From an uncultured Fibrobacter sp. (GTDB taxonomy: Bacteria > Fibrobacterota > Fibrobacteria > Fibrobacterales > Fibrobacteraceae): a stretch of 64,000 nt of DNA. The position numbers and the translations under genes were made by a program. Positions 1 to 64,000 of this stretch are shown here, piece by piece. The stretch lies in NCBI RefSeq assembly GCF_947166265.1, contig NZ_CAMVDO010000017.1:1-64000 (forward strand), given 5' to 3'. The notes beneath the pieces are model-generated. The model was not told the origin of the DNA and searched no databases. It saw only the letters and a program-made list of their open reading frames with translations. Positions within the stretch are counted from its first letter, which is position 1; each line of letters opens with the position of its first letter.

Positions 1-56
1 AGCATCCGCTCCGGGACCCGTTGTTTGGTGTATTGAGTATTTTAAAAGAGAGAGGC

Positions 57-77
57 GTCCCGCGCTAGAGGCGGGAC
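57..77 (-). terminator. Terminator of the GH10 gene
   Basis: The stem arms at 57-63 and 71-77 are exact complements around a 7-nt loop. On the minus strand the hairpin lies just past the GH10 stop codon and is followed after about 8 nt by a short T-rich stretch. Confidence 0.6.
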
Positions 78-82
78 AGGGC

Positions 83-1882
83 TTATTTCGCGATACGGAC
101 GCTCTGCATTTCGCCGGTGAGGCGGTTACGCAGATAGTAGATACCGGAAGACTTCACCTCGTTGGAGGACTTGAGGATCTGCTTTGCGGCATCGAAACCA
201 TAGGCAGACAGCACGCCCAAGCGAACACCATGCGTATCGAACACAATGTAGTTCTGACGGGCATTGTTGTCGAAATGAACCTTCTGAGCAATCGAAGTAG
301 TGCCTTCCTTCGAGATTTCGAACCAGTCGACATCGATATATCCCTTGGAAATTTCGAGAGTCAGGATCTGTTCGCCGGCTTCGAGCTTCATTTTTCCCTT
401 GACCTGATCGAAGGAAGTCCAGGATTCACCGGTATATGCAAGCGTATCCGAAACAACATTGTCGCCGACCTTGAACAGGATAGAGCCCGATCCGTTAGCA
501 GCTACGTTTGCCGTCACGGTATAGTCGCCGGCTTCTGCCACGTTGATGGTGTACTGGAAGTAGTTTCCTGTCGGGTTGCAACCAAGAACAAGACCGCCAT
601 TCTTTTCACCAATCTTAACAGATGTTCCCTTACGATAGGTAGTATTCCAAGTATCGTCACAATCGCCGCTAACTGAATAGGAGTTGTTGCCCTTACCCTT
701 ACCAGGAACGTCAAAGTCTTCAGCTTCAATCTTGCTCGAGAGATCATACGCCGTACCCTTGAACGGAGTCTGCGGTTCGGGGTCGACCGGGGTCAGAACA
801 CCCGTCGGAAGTCCTGTTTCGTTGACGCCCTGATTCTCGGCGAGGTACTGCTTCAACCACTTCATAGCGGCGCGTTCTTCACCATTCTGACGAATAATGC
901 CAGAGCAGCCTTTCTTATCTTGTTCCTGATCAGAGCCGCACTTCAGCCACGTGCTACCGAAGACATAACCCCAAATCGTAATGCCAGCCACAAATTCCGA
1001 TTCCATGAAGTACGAAATTTGTTCTTCGTAGCACTGCTTCTGGATGTTATCGTCCATGCTAGCAATGTCGTATTCAGAAATGAACAGAGGAATCTGAGTC
1101 TTGTCATAGATTTCCTGAACCGTGTTCTTCAGGGTATTGATGTTCAAGCAGGTTCCGCCACCACCGGTACCGCCCTGGCCACCGCCCTGGCTCATCATGT
1201 CATGAGCCTGCAAGCCATAGCCATCCACCGGAGCGCCGTTCTTCTTAATGGTCTGGATAAGCTGAATACCCTGGTCCTTGTTCCACTGAACGGTATTATA
1301 ATCATTATAAATGAGGATTGCCTTCGGCCAACGTTCACGAGCCATCTTGAAGGCCGTAGTCACGAAGGTGTAGTCGCCATTGTTGTCGCCACCAAGGGCC
1401 TGAATAATCTTGGTGTTCGTGTAACCAGAGTGGTACTGTCCCTGACCCGTGCGAATAGCTTCGTTCACCACGTCAATCATTTCGAGATCGGGGAATTCCC
1501 TCTGAACGGCATCGAACCAAGCGGTAATGGCCTTCTTGGTTTCGTCAACGCTCAAGCTGCCCAACCAGTTCGGGTACTGCGAGCCCCACACCAGGGCGTG
1601 GAACTTGAAATGGGCTCCGTTCTGTTTTGCCCAGTCGTAAGCGCGCTTACAGCCGGAGAAGTTATAGTTACCGCGGGTTCCTTCGATAGAAGCCCACTTA
1701 CATTCGTTTTCGGCCGTAATCTGGTTCCAATATGTACCGAAATCGGCACGAACCTGACCATTGGTCGTAATGTTTCCAACGAACTTGGCGGCATTTTCTG
1801 CCATGCCGACGCCGAAAGAGAAGGTTGACGCCGCAAGAGCAAGCGCTGCCACCTTTGTTACTGTAGTCAAAATATTTTTCAT
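83..1882 (-). CDS. Secreted GH10 endo-xylanase with CBM6 and basic C-terminal tail
   Basis: Endo-1,4-beta-xylanase that would cut the xylan backbone outside the cytoplasm. The ATG at 1882 is chosen over one nine bases upstream because an AAAAGGA ribosome site lies about 8 nt before it. A signal peptide covers about residues 1-28. The GH10 domain covers about 30-345, with acid/base Glu141 in DVVNEA and nucleophile Glu270 in FISEYDI. A CBM6 follows at about 382-525, then a roughly 60-residue tail of the kind shared by the other enzymes here. An unusual Gly-rich loop (HDMMSQGGGQGGTGGGG) sits after the sixth strand. The promoter and a palindromic operator lie upstream, shared with a divergent esterase gene. 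Family assignment is firm; the preferred xylan type is inferred. Confidence 0.93.
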   Translation of the reverse strand: MKNILTTVTKVAALALAASTFSFGVGMAENAAKFVGNITTNGQVRADFGTYWNQITAENECKWASIEGTRGNYNFSGCKRAYDWAKQNGAHFKFHALVWGSQYPNWLGSLSVDETKKAITAWFDAVQREFPDLEMIDVVNEAIRTGQGQYHSGYTNTKIIQALGGDNNGDYTFVTTAFKMARERWPKAILIYNDYNTVQWNKDQGIQLIQTIKKNGAPVDGYGLQAHDMMSQGGGQGGTGGGGTCLNINTLKNTVQEIYDKTQIPLFISEYDIASMDDNIQKQCYEEQISYFMESEFVAGITIWGYVFGSTWLKCGSDQEQDKKGCSGIIRQNGEERAAMKWLKQYLAENQGVNETGLPTGVLTPVDPEPQTPFKGTAYDLSSKIEAEDFDVPGKGKGNNSYSVSGDCDDTWNTTYRKGTSVKIGEKNGGLVLGCNPTGNYFQYTINVAEAGDYTVTANVAANGSGSILFKVGDNVVSDTLAYTGESWTSFDQVKGKMKLEAGEQILTLEISKGYIDVDWFEISKEGTTSIAQKVHFDNNARQNYIVFDTHGVRLGVLSAYGFDAAKQILKSSNEVKSSGIYYLRNRLTGEMQSVRIAK

Positions 1883-1922
1883 ACACCACATCCTTTTTTA
1901 GAATATTCCATGCAAGAATAAA

Positions 1923-1951
1923 ATTATCCTCTAAAAAAGGAAATTTCTCAA
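1923..1951 (-). promoter_or_regulatory. Sigma70-type promoter of the GH10 gene
   Basis: On the minus strand TTGAGA (1951-1946) is followed by a 17-bp spacer and GATAAT (1928-1923). It lies 41 bp in front of the GH10 start codon and 54 bp downstream of the centre of the palindromic site at 1969-1985. Confidence 0.65.
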
Positions 1952-1968
1952 AGGGCATGGACAATTCT

Positions 1969-1985
1969 ATGGACAAAATGTCCAT
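1969..1985. promoter_or_regulatory. Xylan-gene palindrome, GH10 copy
   Basis: The sequence atggacaaaatgtccat is the most symmetric copy of the 17-bp motif found in front of the enzyme genes. Its centre (1977) is 54 bp from the near edge of the -10 box (1923). A second overlapping TGGACAA half-site starts at 1958. The site sits in the intergenic region shared with the divergent esterase gene at 2244, so it could serve both. The rest of 1883-2243 is AT-rich with no further gene seen. Confidence 0.7.
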
Positions 1986-2243
1986 AAGAGAGTAAACATT
2001 ACAAAACAAACGTCCTGCAGTATGCACATGGATCTCATAAATCACGAACGTTTGCATAGGAAAAAATCCACACCCCCTCTGTAAGCGTAAAATAGCGAAA
2101 CGCTTTTTACACGGAAATGTGTAATAATTTTCTTGAAAATAGTAAAAATTATTTAATTTCTATTGCAAAATCACTATAAATGTGTAAATTTATTCTCGGA
2201 TTTAAATGTTTGGGAAGACTTTTAAACAAAAAAGGAGACACTT

Positions 2244-3707
2244 ATGCGGAGTCCTAGACTTTTTAGCATAACCAGTAGCGCAATCCTGCTTTCCGCCCTT
2301 TGCAGCTCGGCTTTCGCCTGGAGCATCAATGGCGTGGTGAAATCCAAAATTTCCGGCCGTTTGCTCGGCGGCGTAAAAATCAGCACATTTAACATCGGGG
2401 GCTACGAAACGGTTTCCGCCGAAGACGGGACTTTCTCCCTCAGTGGAGAAGGCACCGACGCCCTCGCAGACATAAGAGCATCTAAGATGGCCATCCATAT
2501 GGAAGGCAACATGCTCACGATATACAACGCGGATGCCCAGATTCTCAATGTATCCATCATTGACGCTATGGGCAAGGTTCTTAAGCAGAACAACGTTGGA
2601 CAAGTCCAGGGTATTGTCTCTCTCGACCTGGGCAAGCTCGCTCGCGGCACCAAGTTCGTCCGCATCAACGCCGACAGAAACAACAGCACCTTCATGGTTA
2701 CCGACAAGGGCGTAACCGCACTCAAGAAGGAAGGTGACATGCTCCCGATGCTCCAGTTCTCGTTGGCTGAGTACGCCAACCAGGTTTACCAGATGAAGGC
2801 CGAAGTCGAAACCGGCGTCGAAATCCTGATGGAAAAGCCCTCCAACACGAATTCGAGTTCGAGCGGAGGCGAACTGATTATTCCTTCTTCCAGCAGCAAG
2901 AAGCAGGATGACACCCCGGTGGATTGTACCGGCAAGACATACCAGGCCGGCGACCACAACATGAGCGTGAACGTGGACGGCAAGAACCGTACCTTCATTA
3001 TGCATGTGCCGAGTACCTACACGGGCGATAAGCCGGTACCCCTGTTTGTCGACTACCACCCGATTGGTGGCAGCAGTGAAGGTCAGAAGAAAGATACGAA
3101 GTACAGAGCACTCACCGACAAGGAAGGCGTTATTGCCTTGTACCCGCAAGGTACCACCAAGACGATGGGCCCGGGCTGGAACGTAGGTCCGTGCTGCTCT
3201 AACGATGACGACCTCAAGTTCTCCCGTGAAATGATTGCCGCCGTGGAAGAAAAGGTCTGCATCGACAAGAAGCGCGTATACGCAGCAGGTTTCTCGATGG
3301 GTGGCGGTATGAGCAACCACGTGGCCTGCTTCATGTCCGACATCTACGCCGCAGTGGCTCCTGCTGCTATGGACCTGAACACCACGAACAGCGCCAAGTG
3401 CAATCCGGAACGTCCGATTTCCGTTATCATGTTCCGAGGCACGGCTGACCCGGTCTGCAGATACCAGGGTGGCGATAGCGGCTACAACGACGGTCTGAAC
3501 TTCCTCGGAGCAGAAGGTAACTTCCAATTCTGGGCACAGAAGAACGGCTGTACAGGCGTCGCAACGACCAACGGCGACGGCTGTCAGGAATACTCCACCT
3601 GCCGCGACGGCGTGAAGGTTGTCCTCTGCACCAAGCAGGGGGGTGGCCACGAACAAGGCGATGGCAACATCGGCTGGCCGTTCTTGAAGCAGTTCACCTT
3701 GCCGTAA
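2244..3707 (+). CDS. Secreted CE1-type (feruloyl/acetyl xylan) esterase with N-terminal accessory domains
   Basis: Alpha/beta hydrolase of the PHB-depolymerase/feruloyl esterase type, expected to remove ferulate or acetyl esters from xylan. The start has a good AAAGGAG site 7 nt upstream. A signal peptide ends near residue 25. A carboxypeptidase-regulatory-like fold follows (about 28-85), then about 86-160 resemble the C-terminal sorting tail of the neighbouring enzymes but placed internally. A Ser-rich linker lies at about 198-222 and the esterase domain at about 228-487. The catalytic triad is likely Ser351 in GFSMGG, Asp402 in GTADPVC and His469 in GGGHEQG. It is the only enzyme gene on the plus strand, and a strong hairpin terminator follows. 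The exact ester specificity cannot be read from the sequence. Confidence 0.85.
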   Translation: MRSPRLFSITSSAILLSALCSSAFAWSINGVVKSKISGRLLGGVKISTFNIGGYETVSAEDGTFSLSGEGTDALADIRASKMAIHMEGNMLTIYNADAQILNVSIIDAMGKVLKQNNVGQVQGIVSLDLGKLARGTKFVRINADRNNSTFMVTDKGVTALKKEGDMLPMLQFSLAEYANQVYQMKAEVETGVEILMEKPSNTNSSSSGGELIIPSSSSKKQDDTPVDCTGKTYQAGDHNMSVNVDGKNRTFIMHVPSTYTGDKPVPLFVDYHPIGGSSEGQKKDTKYRALTDKEGVIALYPQGTTKTMGPGWNVGPCCSNDDDLKFSREMIAAVEEKVCIDKKRVYAAGFSMGGGMSNHVACFMSDIYAAVAPAAMDLNTTNSAKCNPERPISVIMFRGTADPVCRYQGGDSGYNDGLNFLGAEGNFQFWAQKNGCTGVATTNGDGCQEYSTCRDGVKVVLCTKQGGGHEQGDGNIGWPFLKQFTLP

Positions 3708-3752
3708 CGTTTTACTCCTAAAAAAACACCTCCTGAAAAACCCAACCAAAGG

Positions 3753-3780
3753 AGCTCCCGCTTTTGCGGGAGCTTCTTTT
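3753..3780 (+). terminator. Rho-independent terminator of the esterase gene
   Basis: A perfect 9-bp stem (agctcccgc at 3753-3761, gcgggagct at 3766-3774) with a TTTT loop is followed by TCTTTTT. It lies 45 bp after the esterase stop codon. Confidence 0.9.
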
Positions 3781-3787
3781 TATATAA

Positions 3788-4105
3788 GAGAACAACGGCA
3801 AAAGCGAGCTCCAAAAGGTTAGCAAGCCGTTGTTCTCCCGGCGCTCCGACAGCGGACTTCAAGTCCGCTGCCTTCGTTTGGCATTATACGAAAGAGAACA
3901 ACGGAAAGCGCGAACTCCAAAAGGCTAGCAAGCCGTTGTTCTCCCTTCGTTTCGACAGCGGGCGACAGGCCCGCTGCCTCAACTCGGCTTTATTCGAAAG
4001 AGAACAACGGCAAAAGCGAGCTCCAAAAGGTTAGTCAGCCGTTGTTCTCCCTTCGTTTCGACAGCGGGCGACAGGCCCGCTGCCTCAACTCGGCATTATA
4101 CGAAA
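3788..4105. repeat. Three tandem 106-bp repeat units with nested inverted repeats
   Basis: Units begin at 3788, 3894 and 4000, exactly 106 bp apart. Each holds an outer inverted repeat (gagaacaacgg ... ccgttgttctc) and an inner one (agcggacttcaagtccgct in unit 1, agcgggcgacaggcccgct in units 2 and 3), ending in a TTATACGAAA-like tail. Units 2 and 3 are closer to each other than to unit 1. They fill the convergent gap between the esterase and GH2 genes. No open frame is maintained. Confidence 0.9.
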
Positions 4106-4148
4106 GCAACCGAAGGATTATGAGAACTGCGACTTGCGCGGACGGAAA

Positions 4149-4171
4149 CGCCCCGGCCTTGGGCCGGGGCG
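4149..4171 (-). terminator. Terminator-like hairpin downstream of the GH2 gene
   Basis: A perfect 10-bp GC-rich stem (cgccccggcc / ggccggggcg) with a 3-nt loop. On the minus strand it is followed by TTT and lies about 80 bp past the GH2 stop. The short T run makes termination likely but not certain. Confidence 0.55.
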
Positions 4172-4198
4172 TCATGCATGGGGTGTGGAGTTTCTTAG

Positions 4199-4218
4199 AT
4201 CCCCGCCTTCGCGGGGAT
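4199..4218. repeat. Dispersed 20-bp palindromic element
   Basis: The sequence atccccgccttcgcggggat followed by GACGAC is a member of the family also found at 18406, 37389 and 53622. A partial second copy (tcgcggggatgac) follows at about 4231. Confidence 0.8.
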
Positions 4219-4251
4219 GACGACAAAGTGTCGCGGGGATGACGACAAGAG

Positions 4252-7813
<3,562 letters not shown>

Positions 7814-7814
7814 C

Positions 7815-7831
7815 GTTGATAAGTTGTCAAC
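7815..7831. promoter_or_regulatory. Xylan-gene palindrome, GH2 copy
   Basis: The sequence gttgataagttgtcaac. Its centre (7823) is 54 bp from the near edge of the -10-like hexamer GATATC (7774-7769) of the GH2 gene. Confidence 0.65.
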
Positions 7832-7845
7832 GCCTAGATTGCGTC

Positions 7846-7906
7846 GGCCCTTCGACAGGCTCAGGGACCTTATTCGGTCCTTTGCGTTGGCCCTTCGGCA
7901 GGCTCA
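7846..7906. repeat. Two copies of a dispersed CCCTTCGRCAGGCTCA element
   Basis: The copies begin at 7846 (with CAGGGACC following) and 7889. The same element occurs at 37493. This type of short palindromic intergenic repeat is dispersed in many bacterial genomes. No coding function is apparent. Confidence 0.6.
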
Positions 7907-7942
7907 CTTCAGCCGTGCTTAGTGCAGGCAGGAACCTTTGGA

Positions 7943-10012
7943 TTATTTCACCTGAACGCGCACAGTCTTGGAGTGGTTCACACCGCGCAAGATGTACATG
8001 CCATTCGCGTAACCCGCCTGCTTAAGGCTTGCAGAGAGACTTGCCTGAACATTGTCGATACGTCCGAGGAACTTGCCGGTGGCGCCGAACACGTTGTAAG
8101 ACGCTGTCTGCGGGGCAAGCTGAACATTGCGAGCAACGCCGATAGAAGTGGGATTGCTAGGATCAACAAACTGAATCCAGTCCACGTTCAAGTAACCGCC
8201 GGTAATCAAGAGCTTGAGCACGTGTTCGCCCTTCTTGAGATCGACAGAGCCCACGTCAATCACCTTGTAGGTAGTCCATACGCTATCGACCTTCGGGGCA
8301 ACAACCGATTCTGTGATTTCCTTGTCGTCAATGAACAGCTGCATCGCTGAGGTCTCGAATGCGGTTGCCACATTCGCCGTAATGTCGTACTTGGCATCGG
8401 AAGTGACGTTGATGGTGTATTCCATCCATTCGCCATCGTTCGTGTAACCGATGGCGTAGCCCGTGCAGGCGGCTTCCCCGCACTTGGAATCACTAATGTC
8501 TACGACGTCGACTTCGTCTTCGCGGTAGACCTTGCCCTGATTTTCGCGGTCGTTATCGTAGAAAGCCTTGTTGTGACCGCCCACGTCGTAGTTTTCGGCT
8601 TCGATCTTGCCCGGAATTGTCGCCGGCTTATCGTTGTAAGCTGTCTGCGGAACGGCAGTCTTTTCGCTTTCCATATACCAGTAGTCGAAATCGAACCCGC
8701 CCTGCTTTACCACAAAGAACAGATCGTCGACGCCGGCAGCATCGGTCACATCAAAGGTATGTTCTTCCCAAGCAGAACTTGCAGGGATATTCATGGACGC
8801 AAGGAGAGCGCCGTTTTCGGAACCGGCATGGAGTTCAAGCTTACCGCCGTTACCCCTGGTGCAAACGATAATGCGGTCGGCACCGTCGCCCATGTCCACA
8901 GAGCGCACCTTCGTATAGAATCCGCTGTTCATCTTGGTGAGGAACACATTGCCGTATTCGGCACCGACATGCTCGATGATGGTGTAACCGCCCGACGTAT
9001 TGACAGTCATGCCGCCAACCCAAGCCTTGGTTTCGGCTTCCACGCGCACGAACGGGTCAAGGTTCTTGATGGGCTTCACGACGCCATTGTTGGTGGCGCG
9101 GATTGTGGGAATGGTACCGTCGGCATTCCAGGTGAATTCCTCGATGGCGGTAGAACGGCTGTAGCCGCCGCCCTTCACGTTTTTCTGGTTATGGTAGAAG
9201 AAGAAGCTACGGCCCTTAAAGTCGACAATGCCGGAGTGGACGGTGAACGCGGAACCCGGTTCGCTACTCGGCATAATGACTCCCTTGTAGGTCCAGGGGC
9301 CCGTCGGAGAATCACTCCAGGAATAGTCAATGGATTCGGGAATGCCACCGGCGGCGTAAATCATGTAATACTTCTTGCCGCGCTTGTGAATCCACGGGCC
9401 TTCGGTATACTTGCCGTTAAAGGTACTCATGTCGGAGACCTTGATGTCGCTTGCGCATTCGATCATGTTCTCCTTGAGGGGGCAATAATAGAGCTTCGGG
9501 TTACCCCAGTAGAGCCATGCCTGGCCATCGTCGTCAATAAATACGGTGGGGTCGATGTAGTCCCAGTTGGGGCCCGCCAAGTGCTTGCCGTTCAGGGCAT
9601 CCTTGAAGGGGCCTTCCTTCTTGTCGGACACGGCTACGTTGACGGCGCGGCCGCCGCGGGTGGATTCCACGGTCACGTAATAATAGTACTTGTCGTTGCG
9701 GCGAATACATTGAGATGCCCAGTCGCCGTTTTTCTTGGCAGAACCGTTGAAGTCTCCCGCTTCCAAAATGAGGGTGTTCATGTCGGTCCAGTTCACCATA
9801 TCCGTGGTGCACGATACGCGCCAGCCGTGCATCGTGAAGAAGCTGCCGCCCTCGTCGTTGCCGGAATAGGTGCAAAGCGTATCGCCGAACACGACAGGCG
9901 CCGGGTCCGGAGAATAATAGGTCTGGATAAGCGGGTTTTCGGCCATAGCCTGCGTGCAAAGCCCGAAACCAACAAGGGCTGCAGCCACCTTAACGCTCTT
10001 TGCAAACTTCAT
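7943..10012 (-). CDS. Secreted GH43 arabinoxylan arabinofuranosidase with two CBM6-like modules
   Basis: Five-bladed GH43 enzyme that would remove arabinofuranose from arabinoxylan. A signal peptide covers residues 1-24. The GH43 catalytic trio appears as Asp36 in SPDPAPV, Asp154 in DYIDPTVF and Glu204 in YTEGPW. A first CBM6-like module covers about 325-455 (VRVEAETKAW ... FDYWYME). A second CBM6 covers about 470-610 (GKIEAENYDVGG ... LNVDWIQF), followed by the shared tail. The arrangement resembles characterised XynD-type arabinoxylan arabinofuranohydrolases, so arabinofuranosidase is favoured over xylosidase. Its own promoter region carries the 17-bp palindrome, and a terminator lies downstream at 7791-7813. 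Confidence 0.9.
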   Translation of the reverse strand: MKFAKSVKVAAALVGFGLCTQAMAENPLIQTYYSPDPAPVVFGDTLCTYSGNDEGGSFFTMHGWRVSCTTDMVNWTDMNTLILEAGDFNGSAKKNGDWASQCIRRNDKYYYYVTVESTRGGRAVNVAVSDKKEGPFKDALNGKHLAGPNWDYIDPTVFIDDDGQAWLYWGNPKLYYCPLKENMIECASDIKVSDMSTFNGKYTEGPWIHKRGKKYYMIYAAGGIPESIDYSWSDSPTGPWTYKGVIMPSSEPGSAFTVHSGIVDFKGRSFFFYHNQKNVKGGGYSRSTAIEEFTWNADGTIPTIRATNNGVVKPIKNLDPFVRVEAETKAWVGGMTVNTSGGYTIIEHVGAEYGNVFLTKMNSGFYTKVRSVDMGDGADRIIVCTRGNGGKLELHAGSENGALLASMNIPASSAWEEHTFDVTDAAGVDDLFFVVKQGGFDFDYWYMESEKTAVPQTAYNDKPATIPGKIEAENYDVGGHNKAFYDNDRENQGKVYREDEVDVVDISDSKCGEAACTGYAIGYTNDGEWMEYTINVTSDAKYDITANVATAFETSAMQLFIDDKEITESVVAPKVDSVWTTYKVIDVGSVDLKKGEHVLKLLITGGYLNVDWIQFVDPSNPTSIGVARNVQLAPQTASYNVFGATGKFLGRIDNVQASLSASLKQAGYANGMYILRGVNHSKTVRVQVK

Positions 10013-10090
10013 AATCTTATCCCTTTTCGCCTAAAAAAGGCGACTTTCATAACTCACCACGATAAAGATACCCTTAAAAAAGAGCAAAAA

Positions 10091-10117
10091 TCCACGCGAA
10101 AAGCACATTCGCGTGGA
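10091..10117 (-). terminator. Terminator of the GH95 gene
   Basis: A perfect 10-bp stem (tccacgcgaa / ttcgcgtgga) with a 7-nt loop, followed on the minus strand by TTTTTGCTCTTTTTT. It partly overlaps the regulatory palindrome at 10113-10129. Confidence 0.85.
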
Positions 10118-10129
10118 CAAGTTATCAAT
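10113..10129. promoter_or_regulatory. Xylan-gene palindrome, GH43 copy (7943-10012 gene)
   Basis: The sequence gtggacaagttatcaat. Its centre (10121) is 54 bp from the near edge of the -10-like hexamer GGTATC (10072-10067). It overlaps the stop codon of the upstream GH95 gene. Confidence 0.65.
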
Positions 10130-13091
10130 ATGCCTTGATTTTGAGCGTTTTTTGCAGGTTACCGCTCTTGACAACCGCAATATAGGTTCCCTGCAGCAGG
10201 CGACCATTTTTGCCGAATTCCACCAGGGAATTACCGCTACCCTGCCGTTTGGCCACCATGTTGCCGTTCGCCGTATACAGGCGGACCTCGAAATCGCCGT
10301 CGGTATTCACCATCAGGGCCACCGAGGCGCGGGCCATCGACACTTGACGAACCGAGAGCGCGCTTGCCATGCGAGCCACCGTCGGAATGGCCGTCGGGTC
10401 ACTATCGAAGTTGTACCAGTCCACATTCATCAAGAAGTCGGTTGTACCGGAATAAGTGAACTTGAGAGTCTGTTCGCCCTTGTCGAGCGCGATCTGAGTC
10501 GAAGTTTCGTACCAGTCGTTCCAGCCCTTGGTCCTTGCGGGGTCCACCGTAAGCATTGCCAGAACCTTGCCCGTAGAATCGCTTACCGTAATGGTCGACT
10601 TTTCTTCGGCAGCGCTTGCCACGCGGGCAGTAAGCGTATAGGCGCCAGCAGTCGGAACCTTCACCAGGTATTCGCTGTAGTCGCCATCGTTAATCCAGCC
10701 GAGATTCGGCACGCCTTCTTCGTCGGGTTCAATCTGCACGCCATCCATGGCGGTGTAGCTTTCGGCTTCGAGCTTGCCCGGGAGCGTGACCGGCTCGAAC
10801 GGCTGATTCGTGAGTTTGAGGTTGCCGTCGAATTCGTAAACCTTGCCCGGCACCGTCGTCGTGGTGAACTTGTTAGAACCATTCACAATGTTCAGCGTCT
10901 GGCCCACATCGGACTTGACCGCCACATAAGTGAGCTTGCCACCCTTCCAGGCCATGGAATCGATTTCGAAACCGCCGCGGGCGCGAATGCCCTTGATGCT
11001 ACCGTCTTTCCACTGCGAAGGCAATGCCGGCAACAAGTTGATTCGGCCGTTATGGCTCTGCATGAGCATTTCGTTCACGCCCGAGACCGCACCGAAGTTA
11101 CCGTCAATCTGGAACGGCGGATGGGAATCGAACAAATTATTGTAAGTCTTGTTCGGCGTCAGCAGCATGCGAATCATGGTGTAAGCGTGATCGCCGTCGT
11201 GCATGCGGGCCCAAAAATTAATCTTCCAAGCCAAGGACCAGCCGGTCGCATCGTCGCCGCGCTGCTTGAGCGTAACGCCTGCGCCCTTGATCAAGTCGGG
11301 AGTTTCTTCCGGCGTAATCTGCGCACTCGGGAAAAGACCGTACAGGTGCGAAATATGGCGGTTCTTGTTGTTCGGGTCATCCCAATCCTGCAGCCATTCC
11401 GTAATTTGGCCGTACTTACCCGTCTTTGTAGGCGGCAGGCGCTTTACCACCGCTTCCATCTTGGCGCGGGCCTCTTCGTCGACGCCCAGAATCTTGGACG
11501 CCTCAATGGTGTAATTCAGCACGTCGCGAATAATCTGGTTGTCCATGGTCGGGCCAAAGCAAACATTGTAGCCGCCGTGGTCATTTTCCGGAGAATCACT
11601 CGGAGCAGTCACCAAGTATTTGTTGCCTGTTTCGGGCTCTTCAACCAGGCTATTCACGAAGAAGAGCGCCGCCCCCTTCATGGTCGAATAAACGTCTTGC
11701 AAGTAAGCCTTGTCAGTCGGGTTGAACAAGAAATGTTCCCACAAGTGCGTGCTGAGCCAGCCGGCACCCGTCGGCCACAAGCCCCACGCGCCATCGATAG
11801 GTGCGGTACGGTTCCAGAGGTCGGTATTGTGGTGTTCCACCCAGCCTTCGTCTACGCCCCAGTGCACCTTGGCAGTCTTTTCGCCCTGCGGCACCATGCT
11901 CTTGATTTTGTCGATGAGCGGCCACACGCATTCGCCGAGGTTCGCCGTCTCTACCGGCCAGTAGTTCATTTCGAGGTTAATGTTCGTGGTGTACTTGCTG
12001 CCCCAAACCGGGTTCGTATCCTTGTTCCAAATGCCCTGCAAGTTGGCGGGCTGGCCACCCTTGCGCGAGCTCGAAATCAGCAAGTAACGGCCGAACTGGT
12101 AATGCAGTTCCACCAAGGAGGGGTCATTCGTGGAATTGAAATTCTTGACGCGAGTGCTGGTAATGTCGCCTGCGCTCTTGTCGGGTTCGCCCAAGTTCAA
12201 AGAGACGCGATTGAAAATCGTCTGGTAATCCTTGAGGTGCGCGGCAAGCAAGTCATCGTAAGACTTTTTTGCGACCTTCGACATAATCTCTGTTGCGATT
12301 GCACCCGGGTTGCCCGAGACATCGTTATAAGACTTGAAGTTCGTAGCCGTGGTGAGCACGAGCATTGCAGAATTTGCGCCCTGCACGTTGATTTTGCCGT
12401 TCGCGACCGAAACCGTGCCGCCGTCGGCCACCACGTTCAGGCGATTTTGGAACTTGATGGAATTCACCGTCACGTCGTAAACGAGCGTGTTGCCGCTGCT
12501 CGACATGCTGTTGCTACGGTGCGGAGTCGTCATGGTGGCGCCAAAGCTCACCGAGCCGCCTTTGTCGGCCGTGAGGTGCACCACGATCACGTGGTCCGGG
12601 TAGCTTGCAAAATATTCGCGCGTGTAGTTGACGCCGCCGGCCGTGTACGTCGTTTTTGCGATAGCCGTTTTGAGGTCGAGTTCGCGGCGGTAGTTTGTCG
12701 CGCCCGAATGCGACGTGGTAATCACCAGGTCACCCACCGGCTGGAAACTTGCCGGGCCTGGGCCAATCATATAGTTAGACACGATAGATTCCGCCGTGCG
12801 GTAGTCGCCGCGGAACATGGCATCGCGCGCGTCTTTCAAGTGGCTTGCCGCCCCCTGCTTGTTGTTGTCGCCCGGGCCGCCCGACCACACGGTACTTTCG
12901 TTCAGGCCGATAATGTCTTTTGTAACGCCACCGTAGACAATGCCGCCCATGTAGCCGTTGCCAATGGGCAAAGCATTCGTAAATTCGGTACCCGCATCGC
13001 TATTGTACCACAATTTGAGGGGATTTTCGGCAGCAACAGCAAACACGGCTGCACACGCCAAAGTACCAAACACTATGCCCAGCGTTCTCAT
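10125..13091 (-). CDS. Secreted GH95 alpha-L-fucosidase/galactosidase with galactose-binding module
   Basis: GH95 inverting enzyme acting on terminal alpha-linked L-fucose or L-galactose, as found on xyloglucan and complex cereal xylan. A signal peptide covers residues 1-21. The N-terminal GH95 domain shows PIGNGYMGGIVYGG and LNESTVWSGGPGD. The helical barrel carries NLQGIWN and TTNINLEMNYWPVE (likely the Asn pair). It also carries APSDSPEN (likely the general acid Glu) and FQIDGNFG (the conserved Asp). A CBM6/CBM35-like module (GKLEAESYTAMDG ... FLMNVDWYNF) covers about 765-895, followed by a tail richer in Ala/Val than its neighbours. Substrate choice between fucose and galactose is not resolvable here. 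Confidence 0.9.
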   Translation of the reverse strand: MRTLGIVFGTLACAAVFAVAAENPLKLWYNSDAGTEFTNALPIGNGYMGGIVYGGVTKDIIGLNESTVWSGGPGDNNKQGAASHLKDARDAMFRGDYRTAESIVSNYMIGPGPASFQPVGDLVITTSHSGATNYRRELDLKTAIAKTTYTAGGVNYTREYFASYPDHVIVVHLTADKGGSVSFGATMTTPHRSNSMSSSGNTLVYDVTVNSIKFQNRLNVVADGGTVSVANGKINVQGANSAMLVLTTATNFKSYNDVSGNPGAIATEIMSKVAKKSYDDLLAAHLKDYQTIFNRVSLNLGEPDKSAGDITSTRVKNFNSTNDPSLVELHYQFGRYLLISSSRKGGQPANLQGIWNKDTNPVWGSKYTTNINLEMNYWPVETANLGECVWPLIDKIKSMVPQGEKTAKVHWGVDEGWVEHHNTDLWNRTAPIDGAWGLWPTGAGWLSTHLWEHFLFNPTDKAYLQDVYSTMKGAALFFVNSLVEEPETGNKYLVTAPSDSPENDHGGYNVCFGPTMDNQIIRDVLNYTIEASKILGVDEEARAKMEAVVKRLPPTKTGKYGQITEWLQDWDDPNNKNRHISHLYGLFPSAQITPEETPDLIKGAGVTLKQRGDDATGWSLAWKINFWARMHDGDHAYTMIRMLLTPNKTYNNLFDSHPPFQIDGNFGAVSGVNEMLMQSHNGRINLLPALPSQWKDGSIKGIRARGGFEIDSMAWKGGKLTYVAVKSDVGQTLNIVNGSNKFTTTTVPGKVYEFDGNLKLTNQPFEPVTLPGKLEAESYTAMDGVQIEPDEEGVPNLGWINDGDYSEYLVKVPTAGAYTLTARVASAAEEKSTITVSDSTGKVLAMLTVDPARTKGWNDWYETSTQIALDKGEQTLKFTYSGTTDFLMNVDWYNFDSDPTAIPTVARMASALSVRQVSMARASVALMVNTDGDFEVRLYTANGNMVAKRQGSGNSLVEFGKNGRLLQGTYIAVVKSGNLQKTLKIKAY

Positions 13092-13169
13092 AAGAACTCC
13101 TAAAAATTTCCAACCACAATAAAATTAGCCCCAAAAACAGGCTAAAAACCGCCCCAAAATACACTTTTT

Positions 13170-13186
13170 GTTGATTTTTTATCAAT
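13170..13186. promoter_or_regulatory. Xylan-gene palindrome, GH95 copy
   Basis: The sequence gttgattttttatcaat. Its centre (13178) is 54 bp from the near edge of the -10-like hexamer GCTAAT (13129-13124). It overlaps the stop codon of the unrelated metallophosphoesterase gene, yet keeps its spacing to the GH95 promoter. Confidence 0.6.
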
Positions 13187-14120
13187 GGGAGTGAGTTAGC
13201 TCCTCAAACATGGGGCGGTATGCATCGAGCATCACCTTGACCCCGCGGATGCACGTACGGGCCGCAAGGCCTATGCTTGTGTCTAATTCTATCAGAAAAT
13301 CTTCTCTACGAAGATCATTTTCGGCATACGGGTTCTCGTCGGGATACCCGACGGGATTGCAAAGCAACAGATGGCATTTGCCCTGCAAATCCACGAACGT
13401 CTTCTTGATGGCCGTATGAGTATGTCCAGCTTGGTAAATGCTTCCGTCATCCAAGTTTTCAAGATACGGGGCTCCATGAAAATAGAAGAAGTTCGAACAC
13501 GGGTCATGTATGTAGCGTTCCGCCATCCCGAATTCCAGTGGCAAGAAATGAGACATCATGATCTTGGGCTTCTTTAAAGAAAGATCACGCAGCACGACAT
13601 CGTAGTGCTCCCACAGACGCCCCGGATTATTACGCATGTAGTTCCAATGACGACCGTCGAACCAGCGTGTTGACCATAGCATCTGATTCAAGATTTCCGA
13701 TGCTCCCGGTGTGTGCATGTACTTGAAATCGCACATACCCATGCATCCGGCAATGCCATCCTGCATGCAGTTTTCTAACAGGCGAATGTTCGGAATTTTT
13801 GCGGACTCTTTCAAGAAAAAATCCATCTTGCCTTCGGAGGTCGGGAAGTCTTTTTCAGCACCGAAAACTCCAGCCTTTTCGGTAATGATGTCATGGTTGC
13901 CAAAACACACATAGACAGCGCTGTACTTGGTTGCAATGAATTTTAGAAACTCCACGTAGGTAAAGTAGTTGTTCGCGATATCGCCCGCAATGCAGCACAC
14001 ATCCGCCGGTAAAAAATACCGTTCGAAGAATTCCTCGAAATACCGATGCAACAACGATACCGTCCGACTGCGCAGCGAGTAAAAATCTACGTGTAAGTCG
14101 CTGATGAAAAAAAAAGTCAT
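13182..14120 (-). CDS. Calcineurin-like metallophosphoesterase with an ORF6N-derived C-terminal tail
   Basis: Cytoplasmic phosphoesterase; the natural substrate is unknown. Metal-binding motifs are in order: ISDLHVDF near the start, GDIANN, GNHDI, SHFLPL and AGHTH. The ATG at 14120 is preferred to the TTG two codons upstream because GGAG lies about 8 nt before it; it follows the upstream stop codon by 2 nt, so translation is probably coupled. The last 22 residues (IRGVKVMLDA then YRPMFEEL) are not phosphoesterase sequence. They match two separated parts of the ORF6N protein encoded at 14471-15541, joined at a 7-bp shared sequence, so the natural 3' end has been replaced. It sits at the edge of the defence-like island. 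Confidence 0.8.
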   Translation of the reverse strand: MTFFFISDLHVDFYSLRSRTVSLLHRYFEEFFERYFLPADVCCIAGDIANNYFTYVEFLKFIATKYSAVYVCFGNHDIITEKAGVFGAEKDFPTSEGKMDFFLKESAKIPNIRLLENCMQDGIAGCMGMCDFKYMHTPGASEILNQMLWSTRWFDGRHWNYMRNNPGRLWEHYDVVLRDLSLKKPKIMMSHFLPLEFGMAERYIHDPCSNFFYFHGAPYLENLDDGSIYQAGHTHTAIKKTFVDLQGKCHLLLCNPVGYPDENPYAENDLRREDFLIELDTSIGLAARTCIRGVKVMLDAYRPMFEELTHSH

Positions 14121-14122
14121 GT

Positions 14123-14458
14123 TCAACTCTCCTCATCCTCTTCGGCAGTGCTACATTCTTCGTCGTACATTTCTTTATGTGGGGCATATTCGTTCGGAAC
14201 AACATACAACAGGTATTGTAAGAAATTTCTGTAATCCTCTTTCGCGAACACGCTGCCCATGCCAGAAACGCCTCCAAGTACGACATCTGAGTAGCGGTCC
14301 AGAACATGGATGTTCCGTTCATGGCGAAACATTAACCTGTACAACATTGCGGCGGCTTGATCCTGATGCTGACTCATAAGTTCATTAAGCCCAGCTATTG
14401 ATTCCAAGAGTTCCTTAGGCAATTCAAGTTCTTTCTCGTTCTCTGCTTTTTTCTTCAC
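14123..14458 (-). CDS. Hypothetical acidic 111-residue protein
   Basis: Not recognised. The frame starts at GTG (14458) with AAAGGAG about 8 nt upstream. It ends 2 nt before the metallophosphoesterase start and begins 12 nt after the ORF6N gene stop, so the three probably form one transcript. The protein is mainly helical in appearance, without signal peptide or membrane segment. Its C-terminus is strongly acidic (about the last 15 residues are rich in Glu and Asp). A role as a partner of the phosphoesterase is only a guess from coupling. Confidence 0.6.
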   Translation of the reverse strand: MKKKAENEKELELPKELLESIAGLNELMSQHQDQAAAMLYRLMFRHERNIHVLDRYSDVVLGGVSGMGSVFAKEDYRNFLQYLLYVVPNEYAPHKEMYDEECSTAEEDEES

Positions 14459-14470
14459 AGTAATTCTCCT

Positions 14471-15541
14471 TTATTTGATTGTTTCTCGCTTTAGTCGGGA
14501 CAACAATTCCTCAAACATGTTCCGGTATGCATCAACGTCGTCCAGTTGCACGATGGTCGTAATCTTGTTGCCGGCATCTTTGGAAGACGCCCCGCAATGG
14601 TACAACTTTTCGCTCTCGGTCTTGAAATCCACGAGAATGTAGCGGTCGTGGAACTTGTGCATGGCGGGTTTCTTGTCAATCGATACGTCCGGTCGGGCGG
14701 CCCGATAATCGGCAAGCATGTCATCTGTCATGCGGCTTCCACCGAGCAAGTCGCTGAAAATCAGGACGGAAACGCCTTTGCGCACATTCCGCAGCAAATT
14801 CAGCGTCTTGACATCTACATAGTTATCTACAATCAGCACCGATTTCTTCGCCATGCCGTAAATCTGCGCGTAAGCGACGTCCGCCTCCAGCTTGTGCCCG
14901 TTCAGAATTAGGAAGTGCCTGAAAGACGAAGGATCAACGAAGTTTTCCATGACCATCCGGAGGTCCACATTGATTTTCCCCAGATCGCTCCTGATATCGC
15001 GAACTTCGCCAGAAAGTTCCTTTACTTCGGCGGAAACGGCCGCGATTTCATGTGTATTTTGAGCAGTCTGCGCAGCAATCTGGGCGATTCCCGCAGTTCC
15101 GAGCAGTTGATGGTTTTCAGCAACGATATAGTCCTTCATCTGCTTGAAAAGGCGAATCAAAGCCTTGCTTTGAGCAGTCGCCCGTTCGCCCTTGAGCACC
15201 GTCATGAGCATGTAGATACCCTGTTCGGTAAAGGCGTAGGGGGCATATTTTATGTTAGTCCCCCGTCGATTGTTGTTCAAGGACGAAATTTTCGACCTTG
15301 AACATGTTTCCGCCTCCTTTAAAGTTAATTGGAAACGAAAATCTTCATCAAATTTTTCGATATTATTTTTCACCTGTTCGTTAAATCTCTTTGTCGTATA
15401 CCCGTAAATCTCGGCCAGGTCGGCATCAAGCATCACCTTGACCCCGCGGACAGTATATATCCGCGATTTGAGCAGAGATTCATCGATAAGCGGGAACTCC
15501 GATTTGACTGGCGCAACCGCCATATCATTCTTTTTAGCCAT
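14471..15541 (-). CDS. ORF6N-domain DNA-binding protein with PLD-like C-terminal domain
   Basis: A putative DNA-binding protein of the phage/accessory ORF6N (KilA-N/Bro-like) group. A GGAGG site lies about 4 nt before the ATG. The ORF6N domain covers about residues 20-115 (YTVRGVKVMLDADLAEIYGY ... YAPYAFTEQGIYML). A helical, probably coiled-coil stretch covers about 150-195. The C-terminal part (about 220-345) resembles a phospholipase D-like/nuclease fold, with SVLIVDNYVDVKTLNLL and KFHDRYILVD. It heads the probable operon with the 111-residue protein and the phosphoesterase. Fragments of the same kind of protein occur at 13196-13256, 20153-20357 and 26394-26862, so this is the only intact copy in the window. 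The function is unknown. Confidence 0.75.
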   Translation of the reverse strand: MAKKNDMAVAPVKSEFPLIDESLLKSRIYTVRGVKVMLDADLAEIYGYTTKRFNEQVKNNIEKFDEDFRFQLTLKEAETCSRSKISSLNNNRRGTNIKYAPYAFTEQGIYMLMTVLKGERATAQSKALIRLFKQMKDYIVAENHQLLGTAGIAQIAAQTAQNTHEIAAVSAEVKELSGEVRDIRSDLGKINVDLRMVMENFVDPSSFRHFLILNGHKLEADVAYAQIYGMAKKSVLIVDNYVDVKTLNLLRNVRKGVSVLIFSDLLGGSRMTDDMLADYRAARPDVSIDKKPAMHKFHDRYILVDFKTESEKLYHCGASSKDAGNKITTIVQLDDVDAYRNMFEELLSRLKRETIK

Positions 15542-15604
15542 ATAGCCTCCGAGTAGCCGCGAACGCGGCTTGTTTATGTTAGAGGCGTCCCCTTATTCCT
15601 GCAC

Positions 15605-15627
15605 CGAGGTCAAAAATTTTGACCTCG
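15605..15627. repeat. Perfect 23-bp palindrome between the McrC-like and ORF6N genes
   Basis: Arms of 11 bp (cgaggtcaaaa / ttttgacctcg) around a single A. It lies downstream of the McrC-like gene and upstream of the ORF6N gene, so it could be an operator or part of a terminator. A related 29-bp inverted repeat with one mismatch lies inside the ORF6N gene at 15275-15303. Confidence 0.6.
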
Positions 15628-15719
15628 ATAAAATCGGAATAAAAAAACGCGATTCTCCATTTGACAGAGAACCACGTGCAGCTTTAATGTACCTAATATC
15701 TAAAAAGTTGGCAAGGGGC

Positions 15720-17648
15720 CTAAGAAAATTTTACAAGTGCGTCAACCACGCCTAATTCAGTGACTTTGTTTTTCTGCAGGCTTTCATCGTCCCATTTCTG
15801 GGAATTACCGTTATCCCAAATTTCATGGGGCCACACTTGGAATATTTCGCACTTTTCGTCTTGAACAATTTGACGAATTTTTTCGTAATCTTTATCCAAG
15901 GCGCCTTTCAGCGAAACGTTCACGGCACTTTGTTCCAGCGCGAGTATCAGGCAATGCGGCGTTCCTGCGGGTTGGAACACGCGGCCCACTAGCGCATGGA
16001 AATGGCGGTCAACAAAATTCTGGAGCCGTTCTGCATAATCGGGTTTTTGCCAGTCCGGCAAATATACGGCCCAGAAGTAGTAATTGTCGCCCAGCAGCTC
16101 CAAAAAATCATCGCGGAATCTCTTTCGGGTCTTCTTCTTGAAATCGTCGCGCAGGGACGAATGCTTGGAGGTGTATGTCTTTAGCACGTACAAGAAGTTT
16201 ATGTTGTACACCTTCAGCAGGAGCGTGTCGCGGTCAAAGAGGCGATTGCGGAAATGACGGTTGCGCTTACCCCACATGTCATCGCCGGGCTTGATCGGGT
16301 CTTTCGATTCGCCTTTCTTCGAAAAATACGGATCGTCGTACTGGCCATCGCTTTCGTATTCCGGGACAAATCCGCGGATAAAGAAGTTCGGCGTGACGCT
16401 GTAGCCTTCCGTCACCGAGTCCCTATAACGTACCCCTTGATGAACGCCCGAACTATAGCATTCGTCATTGCCATCGACAAAATCGGGAGAGAAAAAGTCC
16501 TGGACAATGTTCTTGGCGTAGGTGTACTGCTTTGCAACCGACTGGCCGAGCACCTCGTTTTCTTCTTTATAATACTTGCTATCGCCAATGTGCCAAATAC
16601 TTTCGCTCCCGTCGGCGAATATCAGCGACTTTTCCTTGTACAGGTGGTCGATTATCTTGCCGTCTTCGTTTTTCTTCAACTTCGCGACTTCTTTGTCCTG
16701 GTCGCTGATGAGGCTGTCTATCATCGCCTCGAAAACATTGTTGAACGAATTTGCAATCAGGTATTCCTTCGCCTTTACGTTCTTGTTGGTGTACCTGGCA
16801 CCCCAACGGAAAAACGCCTCCATTATGTTGTAGAGTTTCAGCAGGCGGTCTTCGAAATACTTGTACTTGATACGGCGAAGTTCGCGCAGCCCGCGTTCGC
16901 ATTCCAGAAGGCGTGCGAACTCCCGCCCTTTGAGCGGAACGTAGAACTCGCTCTGCGGCATTTCGAACCCGAACTCGTCCTGGATAAACTTCATCGCGGA
17001 GAAATACAGAACAAGCAGACGGTCGTCCAAATCAAAAACCTTCTTCTTGTTCACCAGTTCCATGTAGATTGGCGAATCGCCTTGAATAAAAGGCGTCTTT
17101 TTCGCGATGGTCCGCTGCCAGTTAATCCGGTTGTTTCCGCTATGCTTGTTCTTGGCGACAAAGACGAACAGGTTCTGGTTTTTCTTGTAGAACAGTTCCA
17201 TGCTGCTCATGATATCGAGCAGCGTCGCATAGCGGGCATCTCCCCTGAATTTGGAATGTTCCATGTGGTCCGGGGAACGGACGCCGGTCATATCGCTGTC
17301 GGTGCGGTATTTGTCGATAGCGGAATAGAGCCAAGTCGAAAGTGACGAGAGAAACCTGCGCTGAACGTTCTTTATGGGCGACTCGCCCTTTCCGAAAATA
17401 TCCTCGCCGTTCGCAGCGATCGGCACACCGAAAGCCTTTGTATTGTTGCTGTCGAGAAAGACCTTGGGCAGCACGAATACAGGATTCCCGTTGAAAAAGC
17501 AATAACCGACGCCATTTATTTTGGCACCCGTGTCGGCCACTTTGGTATTAAAACCGCTCTCGCTCTGGAAATCGCTATTGCCCCTATAACCGATAACCTC
17601 CTTGAGGTAATCGGTACTGTAGGCAAATTCTTCGAACAGGAAAATCAT
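15720..17648 (-). CDS. McrC/LlaJI-like restriction endonuclease subunit
   Basis: The nuclease partner of the McrB-like GTPase encoded immediately upstream. Together they would cut foreign DNA in a GTP-dependent way. The ATG at 17648 (MIFLFEEFAY) gives the usual McrC-like start; a TTG two codons earlier is possible. The gap to the GTPase gene is about 16 bp and no strong ribosome site is visible, suggesting coupling. A PD-(D/E)XK-like nuclease motif is visible as IWHIGDSKYYK in the middle of the 642-residue protein, with an LlaJI-type context. No methyltransferase gene is nearby, which fits a modification-dependent (type IV) system better than an LlaJI restriction-modification system. Confidence 0.75.
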   Translation of the reverse strand: MIFLFEEFAYSTDYLKEVIGYRGNSDFQSESGFNTKVADTGAKINGVGYCFFNGNPVFVLPKVFLDSNNTKAFGVPIAANGEDIFGKGESPIKNVQRRFLSSLSTWLYSAIDKYRTDSDMTGVRSPDHMEHSKFRGDARYATLLDIMSSMELFYKKNQNLFVFVAKNKHSGNNRINWQRTIAKKTPFIQGDSPIYMELVNKKKVFDLDDRLLVLYFSAMKFIQDEFGFEMPQSEFYVPLKGREFARLLECERGLRELRRIKYKYFEDRLLKLYNIMEAFFRWGARYTNKNVKAKEYLIANSFNNVFEAMIDSLISDQDKEVAKLKKNEDGKIIDHLYKEKSLIFADGSESIWHIGDSKYYKEENEVLGQSVAKQYTYAKNIVQDFFSPDFVDGNDECYSSGVHQGVRYRDSVTEGYSVTPNFFIRGFVPEYESDGQYDDPYFSKKGESKDPIKPGDDMWGKRNRHFRNRLFDRDTLLLKVYNINFLYVLKTYTSKHSSLRDDFKKKTRKRFRDDFLELLGDNYYFWAVYLPDWQKPDYAERLQNFVDRHFHALVGRVFQPAGTPHCLILALEQSAVNVSLKGALDKDYEKIRQIVQDEKCEIFQVWPHEIWDNGNSQKWDDESLQKNKVTELGVVDALVKFS

Positions 17649-17664
17649 GAACAACCAAAAAGTT

Positions 17665-19548
17665 TTAGGCGGTCACTTTCTCAACTTTCAGGTTTTCCAT
17701 AATCTTGTTCACGATAGCTTCGGCATCTTTACCGAAAAGCGATTGGAACGTCACGCTATTAATTTTTCCGTCGCCATCCCCATACGGGAAGTGGAACACG
17801 GCCTGCCGTTCGGTCTCGTCTTTATACACGGAATCCCACAAATAGAACAGGACCTTGGAACGGAAATCGTCAAACAAAATTTTCAGATCATCACGCTTTG
17901 GCTTAATGAAGAACTCGCCCATCTGCTTGTCTTCGCTTTGCGTGGCGTCGTAAATGTCGGCATTAACTTTTTTCAAGAAATCGAGCCACTTGTATTTTGA
18001 ATCACCAATTTCTATTATAAAACCAGCCTCAGAGTGGTCATAATTGATAGGCACATACTCCCAGTCAAAGCGACGCTTGAATGCGCTGTCCATGGGGAAC
18101 AGCGACTGGTCACTGGTGTTCATGGTGGCGAGAATGTTCAAGTTCGGCGGGAGCTTGAGCTTGCCATCGCCAACTTTAGTTTCGTACTCGCTCCAAATGG
18201 TTTTCAGAATGGAATCTTCTTTAAGCCATTCAGCAAAATCGCAATCCGCATCAATTGAATATTGCGAGAATCCTTCACTGTCGCGGTCAAGCAACTGGAA
18301 AATATCACCGAAAATCTGGGCGCAGTTCCCGCGGTTGATTTCTTCGATAACTAGGAATACTTGAATATCTTTTTCTTCTTTGTCATTCTCGCCATTCCCG
18401 TTGTCATTCCCGCGAAGGCGGGAATCTCTCTGCAGATACAGCTCCCAAGCCGCAGCGTAAGCCTTTGCGAAAACCTGCGGAACAAAGGAATAGGTGATTG
18501 TACCATCATCTTTCGAAAATTGCAATTGTGCTTTTACCGCGGCAGATAAGTTTGCCTTTTTATATTGTTCTTCACCTATCCCAGAATGTTTCACAATTTC
18601 ACTTATTGTTTTGCCATTCAAAGAATTAGCATATCGCAATCCGAATAATACAATTGCACTCGTTTTATCAGATTCTTCATTATCTGAAAAGAACTCGGAT
18701 AACTTCTTGGCAAGTTGTTCTTCGGACAACGATCCATCATCGCTGCACTGAACTTTTTTAGGCTTGTAGGCGCCCACGAATTGCGCATAATCGTAATCAG
18801 GATGGAACGAGGTGCGGAATACCTGTTGATTTCGAACGGCTTCATTAACCTTAAAAGACTTGCCCGTACCAGGAGCGCCGAAGAAGATTTTTTGTTTTGT
18901 CATATTAACCTCAACTACTGCTGGTGATGGTTCTGGCGAAGGAGTACTATTTCCTTTATAAACTTTATCATAGTATTCTTGATAAATATCAAGCATGTTC
19001 TTCAAGTCATCTTGAAGAATCTCCTCAGACGGAATATTTTGTTTTGAATATTTCTTATAAAAAATTGTACCCTTTTGGTATTTTTTTCCAAGGTCGGTTA
19101 TATCGTTTCCAAGATTGATATTTTCATCTGATAAAAAACTACGATTGTTAAGTTGAGCCGATATACGAGCTGCATTTTCGCGAAGCGCCCTGATGGTTTC
19201 ACTCGCAGTGGAATTTTTCCCAGCCTCTGTAACACCTTGATTGAGAGTCAAATACAATGAGTTCCCATCTGAAGATAGCAGATAAACGATATACACGCCA
19301 TTTTGAGCGCTTAAAGTGATGTCTTTTCTAAAAATTGCCAACCAAGGAACCTTAGCCCAATTTCCTTGACCAACACTTCCGACAACTTTATATTCCTTGC
19401 TATCAACTAATTGGGTTTCATATATTTTTTGAGGAGCAACATCACATATAGAATTGTAGATTGATGCATCTTTTCCAAATATCTGACTTTTCCCAGGAAT
19501 ATAATCTTCCAGAAAATAATTCAATATTTCTGTTAATTGCTGTGCCAT
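17665..19548 (-). CDS. McrB-like GTPase subunit carrying an in-frame palindromic repeat
   Basis: AAA+ GTPase that would recognise target DNA and drive the McrC-like nuclease. An MrcB-type (DUF3578) N-terminal DNA-recognition domain covers about residues 5-130. A linker follows, then Walker A GAPGTGKS at 224-231, Walker B in FLVIEEINRG near 400, and the McrB-type signature ATMNTSDQS near 485. Residues about 373-395 (RDSRLRGNDNGNG and a Lys/Glu-rich run) are the translation of a dispersed intergenic palindrome at 18406-18425. It sits just before Walker B and keeps the frame. The gene starts 4 nt after the regulator's stop, with a GAGGGG site inside that gene's end. Confidence 0.88.
   Translation of the reverse strand: MAQQLTEILNYFLEDYIPGKSQIFGKDASIYNSICDVAPQKIYETQLVDSKEYKVVGSVGQGNWAKVPWLAIFRKDITLSAQNGVYIVYLLSSDGNSLYLTLNQGVTEAGKNSTASETIRALRENAARISAQLNNRSFLSDENINLGNDITDLGKKYQKGTIFYKKYSKQNIPSEEILQDDLKNMLDIYQEYYDKVYKGNSTPSPEPSPAVVEVNMTKQKIFFGAPGTGKSFKVNEAVRNQQVFRTSFHPDYDYAQFVGAYKPKKVQCSDDGSLSEEQLAKKLSEFFSDNEESDKTSAIVLFGLRYANSLNGKTISEIVKHSGIGEEQYKKANLSAAVKAQLQFSKDDGTITYSFVPQVFAKAYAAAWELYLQRDSRLRGNDNGNGENDKEEKDIQVFLVIEEINRGNCAQIFGDIFQLLDRDSEGFSQYSIDADCDFAEWLKEDSILKTIWSEYETKVGDGKLKLPPNLNILATMNTSDQSLFPMDSAFKRRFDWEYVPINYDHSEAGFIIEIGDSKYKWLDFLKKVNADIYDATQSEDKQMGEFFIKPKRDDLKILFDDFRSKVLFYLWDSVYKDETERQAVFHFPYGDGDGKINSVTFQSLFGKDAEAIVNKIMENLKVEKVTA
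18406..18425. repeat. Dispersed 20-bp palindromic element inside the McrB-like gene
   Basis: The sequence attcccgcgaaggcgggaat is the same family as the copies at 4199, 37389 and 53622, but lies within a coding region. It is read as SRLRGND in the GTPase frame. Confidence 0.85.
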
Positions 19549-19552
19549 AATT

Positions 19553-20050
19553 TTACCCCTCGATTTCCATCAATACAATCGGAGCTTTTTCGCCCATGCT
19601 TGGCAATGCCCCAAGAGTGTTGTAGTCGATAAATTCTACGGCTTCTTCGTAATCCATATCATCAGACAGCATCAGTGAACGAACCATTTTTTCATATGCA
19701 TAAATGACACGACCATCTTCGCTAACGCCAACAACGGCATCTACAAAATCAGGCTTTTCAAGAACTACGCTATCCTCATAGCCGTGCTCGCAAAGATATT
19801 CCTTGAGAGAATCAAGCGTGAGCGGAGGAAAATCGGCATTCTCGATTTGCTTGACAAAATCACTCGGACTTAATTCGAAGAAATTGGCGAGTTTTTCAAT
19901 AATTTCGAGAGAAACATTACGGCGGCCGTTTTCAATGTCGCTCATATAGCGACGGCCCACACCTGTTTCAAGAGCAAGTTTTTCCTGCGAAACACCTTTC
20001 TGCGAACGCAGAGCGCGAATTGCTTTGCCAATATTATTTTGAAGAGACAT
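19553..20050 (-). CDS. XRE-family HTH regulator of the McrBC-like operon
   Basis: Probable controller of the downstream McrB/McrC-like genes. The helix-turn-helix domain covers about residues 6-62 (QEKLALETGVGRRYMSDIENGRR), like restriction-modification control proteins. The C-terminal 100 residues form an acidic extension of unknown role. The stop codon lies 4 bp before the GTPase start, so the three genes form one operon. Direct repeats of TAWATAGTGCA at 20086 and 20112, just upstream, are candidate autoregulatory operators. The control protein without any methyltransferase is worth noting: it may hold expression of a toxic nuclease low. Confidence 0.85.
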   Translation of the reverse strand: MSLQNNIGKAIRALRSQKGVSQEKLALETGVGRRYMSDIENGRRNVSLEIIEKLANFFELSPSDFVKQIENADFPPLTLDSLKEYLCEHGYEDSVVLEKPDFVDAVVGVSEDGRVIYAYEKMVRSLMLSDDMDYEEAVEFIDYNTLGALPSMGEKAPIVLMEIEG

Positions 20051-20085
20051 ATAAAAAAATCATTAAAACCGTACTCTTCAAACAT

Positions 20086-20122
20086 ATAAATAGTGCAGTT
20101 TTTAACCACGCTATATAGTGCA
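20086..20122. promoter_or_regulatory. Candidate operator of the XRE regulator
   Basis: Two direct copies of TAWATAGTGCA begin at 20086 and 20112, 26 bp apart, about 35-75 bp upstream of the regulator's start. Control proteins of restriction systems commonly bind paired sites at this position, but binding here is inference. Confidence 0.5.
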
Positions 20123-20152
20123 CATTATTAAAAATTCATCTAATAATTCAAT

Positions 20153-20357
20153 ATGCGGTTGGAAATGCGTATCGAGAACAAAACGGTATGGCTCACACAG
20201 GCGCCAACCGGCGGCATTCTCGCCAAGAACCCGTTTCGACGAGATCGTGTTAATTACGCTCCTCGTGAAATCGGTCAGTCATTCCGTAGTATTCATTGAC
20301 CCTTTTGCCACCATCAAGGTGTTGAAATTTGCAGCGATGCGTACGAATGGCATGTAG
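20153..20357 (+). pseudogene. Relic of a RhuM-type/PLD-domain gene
   Basis: Two fragments lie in different frames. The first reads LEMRIENKTVWLTQA, the start of RhuM-family proteins. The second (from about 20239) reads FDEIVLITLLVKSVSHSVVF then IDPFATIKVLKFAAMRTNG and stops, matching the start of a PLD-like domain. The middle of the ancestral gene and its 3' end are missing. The piece ending in VLKFAAMR is nearly the same as one at about 26490-26520. Confidence 0.6.
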
Positions 20358-20392
20358 ATGGTTATATATTCCACACCGAGAAAAGTTCTCAA

Positions 20393-23362
20393 TCAACTTC
20401 TAATTAGTTTTTCCGTATACTCACACATGGGGTAATTCGTGCAACCGACAAACCAGTAGCCGTTCTGCCCTTTCCGTTTCACCAAGAAGCCACCGCAGTT
20501 GGGGCATGGTTTCGGGTTTAGCAGGATTTTCGGGTCTCGCAGCGTATAGCGGCACCGCGGAAAGTTGGAGCACCCCACAAAATGGTTCCCGTTATGTTCA
20601 ACTTTCAATAGGGTTCCGGTCTGGCAACGCGGGCAACGGGCACTTGATTCGCTGTTCTGCGTAATGGACGTGTAACAAACAGCCTGCGATTCGGGGAATT
20701 CCTTGAAGAACAGAGACGGCCTGTTGCTGTCGGTCAAGATGAACGTCCTGTTCTTTGTGCGGGTGATGGCGACGTAAAAGAGTCTCCTTTCTTCGGCAAA
20801 CCGATAGTCTTCGGAATCTGTCAATACGAGGTTCAGCACCTTATCGTCCTGTATTTGGTTCGGGAACCCGAGCTTGTCATTCTTGAAATTCAGCAAGATG
20901 ACGTTGTCGGCCTCCAGCCCCTTCGACTTGTGCACAGAAAGGAAATCGATGTTCAATTCGGGTATGGGTAGGTATTTCAGTTTTTCTTGTTTGTTCTGGT
21001 GCGTAATCCTGAAAAGGCCGGATTCCTCAAGCATGTCCCTGTCGTAATTGGTCCTGCCCAGAAGCAATATTGAGGCCTGCATGCCGAATTCCGAGACAAT
21101 TTTCTTGATGGCCTTATCCAGCGCCTGACTAGGGTCTTCTTTGTACCCCCAGAATACAAGCGGGTAGTTAAGCGACTTGTCCGAACGCAGGTCTTTTTTA
21201 AGTTGCTGCGGATTTTGAAGAATAAATCGAGACGCTTCGTCTATGAGTTGTTGCGAATTTCGGTATGTTTTCTCGATTTTCAGAACTTCGGTATACCCGA
21301 AGTACTTCTGGAATTCAGTAAATAGAGAAATGTCGCTCCCGGCAAATCGGTAGATGGATTGCCAGTCATCACCGACGCAGAATAGCTTGGCTCCGGTCCG
21401 TTCGACTATACTCTGCAAAAGATTGAACCTGGACTTGGATATGTCCTGATATTCGTCAACAATAACATAGCGGTAATTGTTGATTCTGCAACCGGTACGC
21501 ACCCTGTCGGCCGCAAGGTTGATCATGTCAGAAAAATCTATCGCGTTCTTTGACGAGAGGAAATTCTGGTATCCGGTCAAAAGAACCTTGATTATGTCGA
21601 GGAACAGGTTTGTCCTTTCGAAAAGGAACGGGTTGTATTCATTATGGACAACACTGTTACGGAGCGTCTCGATGTCTTCTAGCCTGTAGTTGTTTGACTT
21701 GAACAACGTGATAAAGGTGCAGCAGAGTTTCATGAACTCGGCGATGTACTTGTTACTTTTGCTCTTGTAGACGGTATTGAAAATATCGAGAAAATCGCGA
21801 GGCTTGAATTCCACATGGTTTTCTACCAGAAGTTCCTTCAGTTTGCTCAAAAGGACGCCTTCGGAATTGTAGTAGGAATATGTCTCAATTAGCTTGGTGC
21901 CATATAGTTTGTGTAGCTCGCGCTTCCATCTGATTCCGTCTAGATATTTCTGCTCTTCTATCGGAGGCAACCATGGAACGGTAAAGTTCTTGCTGATGCC
22001 GAAGTGTTCCAAATAAATTTTGTAATCCGTAAGGTAAAAGTCGGGCTTGTACGCTTTTCGGAACGGGTCGCCTCCGTCGTGTTCATACTGTTTCTCATAT
22101 TCATAGTTAATACCATTCAAGAAGAGAAAATTCGCGATTTTCGTTTCTTCCAGGCTCTTAACTTTCTCGTTGTTCAGTGTGGTGAGCACTTTTGCCCTGT
22201 CGGCGCCAGTTTCGTTGATATACTTTTCTTGTTCGTATCTCGACTTGATGGTTTCAAGGTCAGCATTCTTCTCGATCTCGTACAACTCTCCGATGGATTG
22301 ATACTTTTCCATGTCTTCGGGAATTTCGAGATAGTACGCAAAATACTCCGTCAGGGTTTTTATCAGGTCGGGATAGTTGTTGAGTTCTTTCTCGAAGAAA
22401 TCATGGACGAAAGCACTCAACTCGGATTCGTCAGCTACTTCAGGGCGCGCGCCGTCGGCTTGTTTGATGATATCGAGCCCCAGTTTGTGGAATGTCCCCG
22501 CCTCTACTTGGATTCCGAGCTTGCCCTGAATACGGTCAGTCATTTCCTTGGCGCTCTTTTTTGTGAACGAAAGGAGCAAGATATCTTTCGGGTCGACGGA
22601 CTTCTGTTCGCAAAGGTACTTTACCTTCGCGGCAATTGTAAGCGTTTTGCCGCTACCTGCGCCAGCCAGCACGAGGATGCGGTCTTCGTCGTTGATGACG
22701 GCCGTGCGCTGCTGCATGTCCAGAGATTTGCCGTCAATATTCGAAAGCATTTCGTCGCAGCGTTTGGACTCTTTTTGAACGAATACTGCGTTTGATCGTT
22801 GGAAATGATTGCGGAACGAACTGCAGATCGCTTTCAAACTCGCGAAGCTTTCGTATTCGTCATCGTCGCGGCGAACGTCGACTTTCTCTACATCCTTGTC
22901 GATGCCCTGCCATTTCTGGGTAAAACGAATTTCATCATAGTGCGTGACGTATTGTTTCGATAGTTCAGAAAGTTCTGAGAAGAATTCCGTTACACGAGGC
23001 ATTTGCGCCTGAATTGACTCTCGCCGTCTGATTTCGATATTTGTAGCAAGAACCCGGTTGGGGATATCCCCGTAGTCCGTCAAGAATTTGCTGAAATCAT
23101 TGAAGTCGTTAAATTTCTTTAGATGGCTGAACCTAGAGATTTGCTTGTACAGTTCGTTCCATTTTGTAAGGAAAGCGGTTTCTTCTTCTTTTTCAACATA
23201 GTGGGTCAGCAAGTTTTTCAGTTCAACCGTGAATGCGAAAAGTTGTTCATGGAAACCGGGAATTTTCTGGTCGAATTCGACCTCTAGCTTTTTGCGGCGC
23301 TTAAAATGTAGGGACGAAAAAAAAGCCAAAAAAGCAATAAAAAAAATGACCACAGTAACCAT
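20393..23362 (-). CDS. Membrane-tethered UvrD/HelIV-like helicase with nuclease-like insert and two zinc ribbons
   Basis: SF1A helicase of 989 residues. An N-terminal hydrophobic segment (about 2-17) followed by KRRKK suggests a membrane anchor. Walker A is AGAGSGKT at about 233-240; Walker B/DEXQ is YVIVDEYQDI. An insert in the middle (IANFLFLNGI, KPDFYL, IYLEHFGI, GTKLIETYS) has the spacing of a PD-(D/E)XK-like nuclease fold. The C-terminus has two topoisomerase-type C4 zinc ribbons (CPRC ... CSNFPRC and CPNC ... CTNYPMC). The ribosome site is weak, but the anchor supports this start. Located beside the McrBC-like operon, it may be a defence or repair helicase. Closest known relative: DNA helicase IV-type proteins. 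Confidence 0.85.
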   Translation of the reverse strand: MVTVVIFFIAFLAFFSSLHFKRRKKLEVEFDQKIPGFHEQLFAFTVELKNLLTHYVEKEEETAFLTKWNELYKQISRFSHLKKFNDFNDFSKFLTDYGDIPNRVLATNIEIRRRESIQAQMPRVTEFFSELSELSKQYVTHYDEIRFTQKWQGIDKDVEKVDVRRDDDEYESFASLKAICSSFRNHFQRSNAVFVQKESKRCDEMLSNIDGKSLDMQQRTAVINDEDRILVLAGAGSGKTLTIAAKVKYLCEQKSVDPKDILLLSFTKKSAKEMTDRIQGKLGIQVEAGTFHKLGLDIIKQADGARPEVADESELSAFVHDFFEKELNNYPDLIKTLTEYFAYYLEIPEDMEKYQSIGELYEIEKNADLETIKSRYEQEKYINETGADRAKVLTTLNNEKVKSLEETKIANFLFLNGINYEYEKQYEHDGGDPFRKAYKPDFYLTDYKIYLEHFGISKNFTVPWLPPIEEQKYLDGIRWKRELHKLYGTKLIETYSYYNSEGVLLSKLKELLVENHVEFKPRDFLDIFNTVYKSKSNKYIAEFMKLCCTFITLFKSNNYRLEDIETLRNSVVHNEYNPFLFERTNLFLDIIKVLLTGYQNFLSSKNAIDFSDMINLAADRVRTGCRINNYRYVIVDEYQDISKSRFNLLQSIVERTGAKLFCVGDDWQSIYRFAGSDISLFTEFQKYFGYTEVLKIEKTYRNSQQLIDEASRFILQNPQQLKKDLRSDKSLNYPLVFWGYKEDPSQALDKAIKKIVSEFGMQASILLLGRTNYDRDMLEESGLFRITHQNKQEKLKYLPIPELNIDFLSVHKSKGLEADNVILLNFKNDKLGFPNQIQDDKVLNLVLTDSEDYRFAEERRLFYVAITRTKNRTFILTDSNRPSLFFKEFPESQAVCYTSITQNSESSARCPRCQTGTLLKVEHNGNHFVGCSNFPRCRYTLRDPKILLNPKPCPNCGGFLVKRKGQNGYWFVGCTNYPMCEYTEKLIRS

Positions 23363-23616
23363 GGTTGTTAATATAAATCATTTTAAAAGCAATCGTTAAA
23401 TTCCCTGCAACTAAGTTATTCCAACCTGAGTGAAGACGTCGACTTCCCAGGGTTTTAGGGGCAGAGCTCCTAGGAGAGGGGGTGTCCGGAAGACCCGGGG
23501 AATGTGGCCATGGACCCTATCGGTTGCGCTTCGCGCTCCCTCCAGGGTGACATTAGGGCCACCGAGCCGGGGCTGCAGGCAGGGGGACTCTTCCCCCACC
23601 AAGTAAAAAGGCGGCG
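23363..23616. other. Intergenic segment with no recognised gene
   Basis: The stretch from about 23420 to 23616 is much richer in GC than the surrounding island. A minus-strand frame runs through it but has no convincing start or known similarity. It is probably the untranslated 3' region of the small gene at 23617-23934. Confidence 0.4.
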
Positions 23617-23934
23617 TCATTCTTCCATCAGTACCGCGATGTCGTCCTTGTCGAAGTCGGTGCCGAAGGCTTGCCGGTAGCTCGATTCCAGCGCCTCTCC
23701 GGGGGTGCAGTTTTCCCTGAACAGGACCATGCCGCTGTCCAGGCATTCCATGTCAAGCTCGCCGTCGGTGTCGATGCTTTCCGGCCGGAACGTGGACCAT
23801 AGGCAATAGTCGGTGAACCCTTCCCGAATGTCTTCTTCGAGCAGGTTGTCGCCCGTGCCCGCCTGGACTTTCAGGAACGCCTTTGCGCTCTTGACCCATG
23901 CGAGTATCGCGCCGCCGAACGTGTCGTTTTCCAT
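23617..23934 (-). CDS. Hypothetical acidic 105-residue protein
   Basis: Not recognised. The start is supported by a strong GGAGG site 4 nt before the ATG. The product is acidic, rich in Asp and Glu, with no signal peptide or membrane segment; a few aromatic residues (FTDYCLWSTF) lie in the middle. It lies between the helicase gene and the first DUF4143 ATPase, transcribed like the helicase. It could be an accessory protein or a phage-type inhibitor-like protein, but there is no direct evidence. Confidence 0.6.
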   Translation of the reverse strand: MENDTFGGAILAWVKSAKAFLKVQAGTGDNLLEEDIREGFTDYCLWSTFRPESIDTDGELDMECLDSGMVLFRENCTPGEALESSYRQAFGTDFDKDDIAVLMEE

Positions 23935-23984
23935 AGTGCCTCCGCCCCAAAAGATAGATAATGCTAGTGACAGAAAATGACATT

Positions 23985-24012
23985 CTAATTATACCGAAAT
24001 CGGTACAATTAT
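23985..24012. repeat. Imperfect palindrome upstream of the DUF4143 promoter
   Basis: The core TACCGAAATCGGTA is a symmetric dyad with AT-rich flanks, about 15-40 bp upstream of the promoter at 24025-24053. It resembles in layout the TACCATTTGGTA dyad at 37343-37377. Confidence 0.45.
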
Positions 24013-24024
24013 TTTCAAAAACTC

Positions 24025-24053
24025 TTGACACGGGCTGCGCGAGGATGTATATT
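24025..24053 (+). promoter_or_regulatory. Near-consensus promoter upstream of the first DUF4143 ATPase gene
   Basis: TTGACA (24025-24030), a 17-bp spacer and TATATT (24048-24053). It is about 205 bp before the ATPase start, so the transcript would have a long leader containing a short frame and three phased repeats. Confidence 0.7.
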
Positions 24054-24130
24054 TAGTGAACAAATGTTCTAGTGCTCAAAATTTCAAAAAGTTGTGGTTT
24101 TACGCTTGTCCGCAGCGAAGGAGTGAAAAA

Positions 24131-24217
24131 ATGGCGAAAAAGAGGCAAAAATTTATCGAAACTTGCGCACTCTCTTTGTTTTATATATATTTAAACATGC
24201 GCACTATCTATAATTAA
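24131..24217 (+). CDS. Possible 28-residue leader peptide before the DUF4143 gene
   Basis: A short frame with AAGGAG 7 nt before the ATG, lying in the leader between the promoter and the ATPase gene. The product starts MAKKRQKFIE and is basic. It overlaps two of the three 34-bp-spaced repeats. It could be a regulatory leader peptide or chance. Confidence 0.3.
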   Translation: MAKKRQKFIETCALSLFYIYLNMRTIYN

Positions 24218-24247
24218 GCAACCCGCAAACTCGCGCACTCTCTAAAA
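24165..24247 (+). repeat. Three direct repeats exactly 34 bp apart before the DUF4143 gene
   Basis: GCGCACTMTCT occurs at 24165, 24199 and 24233, each copy preceded by ACNN. The spacing is exactly 34 bp. The last copy ends within about 15 bp of the ATPase start codon. Confidence 0.8.
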
Positions 24248-24258
24248 GAGGTGAAAAA

Positions 24259-25617
24259 ATGGTCTTTAAACGCAAAATATATGCCAAGCTCCTTGAATGG
24301 AAGAATTCCGCTCGTGGCAAACGAGCCCAGCTTGTCGAAGGGGCTCGGCGAATCGGTAAATCCACCATTGTGGAAGAGTTCGCCAAACGTGAATACCGTT
24401 CCTATATCCTGATAGATTTTAACGATGTTTCGACAGCGGTCTTGAACGCGTTTAACGACCACTTGGGCGATCTCGATACGTTTTTCATGATTCTTTCGAC
24501 TGAATACGGGGTGGAACTTTTCCGTCGCGAATCCATCATCATTTTTGACGAGGTGCAGCGGTTCCCCAAGGCGCGCCAGTCTATCAAGAAACTTGTCAAG
24601 GATGGGCGCTACGATTACCTGGAAACAGGCTCTCTCATCTCTATTCGCCAAAATGTCAAAGACATAACTATCCCATCCGAGGAGCGTTCCATCGATATGC
24701 ACCCGATGGACTTCGAGGAATTTTGCCTTGCGCTCGGAGAGGCGCAGATGGTCCGCTACATCAAGGACTGCTTCGACAGGCGTAAACCTCTGGAACGCAC
24801 GCTCCACGAAAAGGCGATGCTTATTTTTAGGCAATACATGCTTGTGGGCGGAATGCCGAAAAGCGTCGATGCATTCCTGGAGAACCGCTCCTTTAATGCG
24901 AGCGACGAAGAAAAGCGTGACATATTGAAGATGTACCGCGAAGACATCATGAAAATGGATGTTCGCTACCAGTCGAAAGTCTTGTCCATTTTTGACCAGA
25001 TTCCGTCTTTTCTCTCGCAACACGAAAAGAGAGTCGTTTTCAACGAGGTTGAAGAGGGCTCGTATTTTTCGCAGTATGCGGAGACGTTCTTTTGGCTGGG
25101 CGATGCGCGGATGGTCAACGAATGCTTCAACTGCACCGATCCGAACATCGGGTTGGCGTTAAACGAGACTCGGGCCTACATCAAGTGCTACATGGGCGAT
25201 ACGGGCCTCCTCGTCAGCCACGCCTTTAACGAAAACGAGATTACCGAGAACGAACTTTACAAACAGATTCTAAATGGCGAGCTGACCTTGAACGAGGGAA
25301 TGCTTTACGAAAACGCCATTGCGCAAATCCTTGCGGCAAATGGACACAAGCTATTTTTCTACACGCATTACAACGAAGAAAAGCACCGCAACGATATCGA
25401 GATTGATTTCGTGATACAGAGCGGAGGCAGGTTGAATTTCAAGATTATGCCGATTGAAGTCAAATCGGGCAAGCGCTACAGATACGAGTCTCTCAAACGT
25501 TTCCGAGAAAAATTCGGCGAACGTCTCGGAGAATCCTACATCATACATCCCAAGAACTTTGCGATAACTCACGATGGCGTTGTCTGCATCCCCGCCTATA
25601 TGGCGATGTGCCTCTAA
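24259..25617 (+). CDS. DUF4143-family AAA ATPase (first copy)
   Basis: ATP-binding protein of the AAA_14/DUF4143 group, common in Bacteroidota and Fibrobacter, function unknown. AGAGGTG lies 5 nt before the ATG. The N-terminal domain has a Walker A-like VEGARRIGKST near residue 30-40 and a Walker B in IIIFDEVQRFP. The C-terminal DUF4143 part ends with IDFVIQSGG and PIEVKSGK, a PD-(D/E)XK-like pattern. A paralogue lies at 27026-28390. Both have phased direct repeats in their leaders. The neighbourhood of relic genes suggests an accessory gene often moved between genomes. Confidence 0.85.
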   Translation: MVFKRKIYAKLLEWKNSARGKRAQLVEGARRIGKSTIVEEFAKREYRSYILIDFNDVSTAVLNAFNDHLGDLDTFFMILSTEYGVELFRRESIIIFDEVQRFPKARQSIKKLVKDGRYDYLETGSLISIRQNVKDITIPSEERSIDMHPMDFEEFCLALGEAQMVRYIKDCFDRRKPLERTLHEKAMLIFRQYMLVGGMPKSVDAFLENRSFNASDEEKRDILKMYREDIMKMDVRYQSKVLSIFDQIPSFLSQHEKRVVFNEVEEGSYFSQYAETFFWLGDARMVNECFNCTDPNIGLALNETRAYIKCYMGDTGLLVSHAFNENEITENELYKQILNGELTLNEGMLYENAIAQILAANGHKLFFYTHYNEEKHRNDIEIDFVIQSGGRLNFKIMPIEVKSGKRYRYESLKRFREKFGERLGESYIIHPKNFAITHDGVVCIPAYMAMCL

Positions 25618-25630
25618 TTTCGTGTAGCGA

Positions 25631-26386
25631 ATGGAGACTAAATCCGGGCTTCTTGCATTTTCTCCGGCATGTGTCGCATGCCGGGGGTTCTGGCTTCGCA
25701 ATCGTTATACATTGGAATTTTTAGGTACTTGGGAAACTATTCACAATCCTGGTTTTAAAGTGGTCGAATTTGACCACTTTAGGAAGGAGGCCGGATTGCC
25801 CACATTCGTGCTGAGTTGTAGTGAATGGATTGAGAAAACGAATGCCATTGGCATAGTCGTAAAGAAAGGGCGTTATGGCGGCACTTACGCCCATAAGGAC
25901 ATCGCTTTTGAATTTGGCTCGGCAATAAGTGTATCGTTTAAGTTGTATCTTATTGAGGAATTCCAGCGGCTTAAAGAAGAAGAGCAAAAACAAATTGGAT
26001 GGAGCGCTAAACGGGAACTGGCGAAAATCAATTATCGCATACATACCGACGCTATCAAGCAGAATCTAATTCCTCCAAAGCTCACTGCACTGCAGAAATC
26101 TTTCGTGTATGCTGATGAAGCAGATATGCTCAATGTTGCAATGTTCGGAAAGACTGCCAAGGAATGGCGTGATGAAAACCCCTTGCTGAAAGGTAATATT
26201 CGCGATTACGCTTCAATTAACCAGCTAATTTGCCTTTCTAATATGGAAAACCTGAATGCCGTTTTTATAAACGACAACCTCTCTCAATCTGAACGCTTGG
26301 AAAAATTGAACAAAATAGCTATTCAACAAATGACGGTCCTTGAGAATGTTGACGGACGGAAGCTGTTGATTGAGAGTAAAAAATAA
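25631..26386 (+). pseudogene. N-terminally truncated KilA-N-domain gene
   Basis: From about residue 21 (RNRYTLEFLGTWETI) the frame matches the second part of a KilA-N domain (VEFDHFRKEAG, SEWIEKTNAIGI, GRYGGTYAHKDIAFEF). A complete-looking C-terminal region of about 140 residues follows. The first third of the KilA-N domain is missing. In its place is unrelated sequence that includes the palindrome ccggcatg-N5-catgccgg at 25663-25683. There is no convincing ribosome site before the ATG. It probably no longer makes a working protein, though the rest of the frame is intact, so recent loss or an alternative start is possible. Confidence 0.6.
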
Positions 26387-26393
26387 AAAAGCT

Positions 26394-26862
26394 ATGTCCA
26401 CAATTCTCCTCAAGAACATATACAAAGAAGGTGAATTGGACAAGGACTCAACTTGTAAGGAATATTTACAAGTTGCCCATGAAGGATGCAATGTGCTGAA
26501 ATTTGCTGCAATGCGTGCGAAGGGCGTGCAGGCAGTTGTTTATTCAGCGCGTATCACTCCGGAGTTCAGGGCGGCTGCGGATTTGCACAAAAAGCTGTAT
26601 CCCGGCCTGGATTTAAAGACAATGCGCACGATTCACGACCGCTTCTTGCTCGTCGACGACAAGGTGTATCACTTCGGAGCCTCTTTTATAAAATACGAAG
26701 GCCGAGAGCAGCGGCAATGCTTGCATTGACATTGCCGAGGCCAAGTATTTTGGCTCAAAGAGCAACGATATGGGCAACGAGATGACGGCGTTCAGCGTCT
26801 TGGACTTCGTTACCCCCGCAGAAGTCATCGAGAAAATCCAGGAGAGCATGGAGGGGCGGTGA
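26394..26862 (+). pseudogene. Relic of a RhuM-type gene fused to a PLD-like domain, frameshifted
   Basis: The first 30 residues (LLKNIYKEGELDKDSTCKEY) are the middle of the RhuM N-terminal domain, without its beginning. They join directly to NVLKFAAMRAKGVQAVVYSA and then MRTIHDRFLLVDDKVYHFGAS of a PLD-like domain. Near 26690-26697 the frame is lost. The remaining C-terminus (IDIAEAKYFGSKSND ... VTPAEVIEKIQES) continues in the next frame to a TGA at 26860. Two internal breaks and a missing start argue for a decayed gene. Confidence 0.65.
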
Positions 26863-26879
26863 AAAAGGAGTTTTTTTTG

Positions 26880-26921
26880 ATGAAAAATGGTGAAAAACCG
26901 CTAAAATCGCGTTTTTTTTGA
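26880..26921 (+). CDS. Possible 13-residue leader peptide before the second DUF4143 gene
   Basis: A short frame with AAAGGAG about 9 nt upstream of its ATG, ending where the first 34-bp-spaced repeat begins. It mirrors the position of the short frame at 24131 in front of the first DUF4143 gene. It is very short and may be chance. Confidence 0.2.
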   Translation: MKNGEKPLKSRFF

Positions 26922-27015
26922 ATTATTTCTTTGGAAAATATCAAAAAAACGGCGAATTATTTGTTTGGAAAATATCCGAAATTGACTATATTTTTCTTTG
27001 GAAAATGTCCGAAGG
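26921..27015 (+). repeat. Three phased direct repeats before the second DUF4143 gene
   Basis: TTGGAAAATRTC occurs at 26931, 26965 and 26998, spaced 34 and 33 bp. The first two units also share AATTATTT at their starts (26921 and 26955). The unit sequence is unrelated to the repeats before the first DUF4143 gene, but the spacing is the same. Confidence 0.8.
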
Positions 27016-27025
27016 CGGTTCTAGA

Positions 27026-28390
27026 ATGTATTTTGAGCGAAAAATTGACAGATTCTTGTTGGAATGGTCCAAGCAAAAAAGCCACAAGCCGCTGCTGCTA
27101 CGTGGGGCACGCCAAGTAGGGAAATCTAGTTCTGTTGAACACCTGGGTGAGCACTTCGAAAATTGCGTCAGCATCAATTTTGAAAAGAATCCGGAATACA
27201 AAGAGGTTTTTAACAAAAATCTGGATGTGAATAGAATCGTTGCTGAAATTTCCGCTATAAGTGCCAGGCCTATTATTCCTGGACGGACGCTCCTTTTTCT
27301 AGATGAGGTTCAGCTTTGCCCCGAAGCGATCATGTCGCTCCGTTTTTTCAAGGAGGATTTGCCCTGCTTGCATGTGATTGCCGCCGGATCACTGCTTGAA
27401 TTCGCCCTACAGGAACTCCCGACTTTTGGCGTGGGCCGCATCCATTCCATGTTCATGTACCCCATGACCTTTGACGAGTTCGCGCAGGCAAACGGTTTTG
27501 ACGAGCTTCTAAAAATCCGCGATCAGGCATCGAGCGATAAGCCGTTGCCGGAAACGATTCATAATAAATTCGTGGAACTTTTCAGAACCTACCTCATGGT
27601 GGGCGGAATGCCAGAAGTAGTCGCCAAATGGGTTGAAAGCAAGGACTATCTACAATGTCAATCTATCCAAGACGACATTCTGATTTCGTACAAAGATGAC
27701 TTTGCCAAATACAAGAAGAATGTCGACCCTACTTTACTCAGGGCTGCATTCCGAAGTGCGGCATTGCAAATCACAAAGAAATTCACGTATGCAAAGGTAG
27801 GGAACGGTTACAAAACAGAAAAAATCCGTGAAGCCATGCAGTTGCTTACCCTTGCGGGAATTGTCACTCCCGTAACACGTTCTGCAGCAAACGGCCTCCC
27901 TTTGGGGAGCGAAGCGAATCCGTCTTATCAAAAATACCTGCTTCTCGATTCCGGTTTGCAATTACGTTTAATGAATATGTCCCTTGGCGACATTTCCGAG
28001 ACTATCTCTGCAATTCTCACGGCAAGTGCCGCGGATCTTGTGAACAAGGGCTCGTTGGCAGAAATGGTTGCTGGGCTTGAACTTTTACGGAACAAGACGC
28101 CAAATATGCGGCACGAATTGTTCTATTGGACGCGGATGCAAAAGAATAGCCTGTCCGAAGTGGATTATGTGGATTCCCTTGGTGGGCATGTCATGCCTAT
28201 CGAGGTCAAGGCAGATACCCAGGGGGGCATGAAGAGCCTATGGAATATGATGCGCGAGAAAAATCTTTCGAACGCTTATCGTATTTCTCTTGAAAACTTA
28301 GGGCAATTCGACTACCATGATTCCGAAGCGGAAAATGCAATTCGCCACGTTCAAATATGTCCGCTTTACGCCATATCGCAGATAAAGTAG
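27026..28390 (+). CDS. DUF4143-family AAA ATPase (second copy)
   Basis: Paralogue of the ATPase at 24259-25617. The start at 27026 (MYFERKIDRFLLEW) is chosen because the frame upstream is made of the three leader repeats and is unlike any family member; AAGG lies about 12 nt upstream. Walker A is LRGARQVGKSS, Walker B LLFLDEVQLCP, and the C-terminal DUF4143 domain ends with PIEVKADTQGG. Residues between show MYPMTFDEFA and the family's VGGMPEVV. Function unknown; suggestions in the literature range from stress to phage-related roles, none demonstrable here. Confidence 0.85.
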   Translation: MYFERKIDRFLLEWSKQKSHKPLLLRGARQVGKSSSVEHLGEHFENCVSINFEKNPEYKEVFNKNLDVNRIVAEISAISARPIIPGRTLLFLDEVQLCPEAIMSLRFFKEDLPCLHVIAAGSLLEFALQELPTFGVGRIHSMFMYPMTFDEFAQANGFDELLKIRDQASSDKPLPETIHNKFVELFRTYLMVGGMPEVVAKWVESKDYLQCQSIQDDILISYKDDFAKYKKNVDPTLLRAAFRSAALQITKKFTYAKVGNGYKTEKIREAMQLLTLAGIVTPVTRSAANGLPLGSEANPSYQKYLLLDSGLQLRLMNMSLGDISETISAILTASAADLVNKGSLAEMVAGLELLRNKTPNMRHELFYWTRMQKNSLSEVDYVDSLGGHVMPIEVKADTQGGMKSLWNMMREKNLSNAYRISLENLGQFDYHDSEAENAIRHVQICPLYAISQIK

Positions 28391-28411
28391 AATTGGTTGA
28401 GCAAAAGTTCT

Positions 28412-28567
28412 TTAAGGAGCCCCAAACCCTTCCAAAACCTTGTACAGCAGGGCGTACTGGGTCTTTGCTTCGGTGTCGGAGAGGTTCACGCAGCTAGCCA
28501 TGGACTTGGGGACGCTCGCGGCTTTGCGCTTGAGCGATTCGCCTTCGGCGGTGAGGCTTACGGAAAA
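28412..28567 (-). pseudogene. C-terminal fragment of a MarR/OhrR-like regulator
   Basis: On the minus strand the frame reads VSLTAEGESLKRKAASVP then DTEAKTQYALLYKVLEGF and ends at TAA (28414-28412). This is the dimerisation end of MarR-family regulators. An in-frame stop at 28570-28568 lies just before it and the DNA-binding domain is absent. Confidence 0.55.
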
Positions 28568-28628
28568 TTACCAAAAGTCAATAGTTTTAAGAAAAAAATT
28601 TCTTAAAGGCCGTTTTTTACAAAAAAAA

Positions 28629-28654
28629 GCCACCCGAGGTGTTTCCCGGGCGGC
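28629..28654 (-). terminator. Terminator of the beta-helix enzyme gene
   Basis: An 8-bp stem with one G-U pair (28629-28636 with 28647-28654), followed on the minus strand by eight or more T residues. Confidence 0.85.
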
Positions 28655-28674
28655 TGCTCAACAAAGAGTAAATT

Positions 28675-31296
28675 TTACTTGAGTTGTACGCGGAGGGTCT
28701 TGCCTGCGCTGCGCACCAGGTAGATTCCCTTCGCAAGGCCCGCCTGCTTCAGGGTTTCCGTAAGCGAAACGCCTGCGCGGTTACTTACGATCCCCACAAG
28801 GCGGCCACTTGCATTGAACACCTTCAGGGAACGTTCCGTGTTCGGCACAAAGTTCACACTGTAGGCGCGGAGAGCCGTGGTGCTGAGTTCCGATTCGGTG
28901 AGTGCGAACTGGATCCAGTCCATGTTCACGTAGCTGCCGGTAAATTGGATTCGCAGCACATGGTCGCCCTTTTCAAGTTCAGCCGTTTCGCCTTGGACAA
29001 AGCCGTAAGTATTCCAGTCTTCGCCCTGCGGCACCACGACCGTATCGGTAATGGCCTTACCATCGAGGAACAAGCGGAAGCTGCCGCCTTCGAGGCCTGT
29101 CGCCACGTTGGCGCGGAACACGTACTTGCTAGCAAGAATCACGTTCACGGAGTATTCCACCCATTCACCCGCCTGGGTGTAACCGATGGCATAGCCCTTG
29201 CAATCCTGGGTCATGGCAGAATCGGCGCAACCAAGGCCAACGACATCCACGCCGTCTTCGCGGTAAACATTACCTTCATTCACGAAATCCTTGTCGTAGA
29301 AGGACACACTCTGTCCACCTTCGTCGTAATCTTCGGCCTGAATGGCCCCCGGAATGCTGAACTGAACCGTATACGGAGCCTGTTCCACGGCACCGCTAAA
29401 GTCGGCAAGCGGAATTTCCTTAATGTCACGGATATAGCGGAAATCTTTCTCGATACCGGCGTTATTCACAACATCAGCGCTGTAATAGTCACCGGACTGC
29501 TGTATGGTATTCTGCCCCGCCTGATTCTGGCCCACGCCTGCAGGGGAATTCTTGAACACGTTTTCCTTCACGGTAAAGCCGCTGGAGCCTTCGTCCAGGT
29601 AAATGGGCACGTTCCAGTAGTCGGCCCACTTGGATGTTCCGTTATCGTGGATGTAGTTGTGCTGGATTTCGCTACCGGTCCCCTGGTTAGAGAGGGTGTA
29701 AATCGGGCCAGAGTCGCAAAGCAAACGGGAAATATGGTGAATTTCGTTCCAGTTCACATGGTTATTGGTCATGGCAGTCTGCTGCTTTGTCCAGCCAAAC
29801 CCAATGGAAATACCGGAGTAATAAGTGTAAGAGACTTCGTTATGTTCGATCACCACATAGCGGGGGTAACCGGCGCCAATACCTACAGCACCCTGATGCT
29901 CATTCGTCACGTTGGTGACCAGGTTGTTCTTGACCGTATCGCGGGTACTGATTTCTTCCTTGTCGGACGGATTGTAGGCGATATGAATTTCGGTAGTGGA
30001 GTCCTGATAGAACTTGCCGAGCATAATGCCTGCAGCGCCGATTTCGAAAAAGGCGTTACCCTGGATCATGTCGTCATTGGTACCAGAAACAAAGTCGAGG
30101 CCCGTAGCCGCAATCTGCGAGAACACGTTGCCCTGCACCAAGAAGTGGTGCGCATTTTCGACGCGGAACGCCGCATCGGGGCGCCACAGCAAGAACTTGT
30201 TGCTATTCAGCTTTTCCCAGTTGCCGCGACCAGGATCCGCAAGCACGTCCACATTGAAGTTTGCTGCCTGCAAATCCAAGAAACCTTCATCGCTCGGGCG
30301 TGTATAGTTAGAATGGGCAAAGGTCAGGCCTTCGAAAGCCATATAGCCCACTTTGTTCTTGGTATCTTTACCCAAAACGCTGAACAAAGTATTGAGGCGG
30401 GGAGCAACCACGTGGGCCGTCGCCATGCTTTCGCCGGAACGGGGCTTATAGTAAAGCACATGTTCCTTTTCATCCAGATACCATTCACCCGGAGCGTCAA
30501 TCAAGTCGTAGGAATTTTCGAGATAGAAAACCTGCTGCTTGGGAGGATTGCTCGCGAAGGCTTCGCCAAGCATCGGGTATGCGCGGTGGAACAGTTTGGT
30601 GCGTTCAGGATCCTTGGGAATGAGCTTTGCCGTACCGCCGTTCACCTGGGCCTTTTCCAAGCGCAAGATGTTTTCGGACCAGGCGATCATCAAGTGGATT
30701 TCGACATCTTCGATGTTCTTGATATTCTTGATGTAGTCGGCGGAGACATCGAAGGCGCGGCCCGAAGAGTCTACCTTTGTGAGGCGCACGAAGTCGTGGT
30801 CGAAACCGCCGTTGCCCTTTTCGTTTGCGGCAATCACGTTGGGGAAACAGGCACGAACCGCCTTGCGGTTGTTCACGTAAAGCTGGCGGAAACGACCGTC
30901 CACACCTTCGGCTTTCCAGATGTTGTTCGCCTCGTCGTGAATGGTCCAGCCGGTAATGCCCATACCGCCGGTAATCAAGGGCCTTTCGCCATCGGCCGCT
31001 TTATAACGCACGTAGAGGCCGTCCTTACCACCGTCACGTTCGTCAAAGTTGATTGTTGCGGGGAGCGCGTAGGTGCCTTCGCGAAGAATGACTTCGATGT
31101 CGCCGGTCATGGTGCCGTTAATGGCGCGCACGGCTTTTTGCGCCTGCGTAATCGTCTTGAACGGAGCATCTTTTGTACCCTTGTTAGAGTCGCTTCCGCT
31201 CGGAGACACATAGAAAGTCGCCTGGGTGGCAGCCACAGCAGCCCCGGCAAAAGCCAGGGAGCAGCCAAAAGCAATTGAAAGAATCCTTGTATCCAT
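28675..31296 (-). CDS. Secreted right-handed beta-helix glycosidase (GH141-like) with CBM6
   Basis: Probable xylan or fucose-acting glycosidase. The ATG at 31296 is preferred over one 15 bases upstream because GAGG precedes it by 8 nt and a clean signal peptide (about 1-23) then follows. The catalytic part (about 25-620) starts with FYVSPSGSDSNKGTKDAPFK and shows the beta-helix pattern (NNHVNWNEIHHI, GSEIQHNYIHDNG, FTVKENVFKNS). ITGWTIHDE and RQLYVNNRKAVRA point to GH141 rather than GH120, but a motif-level call is not certain. A CBM6 (GAIQAEDYDEGGQ ... YVNMDWIQF) covers about 645-790, followed by the shared tail. Its own operator and promoter lie upstream. Confidence 0.75.
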   Translation of the reverse strand: MDTRILSIAFGCSLAFAGAAVAATQATFYVSPSGSDSNKGTKDAPFKTITQAQKAVRAINGTMTGDIEVILREGTYALPATINFDERDGGKDGLYVRYKAADGERPLITGGMGITGWTIHDEANNIWKAEGVDGRFRQLYVNNRKAVRACFPNVIAANEKGNGGFDHDFVRLTKVDSSGRAFDVSADYIKNIKNIEDVEIHLMIAWSENILRLEKAQVNGGTAKLIPKDPERTKLFHRAYPMLGEAFASNPPKQQVFYLENSYDLIDAPGEWYLDEKEHVLYYKPRSGESMATAHVVAPRLNTLFSVLGKDTKNKVGYMAFEGLTFAHSNYTRPSDEGFLDLQAANFNVDVLADPGRGNWEKLNSNKFLLWRPDAAFRVENAHHFLVQGNVFSQIAATGLDFVSGTNDDMIQGNAFFEIGAAGIMLGKFYQDSTTEIHIAYNPSDKEEISTRDTVKNNLVTNVTNEHQGAVGIGAGYPRYVVIEHNEVSYTYYSGISIGFGWTKQQTAMTNNHVNWNEIHHISRLLCDSGPIYTLSNQGTGSEIQHNYIHDNGTSKWADYWNVPIYLDEGSSGFTVKENVFKNSPAGVGQNQAGQNTIQQSGDYYSADVVNNAGIEKDFRYIRDIKEIPLADFSGAVEQAPYTVQFSIPGAIQAEDYDEGGQSVSFYDKDFVNEGNVYREDGVDVVGLGCADSAMTQDCKGYAIGYTQAGEWVEYSVNVILASKYVFRANVATGLEGGSFRLFLDGKAITDTVVVPQGEDWNTYGFVQGETAELEKGDHVLRIQFTGSYVNMDWIQFALTESELSTTALRAYSVNFVPNTERSLKVFNASGRLVGIVSNRAGVSLTETLKQAGLAKGIYLVRSAGKTLRVQLK

Positions 31297-31345
31297 AGAA
31301 AAACCTCGCATCCGTTTACAAAATTATCTTTTAAAAGCAAAAAAA

Positions 31346-31366
31346 GAACTCCCGGGAAGGGAGTTC
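31346..31366 (-). terminator. Terminator of the GH5 gene
   Basis: A perfect 8-bp stem (gaactccc / gggagttc) with a 5-nt loop; the minus strand continues with TTTTTTTGC. Confidence 0.85.
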
Positions 31367-31368
31367 GT

Positions 31369-31385
31369 GTTGACAAGTTGTCAAT
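31369..31385. promoter_or_regulatory. Xylan-gene palindrome, beta-helix enzyme copy
   Basis: The sequence gttgacaagttgtcaat. Its centre (31377) is 54 bp from the near edge of the GATAAT box (31328-31323) of the gene starting at 31296. Confidence 0.7.
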
Positions 31386-31388
31386 GGC

Positions 31389-33131
31389 TCAGCGCACCTG
31401 GATTCGGCGGGTAACGCCCGCACCGCGCACCATGTATACGCCGTTTGCAAAACCTGCCGCCTTGAGGGATGCTTCGATAGATGCAGCGGCCGGCCCTTGC
31501 GAGTTCACATTCCCCAGAAACTTGCCGGTCATACTGAACACCTTGAGTGTTTCGGAACACAGGCGGGAAAGATGTACTTCGCGAGAGACGGGTCGTGATT
31601 CAATACGCGTCGTATTCGGATCCGTAAACTGCAGCCAGTCTATGTTCACATAGGCACCCGTAATCAAGATGCGGAGAACATGTTCGCCCTTCTCCAACTT
31701 GACGGTACCGACTTCAATTTCCTTATAGACTTTCCAGGTCGTATCAATTTTCGCCACCTTGATAGAATCGGTAATTGCCTTTCCATCCATAAACAGCTGG
31801 AAGCCCGCCGTTTCGGAAGCAGTCGCGACGTTCGCCGTCAACGTAAGTTCAGTGTCAGATTCCACATTCACGCTGTATTCCAGCCATTCGCCCGCCTGCG
31901 TGTAACCCACGGCAAAGCCTTTGCAGGAAACCGTCCCGCAAGCCGCATCGTCTATCGACTCGATATCCACGGCATCTTCGCGGTAGGCCTTGCCCTGATT
32001 TTCGGAGTCCTTATCGTAGAAGGTAAAGCGGTTTCCACCTACGTCGTAATTTTCCGCCTCGATCTTGCCCGGAATTACGGCAATTTTTCCCTCATAAGCT
32101 TCGCGTTCCGGCGGGTCCGTTTCGACGGTATCGGCCCAGGCCTTATGCATACGGTCAACACCCGACTGGTTCACGATTTCAAGCTTGATATTCGCGCCTT
32201 CGCCGCTGCGCTTTGTCATGCTGTACCAGTCGCCATCGCGGAGTCCCGGCCAGTAGAAGCTACCCATTTCCCATTCGTGCAGCTGATCAGACATGCCGCG
32301 AATGTAGGCCATGAAGTAGTTCGTCGGAGTAGAATTATAGTCCATGGTTTCGTAATGCACTCCAGCCTTGTCGCCAGGGCTCATCGCGCCACCCCATTCC
32401 GTACACACGGTGCGGTCGGCATACTTGCCCACCTTGTACTTAAAGCTATTTCGCCAACCTTCTTCGGTATTGATGCTCATATTCCAGAAAGTGTATTCAT
32501 GAACCGCAAAAAGGCAACCTTCAAAGCGCGGGTCATCGGCAATGTCGGGCACGTTCTGCGCCATCCCCGTACCATCGAGCAAGATATGGTCGCGTGGCAC
32601 ATTCGGGAACTTTTCAAGCCACTCTGCATAAAGGTTGCGCAGTTGGTCTTTGGTGTACATGTGCGGTTCGTTGAAAATTTCAAAGTAGGCATTCGGATGG
32701 TCGCCGTACTTTTCGACGAGCCTACTCCACATTTTCCACCAATCGTCCATATTCTTCGGGCCGGACGGCTGCGAAGGGCCCCAATAGCCCATCACCAGGC
32801 GACCATGTTCCAGCGCCACATCCAACGCCCCCGAATACATTTCGAAAGCGGTCAAAATCGTCGGTTCGTTCACCGGCATACGCACGCTGTTCGTACCCAG
32901 TAATTCCTGGAACTGCCCGATCACACGTTCAGCCACCACCGACGCGGACTCGTAATTATCGGCAAGGCTGAGGCCCGAAAGCACCAACACCTCAGAAACA
33001 AAATTGTCGCGTTTATCGGCCCAGTTCACGCCACGGAACTGACTCGTGACGGCAAAGGAATTTACCGTCGAAATGGCCATAGCAGCCAAAACACCACAGG
33101 CAATATGCCTGATCTTGAAACCAAACCTCAT
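31389..33131 (-). CDS. Secreted GH5 glycanase with CBM6
   Basis: GH5 retaining enzyme; cellulose, mannan, xyloglucan or xylan are all possible substrates for the family. A signal peptide covers about residues 1-27. The barrel has FRGVNW near the start, acid/base Glu155 in FEIFNEPH and nucleophile Glu245 in TVCTEWGG. A CBM6 (GKIEAENYDVGG ... YVNIDWLQF) covers about 355-505, followed by the shared tail (LKVFSMTGKFLG ... GVYMVRG). It lies directly upstream of the beta-helix gene, but a terminator and a separate promoter lie between. It is under the same predicted operator as the xylanases, so a role in heteroxylan breakdown is inferred. Confidence 0.88.
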   Translation of the reverse strand: MRFGFKIRHIACGVLAAMAISTVNSFAVTSQFRGVNWADKRDNFVSEVLVLSGLSLADNYESASVVAERVIGQFQELLGTNSVRMPVNEPTILTAFEMYSGALDVALEHGRLVMGYWGPSQPSGPKNMDDWWKMWSRLVEKYGDHPNAYFEIFNEPHMYTKDQLRNLYAEWLEKFPNVPRDHILLDGTGMAQNVPDIADDPRFEGCLFAVHEYTFWNMSINTEEGWRNSFKYKVGKYADRTVCTEWGGAMSPGDKAGVHYETMDYNSTPTNYFMAYIRGMSDQLHEWEMGSFYWPGLRDGDWYSMTKRSGEGANIKLEIVNQSGVDRMHKAWADTVETDPPEREAYEGKIAVIPGKIEAENYDVGGNRFTFYDKDSENQGKAYREDAVDIESIDDAACGTVSCKGFAVGYTQAGEWLEYSVNVESDTELTLTANVATASETAGFQLFMDGKAITDSIKVAKIDTTWKVYKEIEVGTVKLEKGEHVLRILITGAYVNIDWLQFTDPNTTRIESRPVSREVHLSRLCSETLKVFSMTGKFLGNVNSQGPAAASIEASLKAAGFANGVYMVRGAGVTRRIQVR

Positions 33132-33198
33132 AAGAACACCATTCCTTACTCTAAGCGCTCACTCCAATATGAAAATTACCTTTTATAATGCAAAAAGG

Positions 33199-33216
33199 AA
33201 CTCCCCAAAAGGAGTT
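33199..33216 (-). terminator. Terminator of the lipoprotein gene
   Basis: A 6-bp stem (aactcc / ggagtt) with a 6-nt loop, followed on the minus strand by CCTTTTTG. Confidence 0.65.
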
Positions 33217-33219
33217 ACT

Positions 33220-33236
33220 GTGGATAAGATGTCAAT
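33220..33236. promoter_or_regulatory. Xylan-gene palindrome, GH5 copy
   Basis: The sequence gtggataagatgtcaat. Its centre (33228) is 53 bp from the near edge of the -10-like GGTAAT (33180-33175) of the GH5 gene. Confidence 0.65.
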
Positions 33237-33247
33237 AGTTCGGCCCT

Positions 33248-33784
33248 TTAGAATTTTTCATTCACTTGTTTACAAACATCCACTAAATATTCTGCAATTT
33301 CACTAAAAGTTAGGTCCGCTAAATAAAGCTCTTTCGGATAATCCCCCTCAATTGAATTTTCCATACACGTAATACTAACTTCATATTCTAAATCTTTGAC
33401 ACTAGATTTCAATTTATCGCATTCAGAATCGATATAACTCGATGAGCATCCCATATACGATATCGACATCAGTACACTATTTCCACTTTGTTGGAGAGAT
33501 GACTTAACTCCACATCCATCTATAAATCGGCCTTCAACATACACCTTATTAGAATTCCACCTAAGATAGGTACGGTAATCCGTACTTACGGAACATATTT
33601 TTCCTGAAGTGACATCATCGAAATTATTCTGCTCCTGAGAACTCCATTCTGAGCCATTTCTTCCGTATTCAATGCTATTTGTTCCAAAACCGGCATCAGC
33701 TTCACTATCACCATAGCCGCTACAGGCATTCAACGTTATGAATGCGTTCACGGCAATAAAAAGGAATGTAATTCGACTAATCAT
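33248..33784 (-). CDS. Hypothetical lipoprotein
   Basis: Not recognised. The ATG at 33784 is supported by AAGGAG 4 nt upstream and gives a lipoprotein signal with the lipobox LNAC near residue 20. The mature part (about 158 residues) contains several Cys residues (likely disulfides) and no known domain. It starts 1 nt after the stop of the DNA glycosylase gene, so it is translated from the same transcript. A surface or periplasmic location is inferred. Confidence 0.7.
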   Translation of the reverse strand: MISRITFLFIAVNAFITLNACSGYGDSEADAGFGTNSIEYGRNGSEWSSQEQNNFDDVTSGKICSVSTDYRTYLRWNSNKVYVEGRFIDGCGVKSSLQQSGNSVLMSISYMGCSSSYIDSECDKLKSSVKDLEYEVSITCMENSIEGDYPKELYLADLTFSEIAEYLVDVCKQVNEKF

Positions 33785-33785
33785 C

Positions 33786-34352
33786 TTACTCCTTGGTTTG
33801 ATATAAAACATTTTTCCAATCTTCAATCAACTGTTCCAGCGATTTTTTCTTATTCAATCCAGAAGAGCTCGGTAGATACGGGAGAAAATTTATCTGACGA
33901 GAAAACAGCTCCGTATTCATCTTTTCTTGATATTTCTTAGAAAAAATCTTTGAGGCTTTTTTCCCATTAAACGCGACAGTCTTAATATTAGGATTGTTTT
34001 TTATAAAATCCCTTATAGATTCATAATCGAAAGTCGCATTCTTTATGTTTTTATCATCACTATTTTTGCGATTTGCCGTTTTACAAACGTCCCACAAGGC
34101 GATGCGAGTCGATTTTAACAAATCAGACTTTTCAGCATTAGAAAAAGACGCTTTGCTATTTTGATTCTGTAAAGACGCAATTATCTTCCAGAACCTATTG
34201 CTTGGACTACAATAGTATTGGGGTGTACCATATTCATCGGCACTCTTTATTTTTTCGTTCACCTCGAGAGTTTTATCCCCCGGGAGCGATCCCAATATCA
34301 GGATTTCGGAATCTTCGTTAACGATCGCTTCGAGTCTATTTTTTGTTTTCAT
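33786..34352 (-). CDS. Hypoxanthine/uracil-type DNA glycosylase
   Basis: Base-excision repair enzyme of the DNA-deoxyinosine glycosylase group in the uracil-DNA glycosylase superfamily. The ATG at 34352 has AAGGAG 6 nt upstream; the longer frame upstream is a shadow of the FISUMP gene. Motifs are ILGSLPGDKTLE near the N-terminus, QYYCSPSNRFWKIIA, AFNGKKA and LPSSSGLN near the C-terminus. The protein is 188 residues, normal for the family. In the family the first motif is usually QYYGHPRN, so the CSPSN variant may alter activity. It follows a FISUMP gene by 73 bp. Confidence 0.8.
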   Translation of the reverse strand: MKTKNRLEAIVNEDSEILILGSLPGDKTLEVNEKIKSADEYGTPQYYCSPSNRFWKIIASLQNQNSKASFSNAEKSDLLKSTRIALWDVCKTANRKNSDDKNIKNATFDYESIRDFIKNNPNIKTVAFNGKKASKIFSKKYQEKMNTELFSRQINFLPYLPSSSGLNKKKSLEQLIEDWKNVLYQTKE

Positions 34353-34425
34353 AGAATTCTCCTTTTTTAGAGTTGAGTATTGAAACGTTTTTTTAGTCTT
34401 TAAGACAATGGATGGCACAAGTGGC

Positions 34426-35730
34426 CTACGGATCATCCTGGATGCAACGAACGGAGAAGCCATCGTCCTTAGTGTGGAAGTCAAAGTACGCTTCGGCCGT
34501 ACCCAAGTACCAGCGGTAGGCGTAATCGTTATTGCGCTCAGATGCACTCCAAAAGCAGGCGTAGAAACCAGCGTTGTAGAAATAGCCATAGTAGACGCCA
34601 ACAGGTAAAGCAGAGAACCCGTATGCATCGGTCGCTTTGGGCCATTCAGTCCAGCCAGTCGCCTGCATCGCATAGGGATTTTTTTCTATAGTTGAATAGA
34701 GTTTTCGCCATTCATATTCATCAGGTAAATGCCACCCCTCAGGACATACTCCACGAATCGATTCAGCAAGTCCGCATTCATTGCCTTTGCCACATTTTTC
34801 TTCAGACATACCTACCGCCGCAGCCCAGGTATAGAGCCGACCATACTTTGCGCAGCTATCGACAGAATTATTATAGCAGAAGCTGTTTTCCACTTCATAA
34901 TTCAAATTTTCCGCCATCCAAGTCTGAGAGTCAATAGCGACTGTTTTATACGTTTTTCCATCACGAGCGTCCGTCATATTCCCCCTTACCACAGAAATCA
35001 CTGCATTCTGGACGCAACGAATTGGTAAGGAACAGATTTGATTGGTATTACCGAAACTCGCACTATTTGCATCCAAGTTCCAATAGAAGATGTCGCCGCG
35101 AGAGCAGTGGCGAATGCTATCGCACTTAGTGGAACTCCAGAATTTAGCGGGAGAACCGTCATACCGGAAATAAGACTCGGTGCAGTGGTAACCAGCAGGG
35201 AGCGCGGAAAAGCCGTATGCATCAGTCGCTTTGGGCCAATCCGCCTGGCCCGTTGCTTGCATCGCATAAGGATCATTTCCCATAGCCAAATAGAGGGATC
35301 GCCATTCGCTTGTATCGGGTAAATGCCAACCACTAGGACACGCATTCTTCGCTGCAAACCAGCCATAGAGTTGACCATATTTCGCACAGCTATCTGCAGA
35401 TTTTTTAAAGCAAAAACTACCTCCTTCATAAATCAGATTTTCCGCCATCCAGGTTTGAGAACCAATCGTGACTGTTTTATAGGTCTTTCCATCACGAGAA
35501 TCCGTCAACAAGCCATATTCAATTCCGTTAGCATTCATATTCGAAGATTCCCCAAAGCCACTACTTGATTCGAGTTGGCCTTCAGGATTATTTTCACCGG
35601 TTTCCGGCTGCGTCACGGCATTTTCGTCGCCATCGCCAGAACTACAGGCGACAAGCAACGCCGACGCTACAACAGAAAGAATGAAGAGGGGTTTCATAGA
35701 AACGTGCCTCAAGAGTCCTGATTTTTTCAT
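34426..35730 (-). CDS. FISUMP lipoprotein with two repeats
   Basis: Surface lipoprotein of the Fibrobacter major paralogous (FISUMP) family, function unknown. GGAGG lies about 9 nt before the ATG at 35730; a second ATG twelve codons later (MKPLFILSV) is also possible. The lipobox is LVAC. After a Ser/Asn/Glu-rich linker come two FISUMP repeats (about residues 75-240 and 250-434). Each starts with DSRDGKTYKTVTIGSQTWMA or DARDGKTYKTVAIDSQTWMA and contains CPxGWHLPD and WPKATDAYGFSALP. It is paired with a downstream DNA glycosylase through a 73-bp spacer that also follows the FISUMP gene at 36378-37157. Confidence 0.88.
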   Translation of the reverse strand: MKKSGLLRHVSMKPLFILSVVASALLVACSSGDGDENAVTQPETGENNPEGQLESSSGFGESSNMNANGIEYGLLTDSRDGKTYKTVTIGSQTWMAENLIYEGGSFCFKKSADSCAKYGQLYGWFAAKNACPSGWHLPDTSEWRSLYLAMGNDPYAMQATGQADWPKATDAYGFSALPAGYHCTESYFRYDGSPAKFWSSTKCDSIRHCSRGDIFYWNLDANSASFGNTNQICSLPIRCVQNAVISVVRGNMTDARDGKTYKTVAIDSQTWMAENLNYEVENSFCYNNSVDSCAKYGRLYTWAAAVGMSEEKCGKGNECGLAESIRGVCPEGWHLPDEYEWRKLYSTIEKNPYAMQATGWTEWPKATDAYGFSALPVGVYYGYFYNAGFYACFWSASERNNDYAYRWYLGTAEAYFDFHTKDDGFSVRCIQDDP

Positions 35731-35776
35731 ATCGATAATCCTCCAGCTTGTGGTAAAACCTACAACCAAACGTTTC

Positions 35777-36304
35777 CTATTTTTTCATTTTAACCTCGAC
35801 AAATTTCTTTCTCAAATCAGTTAATCTATCACCATATAGTTTTCTTAATTCTTTATGTCCGTTACTATTTCCATTGAAAACACGAAGATACTCTTTTCCT
35901 ATTTCTTTTTTCTCCGATTCTTTCAACTTTTCCAAATCAACAAGTTCATATTCTATTTTTAGTTTATCTATAAAATCATCAATTCTTTCTTTCAAATTTT
36001 CGGGACCATATTCCGCAAGCAACACACCCCCAATACTCTTGCGCAAAGTCGACTTCGCCCGACCATTGACATGATTATCTTTTAACCTTTTTTCCAAAGA
36101 GTCTGCTTTCCCCACATAAATGCAATATAAGCCATACTTTTGTTCCATTTCCTTTTCAAAATCTTTTGATGTAACCCCTAATACATCCAATATTGTTTTT
36201 AATTCGGTTCTTTTCGCCCACCACTTATAAATGCCGGAGTTACTTTCTAGTGAGCGTTCCGCCTTTTCGCGAAGGCTCTTTGCATCAATCAGTGTTCCGT
36301 TCAT
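35777..36304 (-). CDS. GIY-YIG-like nuclease domain protein
   Basis: Probable small DNA endonuclease, 175 residues. AAGGAG lies 6 nt before the ATG. The paired motifs SGIYKWW (residues about 23-29) and GLYCIYVGK (about 58-66) fit the GIY-YIG core, followed by a basic helix (LEKRLKDNHVNGRAKSTLRK). No second domain is recognised. It lies 73 bp after a FISUMP gene and 46 bp before the next FISUMP gene, on the same strand. The biological role is unknown. Confidence 0.7.
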   Translation of the reverse strand: MNGTLIDAKSLREKAERSLESNSGIYKWWAKRTELKTILDVLGVTSKDFEKEMEQKYGLYCIYVGKADSLEKRLKDNHVNGRAKSTLRKSIGGVLLAEYGPENLKERIDDFIDKLKIEYELVDLEKLKESEKKEIGKEYLRVFNGNSNGHKELRKLYGDRLTDLRKKFVEVKMKK

Positions 36305-36377
36305 ATTAGTCTCCTTTTTTAGAGTTGAGTGTTGAAACGTCTTTTAGTCTTTACTACAACGGATGTCACTAGATGGT

Positions 36378-37157
36378 CTACGGTCCGTCCTTTAGGCAAC
36401 GAACAGAAAAACCGCGGTCCTTGTAGAAGATGTCTTCGGGCTTCACATTGTCCCCAAGATTGAAGAGGACTGCTTGACCGACAAGGTACTCAGTGGCACT
36501 CCAAAAGAAGGTTTGATTATCGCCAACGCCACCGAAACCCTTATAGTAGGCACCAGCAGGAAGTGCAGAAAAACCGTACGCATCGGTCGCAAAGCGCCAT
36601 TTTGTCCAGCCGGTCGCTTGCAATGCATTGGGATCTTTATCCACAGCTAAATAGAGAATATACCATTCATATGCTTCGGGCAAATGCCAACCATCAGGAC
36701 ACGCATTCATCGCTGCATCCCAAGTATAGTGTCGACCATATTTTGCACAGCTATCAATTGAATTGTTGTAACAGTAACTTAGTTCTGTTTCATAATTCAG
36801 GTTTTCCGCCATCCAGGTTTGAGAACCAATCGTGACTGTTTTATAGGTCTTTCCATCACGAGAATCCGTTATCTTCCCCCTTACCACAGATTCTGGAGAA
36901 ACCACAGAAAAATCACTTAACATAAAGACAGAACTCGAGCTCATCAAAACATTTGAATTTGACGAAATAGAACTATTTCCACCCATATCCAAAGAGCTGC
37001 TTGTTTCTAGCATACTCTCACGATTACATTCACAGGGCGCAGGCTGTGTGACGGCATTGTCTCCGTCTGAACCGCAAGCGGCAAACAAGGCCGCCGCAAC
37101 AGAAAGAATGAAGAGAGGTTTCATAGAAACGCTCCTCAAGAGTCCTGATTTTTGCAT
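36378..37157 (-). CDS. FISUMP lipoprotein with one repeat
   Basis: Paralogue of the lipoprotein at 34426-35730, with near-identical leader sequence and a lipobox FAAC. GGAGG lies about 9 nt before the ATG; an internal ATG after GAGGAG (MKPLFILSV) is an alternative start. A Ser-rich linker (about residues 45-80) precedes one FISUMP repeat (about 92-257: DSRDGKTYKTVTIGSQTWMA, CPDGWHLPEAYEW, FATDAYGFSALP). It is probably exported to the cell surface. The family's function is not known. Confidence 0.88.
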   Translation of the reverse strand: MQKSGLLRSVSMKPLFILSVAAALFAACGSDGDNAVTQPAPCECNRESMLETSSSLDMGGNSSISSNSNVLMSSSSVFMLSDFSVVSPESVVRGKITDSRDGKTYKTVTIGSQTWMAENLNYETELSYCYNNSIDSCAKYGRHYTWDAAMNACPDGWHLPEAYEWYILYLAVDKDPNALQATGWTKWRFATDAYGFSALPAGAYYKGFGGVGDNQTFFWSATEYLVGQAVLFNLGDNVKPEDIFYKDRGFSVRCLKDGP

Positions 37158-37292
37158 ATCGGTAATCCTCCGACTCTTTTTTTCGTACTTCTCGCGAAAT
37201 ACAATCTGTTAAACATCTTACTTTTAATGTAAACAAAAAAAAACGAAGTCAAGTGTTTTTTTTATTATCGGCCTTTTTGGAGCAAAAACGAT

Positions 37293-37307
37293 ATTCCAAT
37301 TTGGAAT
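37293..37307. repeat. 15-bp palindrome attccaatttggaat
   Basis: The same palindrome, read on the other strand, occurs at 60397-60411 over the -35 region of a GH43 promoter. It could be an operator for an unidentified regulator. Confidence 0.6.
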
Positions 37308-37339
37308 AAAAACGGGAGAAATGCCTAGAACGCGACAAA

Positions 37340-37380
37340 AAAATTATACCATTTGGTATAATACCAAATGGTATAATTTT
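37340..37380. repeat. Perfect 41-bp palindrome with nested dyads
   Basis: The core attataccatttggtat (37343-37359) is followed by A and its exact reverse complement, flanked by A and T runs. Each arm is itself a dyad (atacca-tt-tggtat). It may serve as a two-way terminator or as tandem operators. Confidence 0.85.
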
Positions 37381-37388
37381 CAAGGGAG

Positions 37389-37408
37389 ATTCCCGCCTTC
37401 GCGGGAAT
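37389..37408. repeat. Dispersed 20-bp palindromic element
   Basis: The sequence attcccgccttcgcgggaat followed by GACAACG, same family as copies at 4199, 18406 and 53622. Confidence 0.85.
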
Positions 37409-37492
37409 GACAACGTTGCTAGAGATCCTTCGACTTCGCACTTCGTGCTTCGCTCAGGATGACACATCTGCGGCTTGGCCTTTCGGCGAATA

Positions 37493-37516
37493 GGCCCTTC
37501 GGCAAGCTCAGGGACC
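37493..37516. repeat. Dispersed CCCTTCGGCAAGCTCAGGGACC element
   Basis: Same family as the pair at 7846-7906. It lies just downstream of the GH127 gene. Confidence 0.6.
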
Positions 37517-37568
37517 TTATACGGTTTGCGAGCTTGCGAGTCGAACCACAGTGCAGGCAGGAGCCTTA

Positions 37569-40256
37569 TCAACGTTCTTTTCTGAAAATACTGCTAGCAA
37601 AGCTCATGCCGTCGCGTTGGATTTTTAGGATGTACATTCCGCTTTTCATATCGGCGATGCCGATGCTGAAGGCGGATTGCCCCGCAGGTAACATCTGCGA
37701 CTTGACGAGGCGACCGTTTATCGAGAAAATCTTGGCGGTTAGCCCCTGCGAAAGGGCTGTACCTGTGGCAATCTGCAATTCGTCGCCCATGATGCGGGCC
37801 TTCAAATCGGGGCGAGCAACTCGCGATTCACTGGGCGCGGCAATCGTCGTCGACTCAGGCTTCGGCTTGTTACGCAGCAAGCGCACGCCGAAGATTCCGC
37901 CCACCATTCCCGAACTTGCCGTAAACGAGATGCGCACAATCTTCTTGCCCTTCACCATGTTGTCCGGAATCGGGTAAGTCACGTTCATGAATTCGTCCTT
38001 ATTCCACTTGCCCGCGATATTTTCGGTCACAAGCTTTTCGTCATCGACCATGATGTCGAAGGTGCGGGTACAGCCCTCATTGCCCCAGTAGCGAACCATG
38101 AGGCTCAGCGAATCTTCGCTGTTCGTCTCAAATTCATAGCTGATGAGTCCACCGTCGCCGCCGCTGCACTTGCCCGCGTCGCGGTAGAACTCACCCTGAT
38201 GCGTTCCCGTCGAAGAATTTTCCACTTTCATCTTGTGATCCACTTCGGGCTGCTGCTCGCCGGGCGCCACTTTATCTACAGTCTTTTCGTCGAGCGCCAA
38301 AGCCTCTTCCTGCTCCTTTTTCAGGCGTTCGAGAATCGAGGGGTCCGTAAGCACCATCCAGTACATCATGTAGCGTACATCGTGCACTTCGTAGAACGGC
38401 TCCAGCAACAGATTCGCATCTTTCTTATTCGCAAACAGGTACGGAGCCTTAAAGTGCATCGGTTCGCCCTTCACTGGTTCCACCTTCGACGGGATTTCTT
38501 CTTTCTTGCTCGCAAGCATCGGGGCCTGATCCAGCGACTGCAACGCACCCGACGCAATATGGCTCCAGCGGCCGTCATCGGCCACAAGGCCGTTCAGATT
38601 TTCGGTCCCGGTCTTTGCAGAAAGTACAATCGGGCCGTGCAGAAGCGCCACGTAATCGCTCACGCCGGGCAAATCTTCGGTATGCGTGTACATCGGGAAC
38701 AGCACCTCAATTACATCACCCGACTTCCATGATTTTCCCGCAGAAACATAGCTCGACGGATCGGACTTTTTCACGACGGTATCGCCATTCACAATCACCT
38801 TGAAATCAGCTTCTTTCACCCAATACGGATGGCGAACCTTGAAGTCGAACGAACCAGAACCCGTCACCGTAAACTTCGCACTTTCACCCTTCGGGAAGGC
38901 GGTTTCCTGCTTGACGGTCACCTTCTTGTCTTTCCAATTCAGGAGCGACGCTGCAAACAAATTCACATAAAGATTGTCGCCGTCCTTCGTATAGATAAAC
39001 TGCGAATACTTCGTCGGATTTTCCATGCCCGAACCTACACAGCACCACATCGCCGCATTTACCTTGGAATACACGCGGTAATGACGGGGACGTGCAGGAG
39101 TGAAGTACACGTACCCGCCATGTTTTGGATGTATTGTGGATAAGATATGGTTAAAGAGCGCACGTTCGTAAAAATCCGCCTGCTTGGCACTGTGATCCAT
39201 ATTGAACAGGCGTTCCGTCAACTTGAGCATATTGTACGTATTGCAGGATTCCGGTCCTTCGCGTTCCTCCACGTACTTTTTGTGATTGTCGAGCGCCGGA
39301 AAATGTTCCGAGATACTGTTGCCCCCAATCGCAATGCTACGCTTGTTCACGACGCGGTCCCAGAAATATTCGGAACCCTTCACGTAAGTCTGGTCGCCCG
39401 TGAGCTCGGCAATACGCGCAAAACCCACGACTTTCGGCACCTGCGTATTCGCGTGGATGTTCGTCAAGTTATCATTCCCTGCCGCCATCGCATTCAAAAG
39501 CCACTTGTGCGACCAGCGCTTGGCCTCCTTCAGGTACTTTTCGTTTTTCGTCAGTGCGTATGCATCGGCGTAGACTTCGTCCATGCCGCCATGTTCCGTG
39601 CCAAGCATCGATTCCATGGCATTGTCGTTGAGTCCGCCCGTAATCGTAAGACCCCAGTCGCAAAGGGCAAGGAACATCGTCTTCGCCTGTTCATAGCCGC
39701 CATAGATATAGGCATCGCGGAGGCCCGCAAAAGTCTTGTGGATATTGTACCACGGCACCCAATAGCCGTTCTGCGCCCCCGCATTTCCGCTCTTGAACTT
39801 GAGCCACATCTGCTTTCCGTTCGGGACACCGCTCAGGTAGCCCTTGAAATTTGCATCCTTGGAATTCTGGTCCTGAATCGTCTTGAGTTCGTTCAGCACA
39901 TATTCCAGGCGTTCCTTGATAAGTTCGTCGCCCGTTGCCGCATACTGCATCGCCAAGGCACTCAAATAATGCCCAAGCACATGTCCGTCGAGGCCTGCCC
40001 AGTTCGAAAACTTGGAAGCCTTCGGCGTCATGCCCGCTTCCTCGTAGAAGGGTGCAATCAGCTTGTCCGTATCGTAGGCAAGCAGCGTTTCGACATTTAA
40101 ATCCTGCCGCTCCTTAAGCGGACCATCAAGCAGCTGGACATCTCCCAGCGCAAACATGTCGGGGTAAAGCAGATCCTGCGAAAAGCCCTGCGTAAAGGCG
40201 CCGCCCACAATAGCAAGGGCGATGCAGGCCAAGCGATTCTTTTTGATTCCAAACAT
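37569..40256 (-). CDS. Secreted GH127 beta-L-arabinofuranosidase
   Basis: GH127 (DUF1680) enzyme, expected to release beta-linked L-arabinofuranose. A signal peptide covers about residues 1-26. The (alpha/alpha)6 barrel covers about 30-430. The family's zinc-binding Glu and Cys residues are visible as Glu336 and Cys338 in EGPESCNTYN and Cys405-Cys406 in AAMWCCVGSG; the third Cys seen in characterised members is Met here (MWCC). Beta-sandwich domains follow, then a DUF6805-like module at about 690-810 and a Por-type tail (IFSINGRLVKSQML ... GMYILKI). No CBM6 is present. The promoter carries the common operator. Confidence 0.88.
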   Translation of the reverse strand: MFGIKKNRLACIALAIVGGAFTQGFSQDLLYPDMFALGDVQLLDGPLKERQDLNVETLLAYDTDKLIAPFYEEAGMTPKASKFSNWAGLDGHVLGHYLSALAMQYAATGDELIKERLEYVLNELKTIQDQNSKDANFKGYLSGVPNGKQMWLKFKSGNAGAQNGYWVPWYNIHKTFAGLRDAYIYGGYEQAKTMFLALCDWGLTITGGLNDNAMESMLGTEHGGMDEVYADAYALTKNEKYLKEAKRWSHKWLLNAMAAGNDNLTNIHANTQVPKVVGFARIAELTGDQTYVKGSEYFWDRVVNKRSIAIGGNSISEHFPALDNHKKYVEEREGPESCNTYNMLKLTERLFNMDHSAKQADFYERALFNHILSTIHPKHGGYVYFTPARPRHYRVYSKVNAAMWCCVGSGMENPTKYSQFIYTKDGDNLYVNLFAASLLNWKDKKVTVKQETAFPKGESAKFTVTGSGSFDFKVRHPYWVKEADFKVIVNGDTVVKKSDPSSYVSAGKSWKSGDVIEVLFPMYTHTEDLPGVSDYVALLHGPIVLSAKTGTENLNGLVADDGRWSHIASGALQSLDQAPMLASKKEEIPSKVEPVKGEPMHFKAPYLFANKKDANLLLEPFYEVHDVRYMMYWMVLTDPSILERLKKEQEEALALDEKTVDKVAPGEQQPEVDHKMKVENSSTGTHQGEFYRDAGKCSGGDGGLISYEFETNSEDSLSLMVRYWGNEGCTRTFDIMVDDEKLVTENIAGKWNKDEFMNVTYPIPDNMVKGKKIVRISFTASSGMVGGIFGVRLLRNKPKPESTTIAAPSESRVARPDLKARIMGDELQIATGTALSQGLTAKIFSINGRLVKSQMLPAGQSAFSIGIADMKSGMYILKIQRDGMSFASSIFRKER

Positions 40257-40320
40257 CGTGTACCATCCTTTTTTCCAACACTCAATTATCCACTATAAAA
40301 TTAAATCCTATAATGGCAAA

Positions 40321-40341
40321 AAATCCCCTATTCGGGGATTT
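40321..40341 (-). terminator. Terminator of the lipoprotein gene at 40378
   Basis: An 8-bp stem (aaatcccc / ggggattt) with a 5-nt loop, followed on the minus strand by TTTTTGCC. Confidence 0.8.
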
Positions 40342-40344
40342 AGT

Positions 40345-40361
40345 TTTGTCAAAATTTCAAT
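40345..40361. promoter_or_regulatory. Xylan-gene palindrome, GH127 copy
   Basis: The sequence tttgtcaaaatttcaat, the most degenerate of the eleven. Its centre (40353) is 53 bp from the near edge of the -10-like TTTAAT (40305-40300) of the GH127 gene. Confidence 0.5.
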
Positions 40362-40377
40362 GGGGGGGGACCGCGAA

Positions 40378-41622
40378 TTATTGTTCGGCGAAGTTACTTG
40401 GTTTGACTCCATAAAGAACGATATCGTCAATCCAGAATTCGGTTTCGTCGTAGGCAGCGATTGAAATCGTCGTCACCGCCTTGCTAATCACGTCCCAGCC
40501 GAGGTTTCCGTAAAGGTCGTCGCGGGGCTTGAAATCCGCAGGCGTTATCACACGGCGCGTCCATTCGTTGCCCGTATCAAGCGTATCGTACGCCAGGGTT
40601 TTACCTTCGGTATTCAAACTGCCCAAAGTTTCAAAGGCGATAGAGATGACACCCGTTCCACGCGCATAGAAGACGATGGAATCCGTCGCCGACAAATCGC
40701 AGGGAGATTCTTCCTTGCAAATCCAGGTTCCAAAGAAAGACCACTTGCCAAACGAGGCCGAAGATTTCCAGTGCAGCACCTTACCTTCGCGACCTGCGCC
40801 CGCCTCGTCGATAAATTTTGCAACCTCTTCATTGATATCGGGCACCGTTTTCGTATTGGTGTCAGTGGCCGCCATATAGCCGGTCACGCTATAGCCCAAA
40901 TCGGTAATAAAAAATTTTTCGTTTTCCGATTCAAAATCCAGAATCTTGACGGAATCCGGTTCAAAATTATAAACAAACGCCGTAGCCTCTTCGCCAGCAT
41001 CAACCGTCGCCGAGTTCTCGACAACGCTATCGCCCACAATGTAGCGCAACTCATAATCAAACGGCGGCAACGAATCCATCTCATAAAAACCGTCTGTATC
41101 CGTTTTCACCAGGCGATCGGTGCCGTACACTTGCACCCAGGCGTATTCGACACCTTCGGGCAAATACACTTTTCCACGTAGGCCACCCGTCTTTTCCATG
41201 ACAAACTTCACGGAATCGCCTTCCTTCACATCCTCCGAAGAAATCTTACGGAACAGGCCTTCACCATCGTCCACAATTTCAAGCGTCGCCACATCAACGG
41301 CAAGGGAATCAATGCGAATACGACCAAGGGAATCCGTCACGAATTCATTATAGAAGCCGCGCTTCGCGGAATTTCCATCGGCGCTTTTTTCAGAATTTTC
41401 AGCGACGGCACCCACAGCGCCCCCCTCTTCGACATTCCGAACGAATTCCACCGAGCGCATACGCGCCAACACATTCACAGCTGGCAAAGAATCTTCGCGG
41501 ACGACCTGAATCAAGAAGGCATTTTCCGTTTCAACGGTACTGATGCCCGCCACCTTATCGTTGGAGCAGGCCCAGAACGCAAACGGCGCAAAAACAGCGA
41601 GGAGTAAAAGCAACTTTTTCAT
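40378..41622 (-). CDS. Fibrobacter lipoprotein with carboxypeptidase-like and galactose-binding-like domains
   Basis: Surface lipoprotein of 414 residues. The signal ends with the lipobox FWAC (about residue 19). About residues 145-215 form a carboxypeptidase-regulatory-like domain (GGLRGKVYLPEGVEYAWVQV ... DTDGFYEMDSLPPFDYEL). About 225-410 look like a galactose-binding/CBM11-like domain ending FWIDDIVLYG. Its start overlaps the stop of the TIGR02147-type gene by 4 nt (ATGA), so the two are co-translated. A paralogue with the same layout runs off the right edge (62915-64000). It may bind polysaccharide at the cell surface. Confidence 0.8.
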   Translation of the reverse strand: MKKLLLLLAVFAPFAFWACSNDKVAGISTVETENAFLIQVVREDSLPAVNVLARMRSVEFVRNVEEGGAVGAVAENSEKSADGNSAKRGFYNEFVTDSLGRIRIDSLAVDVATLEIVDDGEGLFRKISSEDVKEGDSVKFVMEKTGGLRGKVYLPEGVEYAWVQVYGTDRLVKTDTDGFYEMDSLPPFDYELRYIVGDSVVENSATVDAGEEATAFVYNFEPDSVKILDFESENEKFFITDLGYSVTGYMAATDTNTKTVPDINEEVAKFIDEAGAGREGKVLHWKSSASFGKWSFFGTWICKEESPCDLSATDSIVFYARGTGVISIAFETLGSLNTEGKTLAYDTLDTGNEWTRRVITPADFKPRDDLYGNLGWDVISKAVTTISIAAYDETEFWIDDIVLYGVKPSNFAEQ

Positions 41623-42482
41623 CGTTTCGCCCCCACTTTTTTAGTCTGCGTACCCTTAGATTCCTTAGCCACTTCGGCGACCGGGTAAAAGGCGAACACA
41701 AACTGCATCGCGCGATTCACGTCCTTCACCTCGGCCACTCTCTTTTGCACCTGTCGTCTAAATTCCAAAGTCATCTCGTTCAGGTCATCAAAACATTCAT
41801 CGTCTACACCCACCAGCAGCGAAGAGATATTCCGCTTCGCAGGCTCCACCGCAATCAGCGCATTCTGCGCAAGCGTCAAAAGCTGATTCTGATAACTGCG
41901 TATGGCCGCAGTCTTTGTAGCCGACCCCGCCGATGTAAAGTTCGCCGTTGTCGCGGCATAACGCTCCGAAGCAAGCGGCGTAATCAGCTTCAAGTCCTTA
42001 AGCACCGTGATGGCTTCGCGCACCTGGTCTTCCGAGACAGTAGGCGTAATCTGCTTGACCAGGCGAGAAACCTCGGCATGGCCCCCGTTCATCTCGATCA
42101 GCGCACGCACCACCGGAATCCACCACTTGCTCAAAAACAGGTACTCGCTCGCGCTAAACTTGCGCAAGTCCACGTCCTGCAGCGAAAGCGCCATCTTATA
42201 GAGCTTTTCCTTTTTCGACTGCGACTTCGCCTTTGCCGCCGCCACCAAGATTTCAAAAATTTCGCCGCTACGCCCCTTCAGGTCCAGCAGGTCCTTCGCC
42301 AGGGGAATACTATGGTTCGGCAGGTGAAGTTCCTTGTTCAGCACGCGGAAAATCTGACTCGTATCGAGCCCCAGCTTCTGCCCCATCATCTTATAGGAAT
42401 ACAGCGGCATATCCAGCTTGCGCTGGGTATAGTAATTCTTGAGCAGATCCCTGTAGTCGCTAATTTCGTTGATATTCAGCAT
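41619..42482 (-). CDS. TIGR02147-family protein
   Basis: A 287-residue member of a paralogous family known mainly from Fibrobacter and some delta-proteobacteria; role unknown. It begins LNINEISDYRDLLKNYYTQR, with a helix-turn-helix-like stretch (YKMMGQKLGLDTSQIFRVLN) at about 29-50 and a winged-helix-like region (VSRLVKQITPTVSEDQVREA) at about 137-160. This suggests a DNA-binding or regulatory function. It is translationally coupled to the lipoprotein downstream. Genes of this family often sit beside such lipoproteins in Fibrobacter. It is one of few regulator candidates in the window, but nothing links it to the xylan operators. Confidence 0.8.
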   Translation of the reverse strand: MLNINEISDYRDLLKNYYTQRKLDMPLYSYKMMGQKLGLDTSQIFRVLNKELHLPNHSIPLAKDLLDLKGRSGEIFEILVAAAKAKSQSKKEKLYKMALSLQDVDLRKFSASEYLFLSKWWIPVVRALIEMNGGHAEVSRLVKQITPTVSEDQVREAITVLKDLKLITPLASERYAATTANFTSAGSATKTAAIRSYQNQLLTLAQNALIAVEPAKRNISSLLVGVDDECFDDLNEMTLEFRRQVQKRVAEVKDVNRAMQFVFAFYPVAEVAKESKGTQTKKVGAKR

Positions 42483-42647
42483 AGGCGCGTTCTCGAAAAG
42501 ACTTCCAGTCTATAAAATATACTTTCCTCCCCCGTAAAAACCGTCTATACCAAAAATTCCTTTGAAAAAATGTCAATGACAACAATTATGGATCCCGGCG
42601 ACATTCATGTCGCCAGGATGACATGGGGCGGGCGGAAACAAAAAAAA

Positions 42648-42687
42648 GGGCATATAAAAGAAGGCCTTGCCCCACTTTTATACGCCC
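42648..42687 (-). terminator. Terminator of sbcDC
   Basis: A 13-bp stem with one mismatch (42648-42660 with 42675-42687), followed on the minus strand by TTTTTTT. It lies 25 bp past the sbcC stop. Confidence 0.85.
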
Positions 42688-42711
42688 CACGGCCCAAAAT
42701 CGCACCGAAAA

Positions 42712-45700
42712 TCAGCTTACGCCCGCTCCGCTGAGGACACTGCGCCCGCCACGAGGGGTCACATCGATGCGCGCACCCAGTTCGCCCTTAACAACGTCCA
42801 AGTGCGTAATGACTCCCAGCAGCTTGCCGCGTTCCTGTTGCATTTTCTGGAGCACAAGCACCGTTTCTTGCAACATCTTGGAGTCGAGCGTCCCGAAGCC
42901 TTCGTCCAGGAACATGGAATCGATTCTCACGTTCCGGCTTGCAAGCGTCGAAATGCCCAGCGCAAGCGAAAGACTCACCAAGAAACCTTCACCGCCGGAA
43001 ATGTTGTCGATCGGGCGCACGGCATCGCTGTTGTCATGGTCGATCAGCTGGATATTCAGCGTATCCCTTTCCGCAATCATTTCGTAGCGCGGGAACATAT
43101 CGTGCAGATAGCCGTTCGCGATTTTCAGCAGGTTGCGCAGGGTAATGGTCTGGATGAACTTGACAAACACGTCACCGTTACCCGTGTCGAGCCTGTTACC
43201 GTTAAACCAGTGCTGCATCTGTTCCCAGTCGGTCCGCTTTTCCTTGAGCTGGTCGCGTTCCGCCTGCAACGTCTTGAAACGTTCGCGATCCTTTTCGTCG
43301 GTCTTTTTCTGCTGCGTCCAGGTACCAAGATTCTGGTTACATTCTTCAAGACGCGCCTTCGAAGTTTCGCTCTTCTGTTTCGCGACCTCTTCGGATTCTT
43401 CGAAATCGCGTTTATCCTGTAGCGCCTTCTGCTGGTCGCCATAGCTCTTGACAGCGGTCTCTGCGGCAGTCAAATCACTTTCGACCTTTTTCTGTTCGTC
43501 TTGAAGACTCTTGCGTTCCGCTTCGGGGATTCGAGCTGCGGCAAATTCATTTTCGCTAGCGAAGCCCTTAGAAGCAAGCCCCTCCGTAAAGGCATCCTGT
43601 TTCTGCGACATCTCCGGTTTCGCCTTCGCAATACGGTCGTTCAAATCTGCGATAGAAACATCCAGCGCATTCTTTTCTTCGCGACGCTTCTGTTCTTCGC
43701 CTCTCGCCGTTTCAGCCAGTTTTTCAGCGGAATTGCGCTGTTCGCGGGCCTTTTTGCGTTCCTCTTCTACGGACTTTTCGCCGAAAAGCTTTGCGCGTTC
43801 CGCAATAAGCCTATTCCATTCGTCCTGTTGGGTCTTCTGCAGGTTTTCCGCCTCGTTCAGCTTTTGAGTTGCCTGGTCCAGACTTTTCTGATTCTGCGAT
43901 TTAGTCGAATTCTCCACATCCAGATTCTTGGCGTTTTCCGCCTGCGAATCCTTCGCCTTTTTCCAGTCGGCACGTTTTCCTTCGAGTTGCAGAAGCAAGG
44001 CATCTACATCTTCCATACGGACATTCGAGAACCAGGTCGAAAGCGCCTTTTCGATTTTTCGAGAAAGTTCATCAACTTCCGCCGTTGCCTTCTCGGCTTC
44101 AGCTTGCGCCGTATTCACCGCCGACTCAAGAGTCGCACGACGAACCGCCGCCTGGTTGACTTCGTTCTGCAAGGTTTCCGCCTGGGTCTTGTTCTGCTGA
44201 TAAGCATCCTTCGATTTCAGCAATTCCTGCAAAACGGTACGGGCCGTCTCAAGAGTCACCGACTTTTTCCAGGGTTCCAGTTTCGCATTCAGAGTCTCAA
44301 GCGATTGAGCCTCTGCCTTAGCCTCATCTTCGGCCTTCAGCGTATTTTCACGAACGATTTCTTCGTCATGACGACGTTCGCCCTCAAGATTATCCAAATT
44401 CCGCTGGACTTTTTCCATTTCGGCATTGATCTTACGCAACTTGGCCGCAAAATCGTTCAGGCTATTCGCACCGTTTGCCACCTCGACATTTTTTTCGCAG
44501 GAACGATGTTCCAACGAGCCGCAGACAGGGCATGCTTCGCCCGGTTTCAGGTTACGGCGCAACTCCTCGACAACGACCGGAATATCCTTCTGGATAATAG
44601 TCTCCTTTTCCTTTTGCAAGGTCGAGAGGTTCTCACGAATTTCGCCGAGAGTTTTCGCGGTCGTTTCGATACTCTTCTGTTTTTCACCAATTTCTTGCTG
44701 CAACCGCGTAAGTTCACCGTGATGGCGCTCCGCATCGGAAATACAGCCATTCATTTCGGGCAAGACATTCACCAAGTCCGCATCGGCTTGGTGTGCGGCC
44801 AGATACCCCTGCACAGCCTGCAGGTTCTTGTTCTGTTCGAGCTGCGCCGCATCAAATTCTTGCAGTTCGTCCTTTGCCGTGCCCACTTTCTGACTCAGCG
44901 TGGCTTTGTTTCCATTTTTCGACTTCCAGTCGGATACCTGCGATTTCAGGAGCGAAAGCTCGGCATCAATGGATTCTTCCTTCTGGTGGGCCGCGATATA
45001 GTCTTCGGCCTCTTTCAGCAGGCGACTAAATTCCGCGATTTTCGCTTCCGAAGCGTCGATAGCAGCCTTAAAGCCCTTCACCTCATTTTGGATTCCCGTC
45101 ACGCTCTTTTTCGTTTCGTCCACCTTCTGGTGTGCGTTTCGGATATCGCCGTCAAGGGCAGACACTTTCTCCCACAGCGCTTCATTTTCGGAATATTCCG
45201 TCTTGAGCTTTTCGAGAGCCTGCTGTTTTTGACGGCTATCCTCTGTCGCCTTTTCTAGCTTCGACAGGACATCCGGAAGGTTCTTTTCATTTTCCCCGAG
45301 TTTGCTTTCCATTTCGGCAAGGGTCTTGCGGATAGAATCAAATTCGGTAAACAGCGTTTCAATGTCGTGTGCCAAGAGTGCACGCGAAAGCCGTTCACGC
45401 TTCGGTTCAAATTCATCCCTTCGGTGTTCAGCCAGAGCAAGCGAATTTTTCGCTTCGTTCAAGAGCTTTTCGATGTCACGCGAAGATTCATACCACGAGC
45501 AAATCTTACCCCAGCGTTCCAACGAGGCGTTCAATTCTTTTCGCAACGTCTGGGCGGCTTCAATTTTCGCATTCAGCTCCGCAAGTTCCTCTTCGCTCAG
45601 CAGATGAACGCCTTCCATCTTGTTTTCGATATTCGTGACCGCATCGTCAGCAGCCTCGTACAGTTCATGAACGGCCACGGCAATCTTGCGGTAGATACTG

Positions 45701-46236
45701 TCGCCGGTAAGCTTTTCGAGGATCGCTGCACGCTCGCTTTCCTTACACTTCAGGAACTTGTTGAATTCGCCCTGGGCAAGCATCATCGACTTGGTAAACT
45801 GATCGAAATCAAGGCCAATCACCCCCGCAATCACGTTCTTGAATTCGGACTGATTCGAAGAAGTGTACACCTGCGTACCCGCGGTCTCGTTTCTGAGCAC
45901 CCAGTTGTAGTTCTGGAGCCTTCCCGTTCTCGGGGCACGGTGCTGTGACCAGTGAGCGGTATACACCACGCCACCACATTCGAAAGTCACCTTGGAGTAG
46001 CAACTCATCGTCCCGTACGTCATCAATTCATTGGACGTTCCCTTGATGGCGTCCAGTCGGGGCGTCGCACCGTAAAGTCCAAGGCAAATGGCATCGAGAA
46101 TGGATGTCTTCCCGGAACCTGTCGCACCAGAAATGCAGAACATGCCCTTGTTCGCAAATGCCGGGCTTTCAAAGTCGATAGTCCATTCGCCGGCAAGTGA
46201 ATTGATATTGCTGAATTCGAGTTTCTTGATTTTCAT
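42712..46236 (-). CDS. sbcC: Exonuclease SbcC (Rad50-like ATPase)
   Basis: ATPase subunit of the SbcCD nuclease that opens DNA hairpins and processes double-strand ends in the cytoplasm. Length 1174 residues, slightly longer than E. coli SbcC. The N-terminal lobe has ISGATGSGKTSILDAICLGL. Two long coiled coils flank the zinc hook CPVC (in KPGEACPVCGSLEH) near the middle. The C-terminal lobe has the signature NISGGEGFLVSLSLALG and Walker B MFLDEGFGTLD. It starts 12 bp after sbcD. It is housekeeping and interrupts the xylan gene series. Confidence 0.95.
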   Translation of the reverse strand: MKIKKLEFSNINSLAGEWTIDFESPAFANKGMFCISGATGSGKTSILDAICLGLYGATPRLDAIKGTSNELMTYGTMSCYSKVTFECGGVVYTAHWSQHRAPRTGRLQNYNWVLRNETAGTQVYTSSNQSEFKNVIAGVIGLDFDQFTKSMMLAQGEFNKFLKCKESERAAILEKLTGDSIYRKIAVAVHELYEAADDAVTNIENKMEGVHLLSEEELAELNAKIEAAQTLRKELNASLERWGKICSWYESSRDIEKLLNEAKNSLALAEHRRDEFEPKRERLSRALLAHDIETLFTEFDSIRKTLAEMESKLGENEKNLPDVLSKLEKATEDSRQKQQALEKLKTEYSENEALWEKVSALDGDIRNAHQKVDETKKSVTGIQNEVKGFKAAIDASEAKIAEFSRLLKEAEDYIAAHQKEESIDAELSLLKSQVSDWKSKNGNKATLSQKVGTAKDELQEFDAAQLEQNKNLQAVQGYLAAHQADADLVNVLPEMNGCISDAERHHGELTRLQQEIGEKQKSIETTAKTLGEIRENLSTLQKEKETIIQKDIPVVVEELRRNLKPGEACPVCGSLEHRSCEKNVEVANGANSLNDFAAKLRKINAEMEKVQRNLDNLEGERRHDEEIVRENTLKAEDEAKAEAQSLETLNAKLEPWKKSVTLETARTVLQELLKSKDAYQQNKTQAETLQNEVNQAAVRRATLESAVNTAQAEAEKATAEVDELSRKIEKALSTWFSNVRMEDVDALLLQLEGKRADWKKAKDSQAENAKNLDVENSTKSQNQKSLDQATQKLNEAENLQKTQQDEWNRLIAERAKLFGEKSVEEERKKAREQRNSAEKLAETARGEEQKRREEKNALDVSIADLNDRIAKAKPEMSQKQDAFTEGLASKGFASENEFAAARIPEAERKSLQDEQKKVESDLTAAETAVKSYGDQQKALQDKRDFEESEEVAKQKSETSKARLEECNQNLGTWTQQKKTDEKDRERFKTLQAERDQLKEKRTDWEQMQHWFNGNRLDTGNGDVFVKFIQTITLRNLLKIANGYLHDMFPRYEMIAERDTLNIQLIDHDNSDAVRPIDNISGGEGFLVSLSLALGISTLASRNVRIDSMFLDEGFGTLDSKMLQETVLVLQKMQQERGKLLGVITHLDVVKGELGARIDVTPRGGRSVLSGAGVS

Positions 46237-46248
46237 ATTTTCTCCCCC

Positions 46249-47544
46249 TTATACGTTTTCGTGAGCCTTGTTCACTGCTTCATTGAAAAGTCCGATAAAC
46301 TTTTCGTACTGAGCCTTGACCTGTTCAGAATCACTGCATTCATTCATATTCTTCGCTATCAGCATCCTGAAATAGTCTTCCTTGGTGTATTGCTTTGTCG
46401 ATTCCACGGCATCGTCGATTCCCGCTACCCCCTTTCTGAGAATTTCCCTGGCAAGACGGTGACGCTTGACGACAAAGTGCTTGTCCTTTTCCTCGACTTC
46501 GAGAGCCGCGGTCAGGTTGACGAACTCCCCGCTCGTCAAAAGAAGATCCACATAGGTTTCTTCTCCCGAAACAAGCAGTTCCGTTTCCAGGTTCCGCAGC
46601 TTTTTCTTGAGCGTATCGAGGTCGCCCTTGTACTGTTCAAAGCGGATCGTCCGCGGAACAACCACCTTCTGGATAGACGGAAGGTTTCCCGCCTCCGAAT
46701 CGACCGCAAACACGTAACGCTTGTAATTTGCCTCGTCAAAACCCATCACGAACGGAGAGCCCGAATACCATACTTTCGGATTATCGGCAACCTTGGTCGC
46801 ATAATGGATATGGCCAAGCGCCACGTAATCCAAGTCGGCCGGGAACACGCTGACGTCGACGTTACCCAGCGTTCCCACCACTTCGCGAACACCGTCGTCG
46901 GTGGCACCATCCGAACCCACTGTCAAAGATTCCTGCGCTTCCTCGTTTTCACGACCCGAAAGCCCGCATGCATACAGGTGACCCGTCGCAATAATCGGAA
47001 TGTTTCTACTTCCACGCAGTTCGAGTGCCCTCTGGTACACATCCGAATAAAGGCGTTTCAGCAGGCTTTCATCGGCAGAGGACTCGCCATTTTCCTCGGA
47101 CTTATAGAACAGTTCCAGCTCCATGTCGCGCATGAAGGGAACGGCGCAGCAAATACCGATCGGTTCTCCGTCAGAACCCTTCAGTTCGAACACCATATCT
47201 TCGATTTTGCGGTTGTTGATGCTACCGACCACCTTGATATTCAGGGCTTCCAATATTTCGGACGGAGCATCGAGAAGTGCACCGGAGTCATGGTTACCCC
47301 CCACCACGACGACATTCTTGCAGCGCGTATTCAAAAGAGACGCCAAGAACCTGTAATACTGAGATTTCGCCACGTTCGAAGGGTTCACGACATCGAAAAT
47401 ATCGCCCGCCACCACAAGCGCCTGCGCACCGGCCGCATCGATTTCATTCTTGAGCCAATCGAGGAAAGCGGAAGCCTCGTTGGTGCGGTCAATGTCGTGC
47501 ATCGTATTACCCAGATGCCAGTCCGAAGTATGGATGAATTTCAT
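46249..47544 (-). CDS. sbcD: Exonuclease SbcD (Mre11-like nuclease)
   Basis: Nuclease subunit of SbcCD. The ATG at 47544 is preferred over a TTG two codons upstream, with AGAGG 9 nt before it. The metallophosphoesterase motifs are HTSDWHLGN, VAGDIFDVVNPS, VGGNHDSGA, ATGHLYACG and LGHIHYATK. The capping domain and the C-terminal part are complete. It is the first gene of the sbcDC operon, with a clear promoter upstream. Confidence 0.95.
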   Translation of the reverse strand: MKFIHTSDWHLGNTMHDIDRTNEASAFLDWLKNEIDAAGAQALVVAGDIFDVVNPSNVAKSQYYRFLASLLNTRCKNVVVVGGNHDSGALLDAPSEILEALNIKVVGSINNRKIEDMVFELKGSDGEPIGICCAVPFMRDMELELFYKSEENGESSADESLLKRLYSDVYQRALELRGSRNIPIIATGHLYACGLSGRENEEAQESLTVGSDGATDDGVREVVGTLGNVDVSVFPADLDYVALGHIHYATKVADNPKVWYSGSPFVMGFDEANYKRYVFAVDSEAGNLPSIQKVVVPRTIRFEQYKGDLDTLKKKLRNLETELLVSGEETYVDLLLTSGEFVNLTAALEVEEKDKHFVVKRHRLAREILRKGVAGIDDAVESTKQYTKEDYFRMLIAKNMNECSDSEQVKAQYEKFIGLFNEAVNKAHENV

Positions 47545-47579
47545 AGTCAAAAGCCTCTTTTTTCAAAAAGTTACCTTTT

Positions 47580-47608
47580 TTTATCGACATTTACGTGTCA
47601 AATGTCAA
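47580..47608 (-). promoter_or_regulatory. Promoter of sbcDC
   Basis: On the minus strand TTGACA (47608-47603), a 17-bp spacer and GATAAA (47585-47580). An inverted repeat GACATTT-N7-AAATGTC (47586-47606) overlaps the spacer and could be an operator. Confidence 0.65.
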
Positions 47609-47631
47609 GAAGATTTTGAAAAAAAATTTAA

Positions 47632-47660
47632 AACAGGGAAAGGCAAGGCCTTTCCCTGTT
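47632..47660 (-). terminator. Terminator of the GH43-CE1-GH27 operon
   Basis: A perfect 13-bp stem with a 3-nt loop (47632-47644 and 47648-47660), followed on the minus strand by TTTAAATTTTTTTTT-like sequence. Confidence 0.9.
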
Positions 47661-47706
47661 CACCCTTGTTCTCCAACTTGGGGTAATGACTTTAGTGCGG
47701 CGATGT

Positions 47707-49527
47707 TTATTTGATGCGATGTCCCGTCAGGTCGAAGCGATTGCCGTTTTTCTCGATGAAAAGCGTGTTGCCCTTCTTGACAAGGCGCGTCGCAGAGGCT
47801 CCCGTACGCATAGCGGGAATTACCTTGCTGATTGCAGTCGGGTCTTCGCAGGTTTCCGTTTCGCAGAACTTGATGTAGTCGATATCGAACCAGTCGCCGG
47901 TGACGGTAAAGCGGAGAATGTGTTCACCTTCGGGGAGATTCACTTTCGACTTTACGTCAACAAAGTCACTCCAGCTTTCACCGGAAACAGGAACTTCAGC
48001 CACCGACTTGCCATCGACAGAAAGCGTGAAGCCAGCGGTCGAATTATCCGTCGCGACAGAGGCAAGCATCACGTAGTCGCCTTCCTTTTTCACGTTCACG
48101 GTGTATTCGAGCCATTCGCCCGCGCGATTGTGCCCCACCACAATATTGCCGGATGCCTTCTTATACAAATCGACACCCGTACCTTCGCGGTAATTGGTGC
48201 ATTCCGCTTCCTTGCCTTCGTCGGTGCAGGAATGGTTTTCGGAATCAAGCTCATTGTAGCTGGTGTTTCCCTGGCCTATGCCGCTAATGTCGAAATCTTC
48301 CATCTCAATCTTACCCGGAATAGCGAAAGCTTCGCCCTTGAACAGTCCGCGAGGAACCGGCTTGACAATCAAGCGGAGCAGCGCAGAACCATGTGCCGGG
48401 AGTTCCACAGAAACATGGGAGAGCGCGCCCAGGTCCTTCTTTTTCCAGGCATCGCGGACTTCCACTTCGCCCTCTACGCCAATGTCAGCAAAGTTGCATT
48501 CCACCGTCTGAGTAGAAGAATTGTTGTTGAGAAGCGCCACAGCAATATCACCATTCTGCAAGGGCTTAGTCCAAACCTGTTTGCCGTTCACGTCGGAAAT
48601 ACGGTGTCCCTGAACGCCCAAGGAGTCCTGATTAATAGCAATCATGTCCTTGTTCAGGTAGAGTTCCTTGGTTTCGTTGCTCATCTTGCGGATATCGGAA
48701 CTAATCATGATGGGAGCGGCCATAATTGACCACATCGTCATCTGAGAGCGCTGTTCTTCGTAAGAGAGGCCATTGTTGCCCACTTCGAGCATGTCCGGGT
48801 CATTCCAATGACCTGGCTTTGCAATCTGCCAATACTTGTTGTTCGCATCGATAATTTCATAGACGCCGCGATACCAGGATTTAGAAATCCATGCGGGGCC
48901 GATATCGAAAGTGGTACGCCAGAGGTTTGCGATTTTGGGCATCCAGTCCTTGTATTCCCACATGCAAATGCTGAACACAATGTCGCGTCCGGAATTGCGG
49001 AGCGCGTTGGACATCGCGGTGTAATCTTTTTCCTGGGTCGTAGGATCAGAGTCGCAGTTATCGTACTTCCAGTAGTCAACGCCCCATTCGGCAAGCTTCT
49101 TGGCATCCTGAACTTCGTGGCCATTGGAACCGCTTTCGCTTTGCCAATTGCTATTGTAATGGTGGCAGGTACGTTTACCGCGGTCACCGTAAAGACCGAA
49201 CTTCAGGCCCTTCGCGTGAACATAATCGGCGAGCGCCTTCATGCCGCTCGGGAAAGTCTTCGGGTTGTGCGTAAGGTCGCCATTGGCATCGCGCTTGGTA
49301 TCCATCCAGTTGTCGTCCAGGTTAAGGAAAACGTAGCCCGCATCCTTCAAGCCGGATTCGACCATCGCATCGGCGACTTCCTTAATCTGATTTTCATTGA
49401 TGTTTTCGTGGAACACATTCCAGCTGTTCCACCCCAGCGGAGGTGTAAGCACCAAAGTGTCGGCACTGGCGAAAGCCGTCGCGGTGCAGGCAGCAAACGC
49501 TGCGGTGGCAATTAAGAACTTTTTCAT
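47707..49527 (-). CDS. Secreted GH27 alpha-galactosidase with CBM6
   Basis: Retaining alpha-galactosidase removing alpha-galactose side chains. A signal peptide covers about residues 1-22. The GH27 barrel shows PPLGWNSWN, LDDNWM and the nucleophile Asp156 in YWKYDNCD; the acid/base Asp is probably in RTTFDIGPAW. The C-terminal antiparallel domain precedes a CBM6 (about 415-565: GKIEMEDFDISGIGQG ... HSCTDEGKEAEC ... FDIDYIKF). The tail is shorter than in its neighbours and ends at FDLTGHRIK, without the usual final YLV strand. The gene starts 8 bp after the CE1 esterase gene and shares its transcript. Confidence 0.92.
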   Translation of the reverse strand: MKKFLIATAAFAACTATAFASADTLVLTPPLGWNSWNVFHENINENQIKEVADAMVESGLKDAGYVFLNLDDNWMDTKRDANGDLTHNPKTFPSGMKALADYVHAKGLKFGLYGDRGKRTCHHYNSNWQSESGSNGHEVQDAKKLAEWGVDYWKYDNCDSDPTTQEKDYTAMSNALRNSGRDIVFSICMWEYKDWMPKIANLWRTTFDIGPAWISKSWYRGVYEIIDANNKYWQIAKPGHWNDPDMLEVGNNGLSYEEQRSQMTMWSIMAAPIMISSDIRKMSNETKELYLNKDMIAINQDSLGVQGHRISDVNGKQVWTKPLQNGDIAVALLNNNSSTQTVECNFADIGVEGEVEVRDAWKKKDLGALSHVSVELPAHGSALLRLIVKPVPRGLFKGEAFAIPGKIEMEDFDISGIGQGNTSYNELDSENHSCTDEGKEAECTNYREGTGVDLYKKASGNIVVGHNRAGEWLEYTVNVKKEGDYVMLASVATDNSTAGFTLSVDGKSVAEVPVSGESWSDFVDVKSKVNLPEGEHILRFTVTGDWFDIDYIKFCETETCEDPTAISKVIPAMRTGASATRLVKKGNTLFIEKNGNRFDLTGHRIK

Positions 49528-49535
49528 ACTGACTC

Positions 49536-51032
49536 CTATTTAACTTTCAAACGCAACACATTCCCATTGTGGGATTTCACCAAATACATTCCAGGATGTT
49601 TCACCAACGTTTTCGTCGCATCATGCAGCCCGACCCTGTCAGCAGAAACGCTGCCCAGGAATGTTCCGTTCATGCTAAACACACTGTACTGTGCAACACC
49701 GTCAACATTCATGCGGAGCGGTTTTACAAAGCCATCCGTTTCATCTTCGGGAGCATCAATCTTTTTCAGCATCACGTTATCCAAGGTGAGCGTACCCGTG
49801 GCAGCGCCCGCATTAAAGCTCAGGCGGCCATTCGTATCGGTTGCAGCCGTCATCTGGAACTTGAGCGTATACGTATTCGATTCCGTTCCGATGTCAAAAT
49901 TCAGCTTTTCCTTGAGGTAGCTCGCCCACGGATCGGTATGCTGTTCCACGTTGACTTCAAGCGTACGGGCAGCACTTGCGCTTGCGTCAAAGCTGATTTC
50001 GTACCACTGGTCCTTTTCGAGGTGCAAGTCATGCTGGATCAGCTGCACCTGGTAATTCTGCGTACCGATAGCAGAAATATCGAGAGCGTACTTACCATCC
50101 TTAGCGTCACCCGTTGCCTTGCCGTCACCATGCAATTGCAAGTCCCAAGCCACGGCGCTCGAATCAAATCCACCATTAAAGATTTCATCGCGATTGGTCG
50201 GCACCACAATCGCAGGGGCCGGAGGCGTAATGCTCGAACCATCCAGCGAATAGTTCTTCACAAAGTTCCAGATTTCCACGCTCGTGTTCACGCTCACGGC
50301 CTCGTCCATGGAATACCAGTGGCCCTTTCCTTCGATTGTCAGCAGGCGCACTTCTACATTGTCGGTGCAACCGCTCCAAATTTCAAGAGACGCGGCAGAG
50401 CCCGACTTAGTCGTCGGATACGGCTTAATCTTCTGAGAATTGCTGGAACACTTCTGAGCAGAAACCCAGCTCTTGACCGTATTCACGGTGCTATTGTAAT
50501 TCACCACATCGTCGCTCGTGCCGTGCGTATGCATAATCGGCATCGCACGCTTGGGCGAATTCACGCCACCGCCACCCGAAACAGGAGCGATGGCCGCAAT
50601 CATGTCGCCCATCTTGTTTGCCGCATGGTAGCTCATCATGCCGCCCATCGAAAAGCCCGAAACATATACACGATTTTTATCGATTTCGTATCTTGTATAC
50701 ATTTCATTGATGATTGCCTTCAGGAAATTGATATCCTTGTCGCCGGAAATATCCCAGGCCTTGTTTTCGCCATTCGGGAACACCACGACAATGCGCGCCG
50801 TGTCGGCAATGCCTTCCCACTTGGCGGCATTCTGCTGGTAATTTGCATCCTGATTCATGCCGTGCATCTGAATGATGAGCGGGCGGTCCTTTTCGATATT
50901 CTTAGGGGCGTACACATTCATGCTACGAGACTTCCCGTTCACATTGATGTTGTCCGCAAACGCATTGCCCGCAAGCAACGCAACACTTGTGAGGGCAAGC
51001 ACCACCCCGCCCATCTTTTTGAAACCAAACAT
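49536..51032 (-). CDS. Secreted CE1-type esterase with CBM4/9-like module
   Basis: Feruloyl or acetyl xylan esterase of the PHB-depolymerase group. The ATG at 51032 has GGAG 8 nt upstream; the adjacent GTG is less likely. A signal peptide covers about residues 1-26. The esterase domain covers about 28-265, with Ser128 in GFSMGG, Asp174 or 175 in GTSDDVV and His238 in GKGHWYS. A CBM4/9-type beta-sandwich (EIFNGGFDSSAVAWDLQL ... LTLDNVMLKK) covers about 285-425, then the shared tail. It lies 97 bp after the GH43 gene without a terminator or operator between, so it probably belongs to that operon. Confidence 0.87.
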   Translation of the reverse strand: MFGFKKMGGVVLALTSVALLAGNAFADNINVNGKSRSMNVYAPKNIEKDRPLIIQMHGMNQDANYQQNAAKWEGIADTARIVVVFPNGENKAWDISGDKDINFLKAIINEMYTRYEIDKNRVYVSGFSMGGMMSYHAANKMGDMIAAIAPVSGGGGVNSPKRAMPIMHTHGTSDDVVNYNSTVNTVKSWVSAQKCSSNSQKIKPYPTTKSGSAASLEIWSGCTDNVEVRLLTIEGKGHWYSMDEAVSVNTSVEIWNFVKNYSLDGSSITPPAPAIVVPTNRDEIFNGGFDSSAVAWDLQLHGDGKATGDAKDGKYALDISAIGTQNYQVQLIQHDLHLEKDQWYEISFDASASAARTLEVNVEQHTDPWASYLKEKLNFDIGTESNTYTLKFQMTAATDTNGRLSFNAGAATGTLTLDNVMLKKIDAPEDETDGFVKPLRMNVDGVAQYSVFSMNGTFLGSVSADRVGLHDATKTLVKHPGMYLVKSHNGNVLRLKVK

Positions 51033-51131
51033 CACTCTAACTCCTTATATAATTTCGCATGGGATCCTATCAGGGCTTGGTTCGGCAGGCTCACCAACCG
51101 AGCTCACCAACCTTACCCCTCCAGAATGGCG

Positions 51132-53426
51132 CTACTTCGTCACCATCACGCGGTGAATCCCGGCGCGAGATTTCAAGAAGTAAACGCCCTTTTCAGAAAC
51201 CATCGAGCGCACCTTCGCCTGGGCCTCGTGAGCACTTACAGCCTCCACTGCGCCCACGAAAGCTCCGTTCAGGCTATACACGCGATAAGCCTGCGACTTT
51301 TGCGCATCGAAACGCACCTTCTGCACAAGGCCCGTCGTCGAACAGTCGCCCTTGCAAAGTTCAATCCAGTCGACGTTCACATTGTTACCGACAATTTCCA
51401 CCTTGAGGGCGTGTTCGCCAGCAGCGATTTCAGACGTCTTCGCCGTCACCGTCGAATAGGTGCTCCAGTCATTTTCCGAGTTCTGCTTGGCGATAATTTC
51501 GTCCGTAACCGCCTTGCCGTCAATGTAGAGCTTGACGCCCGCATTTTCAGAAGGAGTCGCCATATTCACGCGCACGTTGTATTCGCCCGCTTCGTCAAAG
51601 TTCACGGTGTAACGCATCCATTCGCCCTCTACCGTATAACCAAGAGCATATCCCTTGCAGTCCTTGGTATTTGCTTCATCGGAGCAGTCAAAGCCGACAA
51701 CATCCACGCCTTCTTCACGGTAGGCGCCGCCACGGTTTTCGCTATCGCTGTCATAGTAGGCCTTGCCCACGCGACCCACGTCGTAATTTTCGGCTTCCAC
51801 CCTACCCGGGAGCTTTGCAGCGACTTCCTTGTACGGAGTCGGCGGAGTCGTATCCTGGAGCATGTCCATGTAAATTTCATCCTTGTAGTCGGTACCGACC
51901 TTGAACCAGTCAAAGTCTGCGTAACCACCGGCCTGCTTGGTCGCGAAGTTGAAGAGGCCCCAACGCACGCCCACGAACATGTGCAGGTCGTAATTGAGTT
52001 TCACGTCGCTACCGATCTTTATCCAGGTATTGCCATCGGTACTGTAATAGAAGTATGCGGTACCGCGGTCAATCGGCAAATCAAAATCGATACGCAAGTA
52101 AACCTTGGAACCCGAAATCGCCTTGCTATCCTTCAGGCTTTCGCCGTCCTTGTTACCGGTGTACATCACCACCTTGTAGCTGCCGCTTTCCTTTGCAAGT
52201 GCCACAAAACCCTTATCATCTTGCAGGGCAACAAGGCCTGCCATGTCGCCATCCTTCATGCCGGTGCCATCAACAAGCGTACGGCCAGAACTCTTGGGGC
52301 CAAAGGAACGCTGTGTCAAGGTATTCTTCGCCGTCACTACGCGAGAATCCGTGCGGCTTGTGGTAATGCGGTAATAACCCGGATTTGCGGAGAGGCTCCA
52401 GTTCTTGTTATCGGGGTTATGGTTGAACTGCCATTCGAGAGCAAGTTCGCTAGATTCAAAATCGTCAGAGGTCACCATGCCGTAGCCCGGCAGCGGAGAT
52501 TCCGGCAAGTCAATTGTAGAAGGGGCCTTGGAGCCACTGGTCGGAACCGGCCAGCCGTCTTTCCATTCCATCGGGACCAAGTGCGACATACGGCCGACCG
52601 GGCCGGAATCGCGGAACAGGAGGGCATACCACTTGCCATCGGGAGTATCAAAGATGCCACCCTGCGCAACACCGTTATCGGAGAGGAAATACCTTCCGCT
52701 AAATCCGGAGAGCAGGCTCTTGGAACGGTAAACAATTTCGCTACGGCTCTTGCCCGCCGGCCAGGAAATCGTGAACAGGTAGTATTCGCCGTTCACCTTT
52801 TCCATGTGCGAGCCTTCCTGCTGCACGTAGTAGTTGCTGGTGCCGGTCACCTGGTTGATGCTAACGCCGCCGAGCTTGCCGCTCTTGCCGCCGGCCTTTA
52901 CACCGCTTGCGTCGTCGTTCAACTGCACGTAGCTAATCTGGTCGCCGCTGCCGTAGAACACCCAAACGGTGCCGTCGTCATCGAAGAAGAGGGACGGATC
53001 GTGATAGAACGGGAGCTGCACTTCGCTCCACTGGCCGCTTTCCACGTCGGCGGTTTTGTACAAATGCGTCTTGCCTGTCGTGTAGGACGGGGTCAGCACG
53101 TAGAAGAATCCCTTGTGGTAACGGATGCTCGAAGCCCAAGAGCCCTTACCGTAGGCGTCCTTGCCGCCATTCAAGTTCTGCTGGTCGTTGTTGGTGAGAA
53201 TCTGGTAGGCATACCCCACCGTGCGCCATTGGGCCAAATCCGTACTCTTGAAAACGGGAACACCCGGCGCAAAATGCATCGTCGTCGTCACCATATAGTA
53301 AGCGTCGTCAACGCGGACAATGGAAGGGTCCGGACTATCGACATACATGATCGGGTTATTGACAGTTGCGGCATACACAGCGCAAGAACTGACAAGGGCA
53401 ACGCCCAAACCTTTAAGCCATCCCAT
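51132..53426 (-). CDS. Secreted GH43 beta-xylosidase/arabinofuranosidase with beta-sandwich domain and CBM6
   Basis: GH43 enzyme with the C-terminal concanavalin-like sandwich typical of xylosidases and bifunctional forms. The ATG at 53426 is chosen because AAAGGAG lies 7 nt upstream and a signal peptide (about 1-20) follows. The catalytic residues are Asp33 in DSPDPSIV, Asp143 in YHDPSLFF and Glu204 in QQEGSHM. The sandwich covers about 330-520 (LEWQFNHNPDNKNWSL ...). A CBM6 (GRVEAENYDVGRVGK ... NVNVDWIEL) covers about 550-700, then the shared tail. It is first in a likely operon with CE1 and GH27. Confidence 0.9.
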   Translation of the reverse strand: MGWLKGLGVALVSSCAVYAATVNNPIMYVDSPDPSIVRVDDAYYMVTTTMHFAPGVPVFKSTDLAQWRTVGYAYQILTNNDQQNLNGGKDAYGKGSWASSIRYHKGFFYVLTPSYTTGKTHLYKTADVESGQWSEVQLPFYHDPSLFFDDDGTVWVFYGSGDQISYVQLNDDASGVKAGGKSGKLGGVSINQVTGTSNYYVQQEGSHMEKVNGEYYLFTISWPAGKSRSEIVYRSKSLLSGFSGRYFLSDNGVAQGGIFDTPDGKWYALLFRDSGPVGRMSHLVPMEWKDGWPVPTSGSKAPSTIDLPESPLPGYGMVTSDDFESSELALEWQFNHNPDNKNWSLSANPGYYRITTSRTDSRVVTAKNTLTQRSFGPKSSGRTLVDGTGMKDGDMAGLVALQDDKGFVALAKESGSYKVVMYTGNKDGESLKDSKAISGSKVYLRIDFDLPIDRGTAYFYYSTDGNTWIKIGSDVKLNYDLHMFVGVRWGLFNFATKQAGGYADFDWFKVGTDYKDEIYMDMLQDTTPPTPYKEVAAKLPGRVEAENYDVGRVGKAYYDSDSENRGGAYREEGVDVVGFDCSDEANTKDCKGYALGYTVEGEWMRYTVNFDEAGEYNVRVNMATPSENAGVKLYIDGKAVTDEIIAKQNSENDWSTYSTVTAKTSEIAAGEHALKVEIVGNNVNVDWIELCKGDCSTTGLVQKVRFDAQKSQAYRVYSLNGAFVGAVEAVSAHEAQAKVRSMVSEKGVYFLKSRAGIHRVMVTK

Positions 53427-53526
53427 ATTATACTCCTTTACCGGGCGCACCACCGCCCATGCATAATCTTACAACCTAAAATTACCCTAAAAACAACCCA
53501 AAAGACACATTAGCGCATCAATCTCC

Positions 53527-53543
53527 TTTGACAAATTGTCAAA
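53527..53543. promoter_or_regulatory. Xylan-gene palindrome, GH43-CE1-GH27 operon copy
   Basis: The sequence tttgacaaattgtcaaa is an almost perfect dyad. Its centre (53535) is 54 bp from the near edge of the -10-like GGTAAT (53486-53481). Confidence 0.7.
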
Positions 53544-53621
53544 AGCGAGCAAGGCGAGAGTTGCGGGCATCAAGCTTGCTTGAATGCACATAACCGAGCC
53601 GCAGCCGCCAAAGGCGTCAAT

Positions 53622-53641
53622 ATTCCCGCCTTTGCGGGAAT
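53622..53641. repeat. Dispersed 20-bp palindromic element
   Basis: The sequence attcccgcctttgcgggaat followed by GACAATATG, same family as copies at 4199, 18406 and 37389. A partial copy (ttcgggaatgac) follows. The intergenic region 53427-53731 otherwise holds the operator, promoter and a terminator. Confidence 0.85.
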
Positions 53642-53686
53642 GACAATATGAATTCGGGAATGACGAAACCGTAGACAAATCAAAAA

Positions 53687-53706
53687 CCCCTGATCATCAT
53701 CAGGGG
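53687..53706 (-). terminator. Terminator after the CE6 gene and small frame
   Basis: A perfect 8-bp stem (cccctgat / atcagggg) with a 4-nt loop and a T run on the minus strand. Confidence 0.85.
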
Positions 53707-53731
53707 TGATTCAAAGAGAGAGAAAAAAGAA

Positions 53732-53815
53732 CTACCCGTAAAGGAAACCGAGCACGATTGCGAGAATCGAAAATACCACAATCTGCTTGACGACAGTGAT
53801 TTCGTTACTTTTCAT
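53732..53815 (-). CDS. Candidate 27-residue single-span membrane protein
   Basis: A short frame whose ATG lies inside the last codons of the CE6 gene (overlap ATGAAAAGTAA). AGGTGG lies about 7 nt upstream. The product starts MKSNEITVVKQ, then a hydrophobic stretch of about 15 residues (IVVFSILAIVLGFLY) ending in Gly. A terminator follows 25 bp later, so the transcript would end just past it. The layout fits a coupled small membrane protein, but no homologue is known to me. Confidence 0.45.
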   Translation of the reverse strand: MKSNEITVVKQIVVFSILAIVLGFLYG

Positions 53816-55451
53816 AGACAACCACCTTCTGCTTTATGCCGGCAGAACCCGCCGAGCGCACCAGATACACTCCCTGACGCATTCCCTTCATTCCGCCCTT
53901 GACCATGCGCACCGCAGCGTCCATACCGGATGCCCTGAAGGATGCCACATGCTTTCCCTGCAAATCAAACACGTTAAAGCTGCTTTCGGCCTCGGTCATA
54001 TTCAAGCGGACATTCGCTATTCCGCCCGTCGTTCCCGCCGCCTTGAATTCCACATAGTCGATATCGATCCAGTCGCTTGTGATTTCGAGTTTCAGTTCGT
54101 GTTCACCCGCTTTCAAGATAGCCTTGCCACCACTCACAACATCATACGTGTCAAAGCCATTTCCCAGATTGGTGATTTCAGAACCAATCTGTTCGTCATC
54201 CATATAAAGAACAAATCCGCCCGTACCGTTTTCACCCGCCACGTTGGCCGAAATTTCGTATTCGCCCTCGGCGGCCACATTCACGGTGTACTTGAGCCAT
54301 TCGCCCTTCTGGCAATATCCCACAGAAAGGCCCATGTTCGGCTGGTAAATGTCCACGTCGTCCTTGCGGAACTTTCCACCTTCGTTACCTTTGTTCAAAT
54401 CGTTATAGGCCTTGCCTGCACCGCCCTTGTTGTAGTTTTCCGCCTGAACCATGCCCGGAATCGCAATCGGGTTTTCATCATAAGGGCCATATTCCTCAGG
54501 CGGTTCGTCGGGAACCGTGGACTGGCTCGGGTCTACCAGGTTTACTGCCGGAGCATCAGGATCAATCGTTCTGTCAATCAACTTGAGCATTTCAGCACAG
54601 TAACGCCTGCCGAGTTCAACAACACCGGAGCGGCCAAAGTGGTAGGGATCCTTGCCATTACCCTGCAGGCCCTGCGAAGAGGCCAAACCGAATTTCTTAA
54701 ACTTACTCTTGAGCAGGGCAATGCCCGAGTTCTTACTAGCGCAGCAAGCACCCTGAGACTGGAGCATTTCGCCCGCCACAAACGGGACTTCGTTTTCGTC
54801 CAGGCCGAGTTCATCGATAATGGTCTTGTAAGACTTGTAAACGTTGTTGCGCCAGTTGTCGTCGGTGCCGTCGCTTTCGCCCTGATGGAAAATAACGCCC
54901 TTGATCACGCCCACTTCCTTGGCCTTTTTGCCGAGTTCCAGAATGCGGCCCATCGGGTTTCCACCGTAGTCATTTGCCCAGCCCGCAAAGCTTTTGCCAT
55001 CGCCAGCAAAATAAGACTGGTACTGATCCGGAAGGAACGCCCTAATGCTAACACCACCGACAGCCACCGGAATAACACCCACAGTAACGCCCGGCAGGGA
55101 ATCCACCATATAGCGACCGAACCAGTCAGCCGGGGAAAGGTTCTCGAAGGCATGGAACATCGGAGGAATTGCCGTATACCATTCGCCAGTCTTGATAGAC
55201 TGGGAGGTGCGACCACTGCGCTGGCTAGCGTTTGCCGTATGGGAAGCCAACATCAGAAAATTTGCAGAATACTGATTCTGGTCCAAAGCGACATCAATCT
55301 CGCCGTTACCCGCCATGTTGGACTGGCCGTATGCAATGTAAATGTGGAAATTGGGGTTAGGTGCCGCATTTGCAAGCGTCACGAGCATCAAAAGTCCGCC
55401 TACCAGCCACAGGGCCGGAGTCAGAAATTCCGAAACCTTTTTGAAATCCAT
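53805..55451 (-). CDS. Secreted CE6 acetyl xylan esterase with CBM6
   Basis: SGNH-type esterase removing acetyl groups from xylan; similar CE6 enzymes are characterised from F. succinogenes. A signal peptide/anchor covers about residues 1-29. Ser44 lies in AYGQSNMAG, the oxyanion-type motif is VGGVSI, HQGES follows, and the DxxH pair is in DPYHFG near residue 280. A CBM6/35-like module (GMVQAENYNKGGAGK ... WIDIDYVEF) covers about 330-470, then the shared tail (FNVFDLQGKHVASF ... GVYLVRSAG). It has its own operator and promoter. The terminator at 53687-53706 follows. Confidence 0.9.
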   Translation of the reverse strand: MDFKKVSEFLTPALWLVGGLLMLVTLANAAPNPNFHIYIAYGQSNMAGNGEIDVALDQNQYSANFLMLASHTANASQRSGRTSQSIKTGEWYTAIPPMFHAFENLSPADWFGRYMVDSLPGVTVGVIPVAVGGVSIRAFLPDQYQSYFAGDGKSFAGWANDYGGNPMGRILELGKKAKEVGVIKGVIFHQGESDGTDDNWRNNVYKSYKTIIDELGLDENEVPFVAGEMLQSQGACCASKNSGIALLKSKFKKFGLASSQGLQGNGKDPYHFGRSGVVELGRRYCAEMLKLIDRTIDPDAPAVNLVDPSQSTVPDEPPEEYGPYDENPIAIPGMVQAENYNKGGAGKAYNDLNKGNEGGKFRKDDVDIYQPNMGLSVGYCQKGEWLKYTVNVAAEGEYEISANVAGENGTGGFVLYMDDEQIGSEITNLGNGFDTYDVVSGGKAILKAGEHELKLEITSDWIDIDYVEFKAAGTTGGIANVRLNMTEAESSFNVFDLQGKHVASFRASGMDAAVRMVKGGMKGMRQGVYLVRSAGSAGIKQKVVVYEK

Positions 55452-55523
55452 AACACACTCCTTATGCTTTACCCTAAAATTATCCTAAAAAACGCCAAAA
55501 TCACGCTAAAAAGCCCATAATTT

Positions 55524-55540
55524 ATGGATAAATAGTCAAC
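55524..55540. promoter_or_regulatory. Xylan-gene palindrome, CE6 copy
   Basis: The sequence atggataaatagtcaac. Its centre (55532) is 53 bp from the near edge of GATAAT (55484-55479) of the CE6 gene. Confidence 0.65.
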
Positions 55541-55597
55541 AAACGCAAAGCCCCGGATACAAATCCAGGGCCTAGAAATAACATTTTTTTACATTCG

Positions 55598-55747
55598 CTA
55601 CGGATTCTTGCGAGAGATAATAATTACCGGTATAGTCCCGTAAGGCGGGGTATCGCTTGCCCCCAGCAAGTTTATCGGCGACTGAAAGCCAATAATACGC
55701 ATTGCCGGAGACCTGTATTCCTTTTTTTCAGGGGAAAAATCCTTCAT
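55598..55747 (-). CDS. Candidate 49-residue protein between the GH30 and CE6 genes
   Basis: Not recognised. The frame starts MKDFSPEKKEYRSPAMRIIG and ends in ISRKNP. Its layout (charged start, Y-x-SP, hydrophobic strand, then LLGASDTPPYG) resembles short orphan proteins frequent in Bacteroidota and Fibrobacter genomes. The ribosome site is weak (GCGG). It fills the otherwise empty 310-bp gap between the GH30 terminator and the CE6 operator. A hairpin (gccccggat / atccagggc, about 55552-55573) follows it on the same strand. Confidence 0.4.
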   Translation of the reverse strand: MKDFSPEKKEYRSPAMRIIGFQSPINLLGASDTPPYGTIPVIIISRKNP

Positions 55748-55806
55748 TATACCGCAAAATTAAAAAGATGCCCGCCGCCCGTCAACTTTTTTATAAAACA
55801 AAATAT

Positions 55807-55825
55807 CCCCGGACATACGCCGGGG
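55807..55825 (-). terminator. Terminator of the GH30 gene
   Basis: A 6-bp GC stem (ccccgg / ccgggg) followed on the minus strand by ATATTTTGTTTT. Confidence 0.75.
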
Positions 55826-55851
55826 AAAGATTCATGCGTTAAAGGCACCCT

Positions 55852-57939
55852 TTACTTTGTCACCTGGAGACGCAGCGTCGTCCCCGAGGCAGACTTTGCA
55901 ATGTAGGAGCCACCACGCTTCACGACCCTTGCCGCATTCGAGCGGAGTTCCTGAGCACCCGTGGCACGGACCATTCCGAGGTATCCGCCGTTCATATCGA
56001 AAATGCGGAAGTTTTCGGCTTCGGTCGGCATGTTCAGCCGGGCACTTGCAATACCCGTGTTGCAGTCATCGCAAGGCTTTTCAAACTTGAGGTAGTCAAT
56101 ATCGAACCAGGAAGTCGTCACCGTCAAGCGGAGAATGTGTTCCCCTGCCGGGAGCTCGACCTTGGCCGTTACATCCTTGAAGTCGTCCCAGCTCGTACCC
56201 GAAACAGGAATTTCGGCAACGACCTTTCCGTCGACAGAAAGCGTAAAGCCCGGATCCGAATTGCCCGTCGCAACAGAAGCGGTCATCGTATATTCACCGG
56301 CTTCCTTCACGTTCACGGTGTATTCAAGCCATTCGTCAGCCTGGTTGTGGCCCACGATGTAGCCCGTCGCCTTCTTGTAAATATCGACACCCGTTCCTTC
56401 GCGGTAATCGGTGCATTCCGCTTCCTTGCCTTCGTCGGTGCAAGAATGGTTGTCCGAATCAGCGTCGCTATAGGTCTTGTTTTCCCTGCCGGAACCCGGA
56501 ACATCGAAGTTTTCGGCCTCGATCTTACCCGGAAGATCCACGGCCTTGCCGCCGAACGGTTCACGCGGAGTCTTGACGACATCCCCGATTTCACCCACGA
56601 GCGTCACGATGCAGTCCTTATTGGTCGTCCCCGATTCCATGGTAATGGTTACGGCGCCGTTCTTCACGTCGACAAATCCTTCATCCTTCGCATTTTTCGT
56701 TTCGCTAGTGGTATACATGTGGAAAGATTCGAGTTTCGACACACCCGGTACCTTCACGGTAATGCTCTTGCTGTTCTTGAAGTCACGGTTCAGAAGCACC
56801 ACGATCACGGAGTCGCCACCGGCGCTCTTATAAGCGGATGCGAACACGTTCGCTTCGGGCTTTATGGTTGCACCCACGCGGACAGCACCCGGACGGATAA
56901 AGCGAGCGAACTGACTCATCACATAACCGCGCTTCGAGACCTTGCCGATTTCGTTATTCGGAATGGTGAGCTTGTTGCCAAAATCCTTTTCCATAATCAG
57001 GCCGTAGCAGCGGCGAATATACCACCAAGTGTACTGGCTAAAGTTACCAATGGCAAGACCACGATGAATGTCGTAGGCCACGTCCATGGCGCGCACCGTA
57101 TCTTTCTTGTTCTGGTTCGCCTGGTCACCCGTATTGCGGACCACTCGCCAGTCATTACCGCTGCCCTGGCTTTCGGTGTAGTGTTCCGTCATCCAGCGTT
57201 CCACATTCTTCTGGTCGGCAAGGCTGTACTTGAAGAAGTCGTCGCCTGTACTCGCTTCGGAAGCGTAGAAGTGAGCCCCGAGAATATCCCAGTTCTTGAG
57301 AGCATTCGCATCGTTCAAGACTTTGTCGTAAAGATTCTTTGCATAGCGGAAGGATTCCGTCGAAATCACCTTGGTGCCGTTCTTGCGCATCTGATCGGCA
57401 TAGCCCTTGGTGAAGTTGTATATTTCGTCAGCGCTCCAGCAAGCCCATTCACCGCACCAGTCCGGTTCGTTACTGATGGAAATTGCATACAAAGGAACAC
57501 CCTGGTTCTTCATGTAGGCAGTAAAGCTGTTCAGGTGGTCCACGTACTTCTGGTAGTTAGACGAAGACATGTGCTGGTTGGCACCTGCATAAGGAGAAGT
57601 CCACGGAGTTGCATACAAGATGAAATCATCGCCTGCAACGGCCTTCGCATACTTTGCGGCCTGAACTTCCTTGTTAAAATCGTTAGAACTTGCATACACC
57701 GGAATACGCAGCGTATTGAGGCCAATCTGGCCATCGCCCGTACCGAAAGCAAGCTTGGCATCAGCTTCGGAAAGTCCGCCACCGCCTTGCCACTGGTTAT
57801 GCACCATGCCACCAAATCCCCTGATGACCTGATGTTCTTCGTTCAGGTCGACATCGACCGTCGAAGCCGAAGCCGCACTCCATAGCCCCGCCACTCCAAA
57901 GGCGAGACCCACACTCTTTGCAATCTTCTGGATTGTCAT
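55852..57939 (-). CDS. Secreted GH30 (glucurono)xylanase with CBM6
   Basis: GH30 retaining endoxylanase, probably subfamily 8, which cuts next to glucuronic acid substituents. A signal peptide covers about residues 1-26. VIRGFGGMVHNQW opens the barrel; acid/base Glu158 is in SISNEPDW and nucleophile Glu252 in RWMTEHYTES. The side beta-structure ends near 460. A CBM6 (GKIEAENFDVPGSGR ... HSCTDEGKEAEC ... FDIDYLKF) covers about 470-620, then the shared tail. A degenerate palindrome (tggatttttcca at 58012-58023) lies upstream, but the exact spacing to a -10 box seen in its neighbours is not kept, so its control may differ. Confidence 0.92.
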   Translation of the reverse strand: MTIQKIAKSVGLAFGVAGLWSAASASTVDVDLNEEHQVIRGFGGMVHNQWQGGGGLSEADAKLAFGTGDGQIGLNTLRIPVYASSNDFNKEVQAAKYAKAVAGDDFILYATPWTSPYAGANQHMSSSNYQKYVDHLNSFTAYMKNQGVPLYAISISNEPDWCGEWACWSADEIYNFTKGYADQMRKNGTKVISTESFRYAKNLYDKVLNDANALKNWDILGAHFYASEASTGDDFFKYSLADQKNVERWMTEHYTESQGSGNDWRVVRNTGDQANQNKKDTVRAMDVAYDIHRGLAIGNFSQYTWWYIRRCYGLIMEKDFGNKLTIPNNEIGKVSKRGYVMSQFARFIRPGAVRVGATIKPEANVFASAYKSAGGDSVIVVLLNRDFKNSKSITVKVPGVSKLESFHMYTTSETKNAKDEGFVDVKNGAVTITMESGTTNKDCIVTLVGEIGDVVKTPREPFGGKAVDLPGKIEAENFDVPGSGRENKTYSDADSDNHSCTDEGKEAECTDYREGTGVDIYKKATGYIVGHNQADEWLEYTVNVKEAGEYTMTASVATGNSDPGFTLSVDGKVVAEIPVSGTSWDDFKDVTAKVELPAGEHILRLTVTTSWFDIDYLKFEKPCDDCNTGIASARLNMPTEAENFRIFDMNGGYLGMVRATGAQELRSNAARVVKRGGSYIAKSASGTTLRLQVTK

Positions 57940-58032
57940 GTTTAACTCCTTATATGCCTCTCACTCAATTTTTCAAAACATCCCAAGTCCTAAAAAGTCA
58001 AGTGTCCTCCGTGGATTTTTCCAAAGGAAAGG

Positions 58033-58050
58033 CACCCCCACTCGGGGGTG
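58033..58050 (-). terminator. Terminator-like hairpin of the first tandem GH43 gene
   Basis: A 7-bp stem (caccccc / gggggtg) with a 4-nt loop, followed on the minus strand by a CCTTTCC stretch. The T tract is weak. Confidence 0.55.
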
Positions 58051-58080
58051 TCCTCCTGGTTGGATGTGTTTATGGGAAAC

Positions 58081-60327
58081 TTATTGGGTGACGCGAACCT
58101 TCGCAATCTTGCCGTTGGTGCGGTTGCGAATCAGGCAAATTCCATGGGCCTTTTCGCTACCCTGCACAGCACCTTTCTGCCAGAGCGACTTCGCTTCGGT
58201 CATGTTGCGGGCAGTAAAGCTTGCAATCTTCTTGCCGCTGAGGTCGAACACGTCGAAATGAGCAGTCGTTGTCGAAGCAAACTTCACCTTGCCAAGAGCA
58301 GTCGTTTCCTCCGGGGCGTCCTTGCCGGCAACAAAATTCAGGTAGTCGATATCGAACCAGTCACCCGTCACTTCGAAGCGCAAGATATGTTCGCCCTTAG
58401 GAAGTTTCAAGTTCGTCTTGATGCTGATAAATTCTTCCCAACTATCGCTTGCGACAGGCACTTCGGCCACAGTTTCGCCATCAATAGAGAGCGTAAAGCC
58501 AGCCGTCGAATTCGATGTCGCGATAGAGGAGTAAAGCGTATAGTCACCTTCTTCCTGGATATCGACCGTATATTCAAGCCAATCGCCAGCCTGGTTGTAA
58601 CCCACGACATAGCCGGAAGCCTTCTTGTAGATATCTACGCCAGTGCCGTCGCGGTAGTCGGTGCATTCGGCTTCCTTGCCTTCGTCGGTGCAGGAATGGT
58701 TATCCATATCGTTGTCGCTGTAGGAATCCATACCGGCGCCACGTCCCGTACCCGGTTCGTCAAAGTTTTCCACTTCGATCTTGCCGGGGATACTCCAGGC
58801 CTTGCCGCCGAACGGTTTCTGCGGTTCAGGAGGAGTCGTGCCGCTCCCTTCGAAACCCCAGGCCTTAACGACCATGGTCGAGTCCTGGTTACCCTTGAAC
58901 ACGAGGAACAACTGCTTTACGATACCCGAGAGGCCTTCGACTTCGCACTTGTTTTCGACATAGGTAGATTTATCCTTGGTTTTCGTAAGCGTACAAGTAC
59001 CAGCCAAGGTACCCGTTGCAGAACCCGTACGGATTTCAATCTTGTTACCGTCGGCAACACTTGCGGCTTCAACCGTAAAGCCCGTCGCTGCAGTACCGAA
59101 ATCCACGCCACTCACGCGGAGCCAAGCTTCCTTGGAAGAAAGCGGGAGCAACACGTGTTCGGCCTTCTTGCCCTGCACAAAGTTGGAACGGCTGCGGATG
59201 CCCTTCTGCTTGGAGCTAGTGAGAGCCGGATACCAGTCATACGGGTCGAAGTTTTCGATCTGCGCAGGACCTTCGTTCGTCACCGTAACAGTCTTGATAG
59301 TACCATCGGCGTTGTAGAACATTTCATCAACAGAAACGCTACGGTGGTAACCTTCGTTCGGGTTGGCCTTGCCATCGTCAGCCGGGATAATTTCCAAGCC
59401 GTTGTGGCCCTTCGCGATACGGCGGTCATGATACACCACATAAGTATGGCCCTTGAATTCGGCAATACCATGATGGTTGTTGTTGCCGTTAATGCTACGG
59501 CCGTTCATGCTCGGGTCGCCAAGAATGGTACCCTTCCAGGTGTAGGGACCCATTACATTGTCAGACATACCGTAGTCAATCGTCGGAGCGCCCTGCTGCC
59601 AGCCGGTACTGTAAGAGAAGTAGTAAGTACCCTTGTGCTTGTGGATGTAAGAAGCTTCGAGCATCTTACGGGTCGGCAAGTTGTTCACCTTCACGTGAGA
59701 ACCGTTGCCCACCGGAGCATCCTTTGCGTCGTTCAACTTGACAATGTCAAAGTTGTCTGTATTCGGACGGCTAGTGCTTTCGCCGCCGCCCCATGTCACG
59801 TAGGTGGTTCCGTCGTCGTCGATAAAGATACCCGGGTCAAAGCACCACGAAACACCATCGCAGCCGATAATGCCACGGCCGCCGACAAGCTTATCCTTGC
59901 CCTGGCCCACGGCGTTTGTCCAAGGGCCTTCAATTGCAGGGGCCTTGATGTAGCCAATGCCGCCGCCACCGCCATCCGGGAACACGATGTAGAATGTACC
60001 GTTGTGGACTGCAATACCAGAAGCCCAGATGTCGTTAATGCCGTTCACCTTGCGTGCATCGTAGATAATGCCGTAGTCGGTCCAGTTCTGCATATCCTTA
60101 CTGCGGAATGCATAAAGGGCGTAAATCTTGTAACCGTCAGAATTGTACGGAGCCGGGTCATCCGAGTCCGTAATGATGTAAAAATAATCGTCATCAGCGG
60201 CGGCACCGGGGTCCGCCAAATAATGATAAGTAGAAATCGGGTTATCGGCCAAACCAAATGCCGCAAGACCCGCCACAAAGCAAGCAGCCTTTTTCAGGCT
60301 AGACATGCAACACATCCCATCACGCAT
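58081..60327 (-). CDS. Secreted GH43 arabinofuranosidase with two CBM6-like modules (tandem copy 1)
   Basis: Arabinofuranosidase-type GH43 enzyme. The ATG at 60327 is supported by AAGGAG 5 nt upstream; the signal peptide covers about residues 1-27. The catalytic residues are Asp39 in LADPGAA, Asp164 in CFDPGIF and Glu224 in LEASYIH. The first CBM6-like module covers about 365-500 (VLLPLSSKEAWLRVSGVDFG ... AWGFEG). The second covers about 515-665 (GKIEVENFDEPGTGR ... HSCTDEGKEAEC ... FDIDYLNF), followed by the tail. It is a close paralogue of the gene at 60507-62747. F. succinogenes has a studied arabinofuranosidase of this modular type; identity with it cannot be shown here. Confidence 0.9.
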   Translation of the reverse strand: MRDGMCCMSSLKKAACFVAGLAAFGLADNPISTYHYLADPGAAADDDYFYIITDSDDPAPYNSDGYKIYALYAFRSKDMQNWTDYGIIYDARKVNGINDIWASGIAVHNGTFYIVFPDGGGGGIGYIKAPAIEGPWTNAVGQGKDKLVGGRGIIGCDGVSWCFDPGIFIDDDGTTYVTWGGGESTSRPNTDNFDIVKLNDAKDAPVGNGSHVKVNNLPTRKMLEASYIHKHKGTYYFSYSTGWQQGAPTIDYGMSDNVMGPYTWKGTILGDPSMNGRSINGNNNHHGIAEFKGHTYVVYHDRRIAKGHNGLEIIPADDGKANPNEGYHRSVSVDEMFYNADGTIKTVTVTNEGPAQIENFDPYDWYPALTSSKQKGIRSRSNFVQGKKAEHVLLPLSSKEAWLRVSGVDFGTAATGFTVEAASVADGNKIEIRTGSATGTLAGTCTLTKTKDKSTYVENKCEVEGLSGIVKQLFLVFKGNQDSTMVVKAWGFEGSGTTPPEPQKPFGGKAWSIPGKIEVENFDEPGTGRGAGMDSYSDNDMDNHSCTDEGKEAECTDYRDGTGVDIYKKASGYVVGYNQAGDWLEYTVDIQEEGDYTLYSSIATSNSTAGFTLSIDGETVAEVPVASDSWEEFISIKTNLKLPKGEHILRFEVTGDWFDIDYLNFVAGKDAPEETTALGKVKFASTTTAHFDVFDLSGKKIASFTARNMTEAKSLWQKGAVQGSEKAHGICLIRNRTNGKIAKVRVTQ

Positions 60328-60374
60328 AGTCACTCCTTGAAGGCACAAAACACCATTCGCCTTCACATTCTAAA

Positions 60375-60403
60375 ACTATCCTCTAAAAACGGGATTATTC
60401 CAA
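60375..60403 (-). promoter_or_regulatory. Promoter of the first tandem GH43 gene
   Basis: On the minus strand TTGGAA, a 17-bp spacer and GATAGT (60380-60375). The -35 overlaps the palindrome attccaaattggaat (60397-60411), which also occurs at 37293-37307. Confidence 0.6.
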
Positions 60404-60411
60404 ATTGGAAT
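60397..60411. repeat. 15-bp palindrome attccaaattggaat over the -35 region
   Basis: The reverse complement of the palindrome at 37293-37307. Its position over the -35 box suggests a repressor or activator site specific to this gene; its tandem paralogue lacks it. Confidence 0.55.
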
Positions 60412-60420
60412 GCACGTTCC

Positions 60421-60437
60421 TTGGATAAATTGTCAAT
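60421..60437. promoter_or_regulatory. Xylan-gene palindrome, first tandem GH43 copy
   Basis: The sequence ttggataaattgtcaat. Its centre (60429) is 54 bp from the near edge of GATAGT (60380-60375). Confidence 0.7.
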
Positions 60438-60453
60438 AGTGGGAAAAAGTAAA

Positions 60454-60479
60454 ATCGGAGTTACAAAAGTAACTCCGAT
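60454..60479 (-). terminator. Terminator of the second tandem GH43 gene
   Basis: A perfect 10-bp stem (atcggagtta / taactccgat) with a 6-nt loop, followed on the minus strand by TTTACTTTTT. Confidence 0.9.
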
Positions 60480-60506
60480 CTTCAATTTCGCGATTTTTTG
60501 CCGATT

Positions 60507-62747
60507 TTAGCGGATTGCGCGAACCTTCGCCACCGCACCGTTAGCTCGGTTACGTATCAGGCTCAAGCCACGAACCTTTTCAGAGCCCTTCACGGCCCCG
60601 TCGCGCCACAGCTTAGAGGCTTCGGCAAGGTTATGAGCCTTAAAGCTTGCCACCTTCTTGCCGCTGAGGTCGAACACGTCGAAATCGGCAGTGACCGCAG
60701 AAGCGAGCTTAAGTCCCGGATGAATCGCCGTGGGGTCGGCATCCTTCCCCGGAGCGAAGTTGATAAAGTCGATATCGAACCAATTGCCCGTCACCTCGAA
60801 ACGAAGGACATGTTCACCGGCATCAAGTTTCACGTTCGCACTCACCAGGGTGAATTCGTCCCAGCTCGTTCCAGAAACGGCGACATCGGCAATAGACTTT
60901 CCGTCAACGGAGAGCGTAAAGCCAGCAGTCGAATTATCCGTCGCGACAGAGGCAAACATCGTATAGTCGCCTTCTTCCTTCACGTTCACGGTATATTCGA
61001 GCCAGTCTCCAGACTCGTTGTAGCCCACCACATAGCCGGTCGCCTTCTTGTAAATGTCAACACCGGTACCTTCGCGGTAGCTCTTGCCGTCGTTGCTTTC
61101 GGCGCCATGGTCTTCGGAATCGGTTTCATTGTAGGAATCGACATCGCCACCGCGACCCGTTCCCGGAATGTCAAAGTCTTCCATTTCGATCTTGCCAGGA
61201 ATGCTCCAGGCGGTGCCACGGAACGGCTTCTGCGGTTCGGGAGGAGTCGAGCCACTTCCTTCGAAGCCCCAGGCCTTGATTGCCATGGTAGAATCCTGCT
61301 TGCCCTTGAACACCAGGAACAGCTGTTCCACAATGCCCTTCAGGCCTTCCACCTTGCAAGACGTTTCGGCATAGGTGCTCTTGCTGCCGGTATTCGTGAG
61401 AGTACAGGTGCCGGCCAGCGTACCCGTTGCAGAACCCGTGCGGATTTCAATCTGGTTGTCGGCGGCAGTGCTTCCGGCCTGCACCGTAAAGCCCGTCGCC
61501 GCCGTACCGAAGTCCACGCCAGAGACGCGAATCCAGGATTCCTTGGAAGAAAGCGGAAGCAACACGTAATCCGTCAGCTTGCCCGGAACAAAGTTGGAGC
61601 GGCTACGGATTCCCTTCTGCTTGGAGCTCGTGAGAGCCGGATACCAGTCGTACGGATCAAAGTTTTCAATCTGCTTCGGGCCTTCCTTCGTGAAGGTCAG
61701 CTCCTTCATGGTGCCGTCGGAATTGTAGGTAAATTCATCGACAGAAACACTGCGGTGGTAAGCCGGATTCGGATTCGCCGCGCCGTCTTCGGCAGGAATC
61801 TTTTCCAGGCCGTCGTAACCGTTTGCAATACGGCGATCATGGTAAGCCACATACCAGTGGCCCTTGAATTCGGCAATGCCATGGTGGTTGTTGTTATTGG
61901 CATTGATGTTCTGGCCGCCGATATTCGGGTTACCCATAAAGATACCCTTGTATTCATAGGGTCCCATCGGGTTTGACGCCATACCGTAGGCAATACGCAG
62001 GTCTGCCGTACTGTAGCTCAGGTAGTAGTTATTCTTGTACTTGTGAATATAAGAGGCTTCCATCGCCTTAGGGCCGCCAATCTTCAGGGCAGTCTTGGAG
62101 CTTACATCGAAACCCTTCATATCTTTGTTGAACTTGTAGATATTGAAGATGTTGTTATTACCATCTTCAGCCTTGCGCGTGTCACTGCTACCACCACCGA
62201 AGGTGAAGTAGCCCGTGCCGTCGTCATCGAAGAAAATTGCCGGGTCAAAGCACCAACCGATACCGTCGCAGTCCGAAATACCGCCACCCCAGTTGTTGAT
62301 GAGCTTCTTGCCACCCGAAACCGGGTTTGTCCAGGGGCCGGCAATGCTGTCGGCACCGATAAGGCCAATGCCGCCGCCACCGCCATCGGGGAACACAATG
62401 TAGAGCCTACCATCGTTGGGGTTCACGGCAATACCGGACGCCCAGATAGCGCCAATACCGTCCACCTTGCGGGCATCGTAAATGATGCCGAAGTCGGTCC
62501 AGTTCTTCATATCCTTGGTACGGAAGGCATAGAGCGCCTTGATATCGTAGTCACGCGCATTCGCTGCAGCCGGGTCATCCGAGTCGGTGATGACGTAAAA
62601 ATAGGTGTCATCGGCAGCGGCACCCGGGTCCGCCAGGTAATGATACGCGGAAATCGGGTTATCTGCCAGGCCAAACGCGGCAAGCCCCGCAATCAAACAG
62701 GCAGCCTTCTTGAGGCAAGCCTTTTTCCAAACTTTTCTGCAATCCAT
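60507..62747 (-). CDS. Secreted GH43 arabinofuranosidase with two CBM6-like modules (tandem copy 2)
   Basis: Tandem paralogue of the gene at 58081-60327, similar over its whole length. The ATG at 62747 has AAGGAG 5 nt upstream; the longer frame upstream is not used. The signal peptide ends at GLA near residue 28. The catalytic residues are Asp40 in YLADPGAA, the Asp in CFDPAIF, and the Glu in MEASYIHK. First CBM6-like module about 370-505 and second about 520-660 (GKIEMEDFDIPGTGRG). In the second module the Cys pair segment HSCTDEGKEAEC of the paralogue is replaced by HGAESNDGKS. The tail ends KVRAIR. Both copies keep the operator and so are probably both expressed. Confidence 0.9.
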   Translation of the reverse strand: MDCRKVWKKACLKKAACLIAGLAAFGLADNPISAYHYLADPGAAADDTYFYVITDSDDPAAANARDYDIKALYAFRTKDMKNWTDFGIIYDARKVDGIGAIWASGIAVNPNDGRLYIVFPDGGGGGIGLIGADSIAGPWTNPVSGGKKLINNWGGGISDCDGIGWCFDPAIFFDDDGTGYFTFGGGSSDTRKAEDGNNNIFNIYKFNKDMKGFDVSSKTALKIGGPKAMEASYIHKYKNNYYLSYSTADLRIAYGMASNPMGPYEYKGIFMGNPNIGGQNINANNNNHHGIAEFKGHWYVAYHDRRIANGYDGLEKIPAEDGAANPNPAYHRSVSVDEFTYNSDGTMKELTFTKEGPKQIENFDPYDWYPALTSSKQKGIRSRSNFVPGKLTDYVLLPLSSKESWIRVSGVDFGTAATGFTVQAGSTAADNQIEIRTGSATGTLAGTCTLTNTGSKSTYAETSCKVEGLKGIVEQLFLVFKGKQDSTMAIKAWGFEGSGSTPPEPQKPFRGTAWSIPGKIEMEDFDIPGTGRGGDVDSYNETDSEDHGAESNDGKSYREGTGVDIYKKATGYVVGYNESGDWLEYTVNVKEEGDYTMFASVATDNSTAGFTLSVDGKSIADVAVSGTSWDEFTLVSANVKLDAGEHVLRFEVTGNWFDIDFINFAPGKDADPTAIHPGLKLASAVTADFDVFDLSGKKVASFKAHNLAEASKLWRDGAVKGSEKVRGLSLIRNRANGAVAKVRAIR

Positions 62748-62842
62748 TAGGACTCCTTCGAAGGCAATAAACACAACCAAACCTTCACACTCTAAAATTA
62801 TTTTCAAAAATGGGCTTTTTTCACCCCAAAATGCCATATAAT

Positions 62843-62859
62843 ATGGATGAATTATCCAC
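62843..62859. promoter_or_regulatory. Xylan-gene palindrome, second tandem GH43 copy
   Basis: The sequence atggatgaattatccac. Its centre (62851) is 54 bp from the near edge of AATAAT (62802-62797). Confidence 0.7.
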
Positions 62860-62875
62860 AAGGGAAGCAAAAAAA

Positions 62876-62893
62876 GCTCCCCGGAGGGGGAGC
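62876..62893 (-). terminator. Terminator of the right-edge lipoprotein gene
   Basis: A 7-bp stem (gctcccc / ggggagc) with a 4-nt loop, followed on the minus strand by seven T residues. Confidence 0.85.
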
Positions 62894-62914
62894 CTTTTTC
62901 AAATGTTTTTCGAG

Positions 62915-64000
62915 CTAGTCGACGTCCTTGACGCCGTAGATGGTAATGTCATCGACCCAGATTTCGAACGGTCCGCCGATGCCACCGCCAAAGATATTCA
63001 GGTTCGTCACATGGTCCTTCACCTTATCCCAGCCGATGTTGCCGCCGTTCCTGGTGGAATCTGCCGGAATCAGGGAATCGGGCTTCACGACGAAGCGGTT
63101 CCATTCGGTATCGACCGACATGTTCACCCACGCCTTGCCGTTTTCGTAACCAAACTTTTCCAAATCGACGCTGTCCATGAGCACGTCGAACGAGAAACTC
63201 ACCCACTGACCGGAATCCTGGGTACCGCGGGCGTAGAACACCACGGAGTCAAGTTCAGAAAGATCCGTAATACCGCGGAGCGACTTGCCCATCAACACCC
63301 AGTTGTAGTTGGAGTCGTTGGTGTAGACCATGTGCGCCGCAAGGCCCTCACGGTCAAGCCCAGCCGAATCCGCATCGAGTTTCGCACTGGCGTACTTGGA
63401 AACCGTCGTATACCAACCGTAGGTGCTGTCTTCAAAGTCTTCGAAAAGAACTACCGGGTAGACTTCGACAGTATCTTCGGGCACCGTAGACGTATCCGTG
63501 GCCGACGTATCGGGAGGTTCCACCGGCTTCTGGCCAATCAGGACATTCTTGGACTCATCATCCGAGGCTACCTTGACCGAGCGGGAACCCACCGGCAAGA
63601 AGCTGTTGTACGTCGTGAGAGAACCATCGGCATCTTCAACTTCGTAGGTATCGTAAACGAAGCCTATCACGCTGAAATCGCCCGCCGGCAGGTTTTCGAA
63701 CTCGAAACGGCCAAGCGAATCGGTTTGTACAAAGTAATCAAGACCCTGGATACCCACGGTAACAGAGGAGACACCTTCGGGCAAGTAGACCTGTCCAGAA
63801 ATTGCACCGGTCTTTTCTACCACCAGAGTATCCGATTCAAAGGAACTATCGGCCACCGTTACACGGACAAACGCCTTGGCCGTTTTTTCACGAGCTTCAA
63901 TAGTATAGTTACCGGGCTTGAGCCTCGGGAGGTCCAACTGCCCCTGGTCGTCGGTTTCCATATTCAAGATACCGGCAGCCGAATCGGTTTCAACCACGGG
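62915..64000 (-). CDS. Partial lipoprotein-like protein with carboxypeptidase-like repeats and galactose-binding-like domain
   Basis: The 5' end lies beyond the window, so start and signal peptide are not visible. The visible 360 residues contain two carboxypeptidase-regulatory-like units (GQLDLPRLKPGNYTIEARE; GAISGQVYLPEGVSSVTVGI ... RFEFENLPAGDFSVIGF). A Pro/Thr-rich linker (about 165-185) and a galactose-binding/CBM11-like domain ending EIWVDDITIYG follow. The layout and motifs match the lipoprotein at 40378-41622, which is coupled to a TIGR02147-type gene. A similar partner may lie just outside the window. Confidence 0.75.
   Translation of the reverse strand, partial: PVVETDSAAGILNMETDDQGQLDLPRLKPGNYTIEAREKTAKAFVRVTVADSSFESDTLVVEKTGAISGQVYLPEGVSSVTVGIQGLDYFVQTDSLGRFEFENLPAGDFSVIGFVYDTYEVEDADGSLTTYNSFLPVGSRSVKVASDDESKNVLIGQKPVEPPDTSATDTSTVPEDTVEVYPVVLFEDFEDSTYGWYTTVSKYASAKLDADSAGLDREGLAAHMVYTNDSNYNWVLMGKSLRGITDLSELDSVVFYARGTQDSGQWVSFSFDVLMDSVDLEKFGYENGKAWVNMSVDTEWNRFVVKPDSLIPADSTRNGGNIGWDKVKDHVTNLNIFGGGIGGPFEIWVDDITIYGVKDVD

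Follow-up and report, generated by a model that had tools for sequence, protein, structure and literature searches.

In this study, we found a calcineurin-like metallophosphoesterase (MPE) gene with a chimeric C-terminus in a 64,000-nt stretch of DNA (the window) from an uncultured rumen Fibrobacter sp. Sequence comparison indicates that the last 31–32 amino acids of MPE are foreign and come from a piece of a leader RNA together with the wreck of a defence-type ORF6N gene.

On the minus strand, the locus comprises, in order, genes for an HTH regulator, a McrB-like AAA protein (MrcB_N), a LlaJI-type restriction protein, ORF6N, a protein of 111 aa, MPE and a secreted enzyme that we take, from its sequence, to be GH95-like (Table 1). 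The stretch directly upstream of ORF6N (15720–20050), with its LlaJI-type restriction protein, McrB-like AAA protein and HTH control-type regulator, constitutes a McrBC-like restriction set; positions 20393–23362 encode a large UvrD/Rep-type helicase of 989 aa with zinc-finger-like C-terminal repeats, which matches PADLOC GajB-type and NCBIfam helicase IV. The genome containing the window (G000) is a draft of 89 contigs totalling 3.77 Mb; the assemblies of its relatives are drafts as well. Of 80 Fibrobacter genomes, 63 gave matches to the GH95-like gene and its upstream flank, the similarity in close genomes beginning at about 13186–13226. A tblastn search of plasmids with MPE gave no match.

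Table 1. Features of the MPE locus and its scar (window coordinates; query bases are those of the tail query described in the text)
Feature	Position	Strand	Remarks
Large secreted-enzyme gene (presumably GH95-like)	10125–13091	−	Bounds the island site on the right; conserved
MPE, calcineurin-like metallophosphoesterase gene with chimeric C-terminus, 314 aa	13182–14126	−	PF00149
Native part of MPE, up to ...DFLIELD, residue 282	13281–14126	−	Ortholog ends at 281–284
34-nt leader RNA fragment (GCATAGGCCTTGCGGCCCGTACGTGCATCCGCGG), translated ..SIGLAARTCIRG	13243–13276	−	Query bases 15–48; 34/34 in >20 places in relatives
ORF6N gene start fragment (CATCCGCGGGGTCAAGGTGATGCTCGATGC, RGVKVMLDA)	13222–13251	−	Query bases 40–69
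ORF6N gene end (GATGCATACCGCCCCATGTTTGAGGAG...) with island end and stop (YRPMFEELTHSH, stop)	13182–13226	−	Query bases 65–90
9-bp word CATCCGCGG	13243–13251	−	Common to leader and ORF6N pieces, at their joint
5-bp word GATGC	13222–13226	−	Common to ORF6N start and end pieces, internal deletion joint
111-aa gene (p111)	14123–14458	−	No family assigned; between ORF6N and MPE; order ORF6N, p111, MPE also in G097
Intact local ORF6N gene, leaderless	14471–15541	−	PF10543, E 8.7e-30; PADLOC PDC-S05, E 1.9e-100

The MPE sequence matched PF00149 over residues 3–238 (E = 2.4e-9; 38.3 bits, cut-off 21.5), and all metal-binding motifs (DxH, GD, GNH(D/E), H and GHxH) are intact, reading SDLH, AGDIANN, GNHD, MSH and GHTH in the translation. 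Since the PF00149 match ends at residue 238, the added tail lies outside the active-site motifs. Over 283 codons, MPE differs from its ortholog in the sister strain G097 by 17 bases and five residues (dN 0.009, dS 0.067, dN/dS approximately 0.13); although the changes are few, they indicate that purifying selection has maintained the fused gene. Given this selection on the MPE body, the enzyme probably retains its function and tolerates the tail.

The members of the genus Fibrobacter were searched twice for MPE. In the full-length orthologs checked, the stop was at residue 281–284, in most cases immediately behind DFL(V/I)E(V/L)x; only the proteins of the window (314), G097 (302) and G005 (322) and a distant, 30%-identical relative that stops at 266 depart from this length. 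The claim of the initial annotation that the tail is not native is thus borne out, and the observation lies far above chance. It might be argued that the phosphoesterase has long possessed this extension as a functional C-terminal motif, as its first 13 residues are common to two strains and the G005 protein is extended too; however, the part that the two strains share derives from the leader RNA, the G005 extension has no sequence relationship to it and the other full-length orthologs stop at the natural end, which leaves this explanation a practically negligible probability.

When the last 109 bases of the MPE gene were searched in 61 genomes of the genus, the tail split into three pieces (Table 1). 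Only the two ORF6N pieces had been recognized before; the approximately 10 residues preceding RGVKVMLDA (SIGLAARTCIRG) are also foreign and are encoded by noncoding leader sequence, the leader covariance model matching the scar at 13276–13256 (E = 0.0034). The ORF6N start piece is identical to the ORF6N genes of six relatives (30/30; G066, G002, G069, G083, G033 and G076) and of G005 (31/31), while the ORF6N end piece is identical to the ORF6N end of G025 (26/26) and collinear with the ORF6N end plus GH95 flank of G102 (locus L162). Exact start and end pieces in the ORF6N genes of relatives, in the order start then end, uphold the derivation of the tail from an ORF6N gene. The remnant amounts to approximately 9 + 8 residues only and contains no complete ORF6N domain. 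At least part of the final THSH of MPE belongs to the island end or host flank.

The two places in the intact local ORF6N gene to which the initial annotation had traced the tail were located correctly: within its own genome, the tail matched this gene at 15423–15450 (27/28, E = 2.4e-6) and 14508–14533 (88%, E = 0.016). Compared with these local values, the exact matches elsewhere indicate that the scar pieces come from another ORF6N allele and that the local gene was mistaken for the source; a tail copied from the local gene was ruled out because the alleles differ. Adjacent pieces have the words CATCCGCGG and GATGC in common, as is characteristic of joints formed at short repeats. A join of ORF6N start and end by a short-repeat deletion, as originally proposed, is therefore supported by the GATGC shared at the joint. 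The longer word TTGATGC put forward for it is indeed present at both local ORF6N sites, but the scar reads CTCGATGC and the core needed is GATGC. As had also been claimed, the phosphoesterase frame continues through the scar, giving a chimeric protein that ends in ...DFLIELDTSIGLAARTCIRGVKVMLDAYRPMFEELTHSH before the stop codon.

Short microhomology at every joint, pieces of only 26–34 nt and an ORF6N gene close by would also fit break-repair template switching, by which two short ORF6N pieces were copied from 1–2 kb away and a second ORF6N gene never existed. We consider such a templated insertion very improbable, since the local gene differs whereas other alleles match exactly, the pieces keep the native order of leader, start and end, and the last piece is continuous with native flank in G102. 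Moreover, the leader piece has no source in its own genome, in which a search for an intact leader gave 0 matches.

Steps of the history are visible in three relatives, G097, G102 and G029. G097 contains leader, ORF6N gene, 111-aa gene and MPE in the same order, its MPE being 98% identical to that of the window. Its MPE shows the identical MPE–leader joint, GAATTAGACACAA followed by GCATAGGCC, and then the rest of the leader in the short form. The identical joint indicates that the MPE–leader fusion predates the ORF6N deletion, so that a single ORF6N deletion, as the initial annotation had it, does not account for the scar. The check proposed with the initial annotation, a search for an ORF6N gene at this place in a related strain, was positive: at the corresponding chromosomal position of G102, a whole leader and an ORF6N gene ending in YRPMFEELTHSH and a stop immediately precede the same GH95-like gene. 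This ORF6N gene is broken by a frame change and ends in GATGCATACCGGCCCATGTTCGAGGAGCTAACCCACTCCCATTGATAAAAAATC, which equals the right half of the window scar together with the flanking sequence, THSH and stop included. The complete ancestral order of MPE, whole leader and whole ORF6N gene was not found in any single genome examined.

On this comparative evidence, we consider the following history highly probable. A defence-type island upstream of the conserved GH95-like gene would once have held MPE and then a unit of promoter, leader RNA and ORF6N gene. Before the window genome and G097 diverged from their common ancestor, a rearrangement fused the last MPE codons to the middle of the leader, with loss of MPE's own stop. 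Later, a deletion at the 9-bp repeat CATCCGCGG would have joined the leader to the ORF6N start, and another at the 5-bp repeat GATGC would have joined the ORF6N start to the ORF6N end; the sequences at both joints are directly visible, and it is the mechanism that we infer. The short in-frame scar that remained supplies the last 32 codons and the stop of MPE, and the many similar copies in such islands offer substrates for recombination and deletion. An assembly artefact, in which repeated leader and ORF6N sequences were falsely joined in silico, would be conceivable in a draft of so many contigs, the pieces belonging to families repeated across the genus, but it is exceedingly improbable: the genome has no other leader copy to misjoin, the MPE–leader joint recurs in the independently assembled G097, and the right part of the scar is collinear with G102.

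The MPE gene has been broken elsewhere too. In G029, MPE is cut at residue 166 and joined to the leader fragment TTGCGGCCCGTACGTGCATCCGC, after which comes the ORF6N 5′ region with ATGGCAAGAAAA; the sequences indicate that this truncation is an event independent of the window scar. In G066 (L218; G066:C229, approximately 1330–1480), the first 14 codons of MPE are fused to SDGVKYHLSNMQKKGLLKRFSGRKEGYWEVLVDI and a stop, another chimeric scar in an island of this kind, whose added part, judged by eye, is apparently the end of an AlbA_2-type gene. The G005 ortholog (L014/L241; G005:C1:897111) carries a 40-residue extension (..DSPNDEAVAAMTEANKIASGKRKTRSYKNAKAMIKDILSE) that resembles the end of an antitoxin-type protein and looks like a second, independent read-through scar of MPE; at the GH95 flank of G005, a leader promoter remnant abuts the island end. 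The differing breaks among these strains indicate that the island end has been repeatedly rebuilt by deletions.

Where an island occupies the GH95 flank, AC(C/T)CACTCCCAT recurs immediately before TGATAAAAAATC (L162, 1560–1605; L326, approximately 1505; window, 13185–13196), and upstream of TGATAAAAAATC the genomes with other neighbours diverge. This junction of AC(C/T)CACTCCCAT and TGATAAAAAATC is a candidate island boundary or attachment end.

Microhomology-mediated deletions and in-frame fusion scars are part of general genome erosion. The MPE scar resembles them in its joints at 5- and 9-bp direct repeats, its lost interior and the read-through of the upstream frame, whereas it differs in consisting of three pieces that include a noncoding RNA leader, in having relatives that preserve successive states, and in affecting a gene end that is broken differently in G005, G029 and G066. 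Taken alone, the scar is ordinary genome erosion, although its steps are documented in sister strains.

The leader element is approximately 195 nt in length, with short variants that lack the inner hairpins. A covariance model (R1) was built from 22 diverse copies. In an alignment of 79 distinct rows fitted to this model, 25 of 53 base pairs showed changes on both sides, compared with 13 in shuffles, and cells with such changes numbered 246 against 72, with none of 500 shuffles reaching the observed pairs or cells; the original MAFFT alignment gave the same trend. Pairing was found in 96.8% of the cells, compared with 35–49% with the partners slid, although conservation of the leader is high enough to leave many base pairs invariant. 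The strong covariation marks the leader as a structured RNA. A sigma70-like promoter (TTGACT-N17-TATATT-like) precedes full copies, the pair of boxes occurring in 71 of 79 cases but in 16% of shuffled upstream stretches.

The leader was present in 61 of the 80 Fibrobacter genomes and in three genera of Fibrobacteraceae, and nowhere else in the phylum. A search of 84,980 species genomes with the exact leader-core pattern returned 61 stretches, all titled Fibrobacter or Fibrobacterales. No leader core was found in the viral contigs searched, which argues, at that sensitivity, against a phage-borne motif. Rfam 15 (4227 models), which reportedly should include most of a 2017 set of 224 RNA candidates, gave no relevant match to 14 leader loci at E ≤ 1, a tRNA and tmRNA search at divergent copies gave none, and we found no description of the RNA in the open-access literature searched. 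A match to Rfam DUF3800-VI (60.5 bits, above the gathering score) lies at L096 1430–1480 (minus strand), approximately 100 nt upstream of a leader copy and on the opposite strand.

To survey the genes behind the leader, 80 copies were chosen by score and not by context, and the first sizeable same-strand downstream ORF, found for 77, was scanned against Pfam. According to these calls, which are mechanical and include some first ORFs that begin inside the leader, the first gene encoded DUF1016_N (DUF1016/YhcG nuclease) in 25 cases, SLFN_AlbA_2 (Schlafen-AlbA_2) in 20 and ORF6N in 17, i.e., 62 of 77, the remainder including HsdR, a CdiA-C domain and an HTH_3 protein, once each. By the same calls, the distance from leader to start codon varies widely, from approximately 60 to more than 500 nt. 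Position upstream of genes on the same strand (62/77) and a promoter in front (71/79) are the arrangement of a 5′ leader. A terminator-like hairpin between leader and gene was found in only two of the 77 spacers, which is not the picture of a terminator-type riboswitch or attenuator, and a terminator/attenuator mechanism was rejected on this scarcity.

Position, orientation, promoter and covariation together suggest that the leader acts as a 5′ untranslated control element, and we somewhat favour the view that it is a cis-acting regulator of the defence-type gene behind it. Acting in cis from its own promoter, it would tune the expression of the DUF1016/YhcG nuclease, Schlafen-AlbA_2 or ORF6N gene. 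With hardly any terminators in the spacers, control at the level of translation, RNA stability or processing would be likelier than transcription attenuation. The stable structure, the own promoter, the repetition of units in arrays and the use of the leader as a deletion partner in several strains could also belong to a trans-acting RNA (a guide, an antitoxin-like RNA or an RNP partner) or to a mere recombination module that distributes gene units. This alternative appears rather unlikely to us, because an element standing in one orientation before genes of three unrelated protein families fits a shared 5′ leader and not a protein-specific partner RNA, and because a site serving DNA recombination alone should show no base-pair covariation. 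If cis regulation is taken further, the leader could represent a new class of cis-acting structured RNA, limited to Fibrobacteraceae and carried as a unit with its own promoter, that exerts joint control over defence-associated genes of three unrelated kinds (YhcG-type nuclease, Schlafen-AlbA_2 and ORF6N) and possibly senses infection or cell state; we offer this wider proposal tentatively, as a possibility of somewhat less than even weight.

The leader resembles structured 5′ leaders and orphan riboswitch candidates in Rfam (e.g., DUF3800-VI) in its length of approximately 195 nt, its covarying helices, its own promoter and its position upstream of genes on the same strand. It differs from these classes in lacking an Rfam 15 match, in its restriction to Fibrobacteraceae, in having hardly any terminator behind it, and in heading three unrelated defence-associated families, often with several copies per genome. 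The DUF1016 proteins behind the leader match PADLOC PDC-S02 and the ORF6N proteins match PDC-S05; these matches, like that of the window ORF6N gene, are strong and mark candidate defence genes, but the shared leader is no part of the definitions of PDC-S02 and PDC-S05. As in integron-type cassettes, each unit consists of one gene and a conserved noncoding segment, sometimes in direct arrays, whereas here the segment precedes the gene and carries the promoter; on informal inspection, no attC-type ends and no neighbouring integrase were noticed. The scar thus led to a conserved RNA family, missing from Rfam, whose members form one common leader to defence-type genes belonging to three unrelated families. 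If the leader regulates these genes, it would constitute a shared switch for defence genes and a means of tracing further ones in rumen bacteria, any gene behind it becoming a defence candidate.

Direct-orientation arrays of at least two leader-plus-gene units were seen beside LlaJI/McrB-type restriction genes at L088 (G083:C8:14000–28000), L098 (G032:C1) and L100 (G082:C1), the passengers being DUF1016, ORF6N and AlbA_2 genes.

ORF6N genes also contain long, mostly perfect palindromes near the end of the ORF6N domain, at approximately bases 200–300 of the gene. In the window, palindromes were noted at 15605–15627 and 15275–15303. The sample consisted of 60 Fibrobacter ORF6N genes together with L314, L316, L319 and L321. 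A palindrome arm of at least 10 was found in 36 of 56 genes, compared with 12 of 1120 synonymous-codon shuffles, and the arms vary between genes yet stay complementary (e.g., TTCTAGGGTCAAAATTTTTGACCCTAGAA and AACTTGATGTGCAAAAAATGCACATCAAGTT). These palindromes are possibly self-binding operators or inserted palindromic elements. Some ORF6N genes contain two to three palindromes in tandem, others have similar palindromes upstream of the start, and such palindromes are also present in ORF6N genes of Treponema, Bacteroides, Legionella and Parabacteroides.
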